Below, piece after piece: positions 1-64,000 of a stretch of 64,000 bases of DNA. The notes under the pieces were generated by a model that saw only the letters and a list, made by a program, of their open reading frames with translations, made no database searches and was not told the origin of the DNA. The stretch's first letter is position 1; every line of letters starts with the position of its first letter. Origin of the DNA: Fistulifera solaris (lineage: Eukaryota; Bacillariophyta; Bacillariophyceae; Naviculales; Stauroneidaceae); NCBI GenBank assembly GCA_030295235.1, contig AP026154.1, forward strand, positions 522,197 through 586,196, given 5' to 3'. A program made the position numbers and the translations under genes.

Positions 1-2126
1 ATCCAACAAACATCGTATGGCAGCATTCTCGTCTACTGTCAGTAGAAAGCTGCCAGTGCCGTTGATTCGAGCAAAGCATTCCAGTAAACCTTCCTTCCAC
101 ATGGCATCACCGCGTTGTTCCATTTTCGTTTTGTCGTCCTTGCTGATCAGTTGTTCGTACCAAGCCTTGGCACGAGGCCATTCTTCCACTTGCACATCGG
201 AGGAATTAGAGCAATAGGATCTTCGCGCATATGCCAAAGCCCGGGATAAGCCACCCAATTCGTCGACCAAGCCATTGGATTTCGCTTGCTCTCCCGTCCA
301 TACGCGACCCTTGGCCAGTTTTTCGATTTCCGTCAGCGGCAAATGCCGTCCTTCAGCACAAATCTCTTTGAATTGACCATACATGCGATCAACCAGCGTC
401 ACGATCTCTTGCTTCATTTTTCTCGTCAGTGGGTGGAATGGACTGAACGTTGCGGCCAATTCACTGGAAGTAACATGCTCGACATTTACTTGGTATTGCT
501 TTGCCAATTGCGTCAAATCGGGTCGAATGGCAAAGACACCAATGGATCCTGTAATTGTCTTTTTCTGAGCAAAGATGCGGTTGGCGTGGGCGGCAACGTA
601 ATAGCCACCACTGGCTGCGACATTTCCGAAGGATACCACAAGCGGTAAACCATCCAATTCGCGACGGATCGATTCGCAGGCTGTGACACTTCCACCAGGG
701 CTGTTCACGCGCAGAACGATGCATTTCACAGAATTATCCTTTTTAATTTGACGAATACAGTGTACCAAAGGACGAGAATCCGTAATGCCCCCGTTCGCGT
801 ACAAGAGTGCAATTTTCTCCGACGCTACATCGTTCGGAGCTCCTAGATGAGGTCGTAGCCATTCCATTTTTGAAATAAATGCATCGAATTGTCGTTGACG
901 ACCGGCTTGTTGTTCCTTCGTTTTTATCTTGTTCACGTACTTTTGAATTGAAATGATCTTCTCCGCTGTAAAGCGATCAAAGTCGGTCTCATGGTGGCCC
1001 CATTTCGATTTGATCTCTTCCTTTTTCTTTTCATCTGACGTATTATTCCATGCCAACAAGTCCGGCAAAGGATCTTTCCAGGGTAAGAAATCTACCAACC
1101 CCGTCTTCCACGCTGTTTGAGCGGGAAAGATACCCGACTCTTGAATTTGTTTCCACAAATCCGTCCGTTTCTTATTGTTCTTGTGTAACCACGACGTCAA
1201 CAACGCCTGAGAACGTGACCTCGTAATTTCGTCACACTGGCTCGCATTGATGGCTTGCAATAGCTCCGTCACATTTTCCCGATGCGGTCGCGTGAACGAC
1301 GATTCCGTAAACATATTCGGTGCATTCTTGTATTCTCCGTGCTTAAAGACGTGCAATTGGATGCCGTATCGTTGTAAGAAATCACGTAAAAAGTATTGCG
1401 GTGACACCAAACCAAAGAGAGCGAGTTCTCCCTGTCGTTGCAAATGAATGTGGGTAAAGATTGAAGCCAGATAGTATTCCTTGTTGGAAGGCTCCATCAT
1501 CGTCGGTGCGTAACAGTACAGCGGCTTACTTTCGATTCGGGGAATCACTTGCGCTTCGTGCGCCAAGTTTGGTTCAGCGTGCCGACGGTGCGATTCTCGA
1601 AATACTCTGGTGAGAGGGAAAGTTTTGACATTATTGATTGAGAACAAATTCCCTTCTAAACGACAAATAGAAAGTGATCTAATGTTTCTCAACACACAAA
1701 CACGTACCGCAATGCATTCCGAACTTCTTCCAAATCGCTCCAACCCGCTCCTGGCATATCCCCAAAGGTCCCATACAAGGCAACGACATTCGGATCGGTG
1801 GCTGCGGTGTGAATCGCATCGACGACTTCTCGTACAGTCATGACGAGCGGGCGCTGTGTGGAAGCATCATCTTTCACGAGGGCGTTGAAGAATTGATTTT
1901 TGGGATCCTTTTGTTCGACTAACTTCAAACGATCAAAGGGAATATACAGAACTTGTTTCTTCGTTTCATTTTCTTCTTTCGTTTGTTCTTGATACACCAG
2001 ATAAAGACCTACAGATGCAGTAACAGCACCGACCGCGGCCAGTGATGTCTTTAACGAACGTCCGGCACTTTGAAAGGCTCGAGCCAGCCAGCGCTTATTC
2101 TTCTGCGAGGATGGAGCTTCTGTCAT
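1..2126 (-). CDS. sppA: Signal peptide peptidase A (protease IV family), C-terminal end beyond window edge
   Basis: Two exons on the minus strand: 2126-1708 and 1606 to past position 1. The intron has donor GTACGT and acceptor CACCAG. Joining them restores a continuous frame that stays open to the left edge, so the C-terminus is missing. Seen: an N-terminal basic stretch and one hydrophobic anchor (residues about 24-45), then two SppA domains. The first contains FKHGEYKNAP, whose Lys matches the general-base Lys of the SppA Ser/Lys dyad. The second contains RVNSPGGSV and NVAASGGYYVAAHANRIFA, with the nucleophile Ser in AASGG, then TGSIGVF. Known of the family: membrane-bound self-compartmentalising peptidases that clear cleaved signal peptides; plant and algal forms act in plastid thylakoids. 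No clear plastid presequence is visible here, so location is open. Start is ATG at 2126. Confidence 0.93.
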
Positions 2127-3559
2127 GATGCTAGGTAATTGAAACGCTTACGAAGAATGCAGGATCAGGAACAAAAAACAGTTCGTTGATTTACAAAAGA
2201 CGAAATTAGAATGGCAAATATCGTGAAAAAGTCGAAGGAATTTCCCATCGTCGTTCTTTCTTCCACTTCTGCATTCCCCGCAACCAAAGGAGTCCTCTGC
2301 CGCAACAACGCCAACCGACCCGCACAAACCAGTCATTTTTATCTACTGTCCGATCGATTGTACAAAATCGATCCGTGAGTTAAATAAATACTACGTATGA
2401 AGCAAAATCATGAAAACCTTTCATCTACTAGGGGTTAAAGAAATGTACTATGTACCAAGCAAATTCCCTCAAGCCGGTTCTTTGCAAGCAGATATTTTGT
2501 TCGCTTTCACTTAAAACACTTCACTTTTAGCTTTTAAATTGTCTACGCTCGCTTTTCCTATTTTGGCCCCATGAAGTCATACTGAACACGATCTTCAATC
2601 AATAACCTTGGCATCCTCATCCGGTCGAGCGCTGGTTTGGTGCTGGTTTGACGTCTGGATTAATGACATTTTTACTGATTCATCATTCATCTTCTTCAAA
2701 GCCCTAGGCAGCGACCTAGCTTTTGGTTAACTTCGTTTCGAAGTATTCTCGCGGAGTCTTGGTACCCACAATGACGCTTCACTTATAACTTCCTTGCGCT
2801 ATAATGTCGGGACTCAATACTTTTTGAATTCTGGTCTCGTGTGCGGGTTCCCTTTTATAATAATGACATTACGAAGTCCCTTTAGAAAGATCTTTTGTGC
2901 AGTCTATCTCATCTTTGACGACAGTTTTAGTAGAACTTGATTCATTTGCTTCACAATAATACCGTGAAGCAGGTTCGGATGTTTGCGCTGCCCGCAAACT
3001 CCACGAAAACACAGGCTTCCCGCCAGTCATCCATTTCCCGTCCTTTTCAACGGCAGTCATTTTCGAACGGTGGCCGGTGTTTGATCGCGATTGGTGCATC
3101 GCGTCTGGGCGTGAAGGAAAGCATGCCATCATCATTTGCATTCTGTTGAAACGACCACTTGTACAGAAGAGTGATTAAAGTAATAAAACCTTCTGAAAAT
3201 TCAAATCAGACGATGGGTTTTTCCTAAATGGAGCTAGCAACGGAGCAGCTTGAGCTTTTGGGGTTTGCGCTCGAACTGACCGGCATTCTCTTTAACTGCC
3301 ACTAATGACAAGCAGTGTAGGGTGCTTGACAGCTATCACCCCTTTGTTGATTGTAAACGCCCCTTTACTTCATCGACGGTCCTAGGAGGGGAACGCCAAT
3401 ACGTCGCATCTGACATGTAAACAATCGCAGCACAGCTGCCTGTCGATAGCATACCGCAAACTTCTCTCAGTTGGTCAGCACAGTTCCTATTTTGAAAACA
3501 TTCAGCTGTGACATTTTCTGTTGAGTTTCCATTTTCCATTACGCGATGCTGTAGCACGT
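2127..3559. other. Intergenic region between two minus-strand genes
   Basis: About 1.4 kb with only short overlapping ORFs in several frames, none with recognisable domains or a secretion signal. It should contain the upstream region of the SppA gene and the downstream region of the next gene. I see no RNA gene or mobile element in it. Confidence 0.5.
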
Positions 3560-6247
3560 TCAAGCCCAGTACACGTGAGAGAGTCCAAATGTGGCGTCAC
3601 GACCCCCAACAATGCGAATGCCTAGTTCGATGTCTTTTGGTGGTTTCCCCGCAAATTGTTCCGGAGCGTTTAATAGCACGGAGAACTCCATGAGACGCTC
3701 TACTTCAACGAGTTGTTCAGCAAATTGCTCGGCTGTCCAGGTATGTACCACTCCATCAATCGAATACTCCACTTGAAACTTTTCCGGAAACTCTTTAGAA
3801 GTGGGGGCATTGGCTTCCTCCTCACTTAGAGGATGAGCACATGTTTCCTCCTTGTTCTCGCATTTCCAACCCAACGTCTTCGTGTTATCATTCGATTTGG
3901 CCTTGACGAGCCTTACAATAATATACCCTTCCTTCACTTGATTTAGCGTCATGAGTAGCCAGCCACTGAGACCATCACCTATTAAGAAAGCTCGCGCATC
4001 ATTGTGGCCGTACAACAAACAATTCATGTTCTCGGCACGGTTGCAAAAAGAATCATATGTGGCATCGCAGTTGTCGGGGGCGCCCACGGATTCGTGTATT
4101 TGCCAGCCTTTACCAGGAACCAAGCTTGATTTTTCAGCTGTAGTACTGTAAACGGGTGGATTGAGTTGCTGATGCAAGTATTCGTATCGCGCCCGTAAAG
4201 GTACGAAGTCGACACCATTTTCGATAATGGCCAAGTAATCAATATGGCCGTCAGGAGGATCCAGAGCAGGATTGTATACGTCGGGCGGATCATAAGCATT
4301 GGGTTTCGGTTGACCGACATCCATATCACTTCGTATTATTCTACGAATACTGGTGGTGGCCGGATTGGCGCGTGGCGTGAACTCACTATGTCCTTGAAAC
4401 GGAATGTTACAAATGGCATCGGGGAGCCCAATATCAAAGCACTGAGATGTTGTGTCATTGTGAACTGCTGTGCGAATGCGTTCGTAATCACCGGTAATGT
4501 GAAATTCCGAGTCGGGGAGTGTATAATTGTACAAGTCGCGCCAATCGATGAGCGCGTTCCGAAGGACTTTGATGATATTGTAAGAAATCAAACGACTAAA
4601 TAACTGATGCATCCAATTTCCGGGATGCCACCTTTTGATAAAAAAAGCAGAAACCGATAATGTGAGCAGAAAAGAACAATGAAATTTCTTTTCCAAGAAA
4701 GAACACTTACTTGGCTCGTCCACCCATTACATCCAATTGCTTTTCGGGCGTATAATCCTTTCGATCGATCCAACAAACTCCATTGTATCCCGACTTTCGG
4801 CATTCTGCATTCATCTCCTTGGAGCAAATCAGAAACAGCGTTGCATACGGCAGATTTTTAATATCGTCGTAAGTGGCAGTTTCTGGTATGCCTGCATAGC
4901 CGTCACCCCATTCACCACTCCCCCAATACCCCGCACCACATAAACCGTCGTACCGGCCATTGACAGGCTGTCCGAACAGAACAGGGACACGATCACCGCC
5001 AAGTAAGCCCTGCCTTGCAAATATGTCACGGGGCTTGATATCACCTTCCGTCCTATAATCAAATATGTTTATCCAGGCGTTAGAACCGTTCACTGACAAA
5101 AAAATAATCAGATAATATTCACTTACATGCCCGAATTCCATACGAGAATGGCATTATCACCTCCATAAAACGACTGCGACGCCATCCCGTTGTGCACGGT
5201 ACCCAAACCTCCCATTCCGACATTGCGACTGATATGAAAAACACCCAACCGCGCCAAAATTGGTTCCAACGCTCGCTGGACCTGCATAATATACGATTGC
5301 GTAAAATGATTTCCGTGTCCCGCACTACTACTGTGTCCTCCCATGGTCAGAAAGAATTTATCTTCCGTCATTATACTGTGCAACAAATGTTTCCGAATGA
5401 ATTGGAGGGTCGTTTCGCTGGTACGTCCGGCATTCCCACTCGGATGTTTCCGATTGTACGGTACATTCGGCATGGACATGTTGAACATGAAAGCGGGATC
5501 ATCCTTGGTCAAATCACGAAAGGCATCCTCCATGGGGCCACCCTCATAGTGTCCATATTCCGCCAACATGGCGGCCATAGCGCGTTCGGTTAACGCAATC
5601 CCTTGATCGACGAATTGCGGTAAATAGTCGGGATCGACTTGCCAGGCGTTGGGAGGGAAAGCACTGAGGGGAACATCGCGATTGGGGTATTGAGCATACA
5701 AAGATTCCAAATTGGGTCGGGGTATCTTGTCTTCCAAGGTCCAAGATCCCCATTTTTTTGCCAAATCGGGTAAATTGGTTCGATCATGGCGTGCGCGACG
5801 TACGTAGGCACTAGAAAAATACGGCGGTGGATGTTGAAAGCCGGGCTTTTCGGGATGTATCGCTTCAATTGTAGCGGGTACATTGACAATTGTAGAGTGT
5901 CCGTGAGAGGATGATGAAGGGTCAATCAATGGATCTTGCTCGGGTGCTTCGGGGACATGAATGTCGTGATCGTCCTCTATGTCAATCGTATTATCTTCAA
6001 TGTTTGCAGCTTCCGGTAAATCTTCAACATCGGTGACAAGCGTATTTTGATCGACTTTTGCTGGAGACCAAAACCAGGCTGCAACGATAAGACAGAGAGC
6101 AAAAAAAACTATGCGCTTCCGATTGTGTGAAGGAGGAGGAGGAGCGTTCGTCGGCGCGGATGATTTTATCCTCGGAAGATCAATTCTTCCTCCCGTCTCT
6201 TCTATTAGAGACTCCATTTCGAGTCCGTATTCTTCTGGATCTTCCAT
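3560..6247 (-). CDS. Type II membrane protein of unknown function, 844 aa
   Basis: Three exons on the minus strand: 6247-5127, 5052-4711 and 4631-3560. The introns are 74 and 79 nt with GTAAGT donors; the joined frame is continuous (845 codons including stop). Seen: a cytosolic N-terminal stretch of about 50 residues, one transmembrane anchor (RKRIVFFALCLIVAAWFW), an acidic linker, then a large presumably lumenal region. Blocks that look conserved include MGGHSSSAGHGNHFTQSY, GGLGTVHNGMASQSFYGGDN and, near the C-terminus, NCLLYGHNDARAFL. The His/Ser/Asn-rich GGHSSSAGHGN block is reminiscent of hydrolase or glycosyl-processing folds (SGNH-like), but I cannot place it in a family. Topology suggests a Golgi or ER protein. 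An in-frame ATG exists at 6367; 6247 was preferred because it keeps the usual short N-terminal tail. It is divergent from the next gene with 318 bp between starts. Confidence 0.8.
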
Positions 6248-6565
6248 GATATGTAGATAATATAGGGAAAAGGATAACAAAAGGATACAATTACAGTCGT
6301 TTGACAAGGATAAAAATGAAAAGAGGCATTTTTCGCCACCGGAAATAGTCACAATATGACACGTCATCCGCGCCGGTACGACATTCTAGATGAAAGTTCC
6401 GGTACTTGATGTTAATGTGACGTCATGATTGCTTTCGTCGTTTTTTCTGACTTTCTTTTTCTCGTATCATCGCGACCATGATGGCTTGGAATAACTTGGC
6501 TTTGTGCTTTGTTTACCTATAAACCCTTTTTTTCAAATTTGGGTCAGATTCAAGACTCCTCTGTC

Positions 6566-8411
6566 ATGATAACCTTGGAGTGCCGATCATCGACTTTCCT
6601 GATTGCGTTCTGGGTAGTGTTGTTGGCGTGGCAAAGAACGTCTGTGCATTCCTATGCTCCGAGAAGTGCGAGTAATCTTTCTCTTTCGAGACAAAAACGG
6701 CACTTTTTGCTGCCACAATCAAGCCTTTTCCCTCGCAACAAAAGCATTCCGTTGTCAGCGAGACGATCTTCGTCGTCTCAAGAGCAAAGTGCCGATGACA
6801 CACAAAAGGATGACAAATCATCCCCTGCATCCAACGAGCGGATTGTCGAATTCAAACTACATTCCTCTATCGGCAGTATCTCTGCCGAAGTCTGGGATTC
6901 TTGCTTATCTAATACTTCGTCACCCTTTCTTTCACACGCATGGCTCCGATGCTTGGAGGAATCAAAATGCGCGTCCCCTTCCACTGGTTGGGTACCCTCA
7001 CACGTTTCCATTTTGATGGACTCGCAAACGGTGGGCTTTGTTCCTCTCTATATCAAAGGGCATTCGTTAGGAGAGTTCATCTTTGATCAACAATTTGCCG
7101 AAGCCGCTTATCAGAATGGTATCGACTATTATCCCAAATTATTAGTCGGTGTACCCTTTACTCCTGCTACGGGGCATCGCATTTTGTGGCATCCGCAACT
7201 CGTTCTACAAAGCTTTTCTCGTGAAGAGATTAAAACCTTGAATCAATCGGTGGCTCGATTCTTGAAACAGTTGGCTTCCAGCAATCGAGTATCGTCAGTG
7301 CACATAAATTTTCTCACGGAATCAGAAGCCGAAGATTTAGGCGGGCCATTGCCATTGCCCGTCGAAGATTCGGAGGATGTTAAGGGCGTTGCTTTGAAAA
7401 TTCGTTCTATTTTTCAGCGACTGGATATCAAGGACACGTACTTGCGACGGACGTCACTCCAATATCACTGGCAGAATGTGAATCCGAACAATGGCGGAAA
7501 ACCGTTTGAATCTTTTGATGACTACTTGTCTTGTTTCCAAAAGCAAAAAGAGGATAAACATACGGCGTGAGCGAAAGAAGGTGTTGGAGGAAGAAGGCGT
7601 CGTCATTGATGTGATTACCGGCAAGGATATTCTACAATATCCTGGTCTGGTCGAACGCATATTTAAAATATATTTGTCTACAATTGACAAAATGATGTGG
7701 GGTCGTCAGTATCTGACGATGGAGTTTTTTCAACTACTGGCTCGTTCAGATTTCATTGATTACCTTGTTTTTGTGTGTGCGCGGCAAAATGTTTCCGAAC
7801 GTGAGGACAAACTGGAGGCTTCCGATGTCTTTGCGGGTACATTCAGTAAGTGATGTGCTCGACTATCATGGATGCCATTTTGCATTCACTTCTCACCATT
7901 CTTCTTCATCAAGATATCGTGAAAGATGGAGTCTTTTATGGTCGTTATTGGGTAAGGTTAGATATAATTTGATTTATCTTCTACACAACCCAGCTGATTC
8001 TCACATTCTTCAATTGGAAAAGGGATGTTTACCGGATCGAGAGGTAAAAAACTTGCATTTTGAGTGTTGTTATTGGTCGGCGATCGACTATTGCATTCGT
8101 AATGGCTTGCGAAGGATGGAGCCAGGTGCCGGAGGAGGAGGTGCGTTGTAGTTCTTGCTTTCGCTTTGCGTCGTTACTACGGAGTAATCATTTTTTCTTA
8201 TATTTGATTCTTTGCACCTTCAGACTACAAATGGGCACGGGGCTTTGATCCTGCTCTCATTCACTCCGTTCACTACATTTGCCATCCCGGATTGCGACGG
8301 GCAGTGGGACAATTTCTCATCGATGAGACAGAAAACAATGTGGAGCTCACCAAGTTTCTGTTAGAGAGAAGTGCAGTTGGCAACCGACAAGTATCTACAG
8401 AGAAATGCTGA
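6566..8411 (+). CDS. Plastid-targeted FemAB-like (DUF482/peptidogalycan-type) acyltransferase fold protein; one frame break
   Basis: Four exons: 6566-7845, 7914-7951, 8023-8140 and 8224-8411. The second exon is only 38 nt. Seen: a signal peptide-like segment followed by VHS-YAP, an ASAFAP-type motif with Tyr at +1, predicting import into the complex plastid. The body contains SHAWLRCLEES, SKKRINIRRERKKVLEEEG, FYGRYWGC, LHFECCYWSAIDYCI and WARGFDPALIHS, the ordered signature blocks of the DUF482/FemAB-like GNAT family. The family is known from bacteria and algae; substrates in algae are not established. The frame changes once at CC (7537-7538): dropping one C restores FKSKKRINIRRER. That is most likely an assembly indel. 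The gene converges on the FKBP gene 137 bp away. Confidence 0.85.
8178..8186. promoter_or_regulatory. TACGGAGTA element (site 1)
   Basis: Lies inside intron 3 (8141-8223) of the FemAB-like gene, flanked TAC / ATC. It is one of eight copies in the window; role unknown. Confidence 0.35.
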
Positions 8412-8548
8412 CATGGGTTTCTACAAAATATTTTTGAGATAGCTCCTGTACGTCTTGGCGAAGAAAGCCAATTGTTTCCTACTTAGCTGAATTCCCTTTT
8501 AATATTCATTTTCTCTAGAACTACGATAGTAGATTGAAGGGCTTCAAA

Positions 8549-9247
8549 CTACAATTCCGGTTCATCTTCCTCCTCCTGATAGGTGACCCTTTGTTTTAGT
8601 ATGTGAACGCGTCGTCGCATCCATTCGAGAAGATCATCACTAAAGCGTTTCTTAATTTTATTTTTTTCCATCGTTTCAGTTAAACGACCGATTTCGAACT
8701 TTTTGCGTTGAATATTCCACGTTTCGATCCTTTCAATGAAATCCTTTTCTCTGTCGCTACAACCTTCCAGAGTCTCAACATCACAAGTCAATTTGTCGAC
8801 CACGTCCTTGCCTTGAATCTCAAGAATCTCCATCTGAAAAATCAGCGCTTCTCCGGGGCCGATCTTAGGTGGACTGCCTCGATCTCCGTAAGCTAGTTCT
8901 GACGGTATGTAAAGCTCCCACTTGTCTCCTTCTACCATCATTTGCATCGCTTCCGTCCAGCCGGCAATCACTTGGTTGGGAGCAAATGTAATGGGATCAC
9001 CCCGATCATAGCTACTATCAAACGTCGTACCATCAATTAGCGTTCCGGAATAGTGACAAAGGCAAGGAGTTGTCGGCCCAGGATGCACTTTGCCGTCGCC
9101 TTTTCGCAGCACTTTGTACATCAGCCCCGACTTTCGTTCGACAACGTCCGGTTCGCTCCGTTTTCCGGCTAAGAACTCTATGCCCGCGTCATTTGTTTTC
9201 GCCCAGAAGCAAGAGGGTAATAGACAAAGCAATAGAAACAGTCTCAT
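8549..9247 (-). CDS. Secretory-pathway FKBP-type peptidyl-prolyl cis-trans isomerase
   Basis: Single exon, 232 aa from ATG 9247; an in-frame ATG at 9268 would only add seven residues ahead of a good signal peptide (MRLFLLLCLLPSCFWA). The FKBP fold follows, with the typical sequence CHYSGTLIDGTTFDSSYDRG, then VIAGWTEAMQMMVEGDKWELYIP, LAYGDRGSPPKIGPGEALIF and MEILEI. The C-terminal 70 residues are charged and probably helical, ending EEEDEPEL, which is not a canonical KDEL-type retention signal. Inferred role: proline isomerisation during folding in the ER, or a secreted immunophilin. No plastid ASAF motif follows the signal peptide. Confidence 0.9.
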   Translation of the reverse strand: MRLFLLLCLLPSCFWAKTNDAGIEFLAGKRSEPDVVERKSGLMYKVLRKGDGKVHPGPTTPCLCHYSGTLIDGTTFDSSYDRGDPITFAPNQVIAGWTEAMQMMVEGDKWELYIPSELAYGDRGSPPKIGPGEALIFQMEILEIQGKDVVDKLTCDVETLEGCSDREKDFIERIETWNIQRKKFEIGRLTETMEKNKIKKRFSDDLLEWMRRRVHILKQRVTYQEEEDEPEL

Positions 9248-9302
9248 GTTTTCTTTTATAAACAGCAATGCTCACGGGGTGCGGTAACATGAATCTATCT
9301 AC

Positions 9303-9311
9303 TACGGAGTA
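9303..9311. promoter_or_regulatory. TACGGAGTA element (site 2)
   Basis: Located 56 bp upstream of the FKBP start codon, in context ctacTACGGAGTActatg; promoter-proximal position. Confidence 0.4.
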
Positions 9312-10606
9312 CTATGAATATGGCAAGCCCGTTGACGTCACGACGTCACATGCCAAGTGCTTAGCTTGAAGTCTTGCCATGTTAGAACCGCTACGATATG
9401 ACACTTGCCCCAATCACACTACGCACTTGATGTTGTCGGTTCGCTCAGCTCACGTTTGGCCACTCTGTACTTGGTAGAGAAGTGTGAAGAATAGAATTGC
9501 CCCGATCTTCCTAAATTCGACTGACGACGAGAGTGTACAAAACGGTCTTGCTGGTTAGGATGCTGACGTAGACATCAGTTGGTTGGAAAAGTTTAGAAAA
9601 AGTTGCAAGAGCGACGGGTTCACAGATAACGATCGAATAAGACCCCGCATGTTCATTTGCTAAGATACACCGCATAGAATTGACTTCCGCTCCATCGAGC
9701 ATTTCCATGCTCTTTCCTTTTGTTCAGGTTACCGAAGAAATTGCTTCGAATCATGAACGCTTACGTTTCAATAGCTTCACTCTGCATTATGATGATATAC
9801 AGCTATCCGGATCTGATCGCCTTTCTTCTGAGAGTACTCCAAGAGCGAATCGTGAGAGTATTTGCTAGGGCGAAAGCTCGAAGGAGGTCCTCGGGGAAGG
9901 TGCAGTTCTCGCATAGTCAAGTACGCGTATTCACTGACGATGCTATGCAGGATTCGTTTCACAGTCTGGAGGAGAGCTCGGTATCGAGCGACGGACTAAG
10001 CATGAGCAGCGATGCCCCCTGGAAGCATCGGTGGAGCGTCTTTCCGTCACAATGGAGAGCCCGTCATCATGTTGCGGCGGGAACTAGCTGATCATGCCGC
10101 GACAATAACTTTGATTTGAAGATCTATGGTCAATTTGCTGATACATTTGCAGGTTGCGACGGCGAGCGGCAAACGGCATACGCACTTGACTGCATTAGAA
10201 GCTGCATGCTTCTCAATTCGTTTGAGAACCCTTTTACCGATCATTTTCAGCTCCATCTTTTGCGATATGAGATAGAGTTAGAAGCATTCAGCATTCGACG
10301 AAAGAAGTTTCCAAAAAATTGCAAGAGCAGTATCACTATGTTTTTTCGAGCTCAGTGCATCATATAATGGACAAGCCCACTCAAGTTGATCAATATTCAT
10401 CGGACTACAACGCAGGTAAATCTTCTTCTATCATGTGCGAACATCAAGTTAAAGCCCTTTTACAACGCAGTTTTACAGTCTTGTCATAAAGCAGGCGTTA
10501 ACCGTGAATGATAGAATTATAAACCGTTTAATGTCTGTTACGGGTACTGGCGTACTAGCTCGCGCTACGGTATTCATGAGATTAGCAGACCATTAATTTG
10601 TTGCGT
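9312..10606. other. Gene-poor region with a possible small ORF
   Basis: About 1.3 kb between two minus-strand genes. A plus-strand frame from ATG 9753 to 10091 encodes a hydrophobic N-terminus (MNAYVSIASLCIMMIYSYPD) followed by a Ser-rich tail. An 83-codon frame lies at 10116-10367. Neither has a recognisable domain or convincing splice partners, so I do not call them genes. Nothing else is evident. Confidence 0.35.
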
Positions 10607-12821
10607 CTAAGCGGAAAACAAAGTATTAACCTGCTCGGGGTTGTGCTGCCAAAACGAAAGATCATCATATCCGCCTTCGACATTTGCACTTTCGTGATAG
10701 GCTTGATAGAGTTTAGAGTAGACAGAAGCCACTTCCTTAGCAATTTGCGACCTTGCTCTTTTACGCAACAATGGATCTTTGACTGTGGTTTCCAAAGAAG
10801 GAAGCGGTGGCGAATACAGAGACGAGTAAAAGTCTTTGACTGCCCGCTCCATCTCATCTGAAGAGAGCCCGGGGAAGGAAACCATAGGCGATGCGATACT
10901 ACTAAGACTTTGGGACTGAAGCTCCCATCGTCGATACGAGTCGGCCACAGCTTTGAGTCCACATAAGTGTAGTACTTTTGACGTTTCGTCTTGTACAAGC
11001 TGATCCACAAGATCTGTTTCTTTTCGTTGAATGGACTGAAGCAGTTCGTGCGCTGCAGCCTCACTAAGTCCGGCAGATTTTGCCGAGCGAACCATGTCGG
11101 AAAGAGCCAACACATCGTCAATTGAGCTCTTGTCTGATTGCAATGCAGCGGATATCAACGCGATACTTGCCCAGTCGAGAGAAAGGATGGCTTTTGCTTC
11201 GCTGGCATGTTCGATTTCAGCTTCGAAGCCTGGAGAATTTACCCGAACCTTCATAAGCTGATTTATCATTGCCTGTGCTTGAGCACCCTCGGATTCACCC
11301 GTAGAAGCTCCTAGTTGGTGAAACATGGCTCCGTATGCCCTTGTCGTAGCCTCGTATGCTTGCGTCGCTTCTTGTAAGCACTCCATCAGTGTATCCAACA
11401 AAAGGTTTTTACGGCTCGCTTGTCCGCTGCCAATGGTTTTCTGAAAATTCTTCTGTATAGCTTGAATATAAAATAGCAACAATCCCGATATTTCATAAAG
11501 ATGACCAATGCGAGTCCGGAAAACAGCCCCTTCTTCCTCGAATTCATCACCAAATCCATCATCTGACTCGTTGTCATCTACTTCATCGGATCTTCGCGCA
11601 AGGTTTGTGACAACCTGTAGAATTCGAGATTTCAGGGGACGAGTAAGACCGCTCAAACTCGTCGACCACAACTCTGCTAGCGTCATCGAGGCTTGCATCA
11701 TCTCCTCTTTTTCTGTGGTAGAAGTCTCCTCTAATTTCATTTCGTCCAAGGATCGCTCACTCACATCCGCATCAGGATCCTCGTTTGATGGCTGAAACAT
11801 GAGTAGACCTTTGGCGACATCCCCTTCGACAGAGAAAGTGGTAAAGACAAACGCCAGCATCTCTCCCACATCTAATTCGTAAATAGCGCAGGTTAGCAAG
11901 TACAATAAACATATAAAGCCACCTCAATGTACCGTAACATCACTTACAAACCACCGGATCATGAGCCTTCATCTCTAAGGGCGCCGGGCCGGCAGTCAAA
12001 GCCACAAGAAATCGTTTCGTAACGTAGGATCTTCGGCTGTGTGCCAAGATCTCTAACGCATGTTCATAAAAAGCCGGAACATGTCGTAGAGTATAAAAGG
12101 CTCGCTTGACGAAGTCTTGTTGCCACACGTCCTCGTTATCTTCGGCACTGTTGGCAATACTTTGAAACCAGGAATACAATCGTTCGTACGCTCGTTCTTG
12201 CTTTTGTGCTAAATTTTCCATCATTCTTAATGCCGAAGCAGAGGATGTGTCGAGTGATTCCGATAGCTCATTACGAATATTCCGGACTCGCTCTAGTGCC
12301 GACAGGAACGCCAAACCATTCACTTGACTGGCATTGTAATCTTCAAAGTTGTAATGATCGAGCAATCGAGCATCGGCAGCACTTAGATCGAAGCGTTCTA
12401 AAAAGGAAGAAACGGCTTCGAGACGCTTTTGCGCCAAAAGACGTTGATGAAAGGCATCCGCTAATTGCGCCGCAACAGCAGCTTCATCAGATCCTTCTGC
12501 ATCGAATCTCTGGCGACTGTTGCTTTCGGCAACAATCTCCTGGACACTCTGGGCAATCATCGATACGTTGGAAATATCCCTCCGCAATTCCGTAACGCTC
12601 GCCACCATGCGTTGCAATTCCATTTTTAAGATAAGTGCTTGTTGCAAGGCATCTTGTTCGATGGCGACACGGACAGTTCGCGCATCCATCGTATCCGCGA
12701 CCGACAAGGCCGCCAGCGCTTCCAGGGCGGCCTTCATGGCCGGAGTATCGCTGCGGACTTGCAGGGCGCGGTTGACTTTATCCGTCAACATGGACTGTTG
12801 CGGGTTTTCAGCACTTGACAT
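10607..12821 (-). CDS. COG6: Conserved oligomeric Golgi complex subunit 6
   Basis: Two exons, 12821-11948 and 11871-10607, with a 76-nt intron (donor GTAAGT, acceptor AATTAG). The product is 712 aa. Seen: the COG6 N-terminal signature (KVNRALQVRSDTPAMKAALEAL), a coiled-coil region around residues 60-130, and the diagnostic block ALTAGPAPLEMKAHDP joined across the intron to YVGEMLAFVF. The C-terminus, HNPEQVNTLFSA, matches the family end. COG6 belongs to lobe B of the eight-subunit tether that captures retrograde vesicles at the Golgi. Length is close to animal and plant orthologues. The gene is divergent from its neighbour, with 408 bp between starts. Confidence 0.95.
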
Positions 12822-13229
12822 GTTGAAAATTAAGGAGAATAGGATGAAATGAAGCACAATTGAGACGACAGAGTTGTTTTTGTTACCAAGTACTCTTTCG
12901 TCTCTCGTTATCTTTGCGATCGCGATGTCTTAATTCACCGCACCGGTACTACGTTGTAAATGATTTTGTAACGCTGTGACTCGCCAGTGGTATGACAACT
13001 CGTGACTCGCATTTTCGAATGGTGTTCCCTTTTCAACGAAGCAAGGTTATAGAAAAGCAACATGCAAAAGATGCAAGAACTCGGAAGCTCATCAAATAAA
13101 GGTCTTCTCAAGTCGTGCATAAGGCCAACTAATTCTCTTTCTTTTCTATAAAAGTAAGCTGGTTCCGAAAAAGATGAATTCTCGCTTTATTTGAAAGCCG
13201 TGCTGTTCCCCAACCCCTCTTCAATTACC
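12822..13229. promoter_or_regulatory. Divergent promoter region, COG6 / lipid-transfer-like gene
   Basis: A 408-bp head-to-head spacer that must hold both promoters. I see no TATA box in a convincing position and no TACGGAGTA site here. Confidence 0.4.
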
Positions 13230-16200
13230 ATGTTCTCGTCGTTGTGTACGTCGTTATCGAATCTCTACAATAATGCGACTTTTTCCATCAGTCTATCACC
13301 GCAAGCCATTCTGGCCTCCTATTTGTCGACATCACTTGCAGAGTTCTTGCAAGTGGACAGTCATCTCATTGAAACGAGTCTTTTGACCGATCAGCACGTA
13401 ACACTGCGTCAGATCAAGCTCAAACCGAGGACGGTTCGAGGCAATGGTCAGGCTTCGACTATCACTTTGACGGGGACCATTCAACAAATTGAATTTCGTT
13501 GGGAGTGGAGTACTCAAACTTATATTTCGAATGTGCGTTTGATGGTTGCGGGAGTTCATTTACAACTTTTAAAACAGGATGCTACTACGGAAGAAGTGAT
13601 AAGCGAAGCCGATGAGTATGCTATTTCTACTTCTGTACCAGAGACAAACACAGCGACTGATTGGAAAGCCGTGTACATGCGACAGATTGTAGATCATCTT
13701 TCTGTCTCTGCAACGGATGTGCAGATTACTATTGACCTTGATGACAAAGCTCTGATTGTGTTGGGTTCAGGCATTGATTTAACGACGAATGAGCAGCAGA
13801 AACAGGAGAACTTAGATGATTCAAAGTCCTTAATGCAGCAAATGTGCCTTAAGTCATTGTCAGCATACTTTGAGCGACCAAACGGAGAACAAGTTCAACT
13901 CCTGGACGCATTTGGATACTCGGCATCGGTGCATAGGGTGTCGGGTCATCGATTTGTCGATGGAATTGTGAATGGCTTGGTAGTTACTGGAAACCCGCAA
14001 GAGTCTATCCAATGGTATTTGGGTGTTTTGCAAGTGGATGGTTTACTGCAACTGCAACGGCTTTTGCGTATTGTCGAACCGGATATTGACATGAGTTTAC
14101 CAGAGGCTGACGGTAGTGACCGTGACACGTCCAGCGTCTTCAAGTTTCCTCTTCCTTTAATGTCTGTTCTTTTGGACGAAAGCATCAAACTACAATTCAC
14201 ACACGGTGCTTTGCAATACCGAACTGATGGCTCAGAGTGTATCCTCCAGCATGGAAGAATGTCGGTGGAAATGAAAGAAGAACCGTTGGCGGTCTTGAAC
14301 AATCTGACCATTGAGTTGATCAATAGCAGCGTTCTTCTGAGCAAGCCATTAGAAGACATCATTGATACCATTAATGTGAAAATTTCAATCAGCAAAGACA
14401 TGTTGGAGGCCTTTAATCGCGTTTACGTTAGTTACAGCGAAGTACTGCAATTGAATAAGAATGAGTCGAAAGCATGTATTAGTAACCCTTTCGATTCAAA
14501 CAATTCATGTTGGTCACTTGACATTCAAGGAACTACAAAACTCGAAATGGTCAGCGAGCTTGAATGGATGCAGTGGTCCATGGACAACCTCTCTGCAAGT
14601 GCAAAGTACGGAGCAAAGATACCATTTGATGCAAGCTGGAAGTGTGCTCACCTTTCATCATCGCATGGGATTATGGTTGATACCTCAATGATGGAGCTCA
14701 TGAATAATACATTTCATTTAACAGGAAGCGTGGATATCACCATAACTTCGATGGATGCAGCTACGCAATTTTCAGAGTTTGTGATGGATGCCTCTTCAAA
14801 TTACCCAAGTGACGAGACACAATCTACTGGTTTGTTGTGTAACATTATTATACCGAAGGTCAATGCGGTTGTTCTAGACTCAGACGGTGGGAGGCGAATG
14901 GAGTGCGAGAATATTGAGGTCGATGGCAATTCTTTAACAGTACGCGGGCGGAGCATTCAGATCAGCACAACTGCAAACGGAGCTTCGTCAAACTATTTTT
15001 CGTGTCACGACGTTAGCGCCGCTTTCAAGCAGATAGGAGCTACATCTACAAGTGGTCAGACCGTGAAAGTTGAGATTAAGAATATGCGCAATGTGCGGTA
15101 CCTTAGTTCTGTTCATGTCCCGTCACTATTTGCCGAGGCCACAATCGATCTATCAAACATGAATTTATTTTCCAACTTAAGGCTGAATGTTGCGGAGGCG
15201 GAACTTACTGCAGATTTCAGATCGGCAGACTGGTCAAAGCAGATTGAAAGCAATGCCCAATCAGACCCCATGCTGCTACCAGATGCAAACATATCGAAAA
15301 TCAACCTCACTTTGCACTTCATTGGTGGCGGCATCACACTCGAACATGCAAAAATTAGCCTGCCGGAGTTCCAGGGTAATGAGTCTACACGATCAGACAC
15401 GCTTTCAACTCACTACGTAAAGCATGTCAAAAACGCTTGCCATTCTTATTCACAAAAGCAAATGTAGCTGGCTTTAATGTTGGCGACTCTCTGAGTTCCG
15501 CAGTTGCCACCATGGCAGTACAGTCCTCACTTGTTGGAACGTTGGTTGGAGTAGTGGGAAAAGACGGGGTTGGGGCTGCGATTACAGCAGGAAAAGCGAC
15601 GAGGGGTGCTACAGAGAATGAAAGATACCATTTGGGAGACTTTTCAAAAGGAATAGCCACTTCTGCGAAGAATGCTTCTTTATTGAGCACAGCAGCTGCA
15701 TCATCAACCTATGCTTCTGAAAATCGAGTCCGACTCTCTTCAGCAGCTGGTACTGGAGTTGGAATGGTTGCTGGTATGGCTTTGGCTGGACCAGCAGGCT
15801 TGATTGCTGGATCCATTCTCGCAGGAAAGGCTGTCGGCAGCGCAGTCGAAAGACGATTTGGCGATCCGAAAAGAATGCCATCAACGAGTGCAACTGAGCA
15901 GGAATCAGCAAATACCTCAGAAGGGCCCCTGATTCCGGGAACAAAGTTTCCTGATGCCGCTGCACCTCAACATTCAGCAAATCGCTCAAATGCTCAATTG
16001 TTTGACCCCCATGGTTTCAATCGAGGATGGAATGCAGATACTGATGCCACAGTAGATGTGGTCAATTCTTCGCTTGACAATCATTCATTGCCTACCTCAA
16101 GCGGTGTAAGAGAAAGTGATATGATCAACACGAGTGACGCTGTTGCCGCTATCCCTGGTGAATCATCAACTACTCAAACTAATAATGGTGGAAGTTACAA

Positions 16201-16309
16201 GTTTGGCAACATCACGCGTGGTATAATTGCTCGTGGTAAAGCAGCACGGGGTGCTAGCAAAACCGAGGGTTACAAGTTCGGTGATTTCACACGTGGCTTC
16301 CTCGGATGA
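13230..16309 (+). CDS. Large protein with possible chorein/VPS13-type N-terminus and KFGDFTRG-type C-terminal repeats
   Basis: Two exons, 13230-15375 and 15468-16309, with a 92-nt intron (donor GTAATG, acceptor AATGTAG); 995 aa. Seen: the first 120 residues have hydrophobic and polar spacing with LTDQHVTLRQIKLKP and LTGTIQQIEFRWEW. This resembles the chorein_N/ATG2/VPS13 entry of bridge-like lipid transfer proteins. The middle is beta-rich without a family match I can name. The C-terminal 270 residues hold a Gly/Ala-rich hydrophobic stretch (GTGVGMVAGMALAGPAGLIAG) and three copies of a (Y)KFG(D/N)(F/I)TRG-like motif: YHLGDFSKGI, YKFGNITRGI and YKFGDFTRGF. Inferred: a membrane-contact or lipid-handling protein. 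The chorein assignment is tentative. Confidence 0.6.
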
Positions 16310-18754
16310 ACATAATTTTTGATAGATCACAAGGGGCGGCAGCGCTAATGTAAAGGGTCCCCCTCCTGGCAGCACATAGGCCATCTCAAGAAAACGTTCT
16401 CCTACCCGCACCCTAAACTAAGCATTTTGGGTCTTCAACCAACATTCTGCAATAAATTTTAGGCCTATGTGGTTGCTTTTTATTCTTTTCAAATATAATC
16501 CATTTCCCATCGGGCACTTTGTTGATAAGATTCAAGAGCTCTTGAGCTCTCGTCTATAAGAGAGGAGGTCAAAAGCCCGTATGACAAAGAGAAAGGAATC
16601 GCCGTGGAATTTGCTTCTCTTGGATGCCGACGAAGCATACTTACCGACAGAACGAGAAAAAACTCGTGCGTTCAAATGAGCAACAAATCCTTGACTTTGG
16701 CTTGTTCCATTGGCGCTGAAGTTTCTTTCCTAGGTGTCTCAATCCTGAAACAGGTTCAAGTTAAAGTGGATCACGGTTAATTTACAACAAAGTAAGCACA
16801 AAATCCCACCACGAGCAAAGGAAGTCAAGAAGCTTTACTTGAATATCAATAAGTGCACTGCCGAAAAAAGAAGAATGTAGTATTAAGTACAACGTAGTGC
16901 CTTAACTGTTGCCGACAGCAAAATCAAACGTCAAATGTTCATCTCGCAAAACTTAATGCTCAATAAAACGCTCCAAGGCTTACGGATAAAATTCTCTGTG
17001 AAAGATCGATGTCAAGCCACCGCATCGCAATTGAAGTGGCAAAAATGTTAACGGAATAGTTCATTGCCTGCATTTTTGTACTACAATATCGTTTCTGGAT
17101 ATTTAAATCAATTTTTTTATATGCAAATTTTCACGACAAAAACACATATATCGTTGGATGAAAAAGTTTATAGGTTTTGAATATTCAAATGTTAACAAGT
17201 GTTGATTTATATTCAATTTGTGTTTGTTTAATTACATGATTTAAATTCAATTTGTGTTTCTTTTATTATTACTTTTACTGAAACGTTAAAAAATAACTAA
17301 ATAATCGTTTAAATTGTCGAACAAAATTGAAATCAGCATTTTACTACAGATGTCTATTGAGGTCGTCCTATTGCGACAGACGTAAAATAGGATAGCAGTG
17401 TCTTCAAGAAGATCACAAATTCTTTCAAACAAATGCTTTGACCAGACTGTGCCAACAATTATATCATTTTCTTGTACTTTGCTGATAATTATAAAGGTTA
17501 CTATTGTCTGGATGCGCTAATGCTACCCAAGTCTTCTTATCTGTGTAAATACGGATAGCATTCTTTTACTCCTTTATTAAGCAAAATAGTGTAAGAGCCA
17601 CTCTGCGTAAAGATTTCTTGAAGTTATCTTGTCTTTTATTGTCCTCAAAATTGTGGATTGCTTCATTTTCCTTACCAAAGGAATCTAGTTTAACAATTGG
17701 AATTAAAAACTGTAAATCTTTTTCAAAGGGTTCGTCATAGTTCTTAAGTTCTCTTGTTTATAAAAAAATCATTTGATTTAAAGGATGATCCTTTTGGATC
17801 TTTTTTTCCCTTTCCACTGCTGTTCATTCTTTCGTTTAATAATTTGTTTAAATAGTGTTCATCACGTTGAAGGTTCAAAGCTTCGCAAATATTCAAACTG
17901 CTCAGCCTTTTTTACCCCGCAGGATCGCACTTAAGTGCCTTTTTTAAAAAAATGATCTACCCTCCTAATGTTCTTTTGAAATCAGCGTCAAAGATGAAGT
18001 TTATTAAAGAGAAGGCATTAGACGTAGCCGCAATGGCGTCTTTTGCGGAATTTATTGATTAAAGTCGCCGTACCATTGAAGACTACATCATTATTCGACC
18101 CATAATTTTTTTATGATGTGTTGCGAGGGACTTCCTTTTGTTTTGGACTTTCACAGATGGTTGCAAAGGCCTTCACTGGACGATTTGTAATTGAAATTAT
18201 AGGTATAGCAAAGGGTAAGGTCTACCCTCGTAATGTTCTTTTGAAATTTGCTTCTTACACAAGTTCTGCTACCCAAGAAACAAGATGACGTGAATTTCAA
18301 AGGTGGCATTAGACATATATTTATTGCGCCATTCGCGGAGTTAATAGACTAACGTCGGCGTACCATTGAAGACTACATCATCATTCGACCATTATTTTAT
18401 TTTTGATGGGTTGCGAGGGGCCTCCCTTTTGCTTTGGACTTTTACAGATGGTTGCCAAGGCCTTCACTGGACGATTTGGAATAAAAGTAATAGTTTTAGC
18501 AACGGGAACGGGGATGACAAGACGAAGTCACACTTGTGTCTTGGCCCTCTTCTTTGCTTCTAAGGTTTTGTATATCCCAAGATCCCTTATTCGGGCAATG
18601 CAATATGTTATGATTGCTATTGTCGCGCATGGGTTTGTTTACAAGCGTTACTCTTCGAGTCAGAATTTGTTATGGCTTAGCTCTTTACCGCTTAATTTTA
18701 CAGAGTAAAAGTCATCGATAAGTTCTTCCGCTTTTATTACTCTCAATAATATCA
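16310..18754. other. AT-rich gene-poor region
   Basis: About 2.4 kb without a supported gene. From about 17041 to 17340 the sequence is strikingly AT-rich; I counted roughly 20 percent G+C over 17101-17340, against a mixed base composition in the genes. 17460-17900 is also AT-rich. The right part holds a decayed tandem repeat (separate entry). The 101-codon frame at 18403-18708 lies in that repeat and is not convincing as a gene. Confidence 0.6.
17954..18510 (+). repeat. Decayed tandem duplication, unit about 265-290 bp
   Basis: Two diverged copies. Copy A starts at 17954 with TCTACCCTCCTAATGTTCTT and copy B at 18219 with TCTACCCTCGTAATGTTCTT. Further matching blocks include CGTACCATTGAAGACTACATCAT (about 18069 and 18359), GGTTGC(A/C)AAGGCCTTCACTGG (about 18160 and 18450) and GCATTAGAC. 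An indel of about 25 bp shifts the offset from 265 to 290. Origin is unknown; it could be a relic of an old mobile or noncoding element. Confidence 0.7.
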
Positions 18755-20176
18755 TTATACAGTGTTTTGTCCCAAACGCTTGCGCTCATCTATTTTCGAC
18801 AAGGTATTATTTCTGGGAGACGCTTCTATGCCGACTTCTCCACGGTTGCGAGCTGCCAATTCTTCCAAGCTCACCCCGCTGGTTTCGGGCAGCTGTGTGG
18901 AATAATACGGCAAGGATACAAAGCCGATCATGGCATACAGGAAAAAGAAACCGGATCCGCCCAGCGCTTCGTTTAAAGAAACGGCGGTAAGTGCTACCAA
19001 CCCACTGGTGCTTCGATTCACAGCAGCACAAAGTGTCATACCCGTAGCTCGTTCACTCAATCCGAGCATCTCACTTGCTACCAAAAACGTAAAAGGACCC
19101 AGTCCAAGGGAAAAACTCGCCATGACAGCACACAGCAAAAGGACGACCAAGACAGGGCTCCACGAAAAGAAGAATGCAGTGCCCAATAAAAATGTCGAAA
19201 TACAGAGCGAAAGTGCACTGCCCAACATCAATGGTCGTCGTCCAATTCGATCCACAACTCTCATGGCAATCAACTCTGGAGTCAATTTACACAGCCCGAC
19301 AAAACAATTACCCAGCAAACGCTGTGTCGGTGATGCCAGGCCCGCCTGTTCCAAAAAGTCCGCACTGTAATAAAGCACTGCTTCGGTTCCGGTGACTTGT
19401 TGCCAAAACCCCAATCCCAAGGCCAACTTCATTCCCACCGAAAGATGTGCTACATTCGATATGATTTCTCGAAAACCTGGCGTAGCCGAACTTTCATTGT
19501 CGAGCTCATCTTGAATGGAAGCAACCGTCGAAGCCGCATCTTCCGATCCCAGTTGCTCCAGTACTTGATGAGCTTCATCCGGCTGATTTTTCATGACGAG
19601 ATAGCGCGGTGATTCTGGCAAAAGAGCCAAATTATAAAGCACGAGAATCGGTAACAGAATTCCCATTCCTAGCATGACGCGCCATTTCAAATCATCCGGA
19701 ATGGGTGATAATTCTACCAAGAAGCCTACAATGTATCCCATGAGAATCCCACCATTGATGGCGACATCAAAGACAGTATTCAAAGACCCTCGTTGATCGG
19801 TTGGTGCGACCTCACTCAAAAATACTGGCGCTACTACAAACGAAACTCCTACTCCCAATCCAGTGACAATTCTCCCCAGCAGTAGAACCCAATAATCCGG
19901 AGCGAGCGCCATGAGCAGTGTACCGGCAATAAACAACCACCCACACAATTGAATGGTAGGTTTCCTGCCTTGCCCGTTTGCAAAATTGCCTCCCAATAAG
20001 GCACCCGCTGCTGCTACAAAATTTAAACTTCCCATGGCAAATTCTTTTTGTACCGAAGTCAGATTGAGTTGCGCTTGTAAGGGTTGAATTGCGGCGGCCA
20101 TGATACCGACATCGTAGCCCAGTGTGGCGGCGGTGGCTGCCGCAATGATAACTAGACGTTTCAAGTCTCGATTCAA
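18755..20176 (-). CDS. Major facilitator superfamily sugar/polyol-type transporter; 5' end unresolved
   Basis: Twelve hydrophobic segments and sugar-porter signatures are visible: NGQGRKPTIQ (loop 2-3), GRIVTGLGVGVSFVVAPVFLSEVAP with the PxFLSE block, LLPESPRYLV, GFWQQVTGTEAVLYYS, and DRIGRRPLMLGS. Inferred role: plasma-membrane or organellar uptake of a sugar, polyol or related solute, probably proton-coupled. The frame is open upstream of 20176 with no ATG before a stop near 20380; the first in-frame ATG (20101) would remove helix 1. Either a short 5' exon or a single-base indel is missing. A candidate is ATG 20357, in another frame, encoding MSREKQTPSF followed by a Ser run. Coordinates given are the certain coding part. 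Confidence 0.85.
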   Translation of the reverse strand: MNRDLKRLVIIAAATAATLGYDVGIMAAAIQPLQAQLNLTSVQKEFAMGSLNFVAAAGALLGGNFANGQGRKPTIQLCGWLFIAGTLLMALAPDYWVLLLGRIVTGLGVGVSFVVAPVFLSEVAPTDQRGSLNTVFDVAINGGILMGYIVGFLVELSPIPDDLKWRVMLGMGILLPILVLYNLALLPESPRYLVMKNQPDEAHQVLEQLGSEDAASTVASIQDELDNESSATPGFREIISNVAHLSVGMKLALGLGFWQQVTGTEAVLYYSADFLEQAGLASPTQRLLGNCFVGLCKLTPELIAMRVVDRIGRRPLMLGSALSLCISTFLLGTAFFFSWSPVLVVLLLCAVMASFSLGLGPFTFLVASEMLGLSERATGMTLCAAVNRSTSGLVALTAVSLNEALGGSGFFFLYAMIGFVSLPYYSTQLPETSGVSLEELAARNRGEVGIEASPRNNTLSKIDERKRLGQNTV

Positions 20177-20866
20177 GCCGCTTGTTGTATAGCTCGTTGT
20201 TGTTGTTACAGTCGATTCGGTATGATAGAATTCGCGTGCTGTTTTGGTCGGTATTGCTTTGTTTTCTTTGAAGAAACCATCACCGAGAGGCGATATCTTC
20301 TCCGAAACTGGAGGAGGAGGAGGAGGCGAAGGAGGGAGTTTGTTTTTCCCTGGACATCGTCCTGTCCTAACAAGTTGTGTTTTTCACTTTTCGATAACAT
20401 GAAAATGAATGATTTCAGCTTGCTTTTGCCTATTCAATTTGACAGTTACTACAGTCAGGCAAAGTAAAGAATGAATGGAAGTTACACAAGTTGGTTTTAC
20501 GTTTCTTTTCCGAAAAGTCACATTCCTCTAGTTCCTAGTTACTTTGAGTCGCTTTTGTCTATCTCTGGCTTCTCATATCTCTGTCGCGTCTCTATTTTTT
20601 TTGCCATGGTCCATTTTGATTTCGATCGAAAGACAATTTTCCGTGCTTTTTCCTCCGAAGATCTTCAGTCCTGTAAAAAAACAGTCACGTGTCGCACTAA
20701 ACAGCTTCCTCGGCAAGCGACAATAATCCCATGACCACTATTCTGCACTAGCTAACCAATATCAAGTGACTAGATCTATAGGTATCATTATCCTGTTTAG
20801 AACTAGAATCCGTTCTTATCGACCAGGTCCAAGAGCAAACTACAGAAAACGCAAACCTGGCCACAA
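20177..20866. other. Intergenic region upstream of the MFS gene
   Basis: About 690 bp. Its left part probably includes the missing 5' exon of the MFS gene: a (CCT)n/Pro-Ser-coding run lies at about 20312-20326. No other gene is supported. Confidence 0.4.
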
Positions 20867-22157
20867 TTAGGGCAACACGCATTGCGAGAAATACTCAGTT
20901 TTCTTCTCGCAGACCAATCCGGCGCAGCATGCTTTCTGGATGCAGTTCTGGAAACGCGGAACGCAATTCGTACCAACGGGATCAGTGACCGGAGCTTTCA
21001 CAGGAGAGACAACTGGAGGCTTGACAGGGGGAAGGAACTGGGACTTTCACAGGGGTAACGACCGGTGCTTTCGCAGGAGCTGAAACGGGAGCCTTAACAG
21101 GAGCCGCAACGGGAGCCTTAACAGGAGAAGCAGCGGGAGGGCTACCGGAACCATCCAACACCGAAACTAATGCAACAAAAGTGACCGATTGTGTGAGGCA
21201 CGACACATTGACTTAATTCCGTCATACTTTGTATCTTCGTGCACTTACTTTCGGCACAATTCCAGAACTGTTCCGGTTTTCCCAGACCATCTTTGGAGTA
21301 AGGAAGCGTGCATTGCGCCCTTTTAAGATCGCTACGGACAGGATCGTACGAAACGTTGGTAAAATACTCTTTATATCCGGGAGGAAGGCAGCTGAAAAAA
21401 TCGATGAGTTGCGAAGCAACAGAAAAATGTCGAGCAATAAATTGGACAATAAATCGCTCATTTAATGTCCGTGTCTGTACTTACGAGTTGGACGTCACGT
21501 AACGCCACTATGACATCAAAAGTGTTTGGTGAATCATCATCGTGACAAATTGATACGGTGAGTGAGAAATCCTATGCCAACCAGATTCGGGCTTGATTCG
21601 CTATAAATACTGCTTACCTGAAGAAGCACTTGGTCGCCAACCAAATTGTTTGGCAAACGAAACTTCATGGTATAAGTCTCATAACGCTCAGCGAGGTATC
21701 CTCGATCTGGGTACTTCGGATCCTTTGGCATGTCGTAATCCACATCCTCCATAAACTCCAAGGGATACGAATCCAAACAAGCTTGCGTCGACTGACGACC
21801 CTTGGGGCAAGCGCGGAGCTCAATATGTCCCCAGTGATACGCCCAAACACCCGTACTCACTGTAATAACTTGCCCGCGCTGATACGTGGCTTGCGGCTTC
21901 CAAGGCATGGGGTTTCCGGTCGAGTCGACCCAAGCATCGTAATCTTTTTCGTCAACATAACCGCACACGCCGTTGTTGCGATTCAAGCATTGCCAACAAT
22001 ACTCCTTCACAGGGACACCCGACTTCTCACCATTCGTTCCTTCTTGACGAGCCACCTCGTTTCGACTGCGCGGCAAGAGGAGACTGCCGTGCGCCTCGAC
22101 GCTGCTTGGCATCCAAGTCGTCAGCGCAAACGCGATGGAAATGAGAAAGCGAAACAT
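20867..22157 (-). CDS. Secreted chitin-binding-4 / AA15-like lytic polysaccharide monooxygenase with linker and Cys-rich tail; one frame break
   Basis: Four exons on the minus strand: 22157-21618, a 23-nt microexon 21507-21485, 21391-21249, and 21166 onward. Seen: a signal peptide ending SSVEA directly before HGSLLLPRSRN, so His1 of the mature protein can form the copper histidine brace. The second brace His is in WAYHWGHIELRACP. Conserved WRYVTSNSC (across the microexon), PPGYKEYF and EQFWNCAE follow. Next come SPVKAPVAAPVKAPV-type Pro/Ala/Val repeats. The frame as given stops at 20982. Removing one base from the G5 run at 21027-21031 continues the PVKPPV repeats into a Cys-rich module ending at 20867 (NCVPRFQNC...KACCAGLVCEKK...QC), which resembles small carbohydrate-binding modules. 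Likely oxidises chitin or another insoluble polysaccharide outside the cell. Confidence 0.85.
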
Positions 22158-23022
22158 AGCTCTACTCTTGTATTTGTGTATCTCGAGAGTTGAAAATTGT
22201 GAGTGTGCCATGTTGAAACGTTTCAATGTCGGCCAGTCCTGAGAAACGACGTTGAAGCATTCCAGAGGAATTTGACATGGCAAATAAATCGCCTTCCTCT
22301 AAGAAAAGACGCTTTAACAGGGTCGGACTCTATTCAAACTTCTTCGTGCATAGCGTCGACTTACAGCGGCGACAGGATTGTAAAATCCTTCAATCCTTGA
22401 TACGACTAGAGGCACATAGGCAATATTTTCCCTTGTCCGAACTTCTTTAAGTAGAATGAATTGTCAAGCTCTTGTTGGATTGATATTTCCTATTCGGCGA
22501 ACATTGTTTATGCGGACCGACGAATCCATCACGCATTAGGTATTTGTATCAATCGGAAATGCGGCAAAAATAATATAAGCTTAAACAGAAACCAGAACGG
22601 GCTTATAGGAAGACAAAATGTGAGGGCACTGATAGTGCCGCATTTTGTCAGAATGATCCATTTGCATCAGCGATTCGTTTCATCATTATAAAGATAATCT
22701 TCACTTGCTTTGAAGCAAGAGACGAATAGTAGAAATGAATAATGAAGGCACGTCGTTAGCGCAGAACGCTGAACTTTCATTTGTTCACAAACTATTTTTC
22801 AAAGTCGCACAGCCAGTGTCAGCTCGAGTGTCATCAGTCACACCGGTGAAAAGCCGCTCTAGCACTGGGATTTGAACCAGTCCGCAAGTTTGTTCTTGTC
22901 GTTCGAAAATGCAGACTAATCTAGCTAACATTTATCCATTTATCATGTAAATGTAAATAGTTTCCTAGAAGTTAGACTTCATGACCTTTTTCATTTTCAA
23001 CACTAGACATGACTTGTTTTAT
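22158..23022. other. Intergenic region, no supported gene
   Basis: 865 bp with scattered short ORFs. A pol III B-box-like stretch near 22865 on the minus strand (GGTTCAAATCC) lacks matching T- and acceptor-stem partners, so no tRNA is called. Confidence 0.45.
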
Positions 23023-24624
23023 TCAAACAATCACACCGGGCCGTGTACTACTGTACGCTCCCAACGTGGCTTCAATGCCCCTCGTTTCAATGAGATGCAT
23101 AGCTTTGGCAAATGCTTCCTTCATCAACGGATGCTGTCCCGTCTCACCGTATATATCCGTCATATCGAGCCAGCATTGAGGATTCTTCTTGGCGGCCAAC
23201 GCGGTTTGGTGCAGCCGATCCCAATGGGGATCATGAGGAGCCAAAATCGAGCCCGCCTCGGTCGTGCCTTGACAGTATCGACACCACATGGCACTCACGA
23301 TCGCCAAACCGTCAACACTACGGCCAGCTTTTAAATTGTCCTTCAAAACAGGAATCACAAACTTGGGTTGTCGACTGCTGCCATCGTAGGCGTTGCGATG
23401 AATCGTATCGTTCATGGTGGGATTCGAGAACCGTCCAGCAATGATTTTCCAATAATCTGCCAAGTTCGTCTCGGGTACCGGTCCTACTGTGGGAATAATC
23501 TCGTTCACTTCGAGTGCATCCAAGAAGGCCCGAATCGGCGCGTGTTCCATAGCGTCGTGCACATACTTCACGCCCAGCAGAGCACTGGGATACACCAGAC
23601 TGGCGTGTCCACCATTCAAAATGCGGATTTTCATATTTTCAAATGGATGGACGTCTTCCACAAATTGCACCCCGACTTGATCCAAGTCGGGTCGCCCGTT
23701 CGAGAACTTGTCTTCCAAAACCCACTGTCGGAAGGGCTCACAAAAGACGGGAAATGCATCTTCGACACCAAATTGGTCTATCAAATAGTCGCGCTCGAGA
23801 TCGGATGTAGCGGGTGTGATACGGTCTACCATACTGTTGGGAAACTGAACATTCTCTTCGATCCAGTCCGCCATGTACGGATCCGTCATGCGTGCCATAC
23901 CGAGCGTCACCTCTTTGCAAACGTGTCCATTTTCGGGGACATTGTCACACGACATGATCGTAAAGGGAGCTACTGCTGACTCTTTGCGTTTCTGAAGGGC
24001 TTGTATCATAATTCCGAAGATGGTGGAAGGATGATCCGGATTTTCGAGATCTTTCACAATGTGATGGTTATTCGGATCGAACTTTCCCGTGTTGGGGTTC
24101 AAAAGTATCCACTCTCGGTGACAGTCAAACTAGCGATTTTGATATTGGGATTCAAAAAGCTCGTTTGAGAGGCGTATGCGTGTAAAGGTCGACCGGACAA
24201 AAGTCCACCATACTCCCAATCACCCGTGCTTCCGCCGTATCTCCATCTCGTTCGACCAACACCTGTAACCAATCTTGCGTTTCCAACATGTCTCGTTTGT
24301 CCACATCAAAAGACATGACTCCTCCACCCAGAATGCCCCAATTGTGCTGCGATGCATCCTTGTCGAGCAAGTCGTCCATGTACGTCGCCATGTGCGCACG
24401 GTGAAAGTTACCGAGTCCCACCTGTGATCAGAGAAAGAAAGGAGAGATTCAGTGAAATGGAGCGTTCGCGAACGACTCGTTCGTTGCAAGTGACTTACAT
24501 GCAATATTCCTGGAGTTACCTTAGCACGATTGTACGAAGGGATTCGAATCGAACTACCCAAAGATTTCAAAGCAGCATCGGAAAGACGCCAAGTAGAAGA
24601 GCGCTGTAGCTGAACGGCGGCCAT
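23023..24624 (-). CDS. Mannitol 2-dehydrogenase / fructuronate reductase family polyol dehydrogenase; two frame breaks
   Basis: Exon 1 is 24624-24499 and exon 2 is 24421-23023, separated by a 77-nt intron (GTAAGT...TCACAG). Seen: VGLGNFHRAHMA, the Rossmann-type dinucleotide entry of the family, with GILGGGVMSFD. Then SLTVTESGYF, EKTIM-like TIMSCDNVPENG, the FPNSMVDRITP block, and the catalytic/family signature KIRILNGGHASLVYP. Reaction inferred: NAD(P)-linked oxidation of mannitol (or a related polyol) to fructose. The coding text is continuous, but the frame slips twice within 60 bp: A5 at 24154-24158 and A4 at 24101-24104 each appear one base short. With them restored, LNPNIKIASLTVTESGYFLN reads through. 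About 530 residues, normal for the family. Confidence 0.88.
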
Positions 24625-25352
24625 TTTCTCGTTCAAAATGTGCGTTGGTCGAAAACAAAAATCTGCAACGAAACAAAGCCAGCAAAACCAGTCGAGGCGT
24701 TAATTTATGAATGAATTGAAAATGAAAGAGATTCGAGTCAGAAAAAGCGAAAGGCTGTCGTTGAATCGGCATATGGCAAGATTCATTCTTCCGAACAACC
24801 GAATGGTGAAATCATTTCGAACGAATGCCGACGAAATCACGAGCGACAATTCTCTAAACAAATCAGAACTCACGTTTCATGTTCGTTTCTCCGAAACTCA
24901 GACGGCTTAATTGTTTGCTCGCTTGTCGTGTTTGCAAGTTTCTCTTTTCAGGATCGACACACCTTCCCTTTTATGCGGATCTTCGGAGCAAGTTCATTGT
25001 TATTTTGTGCGATGTAAAAAGTGGACACCCCCGAATTCTTTTAATTTCGCCAGACTGGAACACGTCACTGTAGAAATGAGTGTACATGACGACATCGGTC
25101 GGACGATGATAGCTAAAGTGGGAGACAAGTCTGGTCCAGGGAAATGATCTTTTATACAAGTATAGCAGACCAGCAATTCCGCTGAAAAGTAACGAGTGTA
25201 AGTGAACGTCGGTTCAGATTATTGCTGACGAGTTTGTATACTACTCCGTATTTACGTACTCTGGGTGACATCGAATATCGATTGAGTCGTCGGTCTAAGT
25301 AGGTCAAGTGTTCCAGGAACTTGTATTTGCGCGAGCGCCACCGCTTTAAGGG
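24625..25352. other. Intergenic region upstream of the polyol dehydrogenase
   Basis: 728 bp. No gene is supported. It contains one TACTCCGTA site at 25242-25250 and otherwise only short overlapping ORFs. Confidence 0.45.
25242..25250. promoter_or_regulatory. TACTCCGTA element (site 3, reverse orientation)
   Basis: Lies about 100 bp beyond the stop codon of the PAP2 gene and about 620 bp upstream of the polyol dehydrogenase start. Confidence 0.35.
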
Positions 25353-26216
25353 CTATGAATCTTGCTTTTCTACATCCTTCTTGTTATTATTGCGACCAAG
25401 CAGACTCGATACTTTGCGTTCAAACGAACTGACCGTTAGTCCTCCCACTACCAACGGAACCCACAATAGGGAATACGGCAACAATCCATCACGCAACAAG
25501 TGCTCTGAAATCCATCCGATCAAGGAACTGTTAACTATTGTCGTCCAATGCCACCAAAGGGTTCCATTGATACTTCCCAGAACGAGGCCCACCGCAATTT
25601 GTTCCCACGTATGATAGGCTTTGATACAGACACGATAATACAAGCTCATCGCCACATAGATCACCAAAGGACCTGCCGTGATGGGAAATTGCCAGGCGGT
25701 GAACATACCAATGAACCCCAAACTCATGGCGTGGGATGATGGCATGCCATGATCGTTGGGTATGGTAATATCGTTACTGGTGGTTGCATTCTCCACACTG
25801 GCTGTAATAGGACGTTCTTGTCGCAGGAGTCGTTTGAGTATTTTCGACAAAATTCCGTTCGAAACGGAACCAATAAATAAGGAAACCGTCAAAGCATTCC
25901 GATACCAAACGATGGCGCAAAAGACGGAACCGCCGACGAGTAACGAAGTGGTAGATCCGACGAGTCGAATTAGGTTTGTCATAGGATCTTGTTCGTTTGT
26001 AGTAGTACGAGTGTCATCGTCGGAAGGAGACGCCTGCATGCGTTTTAGTGTGACAAGAACCGCCTGTTTCCGATTCGAATGTACGGAGAATGGTCTGTGA
26101 TGCATCGTAGTTGTAACTGTCGTCGGCATCATCGGCATGTGTGACACTCGAAAGGCCTCAATGGTCGGAAAGGCGGCAGAAATAACTAAAAACACGAATG
26201 TAACAAGACTCAACAT
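25353..26216 (-). CDS. Plastid-targeted PAP2-type phosphatase (lipid phosphate phosphatase epsilon-like)
   Basis: Single exon, 287 aa. Seen: a signal peptide with the cleavage context TIEA-FRV, an ASAF-type motif, then a Ser/Thr/Met-rich transit region. The core has the three phosphatase motifs: KRLLRQERP (C1), GMPSSHAMS (C2, catalytic His) and YRVCIKAYHTWEQIAVG (C3), embedded in five or six transmembrane segments. The spacing and the GMPSSH form match plastid LPP-epsilon/dolichyl-pyrophosphatase-like proteins. Known role of relatives: dephosphorylation of phosphatidic acid or polyprenyl phosphates in plastid envelopes. C3 has His-Thr-Trp-Glu where many enzymes have an Asp downstream; LPP-epsilon proteins show a similar substitution. 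Confidence 0.88.
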   Translation of the reverse strand: MLSLVTFVFLVISAAFPTIEAFRVSHMPMMPTTVTTTMHHRPFSVHSNRKQAVLVTLKRMQASPSDDDTRTTTNEQDPMTNLIRLVGSTTSLLVGGSVFCAIVWYRNALTVSLFIGSVSNGILSKILKRLLRQERPITASVENATTSNDITIPNDHGMPSSHAMSLGFIGMFTAWQFPITAGPLVIYVAMSLYYRVCIKAYHTWEQIAVGLVLGSINGTLWWHWTTIVNSSLIGWISEHLLRDGLLPYSLLWVPLVVGGLTVSSFERKVSSLLGRNNNKKDVEKQDS

Positions 26217-27270
26217 ATGAGTGAATGTTAGGACTCAATCAATAGCTGTAGTAAAAGTGATTTAGCAGGGGATGAATCTGTTTTTCACGTTATTGTCGTT
26301 GGCAACTTTTTGAGCGACGAAAAAGTGCGATGTAGCAAGTGATGGTGAATGTGATGACGCGAGAGGGCGAGCAAAAGGTAGAGTTGACCAACGGACACCG
26401 CTGCGAGGTACTTCCTTAAACACTATCCGTGGACACAGCTAGAACAGATCAAGGGTACCGTACCGTACTGGTACCGTACCAAAGCTACAGTTGCCTGCAT
26501 CGCCCATTATGTTGTTTTTGTTCTGTTGAAAAGCCAACAGGCAGAACAAACGAGCTGCTAAACTCCTCGTCTTATACAACATGCCCGTGAGCATCTCTTG
26601 CACAAAAACCCAGATTTGAATATGACACGATGTTATTCCGGAATACATAATCAACAACAATTCGTGCAGGACGGCTTAGGACGTCGTTATCACTAGGCAT
26701 CTGCTTTCCCCACAATGAAGTCAGATGCATTTGCGTGAAAGCCTTGTTTGGATTGGACATGTAAAGGTTTACTTGGGAAAGGATAAAGTATTGTCTAACA
26801 AAGGAACTGCGAAATCCTAGGGGACGAATAAAAGGATCCCTGTTGGAAATACGGCTCAGACATTGTTGATCCTAGCGAGGCATCTAAGGTGAGCCTGGCA
26901 AAGGAAGCAAGCGAAACAATAAACGTAAGGTGTTCTACAATCGTTTTGTCGTAATGGCCTTGTATGCCTCTGCTACCGAAGAAAAGGTTCTACTTCGGAA
27001 CGAGGCCCACGAGTGAGTCTACTCAAAGTAGGCATTGTTGCAATCCATTTCCAATTAAACTCCTGCCACAACTTATGAGGTTAGGGAAAACAATTGAGTC
27101 AACAGACTAGACAATTCGTAACGTGACGAAAGAACAAAGTAAATTACTTGATAGATATTCCTCTATCCTATCCTATACAAGCGTCTTCTCGATGATCCAT
27201 CCGTCCGTTCTACTTGTATTTTTCTCTTATCGGTCTCTGCTTAGTTAACTATCCTATCCTTAGCCATTCC
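26217..27270. other. Intergenic region, no supported gene
   Basis: About 1 kb. It contains a GTACC-rich palindromic stretch at about 26454-26481 (repeats of GGTACCGTACC on both strands) and a CTATCCTATCC run near 27170. Short ORFs at 26439-26760 have no recognisable features. Confidence 0.45.
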
Positions 27271-27490
27271 TTAACCACCCACCAAAATGTTGTTAATGGG
27301 AATGTGAATCAATTTGACAAAGAAGCCAATAAACCCCATAATCAAAAAAGCCAATACTGGTCGCTCGGGCAATTTGCGTAAACTCTTTGCGATCCGGTTT
27401 GGTGCATTTTTGCACCAAATGCAAAGAATCCTTGGCAAATTGACGCAAGGGTTCGACGAGTACTTCTTGAAAGCCTTGTTTGTCGGACAT
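27271..27490 (-). CDS. SEC61G: Protein translocase Sec61 subunit gamma; one frame break
   Basis: Small single-exon gene, about 72 residues when read through. Seen: [37 protein letters not shown], the near-invariant cytosolic helix of Sec61 gamma/SecE. After GF the given frame diverges and stops at 27293. Removing one base from the A6 run (27344-27349 on the plus strand) gives [19 protein letters not shown] and then ILVGG, stop at 27271, the expected tail-anchor helix. This is an essential, normally single-copy subunit of the ER translocon, so the break is almost certainly technical. Start ATG 27490 follows a short leader with an (AGCA)6 repeat. Confidence 0.92.
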
Positions 27491-27540
27491 TTTAATTAGA
27501 GTAATGGGTTGTTTGTGCTGTTTCAACACGAAACGAATGA

Positions 27541-27564
27541 AGCAAGCAAGCAAGCAAGCAAGCA
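27541..27564. repeat. (AGCA)6 microsatellite
   Basis: Six perfect tetranucleotide units in the 5' leader of the Sec61 gamma gene. Confidence 0.85.
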
Positions 27565-28149
27565 ATAGCAATAGGAAGGAAAAGGAATGCGTGAGAAAGT
27601 AACTATAGGATAAGAAGAAAAAAAGAAGCAACAAACACACGCCCCATCACGGGGTCATTAGGCCAAGGACGCTCGACGGGGCCAACGCGGTTCCTGAGGG
27701 CGTTTCATGCGAGCTGTTTCACTTTTGAACGCCTCCTCCTTCTCTCTCAATTCAAACAGTTTTTTCATTTTATAAACGTACCGAGCCAAACAAGAAAAAA
27801 AGAGTACGTTTGATGAATTCTTTCGATGACAAGTAACACAAATATGCCTTCAAATGATGCGTTTGCCAAAGTACTGTACAAGTAACAGCCGCACTTTTCT
27901 GTTTTGCGAGAGGCGTGGAAGTGACCGTCTGTCCGTTATTCCACTCCCATAAGTCGTGAGCGGAGAGCGGAGAGCCGTTTGGGAGTGGAGGAGTGAGGAG
28001 TCGTCAGTCGTCGTGACTGACGACGACAAACACGCACGACGCACGTCTGTCCGTAGGTCGCGAATGATTTTTTGCGTGCATTCTTCGCTTCGACGACGAC
28101 GGCGACTCCCATTCATCGTTTTCTTGTCGCCTACAATTCTTTCACAGAA

Positions 28150-28158
28150 TACGGAGTA
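28150..28158. promoter_or_regulatory. TACGGAGTA element (site 4)
   Basis: 134 bp upstream of the Lys-rich protein start codon, in the divergent promoter. Confidence 0.4.
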
Positions 28159-28240
28159 ATTCACAATCCGTTACTTATTCTATCGATCTTGCTTTCCTAT
28201 TCTTCCTTGTCCTTTCTTTTCTACCTTCTTCTAATTATTC

Positions 28241-28280
28241 ATTTCATTTCATTTCATTTCATTTCATTTCATTTCATTTC
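28241..28280 (+). repeat. (ATTTC)8 microsatellite in a 5' leader
   Basis: Eight perfect pentamers ending 11 bp before the ATG at 28292. An out-of-frame ATG at 28281 directly follows the array and overlaps the main frame. Confidence 0.85.
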
Positions 28281-28291
28281 ATGCTCAAAAG

Positions 28292-28954
28292 ATGGAACGA
28301 TCCAAATTACAAGCACTGCACGATAGTTTATCGAAATTGCGGAATGTTCCTTTAGGACAACACGGAGCTTCCTATTCCTGGCATAAAACCGTTCGGCCTT
28401 CCGACAATTATGGTTTACCCAATAATGCGCTCTATGCACATTTTGTACCGGAAGGTATTTCTACTGCGGCTACTACTGCAAATAATCATGGAGATGGACG
28501 ATTCATTCAACGGGATTTTTCGCATCTTGTAAAAAAGGATGATTCCGATGACAACAACAGCAAAAAAGAACGTCGCAAACAGGCCAAGAAAGAAGCGGCA
28601 AAAGCCGCCAAATTAGAAGCGAAGCGATTGGCAAAATTAGAAGAAAAGAAGCGACTGAAGAAACTAAACAAACAGCAGAGTATGGAATCCAATACGAGTC
28701 AACCAGACAACAAGGATACTCCCACTGTACATGAAATAAAAGAGAAAAAACAAAAGAAGGAAAAGAAGAAAAAAAAGAAGGAGCAGTTATTTCCAGAAGA
28801 AAATACGGTTGTTGAGGAATCATCATCCACTGTGGATCAGAAGCAAAAGAGGAAACGGAAAAGAGAGGAAGCGGTCGAAACATCGACCAACGAATCATTC
28901 ACAACAAAACCCAATAAGAAATCGAAAAAAGACAAAAAGAAATCGGCCAAATAA
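28292..28954 (+). CDS. Lys-rich, probably nucleolar protein of unknown function, 220 aa
   Basis: Single exon. The first 75 residues are ordered-looking (LHDSLSKLRNVPLGQHGASYSWHKTVRP...YGLPNNALYAHFVPEG). The rest is a highly basic, Glu/Lys-rich helix (KKERRKQAKKEAAKAAKLEA) with several KKxK clusters and an end of KKSKKDKKKSAK. Multiple bipartite nuclear or nucleolar localisation signals are therefore visible. No named domain is recognised; a ribosome-biogenesis or RNA-binding role is only a guess from composition. The out-of-frame ATG 11 bp upstream could dampen translation. Confidence 0.7.
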   Translation: MERSKLQALHDSLSKLRNVPLGQHGASYSWHKTVRPSDNYGLPNNALYAHFVPEGISTAATTANNHGDGRFIQRDFSHLVKKDDSDDNNSKKERRKQAKKEAAKAAKLEAKRLAKLEEKKRLKKLNKQQSMESNTSQPDNKDTPTVHEIKEKKQKKEKKKKKKEQLFPEENTVVEESSSTVDQKQKRKRKREEAVETSTNESFTTKPNKKSKKDKKKSAK

Positions 28955-29058
28955 TTTGATTTCTGCGAAAAGATTTCAGACGGTAGCTAAATTTTCGTCT
29001 TGATATTTCACTTAAGGGCATCTTTCGAATCGCTGCAATTTTCGATAAAATTGTTCGG

Positions 29059-29067
29059 TACGGAGTA
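29059..29067. promoter_or_regulatory. TACGGAGTA element (site 5)
   Basis: Sits in the 210-bp convergent gap between the Lys-rich protein and the PRPP synthetase-like gene, so it is not an obvious promoter position. Confidence 0.3.
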
Positions 29068-29164
29068 TTGCTAATTGCCTTTTAGTTCTTGTTTTAATAG
29101 GCACGTGGTTTTTGACGCGGTCGAAGTCGAAAACGTCGCATACTATACTATTCGTGGATTCAAC

Positions 29165-30292
29165 TCACCAATCATCACTGTTGGTGGTGTAATAATCCAA
29201 ATCGTGCAAGATCAATTCCGTCAAATCCAGTACTTCAAAGACACCATCTTCGACGGGTAAAGTACTCGTCACGGTCGGGATCGAATTGGTCACCCAGAAT
29301 TTGTCAAAACAATGTCGATCTCCACCCACATTAAATCGTTGAAAACTTTGATTCGGAAAAACGGCATGTGTCACAAAGGCCGAAACACTCGCCGCACCGG
29401 CTTGCTTCAATACGAGCGCCGACTCGTACAAGGTCCCACCCGTTTGCACTAAATCATCGACAATACAAATGTGTTTCCCGGCGACGTTTCCATCTTGAAT
29501 GACAACCGTACGTTGATCGTTCGGACCCCGCGTTTTGCCACAGACAATGAGTTCAAATTCGTCTTGAAAAAATGCCCCAAAACGTTTGGCGGCACCATCA
29601 TCCGGAAAGGCAATCCCATCAATATTGGTGGATTTCAATTGTCGTTTTAATAAGGGAATCGCCGAATGCAACGATGCCACGGCATTGCCGTGCAAATAAA
29701 ACCGGTTCTGAAGTGTATGCAAATCGTACACCATCAACCGCGTGGGACGACCACAACTGGGCAAGGAACTGAACATGTGCGCATATGTAGCCGCCGTGGC
29801 GACTTGTCCTTCCCGTGTGACACGTTCCATCGTCCCGACGGGAGAATAGGGCAATACGACCGTGAGAGAAGCCACGAAGGATTGCAACAAACAAATTAGG
29901 ACTTGAAATTGCGACAAGGTGACATCGTTGTTGTGAAAACTGGCCAAGAACAAGACGTGTTGACCACTGAGTTCGTTGTGCGGATAAAAGCCAGTCATTT
30001 CAATGTTATCGGTACCATCGGGAAATTTGTTCCAATGCGTCTTGTGAAAGACAAAGCGTTCCGAATCGAATTGTTGAATTTGTAGAGCCAGTGGTTCTGC
30101 CGCTTGTGCTGCGAGAATGTGATAGCGTGGAAAGGAAGAAGAAGAAGATGCCGTGTTGGGTGAACTATGAAAGAGACGGAACGAGCGTCGGTGACGTTGT
30201 GAAGACGATGATGATGATTCAGCCCAACTATGTACGGTGGATGTGTAACACAGGAGGGCTGTCAAGCAGATGATGGGGAGTTTTCCTATCAT
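29165..30292 (-). CDS. Plastid-targeted ribose-phosphate pyrophosphokinase-like protein
   Basis: 375 aa from ATG 30292. The frame is open far upstream, but this start gives a clean signal peptide (MIGKLPIICLTALLCYTSTVHS) followed by WAESS, with Trp at the ASAF +1 position. Seen: NKFPDGTDNIEM (flexible loop/ATP region), LPYSPVGTMERVTREGQ, VYDLHTLQNRFY (PRPP synthetase signature Asp-His), FPDDGAAKRF, CGKTRGPND and the PRPP-binding loop ICIVDDLVQTGGTL. Spacing is that of plant class II PRS3/PRS4 proteins. Reaction: ribose 5-phosphate + ATP to PRPP + AMP, feeding nucleotide, His and Trp synthesis. Inferred to work in the plastid. Confidence 0.88.
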   Translation of the reverse strand: MIGKLPIICLTALLCYTSTVHSWAESSSSSSQRHRRSFRLFHSSPNTASSSSSFPRYHILAAQAAEPLALQIQQFDSERFVFHKTHWNKFPDGTDNIEMTGFYPHNELSGQHVLFLASFHNNDVTLSQFQVLICLLQSFVASLTVVLPYSPVGTMERVTREGQVATAATYAHMFSSLPSCGRPTRLMVYDLHTLQNRFYLHGNAVASLHSAIPLLKRQLKSTNIDGIAFPDDGAAKRFGAFFQDEFELIVCGKTRGPNDQRTVVIQDGNVAGKHICIVDDLVQTGGTLYESALVLKQAGAASVSAFVTHAVFPNQSFQRFNVGGDRHCFDKFWVTNSIPTVTSTLPVEDGVFEVLDLTELILHDLDYYTTNSDDW

Positions 30293-31175
30293 TCTAAGTT
30301 TATCTCGGAAGGTTTTGGTTGTATCTTTGAGAAAAGATTCGAATGGTCGAACGCATTTTACTGGTAGTTTCATCGGCATCCTTCCTTTATTATTCCTTCT
30401 TGTTCTCTCACTGTTCGTTTTCGTTCGTCGGCGCGCCAAAAAGTATGCGGCTCTCGTCTCTGAGAGTTTGTACGGCGTACGGCAATGTGTATCGGAAAGA
30501 CACGGATAACGAGGCACGTGCGTACGTAGTTCGGAGTGCACAGCGTCAAGTTCTGAATCCTGAATCCAGTAGGGTACTGCCAGATCGGAATATATGTGAA
30601 AAAGTGAAACGAAAAATGGAGAATTCAGTCGAATGTCAAGATTACATTCTGACGTTAGGAAAATAGGAATAAATATCATGAGCATGAACAAACGTTTTTT
30701 ACCGTGGACCGCGCTTGTACTTTGTATGGAGCAATCGTTCAATCGTTCACAAATTACTTACATAGCCAAAAGCCAAAAGCAGCAAGTGTCTCACTGAACT
30801 TGACGAATCGATACAAAAAGTACTATCCCACCCTATCACTTATCACTTCTTAAGGACGAAGCACGTGTCTAATGTCTAAGTTTGATATGGAAACGACTCC
30901 ACGTCACGTTATCCGACTGATCGGCATTATTTCTTGTTCCTTTCATAAAAATGGCAGGTGCAGATCCTTATTTGTTTCTTTTATCATTATTATTTATTCA
31001 TTCATTCGTTCGCTCTCCTTCATGTTCAATTTTCTAGCCTTTGTTACGAAAGCTGATCAACCTTGTTCTAAATCATAAACATAAACAAGCGAAGCATCAT
31101 CCTATCCTAACCTATCCTAACCTATCCGATGCTCCATTTGTCTATGATTAACTTCGACAACAACACAACGCAATC
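30293..31175. promoter_or_regulatory. Divergent promoter region, PRPP synthetase-like / FTR1
   Basis: 883 bp. It contains a CCTATCCTAA-type run (about 31102-31130, three repeats) just before the FTR1 start. The long frame on the minus strand is simply an open extension of the PRPP synthetase-like gene and has no features of its own. Confidence 0.45.
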
Positions 31176-32222
31176 ATGTCATCTCTGTTCGATTTTGCTG
31201 TCACGACCATTTTTGCCCGTGAATTCTTAGAAGGATCGATTATTATTGGAGAATATCGAACCATTGTCTTGAGAGGAGGCACCGAACAAACTCTGGCACC
31301 CGGATTGTTACCCGAAGATGCTCTCGCAGCCATTACTCTGGCCGCTCTCGTCGCGACGGGTTTGGCTTTGCTGGTGATTGCCGCCATTGCCATTCCATTG
31401 GCCGTCTTATCGAATGAGTTTGATAGCACCACTTCCAATATTATTGAAGGTGTCTCGAAAATAGTTGCCGGTATTTCGCTATTGCAATTGTCTTTGAAAT
31501 TACCCAAATTCTTGGGTTTGTACGGAAGTACCAAGAAACGCGTTAATCACAGCAATTCTTCCGATGGACGATTAACCTTGCGTTCGATTCATTTCAATGT
31601 CGCTTGGAATATATGGAGAGAAGTCGCAGAATGTGGTGTCTTTTTAATTCCCTTCTTTCTCGCGGGAGAACAATTGAAAGCCATTCCATTGTCGGCTCTA
31701 ATTGGTTCCTTTATTGGATTGTTAGTCGGTGTCGGAATTTATGTCGCCAATCAACAATTGCCCAACAAAACGGCACTGGCTCTTTTTGGTGTCTTGCTAT
31801 TGGTCTTTTTGGCGGCAGGCTTGTTTACGGGAGGATGTCACAAGATTGAACTGGAGGTGAGCTCGACCCCACAAGTGTGGGAATTGTCAAATGACTTCTG
31901 GTCCGTCGATCGATTGCCCATGACCATTTTGAAACCTTTTGGATACAATGATTCAAGGACGATTTTGGAAATAGCGTGTTACTGGTCGTGTCTTTTCTTG
32001 GCAGGGGTATTGCATGTTTGCAAATACCGACGCGCAGCTTTGGTATCCGCTTTGTCCAATACAGACCACAAGGAATCGACGAACGACGTAGTTCTACCGG
32101 CGGAAGATCAAGAGACAGTGGAGCCGACACTGACCGATTCAATTTATCGCAAGAGTACGGGAGGAGATGAAGAAGAAGGGACATTGGAGTTAGGAAGGAA
32201 TGGCGACAATGAATGTATGTAA
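31176..32222 (+). CDS. FTR1: FTR1-family iron permease
   Basis: Single exon, 348 aa with about seven transmembrane segments. Seen: AREFLEGSIIIGEY in the first membrane segment, the REGLE-type iron-binding motif (here REFLE), and WREVAECGVFLIPFF in the fourth, where most relatives have a second REGxE (here REVAE). A GGCHKIE motif follows helix 6. The C-terminal 80 residues are polar and probably cytosolic. Known role: high-affinity iron uptake with a partner multicopper oxidase, relevant to iron-limited diatoms. No ferroxidase gene is present in this window. The gene converges on the cap methyltransferase, with 47 bp between stops. Confidence 0.9.
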   Translation: MSSLFDFAVTTIFAREFLEGSIIIGEYRTIVLRGGTEQTLAPGLLPEDALAAITLAALVATGLALLVIAAIAIPLAVLSNEFDSTTSNIIEGVSKIVAGISLLQLSLKLPKFLGLYGSTKKRVNHSNSSDGRLTLRSIHFNVAWNIWREVAECGVFLIPFFLAGEQLKAIPLSALIGSFIGLLVGVGIYVANQQLPNKTALALFGVLLLVFLAAGLFTGGCHKIELEVSSTPQVWELSNDFWSVDRLPMTILKPFGYNDSRTILEIACYWSCLFLAGVLHVCKYRRAALVSALSNTDHKESTNDVVLPAEDQETVEPTLTDSIYRKSTGGDEEEGTLELGRNGDNECM

Positions 32223-32269
32223 TAAAAAAATGTCAAGTCTAGAGTATGTTAACATTATCTAAAAGAATC

Positions 32270-34440
32270 CTACGACGACTTCGCCAACTTACGCAACTCG
32301 GCATTAGTCAATCGTGTCTTTTCGTCACTGTCTAAATGGTTCCAGTCGCCATCAAACCCCTTCTTAGCTTTCATCAAGGCCATTGGGAACAGTTTCGCTT
32401 TGAGTTGAGTATCTATGTCGTCCAGATAGTCATTAACAGCATCTTGTTCTTCACGAGGATGGACGCCATCCTGTTTTTCGTCGTTGTCGTCATCATCTTC
32501 GTCGATCGCATTGTCAACATAATCTTTTACCTTGACAAATTGCATGGCACAGTATAAACGACTAATCTCCCATTCGGTCGCCGAAATACTTCCATGTCGG
32601 TTCAAAACATTCATTGTGTATAAACTGCTTTGACAAGAACTCTTTTCATGGTTCTGCTGATAAAACTCGTGGAAGTTGTGCACTGATTCCAATTCAAGTC
32701 CAACCGATTCGGCCAAAGCCTCCAAGGCTGGCAGTGGAGACAACCATTCGGGTAAATTCACGGCATCCGCTTTTGCATCATTGCCGTTACCATCCAACAG
32801 GGTAAAACTATACTCTAATCCGAACCAATTCTTGATGATGTTCGCGTTGTTGCATTCTTCACTTTCGTGATCGGTTGCAAACAATCGCCGCAAAATAGGA
32901 GCCGCAAATTGAATCTGACACAATCCACCCCCCAGCCGGATCGCCACCGGATCATCCTCGTCTCTTATTGCATGAAAATCACAACCTGTTTGCATCAAAT
33001 GTTCGACAACTACCCGCGCATCCATGGTGGTAATCAACAATTTCCCACCCTTGGTCAACAGTTGACTCACGGTCCGAAAAAATCGTTTCGCTCGTTTCTC
33101 CGAAGACATCATGTAATGAATCGCAAATTGGATGGACACGACATCAAACGAATCGTCCAAGCCAATCCCCCCTCCCTTTTGCCACGTAAAGACTGGCTCC
33201 GACGATGAGGACGCTTCCTGGTGCAAAGACCACGTCAATAACGATTCCAATTGTGGACCTTTCCGGGTCTGTTTGTAACGCCCCGGCACATTGGCTCCCA
33301 AATCTGCACACGAAAACGTACAGCGCGGCAATTGTTGACGTAAATTCCGGGCGCGCTTCGCGGCATCTTGTAGAGATCCCCGTGCTACATCCATACCGAC
33401 ATAATTTTGAATCTTCCCCAAAGTCCATTTGGTCAAATCTCCACCTTTGCCACAGGCCAAATCCAAAATTCGAGCCGCCTTGTTGCCAAAAGTCGCATAA
33501 AAGTGTTGAATTTGCATCGCTTTGACCCATCCATTGTAATTGCGCATATGATAAATTTGCGATTGCCATCGAAATTCGAGTGTGCGATCAAGATTGAATA
33601 GAATTCATCGGCCGCGGCGGCACTGGCGTCCTGATGAAATGCATCACGGGTTCGTTGGTTGGCAGTAGTTTCGGTGATGGTATCAAGAGGTGGTTGGCGT
33701 GATGGTTGGATAGTGGGTCGTTTGTAGGAATTTATAGTACCGTTGGTCTCCTGTTTGTGCTCCTCCAAGGGTCGTTTGCGTGAATTTGCCACTGTTGTCG
33801 CCGTAGTTGTTGGGAATGCCTCATGCTCGGGTGAGTCGTTTTCGGTCGGAGGCTGCCATAAGTTCGAAGTAGTAGTATTATAAGCATCATACTCCATGTC
33901 AGGCGTCGGTGGATGCCATAATTCTGTTGTTGTTGTGGTTGTTGTTGTTGCTTCTTCTTTCACGGTCTTTGTTTCGAGTTGCGACCACGATGTTAAAACA
34001 TGCAAGGAAACAACAGAATCATTATTTGATGAAGCATCATCCGTCAAGCGCAACAATCCCCATCGTTGATATTTATCGGGTAACAATAAAGCCAATGGGT
34101 ATTTCGATTGTGTCAGAAATTGTCGAAATTGATGCGCATTTGTTTCGTGTTGTGGTGTGGCAAAGGGCGGTGCGGCGACTGCCAGTGTACAAGGCACAGG
34201 GAACTCCCATTCTTCCTCCTCCTTCAATTGAATGTATGCCGCCACCACAAGAGTACGACTCAGTGGTGGTTCTGGGGCATCCGAATACGAATACACGGAA
34301 GCAATTTTGACTAAATCGGGTGAATGCGAATGCTTGAAGAACTCTTTCATTTCTTCAAGAGACGATAACAAAGGCAATTCTTGTTTCACACGACATAAAT
34401 CGTGTTTTGCTTTTGCCGGAGTCGTGGGATAGAGCGGCAT
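32270..34440 (-). CDS. RNMT: mRNA cap guanine-N7 methyltransferase; one frame break
   Basis: About 720 residues. The N-terminal 300 residues are a poorly conserved, partly Thr/Pro-rich extension. The catalytic part has HMRNYNGWVKAMQI, the SAM-binding motif ILDLACGKGGDLTKW, GMDVARGSLQDA, DVVSIQFAIHYM, FFRTVSQLLTKGGKLLIT and YSFTLLDG, in the order found in RNMT/Abd1. Reaction: transfers methyl from SAM to the N7 of the cap guanosine in the nucleus. The frame slips once at about 33589: one added base there gives DEFYSILDRTLEFRWQSQIY, joining both halves. Its 3' coding part has a decayed copy 4.7 kb away (see 37022-37335). Confidence 0.9.
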
Positions 34441-34735
34441 CTTGACTGTGTATTGTGATTTATTTAAAAAGGAAAGAGTAAATAGGAAAGAAGGATACGT
34501 TGATGAAAATGCGACGATTTTTCATCCTAGAGAGAGTCGTCTCTTGTGGAAATGAAATGCCGACGAAGAAGAACGATCAGTCACTATTGAGCCATGGGTC
34601 ACGAATGAAACAAAAGACAAGGGCGGAAGTCACTGTAACCCGGGAGTCACAGGTACAATCAAGAAACACAACCATCAGATCATTTTTATCGTAATATTGC
34701 TTTATTTACTTCACCTTTTCTTTTATTTCCATTAT

Positions 34736-35227
34736 TTAACAAGAGTTACCACGACAAGAAGCCGCATCGACGGAACACGTCAAAGTGCATTCGGAGGAGC
34801 GTCGTTCGAACAAATAACCGTGCACCGCGATACGGCACACGGAATCGGGTTCTTCTACTAACGCCTTGCAGATTTGGGGATTTTGTGCCGTCGTTTCTTT
34901 GCAGGCCCAACCATCCCAATTGTCGTCGAGGCGAGCTCGACGTTCAAAGGTCACGTACAAATCAACACGGGCGTTCGGATCCAAGCACGACAACGTACAA
35001 TCACAACCAATATCAGCCGGTTGAAAGACTTCAAAGACCTGCCATTCGCGTTGATTTAAACGAAAGGAGAGTTCTCCGCCAGAATCAAGCGTTCGTGTCG
35101 TCAACTGATTGAAGCATGTTGTCACGAAGGTACCGATCGTCTCGCGATCGTCTCCACCGAATAGATCGGTAGCATGACAAGTCACGCCAAGTAGAGTCAA
35201 CAGAAAAACGCGAAGAGCGAAGGGCAT
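34736..35227 (-). CDS. Secreted Cys-rich protein, DNWDGW family, paralogue 1
   Basis: 163 aa. Seen: a signal peptide (MPFALRVFLLTLLGVTCHA), then FVTTCFNQLTTRTLDSGGEL, NQREWQVFEVFQPADIGCDC, ARVDLYVTFERRARL, the family hallmark DDNWDGWAC, and a C-terminal half with paired Cys (VCRIAVHGY, ECTLTC). The alternation of beta-strand-like blocks with DLYVTFE and RIAVHG resembles the bacterial pre-peptidase C-terminal (PPC) jelly-roll. That is a structural guess. Extracellular location is inferred from the signal peptide and Cys pairs. It is in tandem with paralogue 2 on the same strand, 715 bp apart. It ends in an extra Cys-rich SCRGNSC. Confidence 0.8.
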   Translation of the reverse strand: MPFALRVFLLTLLGVTCHATDLFGGDDRETIGTFVTTCFNQLTTRTLDSGGELSFRLNQREWQVFEVFQPADIGCDCTLSCLDPNARVDLYVTFERRARLDDNWDGWACKETTAQNPQICKALVEEPDSVCRIAVHGYLFERRSSECTLTCSVDAASCRGNSC

Positions 35228-35941
35228 GGACTTAACTTGTAGGAAGGATGATGCAACGCAATGGTTGGTTTCAAAGGCGTCAAGTGTCGGTTTGTTTGGA
35301 CAAAAGATCACAATGGCGGTGCGCGTTCATGCTTGCTCGTCGAAACGGTGCTTCGAAGTCATAAAAGTCGTCCATTCTTTTTACTGTGTTTCTGATTACA
35401 ACATTACTACGTCCTTTGTATTCTGTATTGCTGGTTCCTTCTTAAAGAAAAGCGGAGAAGAGTGTCACGAATGTAGAAAAGACTGTAGTGCAATAAGAAA
35501 ATGGGTCATAGAATGCCTTTATTTGTCACAAGAGAGAATTGGAGGTCATTTGACATGGTTTTCCAGATTTTTCGGCTTTGGGACTTTCGCGTTTTCGTCA
35601 AGCGACCCAACTACTTGTATCTTTTCTTCCCCCTCCCCACTTTTTTTTCCTTGTTGGAATAATGGCAAGTGCACCCACCATCCATGAAAGTACTGGTACC
35701 ACCACTAATCGAAGCAAGTAATCGAAAACGACAAGCACCTGAGACGCTAGGAACGACAAGCAAGCTGAAATCTGAAATGGGACGCCTGTCTGTGATAAGT
35801 TGCCGATGCTTAAATTGACGGTTCTCTTCCTTCACTCAATCAGATGTGACTGTTATTTTCCACATGTATAGTTTCACAATATCACATAAAATTTGTATTA
35901 CATTATAGTTGTTCGCAGTTCTTGTAATATCGGTTTTCACC
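35228..35941. other. Spacer between paralogues 1 and 2
   Basis: 714 bp without a supported gene. It carries a pyrimidine run near 35625-35650. The 153-codon plus-strand frame at 35226-35687 overlaps the promoter and has no features. Confidence 0.4.
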
Positions 35942-36439
35942 TCATCCGTCGGCCCCATCCACGGTGCATCTGATTTCGCATTTCGAATGCGGACGATCCA
36001 ACAAGTCACCGCGTACAGCGACAAGACAAGTCGAGTCGGGCTCGGGGACGGAAACTTGACACGTTTGCGTGTTCTTGGGAAGAGTTTGCCTGCAATCCCA
36101 CCCGTCCCAGTTGTCGTTTAAGCGAGGACGATGCTCGTAGGTCAAGTACATGTCAACGCGCGACGTGACGTCGAGACAAGTAGTCGTACAGTTGCAACCA
36201 ACATCGGCTTCTTGGAAGACTTCGAAAATTATCCATGCATTTTCGTTCAAATCGAATACCTCTGTAGCACCGGAATCGATCACCCGGGTCGTAAGGCGAT
36301 TGAAGCAACTCACGAGCGCGGTCGTGAAGGTGGCGCGGTCGCCGAAAAAAGCGACAGCGTGATTCTGCGAGGAAATGCTAAACAAGAAAACCGAAAGGGC
36401 AGTTATTTTAAGACTCATTGAGACATAAGAAGACTTCAT
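35942..36439 (-). CDS. Secreted Cys-rich protein, DNWDGW family, paralogue 2
   Basis: 165 aa. The signal peptide spans about residues 1-29 (hydrophobic LKITALSVFLFSISSQ). Family blocks: LVSCFNRLTTRVIDSGATEV, NENAWIIFEVFQEADVGCNC, SRVDMYLTYEHRPRLNDNW then DGWDC, LPKNTQTC, PEPDSTCLVAVRGD and KCEIRCTVD. The start at 36439 was chosen because the longer frame to 36583 adds a non-hydrophobic leader. Closest in sequence, by eye, to paralogue 3 at 40056. Confidence 0.8.
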   Translation of the reverse strand: MKSSYVSMSLKITALSVFLFSISSQNHAVAFFGDRATFTTALVSCFNRLTTRVIDSGATEVFDLNENAWIIFEVFQEADVGCNCTTTCLDVTSRVDMYLTYEHRPRLNDNWDGWDCRQTLPKNTQTCQVSVPEPDSTCLVAVRGDLLDRPHSKCEIRCTVDGADG

Positions 36440-37021
36440 GATTTTGATGGCTTGCTTTTCTAGATTTCCTTCCAATCGGTTCTTCTTGACTGGGAAAATA
36501 ATGTGATGCGAGATGAAAGATTGCAAATTGCAATGGGCGACAGAGATGTCAAAGAATTTGTTTACTTTATCCAAGCGACCCACCCATCTACGAAATTGTG
36601 TACTAATGTCATGATGACAAAGAACCAGTCATTGTGCAAGTCATTGTTAAACAGACCAACATCCAACATATTATTCAATAGTGTTTTTAGAATGCGTTCG
36701 CTCGTTGGTAGAAGCGTCTCTCGCAAACGGAATCCGAAGTCTGCACCCAAGCAAACGAGAATGTGTCCTGCCACCTGCCACACAAGCCACATGGGTGTAT
36801 TTGTTGAGATCGATCAGTCTGAAAGAGAGATAGCAAACTGCGCCTTGGTTTAGCGCGCCGCGTTAATGTGTGATGCGTACCAAATGCGTTACCCACGTTA
36901 AGTTTAGTTTGAGAAAGACGGCAAAGAATGTGAGCTCTGACTATGTCGTCCTTCCCGCTGCTTCTTCGACCGGTCTACTGTCCCATTGAAATGTTTCAAT
37001 GGCCATCAACAAATACCCTTG

Positions 37022-37335
37022 AGTTGTGAATCAATATCGTCCAGATTGTCATTGCCATAAACAGCCTCTTGTCTTTCGAAATGATGGCCAGCCTCCTCTT
37101 ACTCGTTGTCTTCATCCTTGTTTTTCTCGATCACACTGTCAACATAAATTCTTTACCTTGACACAATACAATCCACTGATTTCTCAACTGGCCGCCGAGA
37201 TACTACCACGACGATTCAAAATTCAATTGATACAAAACGCCATGACAAGCCCTGTTGTGATGATGCTGCTCGTAAATTTCGTGGAAATTGTGCATTGATT
37301 CCAATTGAATTGCAAGAGATTTCGTTATGCCAGTG
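37022..37335 (-). pseudogene. Decayed duplicate of the cap methyltransferase 3' coding region
   Basis: Aligns collinearly by eye with about 32402-32705. Shared blocks include GTCCAGAT(A/T)GTCATT, GTCAACATAA(A)TTCTTTACCTTGACA, CC(G/A)A(A/G)ATACT(T/A)CCA, TAAA(A/T)TTCGTGGAA(A/G)TTGTGCA and CTGATTCCAATT. Stops and indels are scattered throughout and no promoter or N-terminal part is present. Same orientation as the functional gene. Confidence 0.8.
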
Positions 37336-37799
37336 CGGAGAGTTGTCGGTATCACCGTACAAGCCCAAAAAGTTTCTTAGATAGAGCGAAACAGCTGAAA
37401 CAGACACAGTCAGAGCCAGCTTTATCCGAGCAACCTGCATCTCCAGAAAACCAAAAGTTTTGCATCAACTGATCGGATTATTCAAATGGCGAGCGAATGA
37501 AGCACAAATAAATAGAACAACTGTCGTCTAAATCCATCACAGAACCTGCAAGGCCTGAAGAGGACGCGGTTTTCTTCGACTGGGCAGGAAACCACGGAAG
37601 AAATGTACAATCAAAGCAACCTTATGGATCCATAGAGCATATCACTTGTAAATCCAGAATTTTGCCTCAACCAGTGAAGGAGATATTCGTACTACGTACG
37701 AAAATGAAGATAAGATGGTACAAATAATTCGTACTACTTTGTTTGTCCTTCTATGTCCGTGCTTCTGTCGCACCAAGTAGCACGTACCGGTAGTAGTAG

Positions 37800-37808
37800 T
37801 ACGGAGTA
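37800..37808. promoter_or_regulatory. TACGGAGTA element (site 6)
   Basis: 200 bp upstream of the calycin-like gene start, next to a GTAGTAGTAGTA run. Confidence 0.4.
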
Positions 37809-38007
37809 AACCAGTTGCTAGCGACTCCGCACTCTAATTCAATCACGAACTAACTTGAAGCAAATCATCATCGTCGACCCATTGCCATCGGAAGACATCC
37901 GAACGAAAAACAATTCTCGACACCACAATGCTTCATTTATTATAAGATCTGTCACCACCCATTGACAGCCCCCATTCTATTTTACGAGACAAATTAATAC
38001 TACGATA

Positions 38008-38895
38008 ATGGAGCGTAGGAACTGCCGAAACGACAACTGCACGCAGCAACCACGACCCAAGTTTCGGATGTTATTGGTGCTGTTGGTAATCTCCTGTTTG
38101 CACTTGTTCCCTACCGTACAAGCTTTCTCTCTTCTGCAATCGCGACATGCGCCCACAATAATTTACTTCGAGCCAAGATCTTCGACATCACTGTATGCGA
38201 GTCGATGGGGGATTCGCTCGAAATTAAAATCGTTCGTGTCGCGTATCGTGCGACCCCGAACGAAAGCTCCTCCTGAGATTGCCACTGACGAACCAGTGAA
38301 TGCATATTTTATTACAAATCATGAAAACGTAACAGACAAGGCAACACCACTAAACGACGAAACATTATTATTATTATCTACACCACCACAATCGACAAAG
38401 TCAACGACCACTCATCAAGTCGATTTGACCGGTTCTTGGAAATTAATCGTCGATGATGTTTTCTTACAACAATATCAAGACTATTTGACAAAATTGGGGC
38501 AGCCGTTTTGGGTACGATCGATTGCCTTGTCAATTGTCGCGCGGACGACCGAAGAAACGAAACAAACATTGCAAGGTGAATCACTTTGGATCAAAGGGAC
38601 CAATGTGCGTGGTACTTGGGAACGAACGTTGTCGACCACCACGTCAAATGCCACGTTAGTGACGGCCGATGGAGAAACGGTTCAATATGAAGCATGGTGG
38701 GAAGGACCGGTGCATGTGTCCTGGTTGCGGGGTGTTCAAAAGTACGGGGGTGGATCGTTTGAAAGTCGACGCTTTTTGAAGGATGCTTGTTTGGTGTGCG
38801 AATCGACGTTTCATCCGATGGATACGACGCGGGATACGGCATGTGTCACTTGGACGTTTGGACGATTGGATAGAGACTCGGCAAAAAGCTCCTAA
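38008..38895 (+). CDS. Plastid-targeted calycin-like (lipocalin/FABP-type) protein
   Basis: 295 aa, single exon. Seen: a signal peptide with cleavage context TVQA-FSLLQ (ASAF motif) after a 20-residue polar leader, then a basic/Ser-rich transit region. From about residue 140: VDLTGSWKLIVDD, QDYLTKLGQPFWVRSIA and LQGESLWIKGTNVRGTWERT. The end holds FESRRFL, CLVCESTFHP and ACVTWTFGR. The GSWKL opening followed by ten or so beta-strand-like segments is the calycin pattern of FABPs and lipocalins. A ligand-binding role (fatty acid or pigment) in the plastid is inferred; the ligand is unknown. Confidence 0.72.
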   Translation: MERRNCRNDNCTQQPRPKFRMLLVLLVISCLHLFPTVQAFSLLQSRHAPTIIYFEPRSSTSLYASRWGIRSKLKSFVSRIVRPRTKAPPEIATDEPVNAYFITNHENVTDKATPLNDETLLLLSTPPQSTKSTTTHQVDLTGSWKLIVDDVFLQQYQDYLTKLGQPFWVRSIALSIVARTTEETKQTLQGESLWIKGTNVRGTWERTLSTTTSNATLVTADGETVQYEAWWEGPVHVSWLRGVQKYGGGSFESRRFLKDACLVCESTFHPMDTTRDTACVTWTFGRLDRDSAKSS

Positions 38896-40055
38896 CAACA
38901 ACTCAAGGAAACGAATCTCATCCCAAAATTGTGTTTAGCTTGGATAAGCCACAATCACAGACAAAGCAACCATGAACAACATTTCTTACAGCAGAGGGAA
39001 CAATAATAAAATGCAACACTATTACTATTACAAAAAAAACATTCTTTTCGGGTCGAGCTACGAAAAGCCGGCTCAACCGCGGATAGCACGACTGGGTGTT
39101 CATTGAAAAAGGCGGTCGATAGCGCTACAAACTACTCCTCCTTCACATCTACATCCAACTTCTGATGCAGCATTACCAGCCGCGGCATGTTTCTCGTAAC
39201 TGCCGAAGACTTCCTACCATACTCGTTTCGTCAAATAGACTTCTAGAATACTAAGCATCTACCTTGTGTGTTTGTCCTTCAAATTCATCCAACTTATCCG
39301 TTTGATTGTGCACCGGATTCCGATAAATCAAAACATCTATTTTGAAGATTCTTGCTCAAAATATCTCTGACAAATTAGCTTAATTTACCAACGTTTTTCT
39401 TGGGACATAGTTATTTTCCCTTTTGAACGTTCCGTGGTTCGGATCGCGATGGTCACCTACGAAGTGGATTTAAAATTTCGAATTCAAAATTGCGTCAAAA
39501 CGCCCCTTCGCTGTTTGGGCTCTAGAGAAGTGAGAAGCCGCGACAACGATTTATTTTCGTCGGTTTACAAGTGCGTTGCTTTAGTTTTTCTGTTTCCATT
39601 GTTCCTTCGCATGTGCTTCGCTGGGTAAAAGGTAGAAGGGCATGACGGGCAAGTGGGAGACTTTTTATCTCTCACTGTTTCATCTCATCTTGGCCCTTTG
39701 CCCATTGCCCATTTATAATCACTGCACTGATAACAGATAACAGACACCAGACACAGGCATTGGGAGTACAGTTGACATTTACATAGGCGATTCACGATTC
39801 ATCACTCATGACTTCTGACCCACGAGAGAACAGATATCGAAGTCCCAGGTAGAGTGTACAAAGTACTGACATATTTCTGAAATGACGCGAAGACTCCGGC
39901 ACCAGAGAAACAAAGAGCAAAGAACATCTACTTTCCATTGCCAAGTCATAAGTCAAAAAACCATTACTTGTGCCATTACCCTTCGCGCTTCGCCCTTTCT
40001 CGGGTTTTGCCCACATTTTTTTTAAAATAAAGTTTCGAACACCATCGACCATACC
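38896..40055. other. Intergenic region, no supported gene
   Basis: About 1.2 kb. A 64-codon plus-strand frame at 39434-39628 ends in a hydrophobic stretch but has no other support. Confidence 0.4.
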
Positions 40056-40691
40056 ATGTCATCTTCCTTTGTCTCTACCAGCTTGCAGGTAACCGCTCTG
40101 TTGGTCTTCTTGTTTGGTCTTGCCTCACAGAAACATGCGGTGATTTCCTTTGCCGACCGAACGGCATTTGCCACGACCATCGTCAGTTGCTTCAATCGCG
40201 TGACCACCAAGGAGATCGACGCAAATGCTCCCCATGAGTTCTATTTGAGCCAGAATGAGTGGAAGATCTTCAAGGTATTCCAAGAAGCCGATATTGGCTG
40301 CGATTGTCAGGTTATGTGTTACGACGCCAGGTCACGTGTTGACATGTACCTGACATTCGAACGTCGTCCTCGCCTGAACGACAACTGGGACGGCTGGGAT
40401 TGCGATGCAACGCTGCCCTCGAACAACCAAACTTGCAGTGCACTTGCCCCGGAACCTGATTCTCACTGCCGCGTAGCTGTGCATGGCGATTCTTTCGAGC
40501 GACCTCATTCAAAGTGCTCGATTATGTGTAACGTAGATATCGCCCAAAATCCCTGCGTCGCAAACCCAACGGACCCTACTTGTTTCTGCCTAACCAATCC
40601 GGCCAGTCCAACTTGCCTTTGCCTACTAACACCAACGAATCCTTCTTGCTTTTGCGTTACAACTCCAACTGACCCTTCCTGCAATCCCTAG
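40056..40691 (+). CDS. Secreted Cys-rich protein, DNWDGW family, paralogue 3, with CFC-repeat tail
   Basis: 211 aa, the longest family member. Signal peptide about residues 1-31. Domain blocks: IVSCFNRVTTKEID, NEWKIFKVFQEADIGCDC, VDMYLTFERRPRLNDNW then DGWDC, HCRVAVHGD and KCSIMC. Unlike its paralogues it carries about 45 extra C-terminal residues built from 11-13-residue repeats: NPTDPTCFCLT, NPASPTCLCLLT, PTNPSCFCVTT, PTDPSCNP. The Cys-x-Cys repeats with Pro/Thr suggest an extracellular, disulphide-rich or metal-binding stalk. Confidence 0.82.
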   Translation: MSSSFVSTSLQVTALLVFLFGLASQKHAVISFADRTAFATTIVSCFNRVTTKEIDANAPHEFYLSQNEWKIFKVFQEADIGCDCQVMCYDARSRVDMYLTFERRPRLNDNWDGWDCDATLPSNNQTCSALAPEPDSHCRVAVHGDSFERPHSKCSIMCNVDIAQNPCVANPTDPTCFCLTNPASPTCLCLLTPTNPSCFCVTTPTDPSCNP

Positions 40692-42035
40692 TAAAAGGAA
40701 CTAAAACTGTCGCCCGGAATAGTTTATTATTTCAACATTTAATTTGCTTGATGTTAGTCACATTGCCGTTGAGCTAAATTAATGCTCCGAACTTAGTTTA
40801 CTTCGCAGAGGGCTAGCAAGGAGATGTTGCTATTACAACGTCGTCACCACCTTATATACATGGCAGGCAAAGATGTTCTTCAAAGTCTCACACAATGTAT
40901 TCGCAGTCGCCAAATCAACACTCTTCTTGGTTTCCCTTGCTGCATGCATAACATCGTGATCAGCTTTAAAAACTGCTATGAAAAAATCTTCGTTGTCAAA
41001 TATTTGCCTTTCAACCCGTTCATCCATTGCACCGGCTTGTTCATATCCTGCAGATCCCTACCAACCGCCTTGTCTAGTTGACCGATTTCGATCATCGATT
41101 TGCGGATTGCCGTGGCTCGCGTTTTCAAGTCGGCCACTGCTTCCAAGTCTATACTCTTCGTTGTCTCCCTCGCTGCATGGATAACATCAGTATAGATGAA
41201 AGCTGCCACGTAAAAGATCTTGTCTTCAAACTCGCTTCTCGCGACGCGCTTCCACAAACAAAACTCCCCGATCGTCTTGATGATTTCGCTCGCATGCTTA
41301 TTTTCTTTTCATCCAATGCACTGATTTGGTCAAACCCTGTAAAATGGTTGCAGCTGATGTTGAGAATCGCATTGCAAAATATTGGAAACAGGTGACTTCA
41401 GTTGATAATCGCGTCCAATCAGGACAGCAATAGATATCGTTGAAGAAACCGAGTAAAGATAACTTTCGTTTTTACTTCAGATTCGCAAACAACAATTTGA
41501 CCTTTGAGCACTTCAGCCTCGTCCCGTGCGATGCAGCTTGGCACTGCTCGCGACGAGACTGACGTATTTCTCATGACACTGAATTATTTGTGGCCACGAC
41601 GGTTTAATTTCTTTCCAGGTTAATATGGCATATGGCTGGATCATCGGAATCCTTTCCAACCTCCGTCTTCTGTTTGTCACCATACAGTGCACGTCTCGTC
41701 CGTCGTGTCTCCGACGCCGGACAACCGATCCAGCGATCCAGCCGTCTGTATCTCAAATAATAGCCTGGTTGTAAAAAGGCCTCGATTGAACGGAAACAAA
41801 AGTCCATACTCTCCAAGGATGTGTGATAAAACAAGAATTGGTCGTTCCGGTGCCGTTGGTGTACTACGTACAAAGTACTACAGTATTGAGCTTGCTGCTC
41901 GCGCTTGAATTTTCTCACAACACACTACACGACGCAAAGGATCGTTCGAACGTTTGTTTTGTTTTGTTTTGTTTCATGCTTCCTTACTTTGTTCTCTTCG
42001 AAAAGAATAATAATGCATCAAGCAATTAGGAAGAG
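40692..42035. other. Gene-poor region containing a repeat-protein relic
   Basis: About 1.3 kb. A minus-strand coding relic occupies about 40833-41257. The rest, including the (TTTTG) run at about 41955-41972, holds nothing supported. Confidence 0.4.
40833..41257 (-). pseudogene. Relic of an unknown repeat-containing helical protein
   Basis: Two diverged copies of one coding unit are readable in different minus-strand frames. One is KRVARSEFEDKIFYVAAF... then VIHAARETTKSIDLEAVA; the other is ERVERQIFDNEDFFIAVF... then VMHAARETKKSVDLATA. Between them is a helical stretch (LKTRATAIRKSMIEIGQLDK). Stops and frame changes break the unit several times. Family not recognised; likely a dead gene or transposon fragment. 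Confidence 0.6.
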
Positions 42036-43823
42036 ATGACGGCAAACAAGAAAATCATAAATTGCACGGAAGACGCTGTTGCAGAAATGATACAAGGATT
42101 GTTGCGGCAATATCCGGAAACATTAAAGTGTTGCGAAGCTCCCTATCAAAATATTCTCATCGGTTCTCATTATCATACCAAAGAAAGAACTGCCGCATCT
42201 TTTACTCCTATTTCTCTGATAAGCGGTGGAGGCAGCGGTCATGAACCCAGTCATGCCGGTTGGATCGGTTGCGGTATGTTGACGTCGGTCGTCTGTGGAG
42301 GAATCTTTGCGAGTCCTTCGATTGCTGCCATTCGTGCGGCTTTACGGGCCGTTCCTTCCGATGCGGGAATCTTGGTCATCGTAAAGAATTATACCGGCGA
42401 CTGTTTGAATTTCGGCATGGCGATTGAAATGGAAAACACTAGCAACAATACTTCACCGATTGAAATGGTAGTTGTCGCGGAGGATGTCGCCTTGCCGCGA
42501 GAGAAGGGCGTTACCGGAGCACGGGGTCTTGCTGGAACGGTTTTGATTCACAAAATTGCGGGCGCGGCCGCTGCAGCGGGTTATTCGTTGTCACAAGTCG
42601 CCACGTTAGCTCGAAACGCGTGTGCTAGGATGGGGACGTTGGGGATTGCGTTGGAAACGGTAGCGGTTCCGGGTGCTCCAGCAACGTCGTCGAGTCGTCT
42701 GCCCGATGATTGCTTTGAAGTTGGATTGGGGATACATGGAGAAGCTGGATTGAAGCAATGTCCTGCCATGACGGCGAATGAAATGGCAACCACGATGATT
42801 GTGGCCATACAGTCGTACGGTCGCATTATGAACGACGACGATGATACAATTGTCCCCATGTTCGCGTCGGGTGATGAAGTTTGTGTATTGGTGAACAATC
42901 TTGGCGGTACTTCGGAATTTGAAATGTCAATTTTGGCCAATGCTTGTGTCACAGAGTTAGAAGCGGTGCATCACGTCAAAGTGCGATTATTGTACGTGGG
43001 AACGTACATGTCGAGTTTTAACATGCATGGAGCGTCCTTGACGATTTTGAATTTGACCGACGAAATGATTGAATTATTAGAAGCTCCCACAAGTGCACCG
43101 GCATGGAAGAAATGTCAATATTCAAAAGATCCGAATGCAATGGTTCCTGTGCCTGTTCCACCTGAATTGAAAACTAAAAGTACTTATAGAGCTCTACCAC
43201 CACTGATGATCCAAGACTTTTCCACCGTTGCAAGAAAGATGGTCGCTGCTGCAGCACAAAGCTTGATTGACCATGAACCATTGATTACGAAGTATGATAC
43301 TATTGTAGGCGACGGTGATTGTGGTTTGACCATGAAACGCGGAGCCGTGGCTCTTTTGAAATGCAAACACTTGGACACATCGCATCCAGTTCGATTGTTT
43401 ACGCAAATTGCCGATCTTGTTTCGAGCAGTATGGGTGGAACATCGGGTGTCTTGTTGGAACTAGGCTTTCGGAAAATGGCCACTTACATGTCGCGTGCCA
43501 AGGATCGGAATATTACGGCGAGAGAACTTTTTGCCGCGTTTCAGCAAGGTGTTCAAGCTATAAGCTTCTACGGAAGAGCAACACTCGGAGCGAGGACCAT
43601 GCTGGATGCTCTGATTCCGGCCAGTCGAGTTGAAAACGCAGATTTGTTACAAGGCATGGCACAAGCCGCTCGTCACGGAGCCGACAGTACAGCAACTATG
43701 GGAAAAGCAACGGCCGGCCGAAGTAATTATCTTTCCGAAGTGTCGCTGCAAGGCACACCGGATCCTGGCGCCATTGCCATGGCGCTGGTCTTGGAAGCCA
43801 TAGCGGCAAGTGTCTCATCCTAA
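42036..43823 (+). CDS. DAK: Dihydroxyacetone kinase (DhaK-DhaL fusion, ATP-dependent)
   Basis: 595 aa, single exon. DhaK part, residues about 1-350: LISGGGSGHEPSHAGW, IVKNYTGDCLNF, and GLGIHGEAG, whose His covalently binds dihydroxyacetone. Linker about 350-400. DhaL part: DTIVGDGDCGLTMKRGA (Mg-ATP binding Asp cluster), SSMGGTSGVLLE, LGARTMLDALIPA and GRSNYLSEVSLQGTPDPGA. Reaction: dihydroxyacetone + ATP to DHAP + ADP, linking glycerol and triose metabolism. No targeting peptide is visible, so cytosolic. The same fold in animals also has triokinase activity. Confidence 0.95.
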   Translation: MTANKKIINCTEDAVAEMIQGLLRQYPETLKCCEAPYQNILIGSHYHTKERTAASFTPISLISGGGSGHEPSHAGWIGCGMLTSVVCGGIFASPSIAAIRAALRAVPSDAGILVIVKNYTGDCLNFGMAIEMENTSNNTSPIEMVVVAEDVALPREKGVTGARGLAGTVLIHKIAGAAAAAGYSLSQVATLARNACARMGTLGIALETVAVPGAPATSSSRLPDDCFEVGLGIHGEAGLKQCPAMTANEMATTMIVAIQSYGRIMNDDDDTIVPMFASGDEVCVLVNNLGGTSEFEMSILANACVTELEAVHHVKVRLLYVGTYMSSFNMHGASLTILNLTDEMIELLEAPTSAPAWKKCQYSKDPNAMVPVPVPPELKTKSTYRALPPLMIQDFSTVARKMVAAAAQSLIDHEPLITKYDTIVGDGDCGLTMKRGAVALLKCKHLDTSHPVRLFTQIADLVSSSMGGTSGVLLELGFRKMATYMSRAKDRNITARELFAAFQQGVQAISFYGRATLGARTMLDALIPASRVENADLLQGMAQAARHGADSTATMGKATAGRSNYLSEVSLQGTPDPGAIAMALVLEAIAASVSS

Positions 43824-45018
43824 CAGCCGTGAAAGTCAAAGTTGAGTCCAGTTTGTTGACCCATGTCTTCTCCATCATAGTGATCATACAAAGATAAGAT
43901 ATGATATATCTATTGAAGCCTCCTCTTGTCGACCATGACTTGTTTTGAAAAACATGGTTGTTGCCTACGTGGTACCTAGCACCTAGCCAACGAGAACTGA
44001 CACGGCCTTACCTGGTAGGGATGAGGTTGCTTTCGGACGCAGTTGAAGTTTCAAGGAAAAACAGCTGTTTTTGATATTTTTCAGTCCAGGATGTATCGAT
44101 TTAAATTTCGACACGATTTGGACATTAATGTCGAAAAAATTCAAAAGATGTGTTCATAATTAGCATGTTTCTCTAATTGTTGGGGGTTCAAATGTCGCAT
44201 TTAATTTGTATAAGAAACAAAGTACGATTCGGTAAAGAAAAGAGCAACGGTATCCTTTCCATCAACCCATCAAAAAAGTTGCACGCCCGTCCACAAACGA
44301 AAAGCCATCAACATCAAGCGAGGGGGACGACATTTTTGGATCCATCGTCTTTTCGTGCTCTCCAAAATATGATGCTCAATTAGCAGCACGATTCGCATTA
44401 TTCTTCAAAGTCAAACAGAGCTACTTTATTACAAAAACCCACCTTTTGCGATCGCAAGAAGGACTTCATTCGCCGAGCAGTGACGAACGCGAGAATTGGC
44501 CCTGAATTTTCGCGACGCCTTGCACCTCTCAGCGTCTTGTGTTCCGGAAGGGTTATCATTTTGCAGCGTGTGTCGGAGCAGAATCCATTCAGTCCGCAAA
44601 CGCTTTTCATTTGACTGTCGGCGCTCCTCTTCACGTCAAACAGAGCTACGGTACCCCTCTTATCGACGCGCACCCTTTCGTCGTCTCCGAACTGTTCGTG
44701 TGTTCTGTTCGGGTGTCTGACAGACTGCATTTTCTGAGTCTTTGCAGCGCAGTGACCAGTGACTCCTGTCGGAATTGCTCTCAGATATTGTGTACAACGG
44801 TCACAAGCGGTCTTTACTATCCACTTTGCTGTATCGCGGTACTCGTATTCTGGGGTACAGTGCAGTATCAACGGAATTCAATTCCTGCTTGCGGAATTGA
44901 AGCGCAACAGTTTCGAACGCTTTTCGCGCTTGCTCGAACGTCACACGGTCGGCGTCGCTCACTTTCCTGATCGGATTTTATCTCCTGTTGCTCATTTTAT
45001 TGGGTTCATTTGCCAACA
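43824..45018. other. Intergenic region, no supported gene
   Basis: About 1.2 kb. Overlapping frames at 44398-44871 (minus) and 44539-44970 (plus) are mutually shadowing and lack domains. GTCAAACAGAGCTAC occurs twice (about 44411 and 44635). Confidence 0.4.
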
Positions 45019-46044
45019 ATGCGACTTATCAAAGCCGCTGTTTCATTCGTAGCCGTTTCATGGGTAGAAGGGTACGTCACAGAAGGCCCATGGTCACAAC
45101 CGCCCGTCAGCGAGCTGAAAGCGGCTACAATCGCCCCATCACGGCGTGGCTGGTATCGGCGTCGCAGTAATAACGACTCTCCTACAATTATTGATAAACG
45201 CCGGCGACGAAATTCAGAGCCACCGTCGATTGATTTGCAGGGTTTTTCCACACAACCTGCTTCCGTGCGAAGCAAGCAAAGTCTTTTCCAATCACTGACT
45301 TGCCAAGGTGTTGCTTCTTTCGTGTCTCGACTCATTTCACGTGGCGCTACGAAAGGTGAAGCACACGTACAAGTACGCTTGCATCATGGACTTCGAAAAC
45401 TGCTCTCCAGTGGTGTACTTCATGCCGATGCGAGCTTGGTCATTCCTCATCATCTTCATTTCAACGCCCTACGATTTTCCAGTGGTGTAGTGGAAGCAAG
45501 TGACATTCAATTGCATGTAGCCACGCAACAATACTTGGAACCATTTACCTTAACGGCAAAAGATGTACAACTGACGGCAAGCGATTTGATGGAGTCACCG
45601 TGTATTCGACACGGTCTGCGGCGTCTCTTGACGCGCGTGCTGGTCTCCGATTTTGCCGTTTGTCGCATTGATGACATTCGTATACACGAGGGAACAATGG
45701 TCTTACTTGGAACAGTGACAACAATTTTAGGGCAGCGAGTTCCTTTCCAAGTAGCTAGTGGGCTCGCGGCAGTCAATGGAATGCTCTTACTCGAAGACCT
45801 GAATATCCATGTCAACGGCATCCCGGTCCGAAAGTTTCCATTACTCAGTCTCCACATGGGACCAAATACGTTTTTGGAGAGCGTCGTGTTGAAAGAAGAC
45901 ACCATGCATGTCTCTGCCAAGGTCATCATTACGCCCGATTTGCAAGTCGTGCCGCAAACGGTGTCACAAGACGCTACGTGGACGTTCGATGTCGGACGAT
46001 GGTTGACACAAAGAGGTCGCTTTCACAACCATTCGACGGGTTAG
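45019..46044 (+). CDS. DUF2993/LmeA-like lipid-binding protein, possibly plastid
   Basis: 341 aa. Seen: a moderately hydrophobic N-terminus (MRLIKAAVSFVAVSWVEGYV, Tyr at a possible cleavage site) followed by a basic Arg/Ser-rich region compatible with a transit peptide. From about residue 115 there are repeated beta-strand blocks: HVQVRLHHGLRKLLSSGVL, HLHFNALRFSSGVVEASDI, EPFTLTAKDVQLTASDLM, ILGQRVPFQVASGLAAVNGMLLLEDL and LDLG-like HMGPNTF. These match the LmeA/DUF2993 pattern, common in cyanobacteria and plastids and shown in mycobacteria to bind phospholipid. Function here is inferred only. Confidence 0.7.
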   Translation: MRLIKAAVSFVAVSWVEGYVTEGPWSQPPVSELKAATIAPSRRGWYRRRSNNDSPTIIDKRRRRNSEPPSIDLQGFSTQPASVRSKQSLFQSLTCQGVASFVSRLISRGATKGEAHVQVRLHHGLRKLLSSGVLHADASLVIPHHLHFNALRFSSGVVEASDIQLHVATQQYLEPFTLTAKDVQLTASDLMESPCIRHGLRRLLTRVLVSDFAVCRIDDIRIHEGTMVLLGTVTTILGQRVPFQVASGLAAVNGMLLLEDLNIHVNGIPVRKFPLLSLHMGPNTFLESVVLKEDTMHVSAKVIITPDLQVVPQTVSQDATWTFDVGRWLTQRGRFHNHSTG

Positions 46045-46695
46045 CTCCTTTTGTATATAGTTTTAATTCAATATTTAGTTGATGCATAATAAATTTCAAG
46101 ATAATAGTTCATTGCATTGAGATGTGTGAGTCAGACGAAATACTTTCCGTTTTGGGAACACGAAGCGACATAATAATCGGACCGCTTATTCCCTGTTGAA
46201 AACCGGTCACCTGTCCGATCGATCGGCGAAGTCCGAAATGACCGTGAGAGGGTGGTTTTCGGTTTTCTCAAGCGCAGGTTTTATGTGTGTTTCGGTCCTT
46301 CGCCGAATCGTGTTACGAAACGGAAAGTCGATGTTGAGTCTCCACCAAAATGTCCATGGGTACGGTATTAAGATTGCTAAGTAAAGGATTCCCTTTCCGT
46401 TTTGTTACGTCTTTATTTTTTGCTCTGTCACTTTGACAGTACATAGGGTAACAAAAGAACGTCAATGAATGACGTAATGCATGACTTATGTCTTTTTCCG
46501 CGAAGCCGTTTCTTGACGAGACGGTTTTCATTTTCATCGGTTTCCATCCTAATAAAGAAAACGGGTCAGTCACACGAAACATCAAGAACATTATTTTACA
46601 AGCTGATCGATTCGTAAACCCACAAAAAGGGAAGCTCATCAAAAACAACAACATCACAAAAAAGGATCTATTTGATCTTAACATACGAAGAAAAG
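46045..46695. promoter_or_regulatory. Upstream region of the cyclin gene
   Basis: 651 bp containing the cyclin promoter and leader. No TACGGAGTA site and no supported ORF. Confidence 0.4.
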
Positions 46696-47544
46696 ATGAA
46701 CGCATTTACCATGACGCTCACCTCGACGGAGAAGCGCGAAGAAGCGAAAGACAAGATTGCCGTCTTGCAACGCCAAGAAGCCACCACATATCGCCGACCG
46801 TTGCCGTCTTTTGGCTCCGATAAGCACTGGAGACAAAGCATTGTCGAATGGATGTACGACATTGTTGATTCGGCTAGTATGCAACGTGATGTCGTCGCTG
46901 TGGCTTCCTATTATCTCGATGCTACGTCGGTTTCGACGCGTGAAGAATATCAATTATGTGCGATGACTGCCTTGCAGCTTGCGATGAAACTTTATTGCAG
47001 TTCTTCGATGAGCTGGTCGAGTCTAGTGCGACTGTCACGCGGAGCCTTCAATGAAGACGACATTCGTGTTATGGAGAATCGCATTCTCGAGTCCTTGAAG
47101 TGGCGTGTCCATCCCCCAACGGCCAATTGCTTTCTTCGAGAATACCTGCAGTTGCTGCCCGAGAGCGTTGATACCAATTCACTCTACCGTCTTGAGCAAA
47201 TATCACGCTTTGTCACTGAATTTGCGAGCTGTTTGAATTCATTTTGCCAATATCAGCCCTCGCATTTGGCCTTCGCTGGAATGTGCGTGGCGATGCAGCG
47301 AATGGAGGTTGGGATGGTGACCAATATTCACGAATGCATTGAAGCTCACACGGGAATGAACTTTGACGCTATTACGACGCTGTGGACAGAACTGCAACAA
47401 AGTCTCGCTCACAATGTGTCCTTGCATGAATTGCAAGTCAGTATGGCAGCACTGTGCTCCCCGGTCCCGAGAGATACCGTTTCGCCCTTGGTCATCAAAC
47501 CAGTGCTCCAATTCGGCAGGTCGCCTCGTCAAGTATCCTGCTAA
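46696..47544 (+). CDS. Cyclin of the diatom-specific (dsCYC) type
   Basis: 282 aa, single exon; ATG 46696 is the first in frame. Cyclin box blocks: HWRQSIVEWMYDIVDSASMQRDVVAVASYYLDA, QLCAMTALQLAMKLYCSS, the Ile/Glu-rich IRVMENRILESLKWRVHPPTA, and a second fold with FAGMCVAMQRMEVG. The sequence has the MxxxE...LxWxxxPPT cyclin hallmark but is not an obvious A, B or D type. It fits the expanded diatom-specific cyclins, some of which couple light or nutrients to cell-cycle entry. The CDK partner is not in the window. Confidence 0.85.
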   Translation: MNAFTMTLTSTEKREEAKDKIAVLQRQEATTYRRPLPSFGSDKHWRQSIVEWMYDIVDSASMQRDVVAVASYYLDATSVSTREEYQLCAMTALQLAMKLYCSSSMSWSSLVRLSRGAFNEDDIRVMENRILESLKWRVHPPTANCFLREYLQLLPESVDTNSLYRLEQISRFVTEFASCLNSFCQYQPSHLAFAGMCVAMQRMEVGMVTNIHECIEAHTGMNFDAITTLWTELQQSLAHNVSLHELQVSMAALCSPVPRDTVSPLVIKPVLQFGRSPRQVSC

Positions 47545-47703
47545 GACCCGAGTATGCGCTGTGCGGTGCCATAATCTATGTGTTTGTATGAATAACAATC
47601 ATTGTACAACTATTAAAAGATTCTAGAAAACAACAACGACAACATATGACTTACTACTCTAGTTTCACGTAACGATCAAGCAGCTTCAACATCAGTATTT
47701 CAA

Positions 47704-48345
47704 TTAGGAAGCAGTTATTTGCGTTTGTTCGACGCCTTGTGTGATTTCTGCCACAGAGGAAACCGGCTTTTTCCGATGCTTTCCGAAGTAGCAACGCATG
47801 TCGTATGCATCTTCACCATCGGCATAATATCCTTTTTCAATATCATTCACCTCATACTGCAGTGTCTGAGAGTACAAATGAAATGCGGCCCGATTCGACT
47901 GGCGAACATGTAAGGAAACATATTCCGCTTGAAAGACGTGTTCCATTTCATACTGCGAACGTCGCATCAATGCCGTCGCAATCCCCCGTTTGCGGTGCGT
48001 CCGCAAAACGCTCAAACTGGTAATATGCCCGTGTTTACTGCTACTCTCTTCATTTTCTTCCATTTTCGCAAGAACGTAGCCCACAATCTTGCCGTCGAAA
48101 TCTTCCGCGACCCACAACAATTGCGGCCAGCTCAGCAAGTGATAGAAATAGTATTTCATCTGTACGAAAGAACAAAAGAAGCAGGGAGTAAGTACGACAG
48201 TCGACAATCATATCCAAAAAGCATCAATTAAATAATACTCCGTAATGTCAATTGCTCTCCTCACCTGATAATTCTCTGGCAAACACCACAAGTTTGTCGT
48301 TTGCATTTGCAAGAGATCGTTGACAGTTGCTTGACGAATATTCAT
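47704..48345 (-). CDS. NAA10: N-alpha-acetyltransferase 10 (catalytic subunit of NatA)
   Basis: Two exons, 48345-48265 and 48159-47704, split by a 105-nt intron (GTGAGG...GTACAG); 178 aa. Seen: [27 protein letters not shown] joined to [40 protein letters not shown] (acetyl-CoA Q/RxxGxG/A loop), [18 protein letters not shown] and [13 protein letters not shown]. This is near-identical in layout to the animal enzyme. It acetylates small N-terminal residues co-translationally together with NAA15, which is not here. Confidence 0.97.
48236..48244. promoter_or_regulatory. TACTCCGTA element (site 7, reverse orientation)
   Basis: Falls within the single NAA10 intron (48160-48264), the second intronic case in the window. 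Confidence 0.35.
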
Positions 48346-48857
48346 AGTTGCGCAAAGTAAGTTGTGAATGGAAGGCACGAAAGAGTTTACTTGATGTTGA
48401 AAAGAATATTTAGAATGCAAACAAGCAGTTAATTTAACTCAAAAGGATGATTAATAGGAAACGCAACATATATATATATATATAAGCAAGTGAAAAAAGA
48501 TAAATGCGCACATCATTGGGCACGAGCGGATGGCGGACAGGCATAATAGAAACGTCGATAATAAAACCTCAACCCTATTCATGCACTTTATTGATTATAT
48601 TCCAATAACTTATGGTTATGACTGCTTGAGCATCGAGGCAGTAGTAGTTGACGTAAGCGCGGGAAACGTTTTCTGTACTTATGCATCGAAGTGTAGGGAC
48701 GACCATTCGCCTTTGGGAAGGAACAATCCTCGTTGGAGACTGGTGACGGGTGACAGCAGTTGCGAAAACCCGAAGCCCAAAAGCTTTTTGTCATTCAACG
48801 TTTTCAGGCAGAAACAAACGCCCATTTTTCGAATAATTGACGAAAAAAAACACCACC
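48346..48857. other. Divergent spacer, NAA10 / paralogue 4
   Basis: 512 bp with both promoters. It contains a (TA)8 run at about 48469-48484. The 146-codon frame at 48530-48970 lacks features and overlaps the start of paralogue 4. Confidence 0.45.
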
Positions 48858-49376
48858 ATGAAGACACCCACTGCATCTCTTGCCGCCAAACTCACGACTG
48901 TTCTAGCCGTGCAAGCATTTTGTGGTACGATCGGCTCCAGCTTGATTTCCTCCCGCTCTGTAGCAAGTGATGAGCGAGAAGGATTCTTCATTCCTTTCTT
49001 CAACTTCTTCCGTCGCTCGAATCTTTTCACAAAACGCATCGACTCTGGTACAAATGCTACTTTCTACATTTCCCGCAACGAGTGGCAGTTGTTTGAAGTC
49101 TTCCAGGAACCCGAAACGATGTGCAGCTGCACGGCCACCTGCTTGGATCCAGCTAGTCGCATCGATTTTTACATGACGTACGACCCTCGTGTTCGATTCA
49201 ACGACAACTGGGATGGATGGGACTGCGAACAAACGTTGCCTTCTAACACGCAAAAATGTGAGGTGCCACCACCCGTTGCGGGGGATATCTGCTGGGTGGC
49301 GGTACACGGTGACAAGATCAATCGCCCTCATCAAGCTTGTCAAATATCTTGCACAATCGATTCTCCTGACCGTTAA
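48858..49376 (+). CDS. Secreted Cys-rich protein, DNWDGW family, paralogue 4
   Basis: 172 aa, the most diverged member. Signal peptide about residues 1-30 (AAKLTTVLAVQAFCGTIGSS) and an inserted basic/Phe-rich stretch (FFIPFFNFFRRSN) before IDSGTNATFYISRNEWQLFE. Then SCTATCLDPASRIDFYMTY, RVRFNDNWDGWDC, LPSNTQKC, CWVAVHGDKINRPH and CQISCTIDS. The first family Cys (in CFNR) is replaced. It lies 190 bp upstream of the transposon's left target duplication. Confidence 0.8.
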   Translation: MKTPTASLAAKLTTVLAVQAFCGTIGSSLISSRSVASDEREGFFIPFFNFFRRSNLFTKRIDSGTNATFYISRNEWQLFEVFQEPETMCSCTATCLDPASRIDFYMTYDPRVRFNDNWDGWDCEQTLPSNTQKCEVPPPVAGDICWVAVHGDKINRPHQACQISCTIDSPDR

Positions 49377-49565
49377 GCACATTTTGTCTAAAAGTAAAAA
49401 GAGTGATTCTAAGCATGTTAAGAGTAACTTGCAACATACATTTTGAGTTCCTCCATGCATAGCACCATAATGAACGTATCACTTTCCGCTTAGCGTTAAT
49501 GGTTCGTGCTACTAGGTGGTGGAGTATTTGTTTGATTTTCGGCGCTGAAAACCGGGAGAAAAGCC

Positions 49566-49575
49566 GAAAAAACCG
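49566..49575. repeat. Target-site duplication, left copy
   Basis: GAAAAAACCG directly abuts the left terminal repeat; the identical decamer abuts the right one. Confidence 0.8.
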
Positions 49576-49813
49576 GAGAAGTTGTTCCTAACCAGAGAAA
49601 AAAAAAATTTCGGGTCTATAACCAGCGAAACGTGTTTACAAATTAATTAGCTTAGCGCGCCATTATTACGTATCAGTAACTCACCCTCTACTAATCTACT
49701 AATCCAAAGGGTCTATAACCAGCTAAAACCAAATTACTTTGTTTTCCGTCAGGTATTCGTTACTTACCGTTATAGTTTTTCTAATTGTTTCTAGTTTTTT
49801 TGGCGCGAACCGA
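49576..49813 (+). repeat. Left terminal inverted repeat of the MULE (238 bp)
   Basis: Starts GAGAAGTTGTTCCTAACC and ends GGCGCGAACCGAT. It contains GGTCTATAACCAGC twice (about 49614 and 49710), a candidate transposase-binding site, and an 8-bp tandem duplication (CTACTAAT) absent from the right copy. Confidence 0.92.
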
Positions 49814-49969
49814 TTACTATGCCGGTTTAGCCCTGCGTACAGTGAGAACACACACAATGGCCACGGCCTCATCGGCCCCTCTCGCTCCTCACTTGCCACC
49901 AACAAAAACGGAGCAACACTATTGGTCTTGAAAACATTTATTGATTACAAACACAATATATCAACCCAA

Positions 49970-51500
49970 GATGCATTTGCGTTCTAACAAGCGCACAAGC
50001 ACTGATGGAAGCAGCACCAATGCTCCTCCGACAAAAAGGATAAAACCAAAGAAACAAAACAGACCACAGTCTTTGTTGTCAGAAGAGGACACTGTTGCTG
50101 CTGCTGTGACTGCAGCACCCCAGAAAGGTGCTAATAAAGGTTTGAAATTATCGAAAGGAAAGAGGGTGGAAGAAGGTAGTGTCTATGTCCTGAACGAGAA
50201 AGAGTCAAAGACTTGTTTTGTGCACAGTTTGAATTGTCTTCCCACAAAGAAAGTAACTGGCACTGATCGGAAAATCCAGCATATCTTGCACAACTGTCCG
50301 CCATTGGTTAACTTTTTTCAGAAAGTGTTTCCGAGCACCCAATATTAACCTCACGTCCCGGGAAGAAAGGAGCGCTGGCAATTCTGGAAGCAGCGGGATA
50401 CAATGCAGATGATATCAAACTGACGGATCAGGTGTACAAACGGTTGAAAAGATATTTCCGTAAGCTATTTCGAAAGAAATTTGCAACTACCACGAGTTGC
50501 TATTACCGTTCTTGAAGAAGTATGTTGCATCAAATCCCAAAGCATCAGTTGTATTTGATGTCGATGACAACAATTGCTTCTATCGTTTGTTTGGCTCTTT
50601 ACCTGATGCAGCAAGACTCTTTAAAGCATCATGTATTCCGGCATTGTTTTTGGATGGTACACACCACAAGGGCCAGAATGGGATGGGATTTGTATTCCCG
50701 TGGTTGGCCCTAACGGAAACGGAAGTACAGTGCACTTAGCGGCAGGTTGGGTTCCCAGCGAGAGTGCCGCTAGCTTGGTTTTTGTGCTGAAGTGCTTACA
50801 TGATTCTGGCTTTAATTTTGACGAGTTTCCCGTGTTCACAGATAGGAGCCACATCCGTACCGCCGTACAGATCCTACTGGATAAGTATGGAATTCTTGTT
50901 TCATTGAAGTATTGTGTTGAACATATCTACCGCAATGTTTGTCATAGATTTGAGATCAGAAACAAGAGCGGAAGTGATGTAATCGTCGCGACAAACAATG
51001 ACACAAATGCAGAACGCTCCGAATATAGATACCTTCTTGGCAGCCTGCTCCAACTTTCGTAAGGTAGTTCCAAATCAGAGACAGGCAGAAAAGATCCTAA
51101 AATATCTTCTTTCAAAAATACATCCTAGACACTGGACTGTTTTTGGGAATCGGGTTAACTACCCAGACAGCGAGTGGGAACCTCGTGCCGTGAAAAGGTA
51201 CTTAAATTTTTTGGGACGTATAGTTGGATGAAACTTCAGGGTTGGAATGAATTTGTAAGTGTCAATCAATCAGATATCATCGACCCATCTCCTGCGTGTC
51301 GAATTTGTCGTGGTGATTGTAGAAGATACCGTTCAAAAGGGGAACCCAATGGTGTAGGAAATACTGCACCCATTGTTTCATTGCAGGCTGAAGAAGAGAA
51401 TCAACCACGTGAGTTAACATTATTAGCGTCTCGTGGGATTACACCCTTTCGGAAGCAACATCCAAGCCAAACGTTAGCAAGAAGGAGGATAAGTGTCTAG
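49970..51500 (+). pseudogene. MULE transposase, frame-broken
   Basis: Readable in successive frames: a basic N-terminal part (49970-50348, MHLRSNKRTSTDG...), a helical part (KKGALAILEAAGYNADDIK), then DVDDNNCFYRLFGSLPDAARLF and FLDGTHHKGQNGM, holding the first catalytic Asp of the MULE DDE domain. After a frame slip: GICIPVVGPNGNGSTVHLAAGW, FDEFPVFTDRSHIRTAV (second Asp), then EKILKYLLSKIHPRHW and WMKLQGWNEFVSVNQSD. A CRICRGDCRRYR cluster near the end may be a zinc-binding tail. At least three single-base slips (around 50345, 50690 and 51175). Whether these are real decay or sequence error cannot be told from here. Confidence 0.8.
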
Positions 51501-51828
51501 GGGATATCATGAAGAATGGTTTCTACAGCATGTCATCAGTACCGGATGCTTCTACAGTTCAGATTGTTGACAAATGCCTTCACCGAGTCAGAGATAACAC
51601 ACGAGTGAAGCCACGTTTATGCTCCGAGTGTTCTTCAAAAAGGCACAATATTAGGGCGGTGTGAGATGTATCTACGGTTTGGTAGGGAATACAGACCTCC
51701 GGGAGACATTCGCGTTGCTGAACGGCTTGTTGATCATGTATATAGAAGTGAAGAGTGTGAAGACATTTACAGAGATGAGACGAACTTCCTGCAGATGGCA
51801 ATTTAACTTAAGGAGGAGCTAGAAGCGT

Positions 51829-52796
51829 GTGCTAATGAGTTCACCAGAGATGAATGAAGACTGGAGAGGGTTTGATGTTTCAAACATTGGGTTTGTAATA
51901 GGCCAAAGTGAGAATGTTCTGTCAGCGAGAGATTCTGACGATCTATCATTTGATTCAGGACTTTCTCCCATAAATGGAAATGAAGCTGGCAATGATGGTG
52001 ATGATGAAAGCACCGAGAGTTGCACGGACAGCATTTCTTCATCAAGTAAAGCAGCGATGTCAATAGGCAGAAGTAATGTTGTTATTGCTGCTAGTAGCAA
52101 TGCTCATACACGCAATGTTCCTTCTATTGTGGAGATTTCCGAAAAGAGCGATAATGAAGAAGGCCAGAACGACGACGAATGCTCGGAGTCGGTGGCGATG
52201 GTGATTGGGAAGACTATGAAAAGGAGCAACAATTCCTGAAAGAAAATGTTATCAATCCAAAGCAGTATCCAAGAAAAAAGAAAACGTCTTTGCTTTCATA
52301 AAGGTGCAGCGCACAAGATTGTTTACAGAAAATCTGATTACGAGTTCTTTTTCCGGAAATACGGGAAAACGTACATCAAGACCGAAGAGCAGCTAGCAAA
52401 TCTTGTTAATGGACATGAGTTTACGTTCAGCACGGACGACAAGCACACTGACCGTGCCGACGATGAAACTATTTCGGACAACTCACATCATGAACCTGGA
52501 TTCCAGAACAAGAAGTATTTGATTTTTTGAAAGGAAGGAGGCAAGCGAGTGTCGGTGAGAACTGGGAAATGAATAGGGATTACGGAAACAGTGTTGAAGC
52601 TGGTAGTGCTAATTTACAATTGAAGACTCCCCAAGAATGGGAAGTGATAATAGATGAGCTTCGCAACAGGTCGGTAACAGATCGGGAGGCCGAAGGAAGA
52701 AGAGAAGAGGAGGGTGGACACTTGCAGTTGGTTTTGGAAATAGGGAAGATGGTAAGGAGGTTAAAGTCGAGGCTAGACAGGCTTCAAAAGATTTAA
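51829..52796 (+). other. Acidic and basic spacer ORFs within the MULE
   Basis: Three adjacent frames (51829-52239, 52246-52530, 52527-52796) encode low-complexity acidic (SDNEEGQNDDECSE) then charged helical text (DREAEGRREEEGG). They probably form one accessory or linker region upstream of the protease. No domain recognised. Confidence 0.5.
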
Positions 52797-52844
52797 AGAG
52801 ATTACTTATGGTGGCAAAGAAAGGACCAATCCATATTTTAAAGT

Positions 52845-53515
52845 ATGGAAAAAACAGCCTGTCGGCAGATTCTTTCGAAATTATTCAGAAAAGGGGAGGA
52901 AACTTCGGCTTGGTTTTCAGAACAAATAGTGAATGCTGTGATGTGGTGCTGGAGGCAAAAAATGACAACAAAGGAGGGGGTGTTCTTACATTCAAGTTTT
53001 GTAATGCAAATGCTTATCAGCTTTGAAAAAAGACAAGCTATTCAGCCTTGATTGTTTGCTGGTAGCCTTCTCAAATATGAAGCCTGTGTGTAACCCAGGG
53101 TCCACAGGGCTACATCTGTTTCCGACTTGTAACAATTTACATTGGTGGTTATTGATGGTTGATACAGAGGAGAAATGTATCTTTTCAATTGATTCCTACG
53201 ACAACGACTATGGATGGCACGCATCGTTACTCGCCCTCGCTCTTCAAAGTTTGGTTAGTAGGTGACAGCGAAACAATATCTGATATGAAGGACTGGCGAT
53301 ACATTAAGCTACCTGTTCCAGAAAACTATAAACAACAAGATGGCTACAATTGTGGTCCCTTAACCTGCCTTTACGCGGCCAATGTTGCAAAGCACGGGAA
53401 ATCAACAATTGAAACAATGTATTATTTGGAAGGATACAGAGGGAACGCAGATAGCATAAGAATGTACAGTGCCGACTTACTTTTTCAGTTGGGAGACAAG
53501 CCTCCTGCTAACTAG
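52845..53515 (+). pseudogene. Ulp1-type (C48) cysteine protease of the MULE, frame-broken
   Basis: Read across three frames: WFSEQIVNAVMWCWRQ and VFLHSSFVMQML form the substrate-cleft entry. NLHWWLLMVDTEEK gives the catalytic His, SIDSYD the Asp, and QQDGYNCGPLTCLYA the oxyanion Gln and nucleophile Cys. Frame changes occur near 53040 and 53260. C48 genes carried by MULEs are known in plants and other eukaryotes; they are thought to be captured SUMO-protease relatives of unclear role in transposition. Confidence 0.8.
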
Positions 53516-53630
53516 CAAGGTAAACAAATAATAACCCATTAAACTCATTGAGAGCAATAGAGAAACTAAAGTCAAATGCATTGTATTGTGACATGCAACA
53601 TACAGTCACAATAACGGGCGTGTCCGTTGT

Positions 53631-53860
53631 ATCGGTTCGCGCCAAAAAAACTAGAAACAATTAGAAAAACTATAACGGTAAGTAACGAATACCTGACGGA
53701 AAACAAAGTAATTTGGTTTTAGCTGGTTATAGACCCTTTGGATTAGTAGAGGGTGAGTTACTGATACGTAATAATGGCGCGCTAAGCTAATTAATTTGTA
53801 AACACGTTTCGCTGGTTATAGACCCGAAAATTTTTTTTCTCTGGTTAGGAACAAATTCTT
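53631..53860 (-). repeat. Right terminal inverted repeat of the MULE (230 bp)
   Basis: Reverse complement of the left TIR except for the 8-bp CTACTAAT unit, a few outermost bases and the length of the A run near the tip. Confidence 0.92.
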
Positions 53861-53870
53861 GAAAAAACCG
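53861..53870. repeat. Target-site duplication, right copy
   Basis: GAAAAAACCG immediately outside the right TIR, followed by ATCGAATTCG of the host sequence. Confidence 0.8.
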
Positions 53871-54216
53871 ATCGAATTCGAAGTCTTCATATATAATCCG
53901 GAAACGGTATCCAAACGTGATATACACAATAACTTGAACAGGCCAAAACGTGAAAACGTGAGACCACGCCAAATTGTCAACGCCTTGCCAATTTCACTAT
54001 GGCTTGAGATGTGTTACGATAAAAAAATCTTATTGGCATTTATGGGTTACACATGTTTACACACGCGAGCCTCGATCTAGGCATAATGAGTACGTTTCGT
54101 GTGGAAAACGCTGTTCTTGACAATAACGCCGCACATCACGAAGCTGCAAAGATCGCGACGTATATTTCATCAGCGAAGATTAATCCTTTATATTGTTATC
54201 AACCCTCTTTACAGCC

Positions 54217-54717
54217 ATGAACATGAAGTTTTCTGTTGTTGCTACGAGCTTGAAAGTGACGGCCCTGTTGGTGTTCCTGGTGGCTATTGCCTCACAGAAA
54301 CACGCCGTAACTTCTTTCGTCGGCGACCGTGCGACTTTCAAGACCACCATTGTCAGCTGCTTCAACCGTATTGGTGTTAAAGAACTTGATTCTGGCGGCG
54401 CCTCTGATTTCACGTTGAGCGAAAACGAATGGAAAGTCTTCAAAGTCTTCCAAGATGCCGATAACAATTGCGCATGCACCGTCACCTGCGAAGACGCCAA
54501 CGCGCGTATCGACGTCTACATGACCTTCGAACGCGGTCCTCGCTTGAACGACAACTGGGATGGCTGGGCTTGCAAGCAAACTTTGGCCTTCAACACGCAA
54601 ACTTGCACCGCCGATGTACCGGGCCCCGATTCAACGTGCCGTCTTGCCGTCCGTGGTGACACGTTCCCTCGCAATCATTCTCCGTGCTCGGTTACGTGCA
54701 CCGTTGACACCGTTTAG
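54217..54717 (+). CDS. Secreted Cys-rich protein, DNWDGW family, paralogue 5
   Basis: 166 aa from ATG 54217, with a second ATG two codons on. Signal peptide LKVTALLVFLVAIASQ, very close to paralogues 2 and 3. Domain blocks: IVSCFNRIGVKELDSGGAS, ENEWKVFKVFQDADNNCAC, ARIDVYMTFERGPRLNDNW then DGWACKQTL, FNTQTC, TCRLAVRGD and PCSVTCTVD. Codons here look more GC-ending than in the neighbouring noncoding DNA. It is the only complete gene between the MULE and the 55-kb locus. Confidence 0.83.
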   Translation: MNMKFSVVATSLKVTALLVFLVAIASQKHAVTSFVGDRATFKTTIVSCFNRIGVKELDSGGASDFTLSENEWKVFKVFQDADNNCACTVTCEDANARIDVYMTFERGPRLNDNWDGWACKQTLAFNTQTCTADVPGPDSTCRLAVRGDTFPRNHSPCSVTCTVDTV

Positions 54718-55422
54718 TGCTTCTAGTCCAATTTGATTGCATTATGATAACCTTTCGACAAGGGATGGATGCTTCTCTCGATGGAATAGATCGTTAACAT
54801 TAGAATAGGGATATAGACAATGACTCCTATTTTCATTTTTGGCATTCACCTACAGAACCTTTTCACTGATTTCTATTCATTTATCTATTTATATTGAACT
54901 TAGACGTTTCGAGAAAGATTCGTTTGAAGTAGCGATGTGGAAAGGTATGTGACACGCCGTTCTAGCATTCCAACAGTCCTCTTATTTCAGTTCATTTTTG
55001 ACCTCAGAACTCATTTATTACTTTGTTCCTTGTTTCTCATTAAAATCACCGCAATTCATTGGACCCCTAAGTTAAATTGAAAAATACACCATTTAGTTAG
55101 ACGAATGTAAGTTTTTCAATCGACAAATAATTGAGTCAAGGCGGGACTGAAATTGGTGTCCTTCACCATGCGCAGATAGCAGATACAAGTACTTGTACCT
55201 GGAAGGTGCGGGAAAAAGTGTACACTCACGTAGGCCCCCGTAGAGAAATGTACCAAGCAGAGGTGCGTTCCCGTGTCTCGCTGTACAAGTACCGGTACCG
55301 GTACCGTCTTCCCAGGTACGTGCGCCGTTTGTCTCATTTTTTGGTTGGCAGTCCAACCAAAGGAGTATACTCCTCGTCAAAGCGTCTCTCACGCATTCAT
55401 TCCTTCTCCATCAGTGAAAGTC
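54718..55422. other. Intergenic region, no supported gene
   Basis: 705 bp. It contains a palindrome-rich stretch near 55280-55312 (repeated GTACCGGTACC) close to the next gene's start. Confidence 0.4.
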
Positions 55423-56204
55423 ATGCGACGACGATCTCCTTTCTCACCGTCACTTGTCTTTCGAGTCCTTGCATCTTTTACACTATTTTTGGTGATAATA
55501 AGCACCTGTCAAGGCTTTGCCTTATTAACATCAACAACAAACACATCATCGATTGTTCATGAAAAATCATCATCGGAAGGCGTTCGACTGAACGATCGTC
55601 GGCTTCTTTGCAAACAAGTTCCATACCGACACTAGTCGGTGTTCTAGCCATGATAACATCATCACCTAGTGAAGCTGCTCCAAATACCCGTGAGCTGGAC
55701 TTTTGTTTGGTACAAACGGCACGGGCGACGGCTTGGGCCCAGCAGCTATCGCAGCAACTGAAACGATCGACAGAAGTAGCATCTCTACAGAAATCCGCCT
55801 ATTTGGAAGCACGCTTAGGAGCGAAAGCACTTCTGACGGGACGCATCGGTGGCGGTGCGAATGCCGCTGTCTATCGTTTATCGACCTTACAATTCACCGG
55901 TTGTTGCAACGATTTAGTCGACTCCTATCAGGCGAATGCCCAACTATTGCAAACATGGCGTGAAGAATTTGCCGCTCTGGTGGAATTTGATGGCTTGGAC
56001 AGTGTCCTGGATCCGTCTCCGCGATCCTCTTTGACATTGCAACAATACAATGAGAAAAAACGAACCTTTGTGCAACGTCAACTCGAAGAACGAATCGTTC
56101 CGACGGGGATACGTGTGATGCAACTATTTCCAGAACGACAAGCACGGGTGCAACAGTATTTGCAAACATATTATGCGGATGAACTCCTCTTCATTCAGTC
56201 ATAG
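55423..56204 (+). CDS. Putative thylakoid-lumen protein of unknown function; one frame break
   Basis: About 260 aa. Seen: a signal peptide (VLASFTLFLVIIS) with cleavage context TCQG-FALL (ASAF motif), a transit region, then RR followed by a hydrophobic segment (IPTLVGVLAMITSS) and the A-x-A-like end PSEAAPN. That is a tripartite presequence, with the twin Arg suggesting Tat-type import into the thylakoid lumen. The mature part, about 170 residues, is helical (WAQQLSQQLKRSTEVASLQK...FTGCCNDLVDSYQ) with no family I recognise. The frame slips once at T3 (55607-55609): one more T makes DRRLLLQTSSIP continuous. The gene converges on the large secreted protein, 49 bp apart. Confidence 0.7.
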
Positions 56205-56253
56205 TTTTTCACGTCTACTAGTTTTTCAATTGCGAAATCCTGCTCAAATCGTA

Positions 56254-59016
56254 TTACACAACAAATAGTAGACACATTAGCAACCATACAGCACCTCGTC
56301 CAAACAACACCAATCCGTCTCTTCTTTTCGTAGATGATCCATTTTCCTCACCAGCGCGATCGGATGTCGGCAAAGTTCTTATCAAAATAGTTTCGTCTTC
56401 GTTGTCGGCATTCAATGCCGCTACCACCACGATTTCATCGCTGGATTGCGGAATGGCGACACTCAACAATTCAAATTGATATCCTCCCATCTCATTCGTG
56501 ACACTTCTTTGAATAACCGCGCCATTCATTGTTTCCACACGCACTGTAGCATTGGCAACAAACGCCAAGGACGGTGCGGAACCCATAATCAGACTGGTTC
56601 CCACGGCACTCAAGCGCTGTTGTAATGTCGTTGGGTCCACAAGTGACGGATTCGTAGTGGTAGTATCAACGGCACCGATGCACGGTGCATTGATCCAAAT
56701 GGCCGTCTCTTGCGCGGTAAAACCGAAATCGTCACTCATCAGCGGTGCTGAAGAACTGACTTGATCGGCGATGTAGTTGATCGGCAGATCATTCACCCAC
56801 GCCAATTGACGAAGCGAGCTGTACGAAGCACCATCCATTCGTTCGACATCAATGATATTGCGCATACCGAAACTCGGACCACCCACATTGCTCGTCGTGA
56901 CACCGTTGGTGTATTGATTCAAATAATACAGGAGCGCCGCTTTCAATGATTGGCTGTCGGGTAAAAGAAAGGAATCGGTGAAGAACGTCAAAGCGCGACT
57001 GGGATCGAATACATTGGCCGCTAACTCATTCGATGCTTCCATCACAAATGCTTGCACTTTGGCACCACGATACCAAAACTCCGATACAGCATTAATCGTA
57101 GCATTCCCTTGGATCACGGGGTCTTGTAAGGCGGATCCCATTGGAACAATCGGTGCATTGACATAAATACCCGATGAAACAGTTTCGGCGTTGCTGGACA
57201 ACACGTTGCCTTCGCTACGATACGTATCGGCGGCGTATCCCGATGGCGGTCGCACATACACAATCTCCATGTAATCCGAATACCTCTCTGCATCAATGTG
57301 ATGGTACACAACAATGGGTGCACCAATCATTTGCGACAAATCAGTTGGTGTCACGACATAGAGCGTATTCCAAGGAAGATCCGCTGTCGTCGTTTCAGCT
57401 GTAATCAAATTTGGTGATGTCTTGGCGGAATACATGTAGAACATGAACATCTGAGTGGGTTGATCATTGTACCAGAGGGAATGTGCCGAAAAAAGTCTTG
57501 TTTCCGGATTGTATCCTAGTTGCGACGGCGTCACGATGCCGTTGCTTGATTGCGATTCATAAATGGTGGGTGGCGCACCGCCAATATAATCATTGACATC
57601 CACTGTACGAAAGACGGTACCATCTGCACGCAAGTACACGACAGCGACTCCGTCTGGAATAGTCGAGCTCAAAACCGTCATTTCATACACACCAAACTGA
57701 TCCGTTTGCGTATCGGCCAAGACCGTGCCCTGTGGCGTCAATAATTCAACGGCTATTCCCTCTACGTTTCGAAACGTCCACTCACTTCCCATAATACGAG
57801 TCGAATTTTGATTCACAGAAACCGATGTCAAGAACGATATGCCGGTGGGTCTTGTCAAAGTATCGTTGCTGGACGCCGAGACAGAACCGACAATGGGAGC
57901 ATTGATGAACCAAGCTATCAACTCCACTTGAAATCCATTCGCGTCAGTCAAATCATTTGCCGACTGCACTTGATCGGCTCTAAAATCCATAGGAACACTC
58001 TTGACCCAGTTCATTTGCACCAATGGCGAATAGAGTGGATTTGTTCGATCATATGGCACCACATTTCGCATCCCTGCCACACTCGGACCACCATTGTTCA
58101 CTCCGGCTGTCACATTTGTAGTATAGGCATTTAGAAAATACAACGGATTGCTTTGTACGCTCCCTGTTACAGCAAATTGAGAATTGATGAGAATTTGCAA
58201 ACTGGGGTCGGAGTTCGATTCCGGGCGTGTGTACGCAAAGAATTCGGCTCCGCGCACATCATTCGTTTCCATAACATACATCCAAACATCGACACCCTTA
58301 TACCATGCAATTACTGGATCAATTGGCGCTGTTATTTCTGACTCGTTAATCGTAGTTTGTAGTTTTCTTGTCCGAGTCGTGTTGGTCGTAGCGTCTGTCA
58401 AATTTCTGTCGGCATCCGTCGTGTTCGTATCACCCATACCTGTCGAATTCGTATCCTCCTCTACAATTTGACGTATACGAGGATCTTGTAAACGACTATT
58501 GATGGGAACCAACGGCATATTGACGACAATTCCGGTCGATTGTACGGGTTGTCCACTTTGCAAAACATCCAATTCACTGCGAAACAAATTGGCTTCGTAG
58601 TAATCCGTCGGTACCGGCACCAGCAGCAACTCAGCAAAATCTGAGTACGAGATGTTGTCTAAATGATGATACGCAAGGATCGGACGTCCCATAACACCTG
58701 TCAAGGCAGTGTCGTTTGTCATCAAATAGATTTTATTCATCGGAACATCATTACTGCCCGACAAGCTCGTGTAGCCTTCTTCATCGCTGTAAACACGGAA
58801 TCTGTAATACGATACGACTTGATTGTCAACATATTGCGTTTGTACACGAAACACATTGTTGACGAAATCGTAATCTTCATTTTGAAAACGAATCGGCTCC
58901 GTTTCGTAAGCGGTCAACGGCGTCGTCGTTATCCAGTCGTCCGCGACACCGTTGACGAATGCAGCATATCGCGTGACCAGAAAAAGCTGTAAGAAAAGCG
59001 ACAGAAAGTATTTCAT
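56254..59016 (-). CDS. Large secreted, probably GPI-anchored protein with an internal duplication, 920 aa
   Basis: Single exon. Signal peptide MKYFLSLFLQLFLVTRYAAFVNG. The ectodomain consists of two homologous halves. Half 1 has NKIYLMTNDTALTGVMGRPILAYHHLDNISYSD; half 2 has NTLYVVTPTDLSQMIGAPIVVYHHIDAERYSD. Each is followed by an LFRSE/TYRSEGNVL, P(L/I)VP(I/M)(N/G)S(R/A)LQDP block, a WYKGVDVWMYVME/WYRGAKVQAFVME block, FLNAYTTNVT/LNQYTNGVTTS, a SVAGMRN/SFGMRNI block and PMDFRADQVQSA/PINYIADQVSSS. Many NxS/T sites. The C-terminal Asn/Ser site followed by a hydrophobic tail (LFGRGAVWLLMCLLFVV) fits a GPI-attachment signal. Function unknown; likely cell-surface or frustule-associated. Confidence 0.85.
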   Translation of the reverse strand: MKYFLSLFLQLFLVTRYAAFVNGVADDWITTTPLTAYETEPIRFQNEDYDFVNNVFRVQTQYVDNQVVSYYRFRVYSDEEGYTSLSGSNDVPMNKIYLMTNDTALTGVMGRPILAYHHLDNISYSDFAELLLVPVPTDYYEANLFRSELDVLQSGQPVQSTGIVVNMPLVPINSRLQDPRIRQIVEEDTNSTGMGDTNTTDADRNLTDATTNTTRTRKLQTTINESEITAPIDPVIAWYKGVDVWMYVMETNDVRGAEFFAYTRPESNSDPSLQILINSQFAVTGSVQSNPLYFLNAYTTNVTAGVNNGGPSVAGMRNVVPYDRTNPLYSPLVQMNWVKSVPMDFRADQVQSANDLTDANGFQVELIAWFINAPIVGSVSASSNDTLTRPTGISFLTSVSVNQNSTRIMGSEWTFRNVEGIAVELLTPQGTVLADTQTDQFGVYEMTVLSSTIPDGVAVVYLRADGTVFRTVDVNDYIGGAPPTIYESQSSNGIVTPSQLGYNPETRLFSAHSLWYNDQPTQMFMFYMYSAKTSPNLITAETTTADLPWNTLYVVTPTDLSQMIGAPIVVYHHIDAERYSDYMEIVYVRPPSGYAADTYRSEGNVLSSNAETVSSGIYVNAPIVPMGSALQDPVIQGNATINAVSEFWYRGAKVQAFVMEASNELAANVFDPSRALTFFTDSFLLPDSQSLKAALLYYLNQYTNGVTTSNVGGPSFGMRNIIDVERMDGASYSSLRQLAWVNDLPINYIADQVSSSAPLMSDDFGFTAQETAIWINAPCIGAVDTTTTNPSLVDPTTLQQRLSAVGTSLIMGSAPSLAFVANATVRVETMNGAVIQRSVTNEMGGYQFELLSVAIPQSSDEIVVVAALNADNEDETILIRTLPTSDRAGEENGSSTKRRDGLVLFGRGAVWLLMCLLFVV

Positions 59017-59409
59017 TTTGATTTTTTTGATTGTGTAATTGGCAAGTCGAAAGAAAAGGAGTGTCATTCGATTGCCAAGGAACGAATGAGGCTTCGTCGT
59101 TTTGTTTCTCGCGAGTCAAGGGGGGGGGGGGGGGGGGGGTAGATTGTTTGAGGGGGCCGAGTTGTCGGAATGGCAATCTTCTTTACAATCTGTATCACGC
59201 CAAAGCGTCTAAATATAAAGATAATTACCAGTACCGGTACCTATTCAACGATGAACGATGAGGAGTGAGGAGTTGTGTTTCAAATCCGAGAGTGTTTCGA
59301 TTTGCTGCTTAAGTGCAATACCTGGTAAGAATGATACTAAATCAATAATGTACTCCGTATCTTGCAAGAAGGCATCCGTGACTGCAAAGACGTACACAAC
59401 GGAAAAGCA
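59017..59409. other. Transition to subtelomere, with G20 tract
   Basis: Promoter region of the large secreted protein. Contains an uninterrupted run of about 20 G at about 59120-59139, a GGTACC-rich palindrome at about 59230, and a TACTCCGTA site. No gene. Confidence 0.6.
59351..59359. promoter_or_regulatory. TACTCCGTA element (site 8, reverse orientation)
   Basis: 335 bp upstream of the large secreted protein's start, and the last copy before the subtelomeric blocks. Confidence 0.35.
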
Positions 59410-59660
59410 GGGTTAGGAATTTGGAAATTGGGATATGGAACTTGGAACTTGGAAAAGGAACTTAGAACTAGGTAAAAAGGAAGTAGGAATCAGCAACAAC
59501 GGAGTCAGGAAGACGGAATAGAAAACTCAAGAAGAACACCTGCCCATTAGAAAAGACAGGCCCATTTTCCGCCATCCAAGTCATTGCAAGCTTATGTTCC
59601 TGCAAATCAGAATCAGGAATTGTGTTGGCTTCTCACAATATTATCGCGAAATAGGGTTAG
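59410..59660 (-). mobile_element. Subtelomeric block family A, copy a
   Basis: Begins with GGTTAGGAATTTGGAAATTGG. It shares about 110 bp with copy f (63138-63260), including GGAACTTAGAACTAGG and GGAAGTAGGAATCAG, then diverges into unrelated sequence up to 59650. Confidence 0.65.
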
Positions 59661-59685
59661 GAATTTGGAAATTGGGATATGGAAC
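59657..59685 (-). mobile_element. Subtelomeric block family A, copy b (shortest, about 30 bp)
   Basis: TTAGGAATTTGGAAATTGGG plus GATATGGAAC, then TTAGGGTTAAGGGTTAGGG resumes. It retains only the constant left end of the family. Confidence 0.65.
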
Positions 59686-59696
59686 GTTAGGGTTAA

Positions 59697-59840
59697 GGGT
59701 TAGGGTGGAAAAAACGGCTATAGGAAGAAATTGAGCTAGAACTACGAAAACCAGCCTGATGAGACATGTAGGGTGATGGAGAGGATGCAATGAGAATGAT
59801 GCAACCAGGAATACAAGTGGCAGGTTGCACAAGAGAAGAT
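59697..59840 (-). mobile_element. Subtelomeric block family B, short copy (element 3' end only)
   Basis: TTAGGG(T) followed by GGAAAAAACGGCTATAGGAA through GGCAGGTTGCACAAGAGAAG, then TTAGGGTTAGG. It matches 60183-60320 nearly base for base. On the minus strand this is the 3' end of the reverse transcriptase element. Confidence 0.8.
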
Positions 59841-59845
59841 TAGGG

Positions 59846-60165
59846 TTAGGAATTTGGGAATTGGGATATGGAACATGGAACTTGGAACAAGGAAAGCGTA
59901 GAAGTAGGAAGTAGGAATTAGAGAAGCGGTAACTTAGAAGTAGAAAGTAGGAATTTTAGTAGTGGTAGCATTACATGGAAGTAGGAATCAAAGCAGGAGG
60001 AATTGAGGAAGAAGTGAAGCTAGGAAAAAAGGGGGAATAAGGGGAAGAATAAGAAGGAAAGGGAGACAAGAGGGGATAGGGAATTTAGAGGAATGAGGAA
60101 CAATGAGCACTTGCAAAAACTGTTGTATCTATCAATGTTTTGCTCCTGTAAAAATATATTTGCAC
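59846..60165 (-). mobile_element. Subtelomeric block family A, copy c
   Basis: About 320 bp from AATTTGGGAATTGGGATATG to AAAAATATATTTGCAC, then GTTAGGGTTAGGG resumes. Matches copies d and e over its full length but stops where they continue. Confidence 0.8.
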
Positions 60166-60171
60166 GTTAGG

Positions 60172-61920
60172 GTTAGGGTTAGGGTGGAAAAAACGGCTAT
60201 AGGAAGAAATTAAGCTAGAACTACGAAAACCAGCCTGATAAGACACGTAGGGTGATGGGGAGGATGCAATGAGAATGATGCAACCAGGAAGACAAGTGGC
60301 AGGTTGCACAAGAGAAGAATGGACTCCAGATGGGAGAGCAGCAGCTCTAATAGAGCAAAAGACCTGAGCCATCCCAGGTGGGTCTATCGCGCGGAGGGGC
60401 TCCATCCCTCAGCGCAGCAGCATGCTGACAGACCGGACCAGTGAGATACTCAGGGCGTGATCGTACAAATCCACACCGCGGTAGAATACGATCGCCCCCA
60501 CTTTTTTGGACAGGGCGGCGAGCCAGGGCGTCGCGAGGCGGCCGTGGCTTGCTCACCCATCAACCCATCCACAGAAAAGAGCGAGTGGAGTAAAGTCTAG
60601 GTCGGCGTGCCCTGCAGGGCTCTTCATAGAGGTCCCGCTTCTCACGCTCCTGCTTGGCAAGGACTTTAAAGGGGTCCTGCCCGAATGGGATGGGGCATCG
60701 GTGTCCGTGACTCGGGCGTCGAAGATGGTGGTCTTACCCGGGTCCAGAACCCATGGGTAGAGATGTCTCCACGCAACTCCGAAGCTTCTGCGTCTAAGCC
60801 AACAGCCGGTGTGTCGCGATAGGTGTTGATTTTGTGTTCATCGCGAACCGCACGGGGCTGAAGGCCTGTGCGCAGAGGGACATGACTTCCATTTTCAGGT
60901 CATCATGTCGCATCGTTACCAGTCCACCCTTCTTGCACGTTTGGGAGTGCGCTGAGAGTGAAGGGTTTGCCACACCATCACAGGTGACTGGTAACGCGGT
61001 CACTGGGAGACCCATTCGGATGCGGGCGCTGTCGCGGAACTCATCGCGGGAAAGGTCCGTACCGTTCAGGGTCTGGGGAAGGACAGAAAGCCAGAGACCC
61101 GTGTGTCTGGCTTTAAGGAGAAGCGGCGAAGTTTCTCGCGGGCCCTCCTACTGACAGATCTGCTGGAGCTGGGCAGCATCTGCAGCCTATCTCTCCCCCT
61201 GCAGTGCAAAGCGCCGGCTCCCTCGCATCGCGACTGGTGTGCCGCAACATTCAAGGGGCTGTTTCGAGAGAAGACTGTCGGCGGATTCCGTGATGGAGAG
61301 AGAGCTGGAGTGATTGTGGGCAGCCGTGGAGGTGGGGTTGAGGATCCCAAGGCCTGCAGACTTAACGCTCAGCTTCGTCAGGAGACGCAGTGCATCTCCT
61401 GGCGCTTCATTCTACGCCGAGGGAGGGAAGGGAATGAACTTCTCCCAGTTTCACGCTCCAATGGGGCAAAGGCTTCACCGCGGTCGGGAAGCACTCTCTG
61501 CAAGTAAAGCCACTCAGCCTGGAGTGACTTGCAGAGGCCAGCATATGCAGTCTGTGGATACTGCATTGCGGCTTTCGCCAAACCACGGACCCCAAAGCAC
61601 CACGCATCGATCTGTGGCTTAAGCCACTCCGGCTTGATCAATGGGGCTTCCAATGAATCCTCCCAGGTAGCGAGCTCCTGTGGCATACTGAAAGTGAAAT
61701 GCCGCCAAGTTGCGCTGGGCCTGAGCCTGGTGTGCTTGGCGGCAGACCAGGATGCTCTTCCGGTTCGGGGGAAGTAACCACGGTTTGGGGCCAAAGCGCT
61801 GCAACAAAAGTGTTGCATTCACAATGCCACGGACTGTTCCCGCCATAGCCATGTCATTCGGCATACCAGGGCTGAACAACATCCTTGGTAGCGAATTTGC
61901 TTGGCGAGTGGTGATAGGGT
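60172..61920 (-). mobile_element. 5'-truncated telomere-associated retroelement with reverse transcriptase (family B, long copy)
   Basis: Minus-strand coding text begins at the inner edge of TTAGGG repeats (61920). VVQPWYA then a D-D motif interrupted by one extra base (about 61852) is the YADD catalytic motif of reverse transcriptase. Then RFGPKPWLLPPNRKSILVC, ARYLGGFIG, WLKPQIDAW, PQTAYAGLCKSLQAEWLYLQRV and GEAFAPLERE follow, and farther down CKKGGLVTMRHDDLKMEVMS. Fingers and upstream palm motifs are absent, so the copy is 5'-truncated. It then enters the 140-bp noncoding tail shared with 59697-59840 and ends in CCCTAACCCTAAC. More GC-rich than its surroundings. Several single-base frame slips. 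Confidence 0.75.
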
Positions 61921-61930
61921 GAGGGTTAGG

Positions 61931-62317
61931 GTTAGGAATTTGGGAATTGGGATATGGAACATGGAACTTGGAACAAGGAAAGCGTAGAAGTAGGAATTAG
62001 AGAAAGCGGTAACTTAGAAGTAGAAAGTAGGAATTTTAGTAGTGGTAACGTACATGGAAGTAGGAATCAAAGCAGGAGGAATTGAGGGAAGAAGTGAAGC
62101 TAGGAAAAAAGGGGGAATAAGGGGAAGAATAAGAAGGAAAGGGAGGCAAGAGGGGATAGGGAATTTAGAGGAATGAGGAACAATGAGCACTTGCAAAAAC
62201 TGTTGTATCTATCAATGTTTTGCTCCTGTAAAAATATATTTGCACATTTGGACCCTCTTGCTTCCGTGATTTTTGCTTTCCGGATTGCGTAATGAAAACT
62301 GTTTGTGAAACTGTTGC
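61931..62317 (-). mobile_element. Subtelomeric block family A, copy d
   Basis: Same left end as copies c and e, but extends about 70 bp farther than c (ATTTGGACCCTCTTGCTTCC onward), ending at GTGAAACTGTTGC before GTTAGGGTTAGG. Confidence 0.8.
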
Positions 62318-62320
62318 GTT

Positions 62321-63137
62321 AGGGTTAGGAATTTGGGAATTGGGATATGGAACATGGAACTTGGAACAAGGAAAGCGTAGAAGTAGGAAGTAGGAATTAG
62401 AGAAAGCGGTAACTTAGAAGAAGGAAGTAGGAATTTGAGTAGTGGTAGCATTACATGGAAGTAGGAATCAAAGCAGGAGGAATTGAGGAAGAAGTGAAGC
62501 TAGGAAAAAAGGGGGAATAAGGGGAAGAATAAGAAGGAAAGGGAGACAATAGGGGATAGGGAATTTAGAGGAATGAGGAACAATGAGCACTTGCAAAAAC
62601 TGTTGTATCTATCAATGTTTTGCTCCTGTAAAAATATATTTGCACATTTGGACCCTCTTGCTTACGTGATTTTTGCTTTCGGTTAAGTAATAAAAACTGT
62701 TTGTGAAACTGTTGTGTTAGTACCTCTCTTATCTACTTGGCACAATATAAACATTGTTAAACTGTTGTTTTATTACCTCTCTTATCTACTTGGCACAATG
62801 AAAACATTTGCAGTCACAATCCTTCACGTTTGGGTCAATTTCCACAACCTTAATAAGAGTTGTGCCATCATAGTTGACACCATCCCTATAAGTTGTCTGT
62901 GTGTGGTCATATAGCTTTGTCGTTGCAATGTTTACAATGCATGAGTCATTCTTGTATGCAATCCCCTGCAAGGCATCCAAAACCAGTTTCACGCAGTTGT
63001 CGATGTCAGGAGCATTTGTGACAAATTTGGGAGCTGTTGGTTTCAACAGCCATTCTTATGATGCTGGTCCAAGTAAGAAATGGGTCTTGGGTCTTGGAAA
63101 GTAGAACTTTCACGGTGATTGAGCATGGATTGCCATT
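62321..63137 (-). mobile_element. Subtelomeric block family A, copy e (longest, carries RusA-like coding)
   Basis: About 810 bp from TTAGGGTTAGGAATTTGGG to GATTGCCATTGGG, followed by TTAGGGTTAGG. Includes a tandem duplication of TACCTCTCTTATCTACTTGG (about 62718 and 62775) and, at 62786-63046, a RusA-like coding fragment. Confidence 0.75.
62786..63046 (-). CDS. RusA-like Holliday-junction resolvase fragment
   Basis: About 86 codons; the frame is closed upstream by a stop, so the N-terminus is lost or frame-shifted. Seen: APDIDNCVKLVLDALQGIAY then KNDSCI. RusA enzymes have PD(L/I)DN-x2-K-x3-DAL-xG-x2-x-DDSQV, in which the two Asp of DxD, the Lys four residues later and an Asp of the DD pair form or support the metal site. 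All four positions are present. Known role: metal-dependent cleavage of four-way junctions, usually in phages and bacteria. In a eukaryotic telomeric element this is unexpected. Confidence 0.55.
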   Translation of the reverse strand: MKPTAPKFVTNAPDIDNCVKLVLDALQGIAYKNDSCIVNIATTKLYDHTQTTYRDGVNYDGTTLIKVVEIDPNVKDCDCKCFHCAK

Positions 63138-63282
63138 GGGTTAGGGTTAGGAATTTGGAAATTGGGATATGGAACTTGGAACTTGGAAAAAGGAACTTAG
63201 AACTAGGTAAATAGGAAGTAGGAATCAGTAACAAGGGAGTAAGGAAGATGGAATAGAAGGAAATGTTGGAAATAAGGGAAAG
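63138..63282 (-). mobile_element. Subtelomeric block family A, copy f (outermost)
   Basis: TTAGGAATTTGGAAATTGGG to about GAAATAAGGGAAAGGG, then the terminal TTAGGG array. Closest to copy a. Confidence 0.7.
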
Positions 63283-64000
63283 GGTTAGGGTTAGGGTTAG
63301 GGTTAGGGTTAGGGTTAGGGTTAGGGTTAGGGTTAGGGTTAGGGTTAGGGTTAGGGTTAGGGTTAGGGTTAGGGTTAGGGTTGGGGTTAGGGTTAGGGTT
63401 AGGGTTAGGGTTAGGGTTAGGGTTGGGGTTAGGGTTAGGGTTAGGGTTAGGGTTGGGGTTGGGGTTAGGGTTAGGGTTAGGGTTAGGGTTAGGGTTAGGG
63501 TTAGGGGTTAGGGTTAGGGTTAGGGTTAGGGTTAGGGTTAGGGTTGGGGTTAGGGTTGGGGTTAGGGTTAGGGTTAGGGTTAGGGTTAGGGTTAGGGTTA
63601 GGGTTAGGGTTAGGGTTAGGAGTTAGGAAGGTTAGGAGTTAGGAGTTAGGAGTTAGGAGTTAGGGTTAGGAGTTAGGGTTAGGAGTTAGGAGTTAGGAGT
63701 TAGAGGTTAGGAGTTAGGAGTTAGGGTTAGGAGTTAGGGTTAGGAGTTAGGAGTTTAGGGTTAGGAGTTAGGAGTTAGGAGTTAGGAGTTAGGAGTTAGG
63801 AGTTAGGGAGTTAGGGTTAGGGTTAGGAGTTAGGGTTAGGGTTAGGGTTAGGGTTAGGAGTTAGGAGTTAGGAGTTAGGAGTTAGGGTTAGGAGTTAGGA
63901 GTTAGAGAAGGGTTAGGGTTAGGGTTAGGGTTAGGGTTAGGGTTAGGGTTAAAGAGTTAGGGTTAGGAGTTAGGGTTAGGGTTAGGGTTAGGGTTAGGAG
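63283..64000 (+). repeat. Telomeric (TTAGGG)n array with variant units, chromosome right end
   Basis: 63283-63620 is mostly perfect TTAGGG with scattered TTGGGG and one TTAGGGG. 63620-63910 is dominated by TTAGGAG with interspersed TTAGGG. 63910-64000 returns to TTAGGG. The G-rich strand runs toward the right, as expected for a right-hand telomere. Apparent ORFs here are repeat artefacts. Confidence 0.97.

Follow-up and report, generated by a model that had tools for sequence, protein, structure and literature searches.

The right end of the window, a stretch of 64,000 nucleotides from Fistulifera solaris (contig AP026154.1, positions 522,197 to 586,196), is a stack of six copies of one element family, A, and two of a second family, B. 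It probably formed as chromosome ends captured element RNA time after time, as in fungal telomere retroelements.

Layout and junctions of the terminal stack

The stack extends from 59409 to 64000 (Table 1), and the A copies within it are of two kinds, A1 and A2. Each stacked copy has a fixed start on the centromere side and an end that varies on the telomere side. The preliminary description had recognised the same eight copies at nearly the same positions, and the lengths it gave as about 30-810 bp (A) and as 140 bp and 1.7 kb (B) were found to be 24 nt to about 808 nt, and about 133 nt and 1.74 kb. The common 3' boundary ending in telomere complement that it reported, combined with 5' truncation of varying extent, is also borne out.

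Table 1. Features at the right end of the window; copies of A and B start at their first family-specific base, and element sense is the minus strand.
Feature	Position	Strand	Remark
Junction string between unique DNA and first A copy	59409..59417	+	AGGGTTAGG
A1 copy 1	59418..59523	-	3'-terminal 106 nt
Internal A segment fused to A1 copy 1	59524..59651	-	part of second A gene
A1 copy 2	59662..59685	-	24 nt only; preceded by TAGGGTTAGG
Telomeric tract	59686..59706	+	GTTAGGGTTAAGGGTTAGGGT
B copy 1	59707..59839	-	about 133 nt
A2 copy 1	59851..60165	-	about 315 nt; preceded by TTAGGGTTAGG
Telomeric tract ahead of B copy 2	60166..60185	+	GTTAGGGTTAGGGTTAGGGT
B copy 2	60186..61921	-	1.74 kb, 5'-truncated; decayed RT and REL-like coding region
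A2 copy 2	61937..62317	-	about 381 nt
A2 copy 3	62330..63137	-	808 nt, longest A in window
RusA-type resolvase, C-terminal part, inside A2 copy 3	62786..63055	-	Pfam PF05866, E 6e-12
A1 copy 3	63152..63281	-	130 nt, final element ahead of terminal telomere
Terminal TTAGGG array	63282..64000	+	TTGGGG and TTAGGAG variants; to contig end

The first A copy is a composite or internally deleted copy, in which the 3' end of A1 is followed by an internal segment of A. The first part of this segment is 91-93% identical to sequence at the contig ends C2R, C18L and C7L, with similarity covering about 59523-59622 only. Telomere sequence had been said to resume past each copy, and it does lie beyond the truncation in 24 of the 37 copies that were parsed; the remaining 13 are the three reference copies, one alignment break, and copies that are composite or run into satellite or other DNA. 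Between the first A copy and the next, only TAGGGTTAGG is present and there is no real resumption of TTAGGG.

A starts next to the complement of CCTAACCCT, and B next to that of about two to four telomere units. Among the 29 A junctions listed, 25 combine the fixed start with 9 or more exact telomeric bases; 14 hold 9-11 such bases and five more hold 12, and in 17 of these 19 the flank is free of telomere repeats, as judged by eye. Within the window, four of the six A copies are preceded by 9-12 telomeric bases only (AGGGTTAGG to GTTAGGGTTAGG) and the other two by 14 and 15. As most of these copies have so few, the string may belong to the element and not to an older telomere, and the mostly non-telomeric flanks add to this, so that the telomere complement seems to arrive with A. 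The proposal that the RNA pairs with the G-overhang is affected accordingly: given these short junctions, a long overhang would be unneeded for most A copies.

Distribution over chromosome ends and the extent of recombination

In the same genome, 62 of the 63 listed A and B matches, spread over 31 contig ends, are less than 11 kb from the end concerned; these counts are lower bounds with 40 of 49 candidates scored. All 62 share one orientation, which had been expected at every end. Internal copies with target duplications had been named as evidence against capture; one internal copy does occur, as the 63rd match, at C33R, lies 30 kb from the contig end and its orientation agrees with the others. 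The proteins of A are distributed similarly, as the second A protein gave 20 of 20 matches near contig ends in the same orientation (10 ends), and RusA 10 of 12 (9 ends); the other two are distantly related and form an internal pair. Relatives of the B reverse transcriptase (RT) at internal sites served as a control: of 21, 9 have this orientation and 12 the opposite one. Since GGGTTAGG occurs on neither strand of the window at 1-59400 and a single orientation holds at 31 contig ends, the junction arrangement is not due to chance.

The aligned truncation points take 37 distinct values in the 37 parsed copies, three of which are the reference copies, though one pair (49/53) seems to have inherited its truncation from a common ancestor. 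Shared truncation points had been put forward as a sign of simple recombination, and such sharing is seen at a minority of ends: C2R and C18L have a common block (96.5% identity over 2 kb and the same tandem start), and C20L/C51L and C24L/C53L have a common block order or truncation, judged from match spacing. Based on these three end pairs, recombination does occur. If it acted alone, A and B would be subtelomeric repeats, comparable to yeast Y' or telomere-linked helicase regions, spread by break-induced replication via short TTAGGG tracts, with erosion and telomerase healing making the varied ends. The common blocks fit such a process, as does the junction resolvase encoded by A, and break-induced replication with healing is described for MoTeR arrays (PMC7367193). 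However, B encodes an RT, the truncation values differ from copy to copy, and the 19 A junctions with 9-12 telomeric bases, mostly without repeat flank, offer little homology for strand invasion. In addition, the identity of A2 copies inside the window stack (0.974-0.989) overlaps the range for copies at separate ends (0.951-0.989, with a mean of 0.970, n=33); the slightly higher identity within the stack allows for some local exchange. We therefore find it unlikely that recombination alone made the stack.

Regarding the host genome, an aldolase adjoins C18L and carries a diatom-type plastid signal. Neighbouring contigs pair at 76-91% identity among the matches listed, and F. solaris is described as putatively alloploid (PMC8329260).

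Coding capacity of families A and B

Judged by its sequence, B is an R2-like retroelement in decay, in which a restriction-like endonuclease (REL) has left traces. An internal relative of its RT matches C2R, C31L and C46R in tblastn (E 1e-34 to 6e-34), and the best PDB matches of this relative are R2 proteins (E 2e-5), which by sequence similarity place the B RT in the early-branching non-LTR (R2/REL) group. In the second B copy of the window, similarity to the internal relative lies at about 60989-61879, an RHDD motif in an ORF at 60794-61147 and an RGD block in an ORF at 60666-60899. Across C46R and C31L, Cys-His-Cys and RHDD fall in one frame and the RGD block in another; each copy has the motif in part only, the frames are broken, and no intact B copy was found at telomeres. 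Like elements of the MoTeR/FoTeR type, B is confined to ends in a single orientation, with its 3' end on telomere repeats.

The preliminary description had likened the layout to endonuclease-deficient Penelope-like elements. These elements and the Terminons of bdelloid rotifers are described as having telomere-capped 5'-truncated copies, tandem arrays and accessory ORFs, with reverse-complement telomere repeats at the 3' ends of Terminons (PMC3846280; PMC6431247), and the stack resembles them in all four respects. However, the only RT found in the stacks is R2-like with REL traces and not a Penelope RT. An RVT_1 search gave 26 places, two of which (C5L and C52) are less than 20 kb from a contig end, both against element orientation; it placed no Penelope-like RT at the ends, and the C5L match was set aside, as it looks Ty3/gypsy-like by eye. 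Furthermore, an Rfam search of 17.6 kb of DNA from the ends gave no hammerhead: with E up to 2, the window at 59300-63400 gave no match, and L068, L004, L046 and L039 gave one sub-threshold, unrelated match. The text of PMC6431247 contains neither RusA nor resolvase. For want of a Penelope-like RT and of a hammerhead in the DNA searched, the assignment to Penelope-like elements or Terminons was rejected as highly improbable.

Family A encodes a RusA-type resolvase and a second protein, both with an excess of changes at the third codon position. The RusA domain is matched in the window fragment (Table 1) and in a fragment at C8L (phrog_140, E 6.2e-14). Between C7L and C18L, the second gene differs at 1/0/16 sites of codon positions 1/2/3 (1 non-synonymous, 16 synonymous), and RusA has 22/16/46 between A1 and A2 (43 synonymous, 41 not). 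The constraint on RusA is moderate, as about half of the A1/A2 changes are non-synonymous. Five A fragments scanned against Pfam gave no family and no RT, and no copy known as full-length was found. A and B have only the telomere complement in common, and among the copies seen A neither encodes an RT nor shares further ends with an RT element. Support for reverse transcription of element RNAs comes from the RT-bearing B among the copies; for A, transfer via RNA is a presumption.

A could instead be a virus- or plasmid-like DNA element with a telomere-like end, annealed into telomeres and then broken and healed, with B alone a retroelement. HHV-6 integrates at telomeres by annealing, with later breakage and healing. 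No RT was detected in the A fragments, and near the ends no RVT_1 match has the orientation of the elements, which is in line with this, as are RusA and the second conserved gene. However, A and B are similar in junction architecture and mixed in stacks, the A protein was found near contig ends only (20/20), and two IMG/VR scans with A proteins gave no relative. A DNA element is therefore quite improbable, and a viral origin of the A proteins was set aside after the IMG/VR scans. PDB searches with the second A protein and the A RusA fragment gave nothing credible. Recent capture of a host RusA was rejected, as the internal gene on C34 shows 35% identity across 68 residues and has no blastn match to the ends searched. 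Splice signals were also discarded as a sign of an RNA intermediate; of the introns suspected in A, the one checked has no GT/AG in C7L, and the internal join at C18L has no GT-AG bounds. Tentatively, A could be a telomere-only mobile element with its own Holliday-junction resolvase, a second selected protein and its own 9-12 nt telomere complement, which attaches to broken non-telomeric ends and heals breaks besides riding telomeres.

Probable capture of element RNA and comparison with known systems

In the proposed capture, RNAs ending in telomere complement (CCTAACCCT), i.e., B's own RNA and in trans that of A, would come to lie on an exposed 3' end, which could be that of an eroded telomere or of a break outside telomeric DNA. 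Reverse transcription would be primed by that chromosome 3' OH and would halt sooner or later along the RNA, so that each copy is 5'-truncated to a different extent. Telomerase would then cap or heal the truncated 5' end, and occasional recombination or break-induced replication would carry whole blocks between ends. That A is mobilised in trans by the RT of another element is our assumption. For telomerase, a pair of TERT-domain genes is found, one on C30 (E 1.5e-27) and one on C31 (E 4.1e-26).

MoTeR1 and MoTeR2 of Magnaporthe oryzae are described as telomere-only and stacked with short TTAGGG tracts, with 5' ends always outward and truncated copies healed; the RT is in MoTeR1, and MoTeR2 lacks it, has both ends in common with MoTeR1 and carries its own segment without obvious function (PMC7367193). 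The present stack is alike in its telomere-confined copies, stacking with short TTAGGG tracts, outward 5' ends, healed truncations and RT-less partner beside an RT element. It differs in that the telomere complement is all that A and B have in common, in the selected genes of A (RusA and the second), in the terminal variant repeat tract of MoTeR1, not noted in A or B, and in host kingdom. FoTeRs of Fusarium oxysporum are reported to have an RT and an REL endonuclease (consensus CCHC, then RHD/N, E and R/KPD), and a 3' side on typically 3-7 telomere repeats; complete copies are fewer than truncated ones, and helicase genes (TLH) are often at the same ends (PMC12857005). B resembles them in its R2-like RT, its 3' side and its truncated copies, and its REL traces may correspond to their endonuclease. 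In contrast to FoTeRs, A junctions often hold 9-12 nt only, and the partner is a resolvase-bearing element and not a helicase region.

The stack differs from HeT-A/TART, with hosts that lack telomerase, as TERT-domain genes are present. Yeast Y' elements are subtelomeric repeats in one orientation. The stack shares this orientation with Y', and with Y' and telomere-linked helicases a subtelomeric position and an encoded recombination enzyme; it differs from them in a near-unique truncation point per copy, a resolvase instead of a helicase, and an intermixed RT element.

Among the matches listed from titles and abstract beginnings of open-licence literature, there were no telomeric retroelements in diatoms and no RusA in a telomeric element, and the available parts of PMC9266582, PMC8147415, PMC8329260 (diatom genomes), PMC4700185, PMC9674265 and PMC4640811 mention no such diatom elements. 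If capture of element RNA is correct, F. solaris would have telomere-capping R2-like retroelements in a diatom, far from the fungal hosts described above, together with a partner element that carries a selected resolvase. With a telomerase gene present, it would offer a natural system for how end repair is divided among telomerase, retroelements and recombination.

Position and orientation at contig ends

Contig C46 (586,196 bp), whose right end is the window, belongs to a genome of 51.7 Mb in 61 contigs; the window closes with the stack of family A and B copies listed in the table. Subfamilies A1 and A2 diverge already within their first 30 bases.

Features of the stack at the window's right end and of an internal RusA-family gene pair (window coordinates unless a contig is named)
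Feature	Position	Strand	Details
Last long frame before stack	56254-59067	minus	937 aa
Stack of A and B copies with terminal array	59409 to 64000		
Stack order 1: A1			composite
Stack order 2: A1			24 nt
Stack order 3: B			about 133 nt
Stack order 4: A2			about 315 nt
Stack order 5: B			1.74 kb
Stack order 6: A2			about 381 nt
Stack order 7: A2			808 nt
Stack order 8: A1			130 nt; then terminal TTAGGG array
Internal RusA-family gene pair	C34:84495-84866 and C35:88868-89239		open frames 310 and 306 aa

The outermost telomere (63620-64000) contains many TTAGGAG and TTAGAGG units, and several other ends do too; these are either true variants or read errors. A 20-G run (59120-59139) lies between the stack and the last long frame.

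All genome counts refer to one assembly. A 1-kb query from the stack, with 40 of 49 candidates scored and counts therefore lower bounds, gave at least 63 matches, 62 of them less than 11 kb from the end of a contig and spread over 31 ends. All 62 near-end matches run in the same direction, with the constant 3' boundary on the centromere side, which bears out the single orientation proposed in the preliminary description. Mixed orientation at other ends, or internal copies with target duplications, had been named there as evidence against the proposal; among the matches listed, orientation was never mixed at ends, and one copy does lie inside C33, 30.4 kb from its right end, also oriented by the rule. 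With a family A query (62640-63140), 16 of 17 matches are near ends (15 ends) and all 16 follow the rule, the 17th being the same C33 locus. Each of the 20 matches to the unknown A protein, spread over 10 ends, follows the rule; RusA gave 12, of which 10 follow the rule at 9 ends and 2 are the internal pair. The B reverse transcriptase (RT) query gave 5 matches by the rule at 3 ends, and its 21 internal matches, taken as an orientation control, divide into 9 with and 12 against. Combining queries, A or B sequence is found at 34 contig ends.

Boundaries, truncation points and junctions

The contig ends number 122, and the sample parsed from them was not random: it took in 10 kb at each of 20 left ends (2,500 of these being N in C7L, the left end of C7), the window's last 10 kb and ten partial ends found by searches. 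Among the 37 copies parsed, the centromere-side start is constant within each family and all 37 aligned truncation values are distinct (for three reference copies the value is merely the end of the reference), as expected from a shared 3' boundary with variable 5' ends. The A2 value of 92 at C10L is an alignment break (144 in a separate comparison). Shared truncation points, which would point to simple recombination, are represented by one nearly equal pair, C18L 49 and C2R 53, which appears shared by descent. The claim that TTAGGG resumes after each truncation held for 24 of the 37 copies, the remaining 13 being scored otherwise.

We listed 29 A junctions. Aside from an internal false start (C10L 1192, excluded), two with the base adjoining the start altered (C18L 3684, C2R 5247) and one with 7 exact telomeric bases (C10L 1285), the other 25 carry 9 (AGGGTTAGG) in 7 cases, 10 in 2, 11 in 5, 12 in 5 and at least 14 in 6. 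In 17 of the 19 junctions with 9-12 bases, the flank has no telomere repeat by eye (exceptions C8L 5397, C37R 1763). These few bases may have been first added by telomerase; since the short strings stand against non-telomeric flanks, we read them as an element-borne tail, CCTAACCCT(AAC), in which the A RNA would end. The nine B junctions have 11-28 exact telomeric bases, 20 in three of them.

Satellites also occur near contig ends. A TTGTGCAAGTGCAA-type satellite follows two A2 copies (C33R, C43L) and is also listed at 379-1305 of sequence L028; a repeat similar to it, judged by translation, partly fills the C20 left end. At the C11 left end (about 1-1800) there is a tandem satellite of TTTGCACACTTA type, and TTAGGG is absent from the 10 kb examined there; the opposite strand carries sequence related to it near C12L and C16L.

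Coding content of A and B

The longest A copy observed, at C2R, measures about 2.85 kb and extends as far as the telomere tract and the B copy that come next. A may be longer, given that C18L matches this copy over 2 kb and onward to distance 1534, and C7L to distance 1364. In sense order, A opens with a 5' region in which a segment of about 190 bp is duplicated; the unknown gene comes next, then RusA, and last a 3' part rich in C and T. Mismatches at codon positions 1/2/3 of the unknown gene number 1/0/16 between C7L and C18L (16 synonymous, 1 not) and 14/8/34 between C8L and C18L; for RusA, A1 and A2 differ by 22/16/46 (43 synonymous, 41 not). The last eight 75-base windows of the C2R/C7L alignment give 16/8/34 in the coding frame, and the third-position excess is absent from its 5' windows. 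These counts show constraint, so A descends from copies whose proteins worked. The window's RusA fragment retains the residues that we take to be catalytic in the E. coli enzyme. The C34 RusA gene is only distantly related to that of the element, with 35% identity over 68 residues. In a copy at about 3510 of C18L, some 130 nt from the 3' end of A1 are fused directly to a position about 750 bp farther upstream, and the join is not GT-AG.

For B, minus-strand open fragments matched an internal relative on C14 (tblastn, E 1e-34 to 6e-34 in C2R, C31L and C46R; 2e-7 in C6R). In the PDB this relative is matched best by proteins of R2 retrotransposons (9nl3, E 2.3e-5; 9dou, 2.8e-5), and it scores 28.2 bits against RVT_1, slightly under the 29.6-bit cut-off; a Pfam scan of the B fragments themselves matched no family. 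Traces of a restriction-like endonuclease (REL), partial in each B copy, are a Cys-His stretch followed by RHDD and, in another frame, an RGD block; they resemble the REL consensus given in the FoTeR paper (PMC12857005). The longest B, about 2.7 kb, abuts the terminal telomere at C31L. Every B copy has an interrupted reading frame, to which assembly indels may contribute, and codon-position comparison of the B blocks was uninformative as the copies are too alike. R2-like RT relatives of B are dispersed in the interior on both strands (1055-2299 of sequence L073 and 20 further places), some with long open frames.

Known telomere elements and chromosome-end maintenance

MoTeRs point their 5' ends outward and form stacks in which short TTAGGG tracts alternate with copies that have been truncated and healed; break-induced replication (BIR) is involved in some cases (PMC7367193). 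FoTeRs combine a REL domain with 3' telomere repeats (PMC12857005). Rotifer Terminons carry a hammerhead adjoining the 3' telomere complement (PMC6431247); in 17.6 kb of end DNA here, Rfam matched no hammerhead. B works like telomere-targeted REL elements and probably belongs with them. A works like their partner and is kept outside the group because no RT was found in the A fragments scanned.

Terminal reverse transcription would account for the fixed 3' start, single orientation, scattered 5' ends and RT gene, and telomerase healing of copies for the repeats that come after them. Recombination also operates between ends. C2R and C18L have a tandem start in common and 2 kb at 96.5%, and A2 identity within the window's stack (0.974-0.989) overlaps the between-end range (0.951-0.989, mean 0.970). 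Match spacing suggests that C20L/C51L and C24L/C53L have blocks in common; C51 and C53 are contigs under 50 kb, however, and each may be a second version of its partner end produced in assembly. Since genes with TERT domains are present on C30 and C31, the stacks need not substitute for telomerase.
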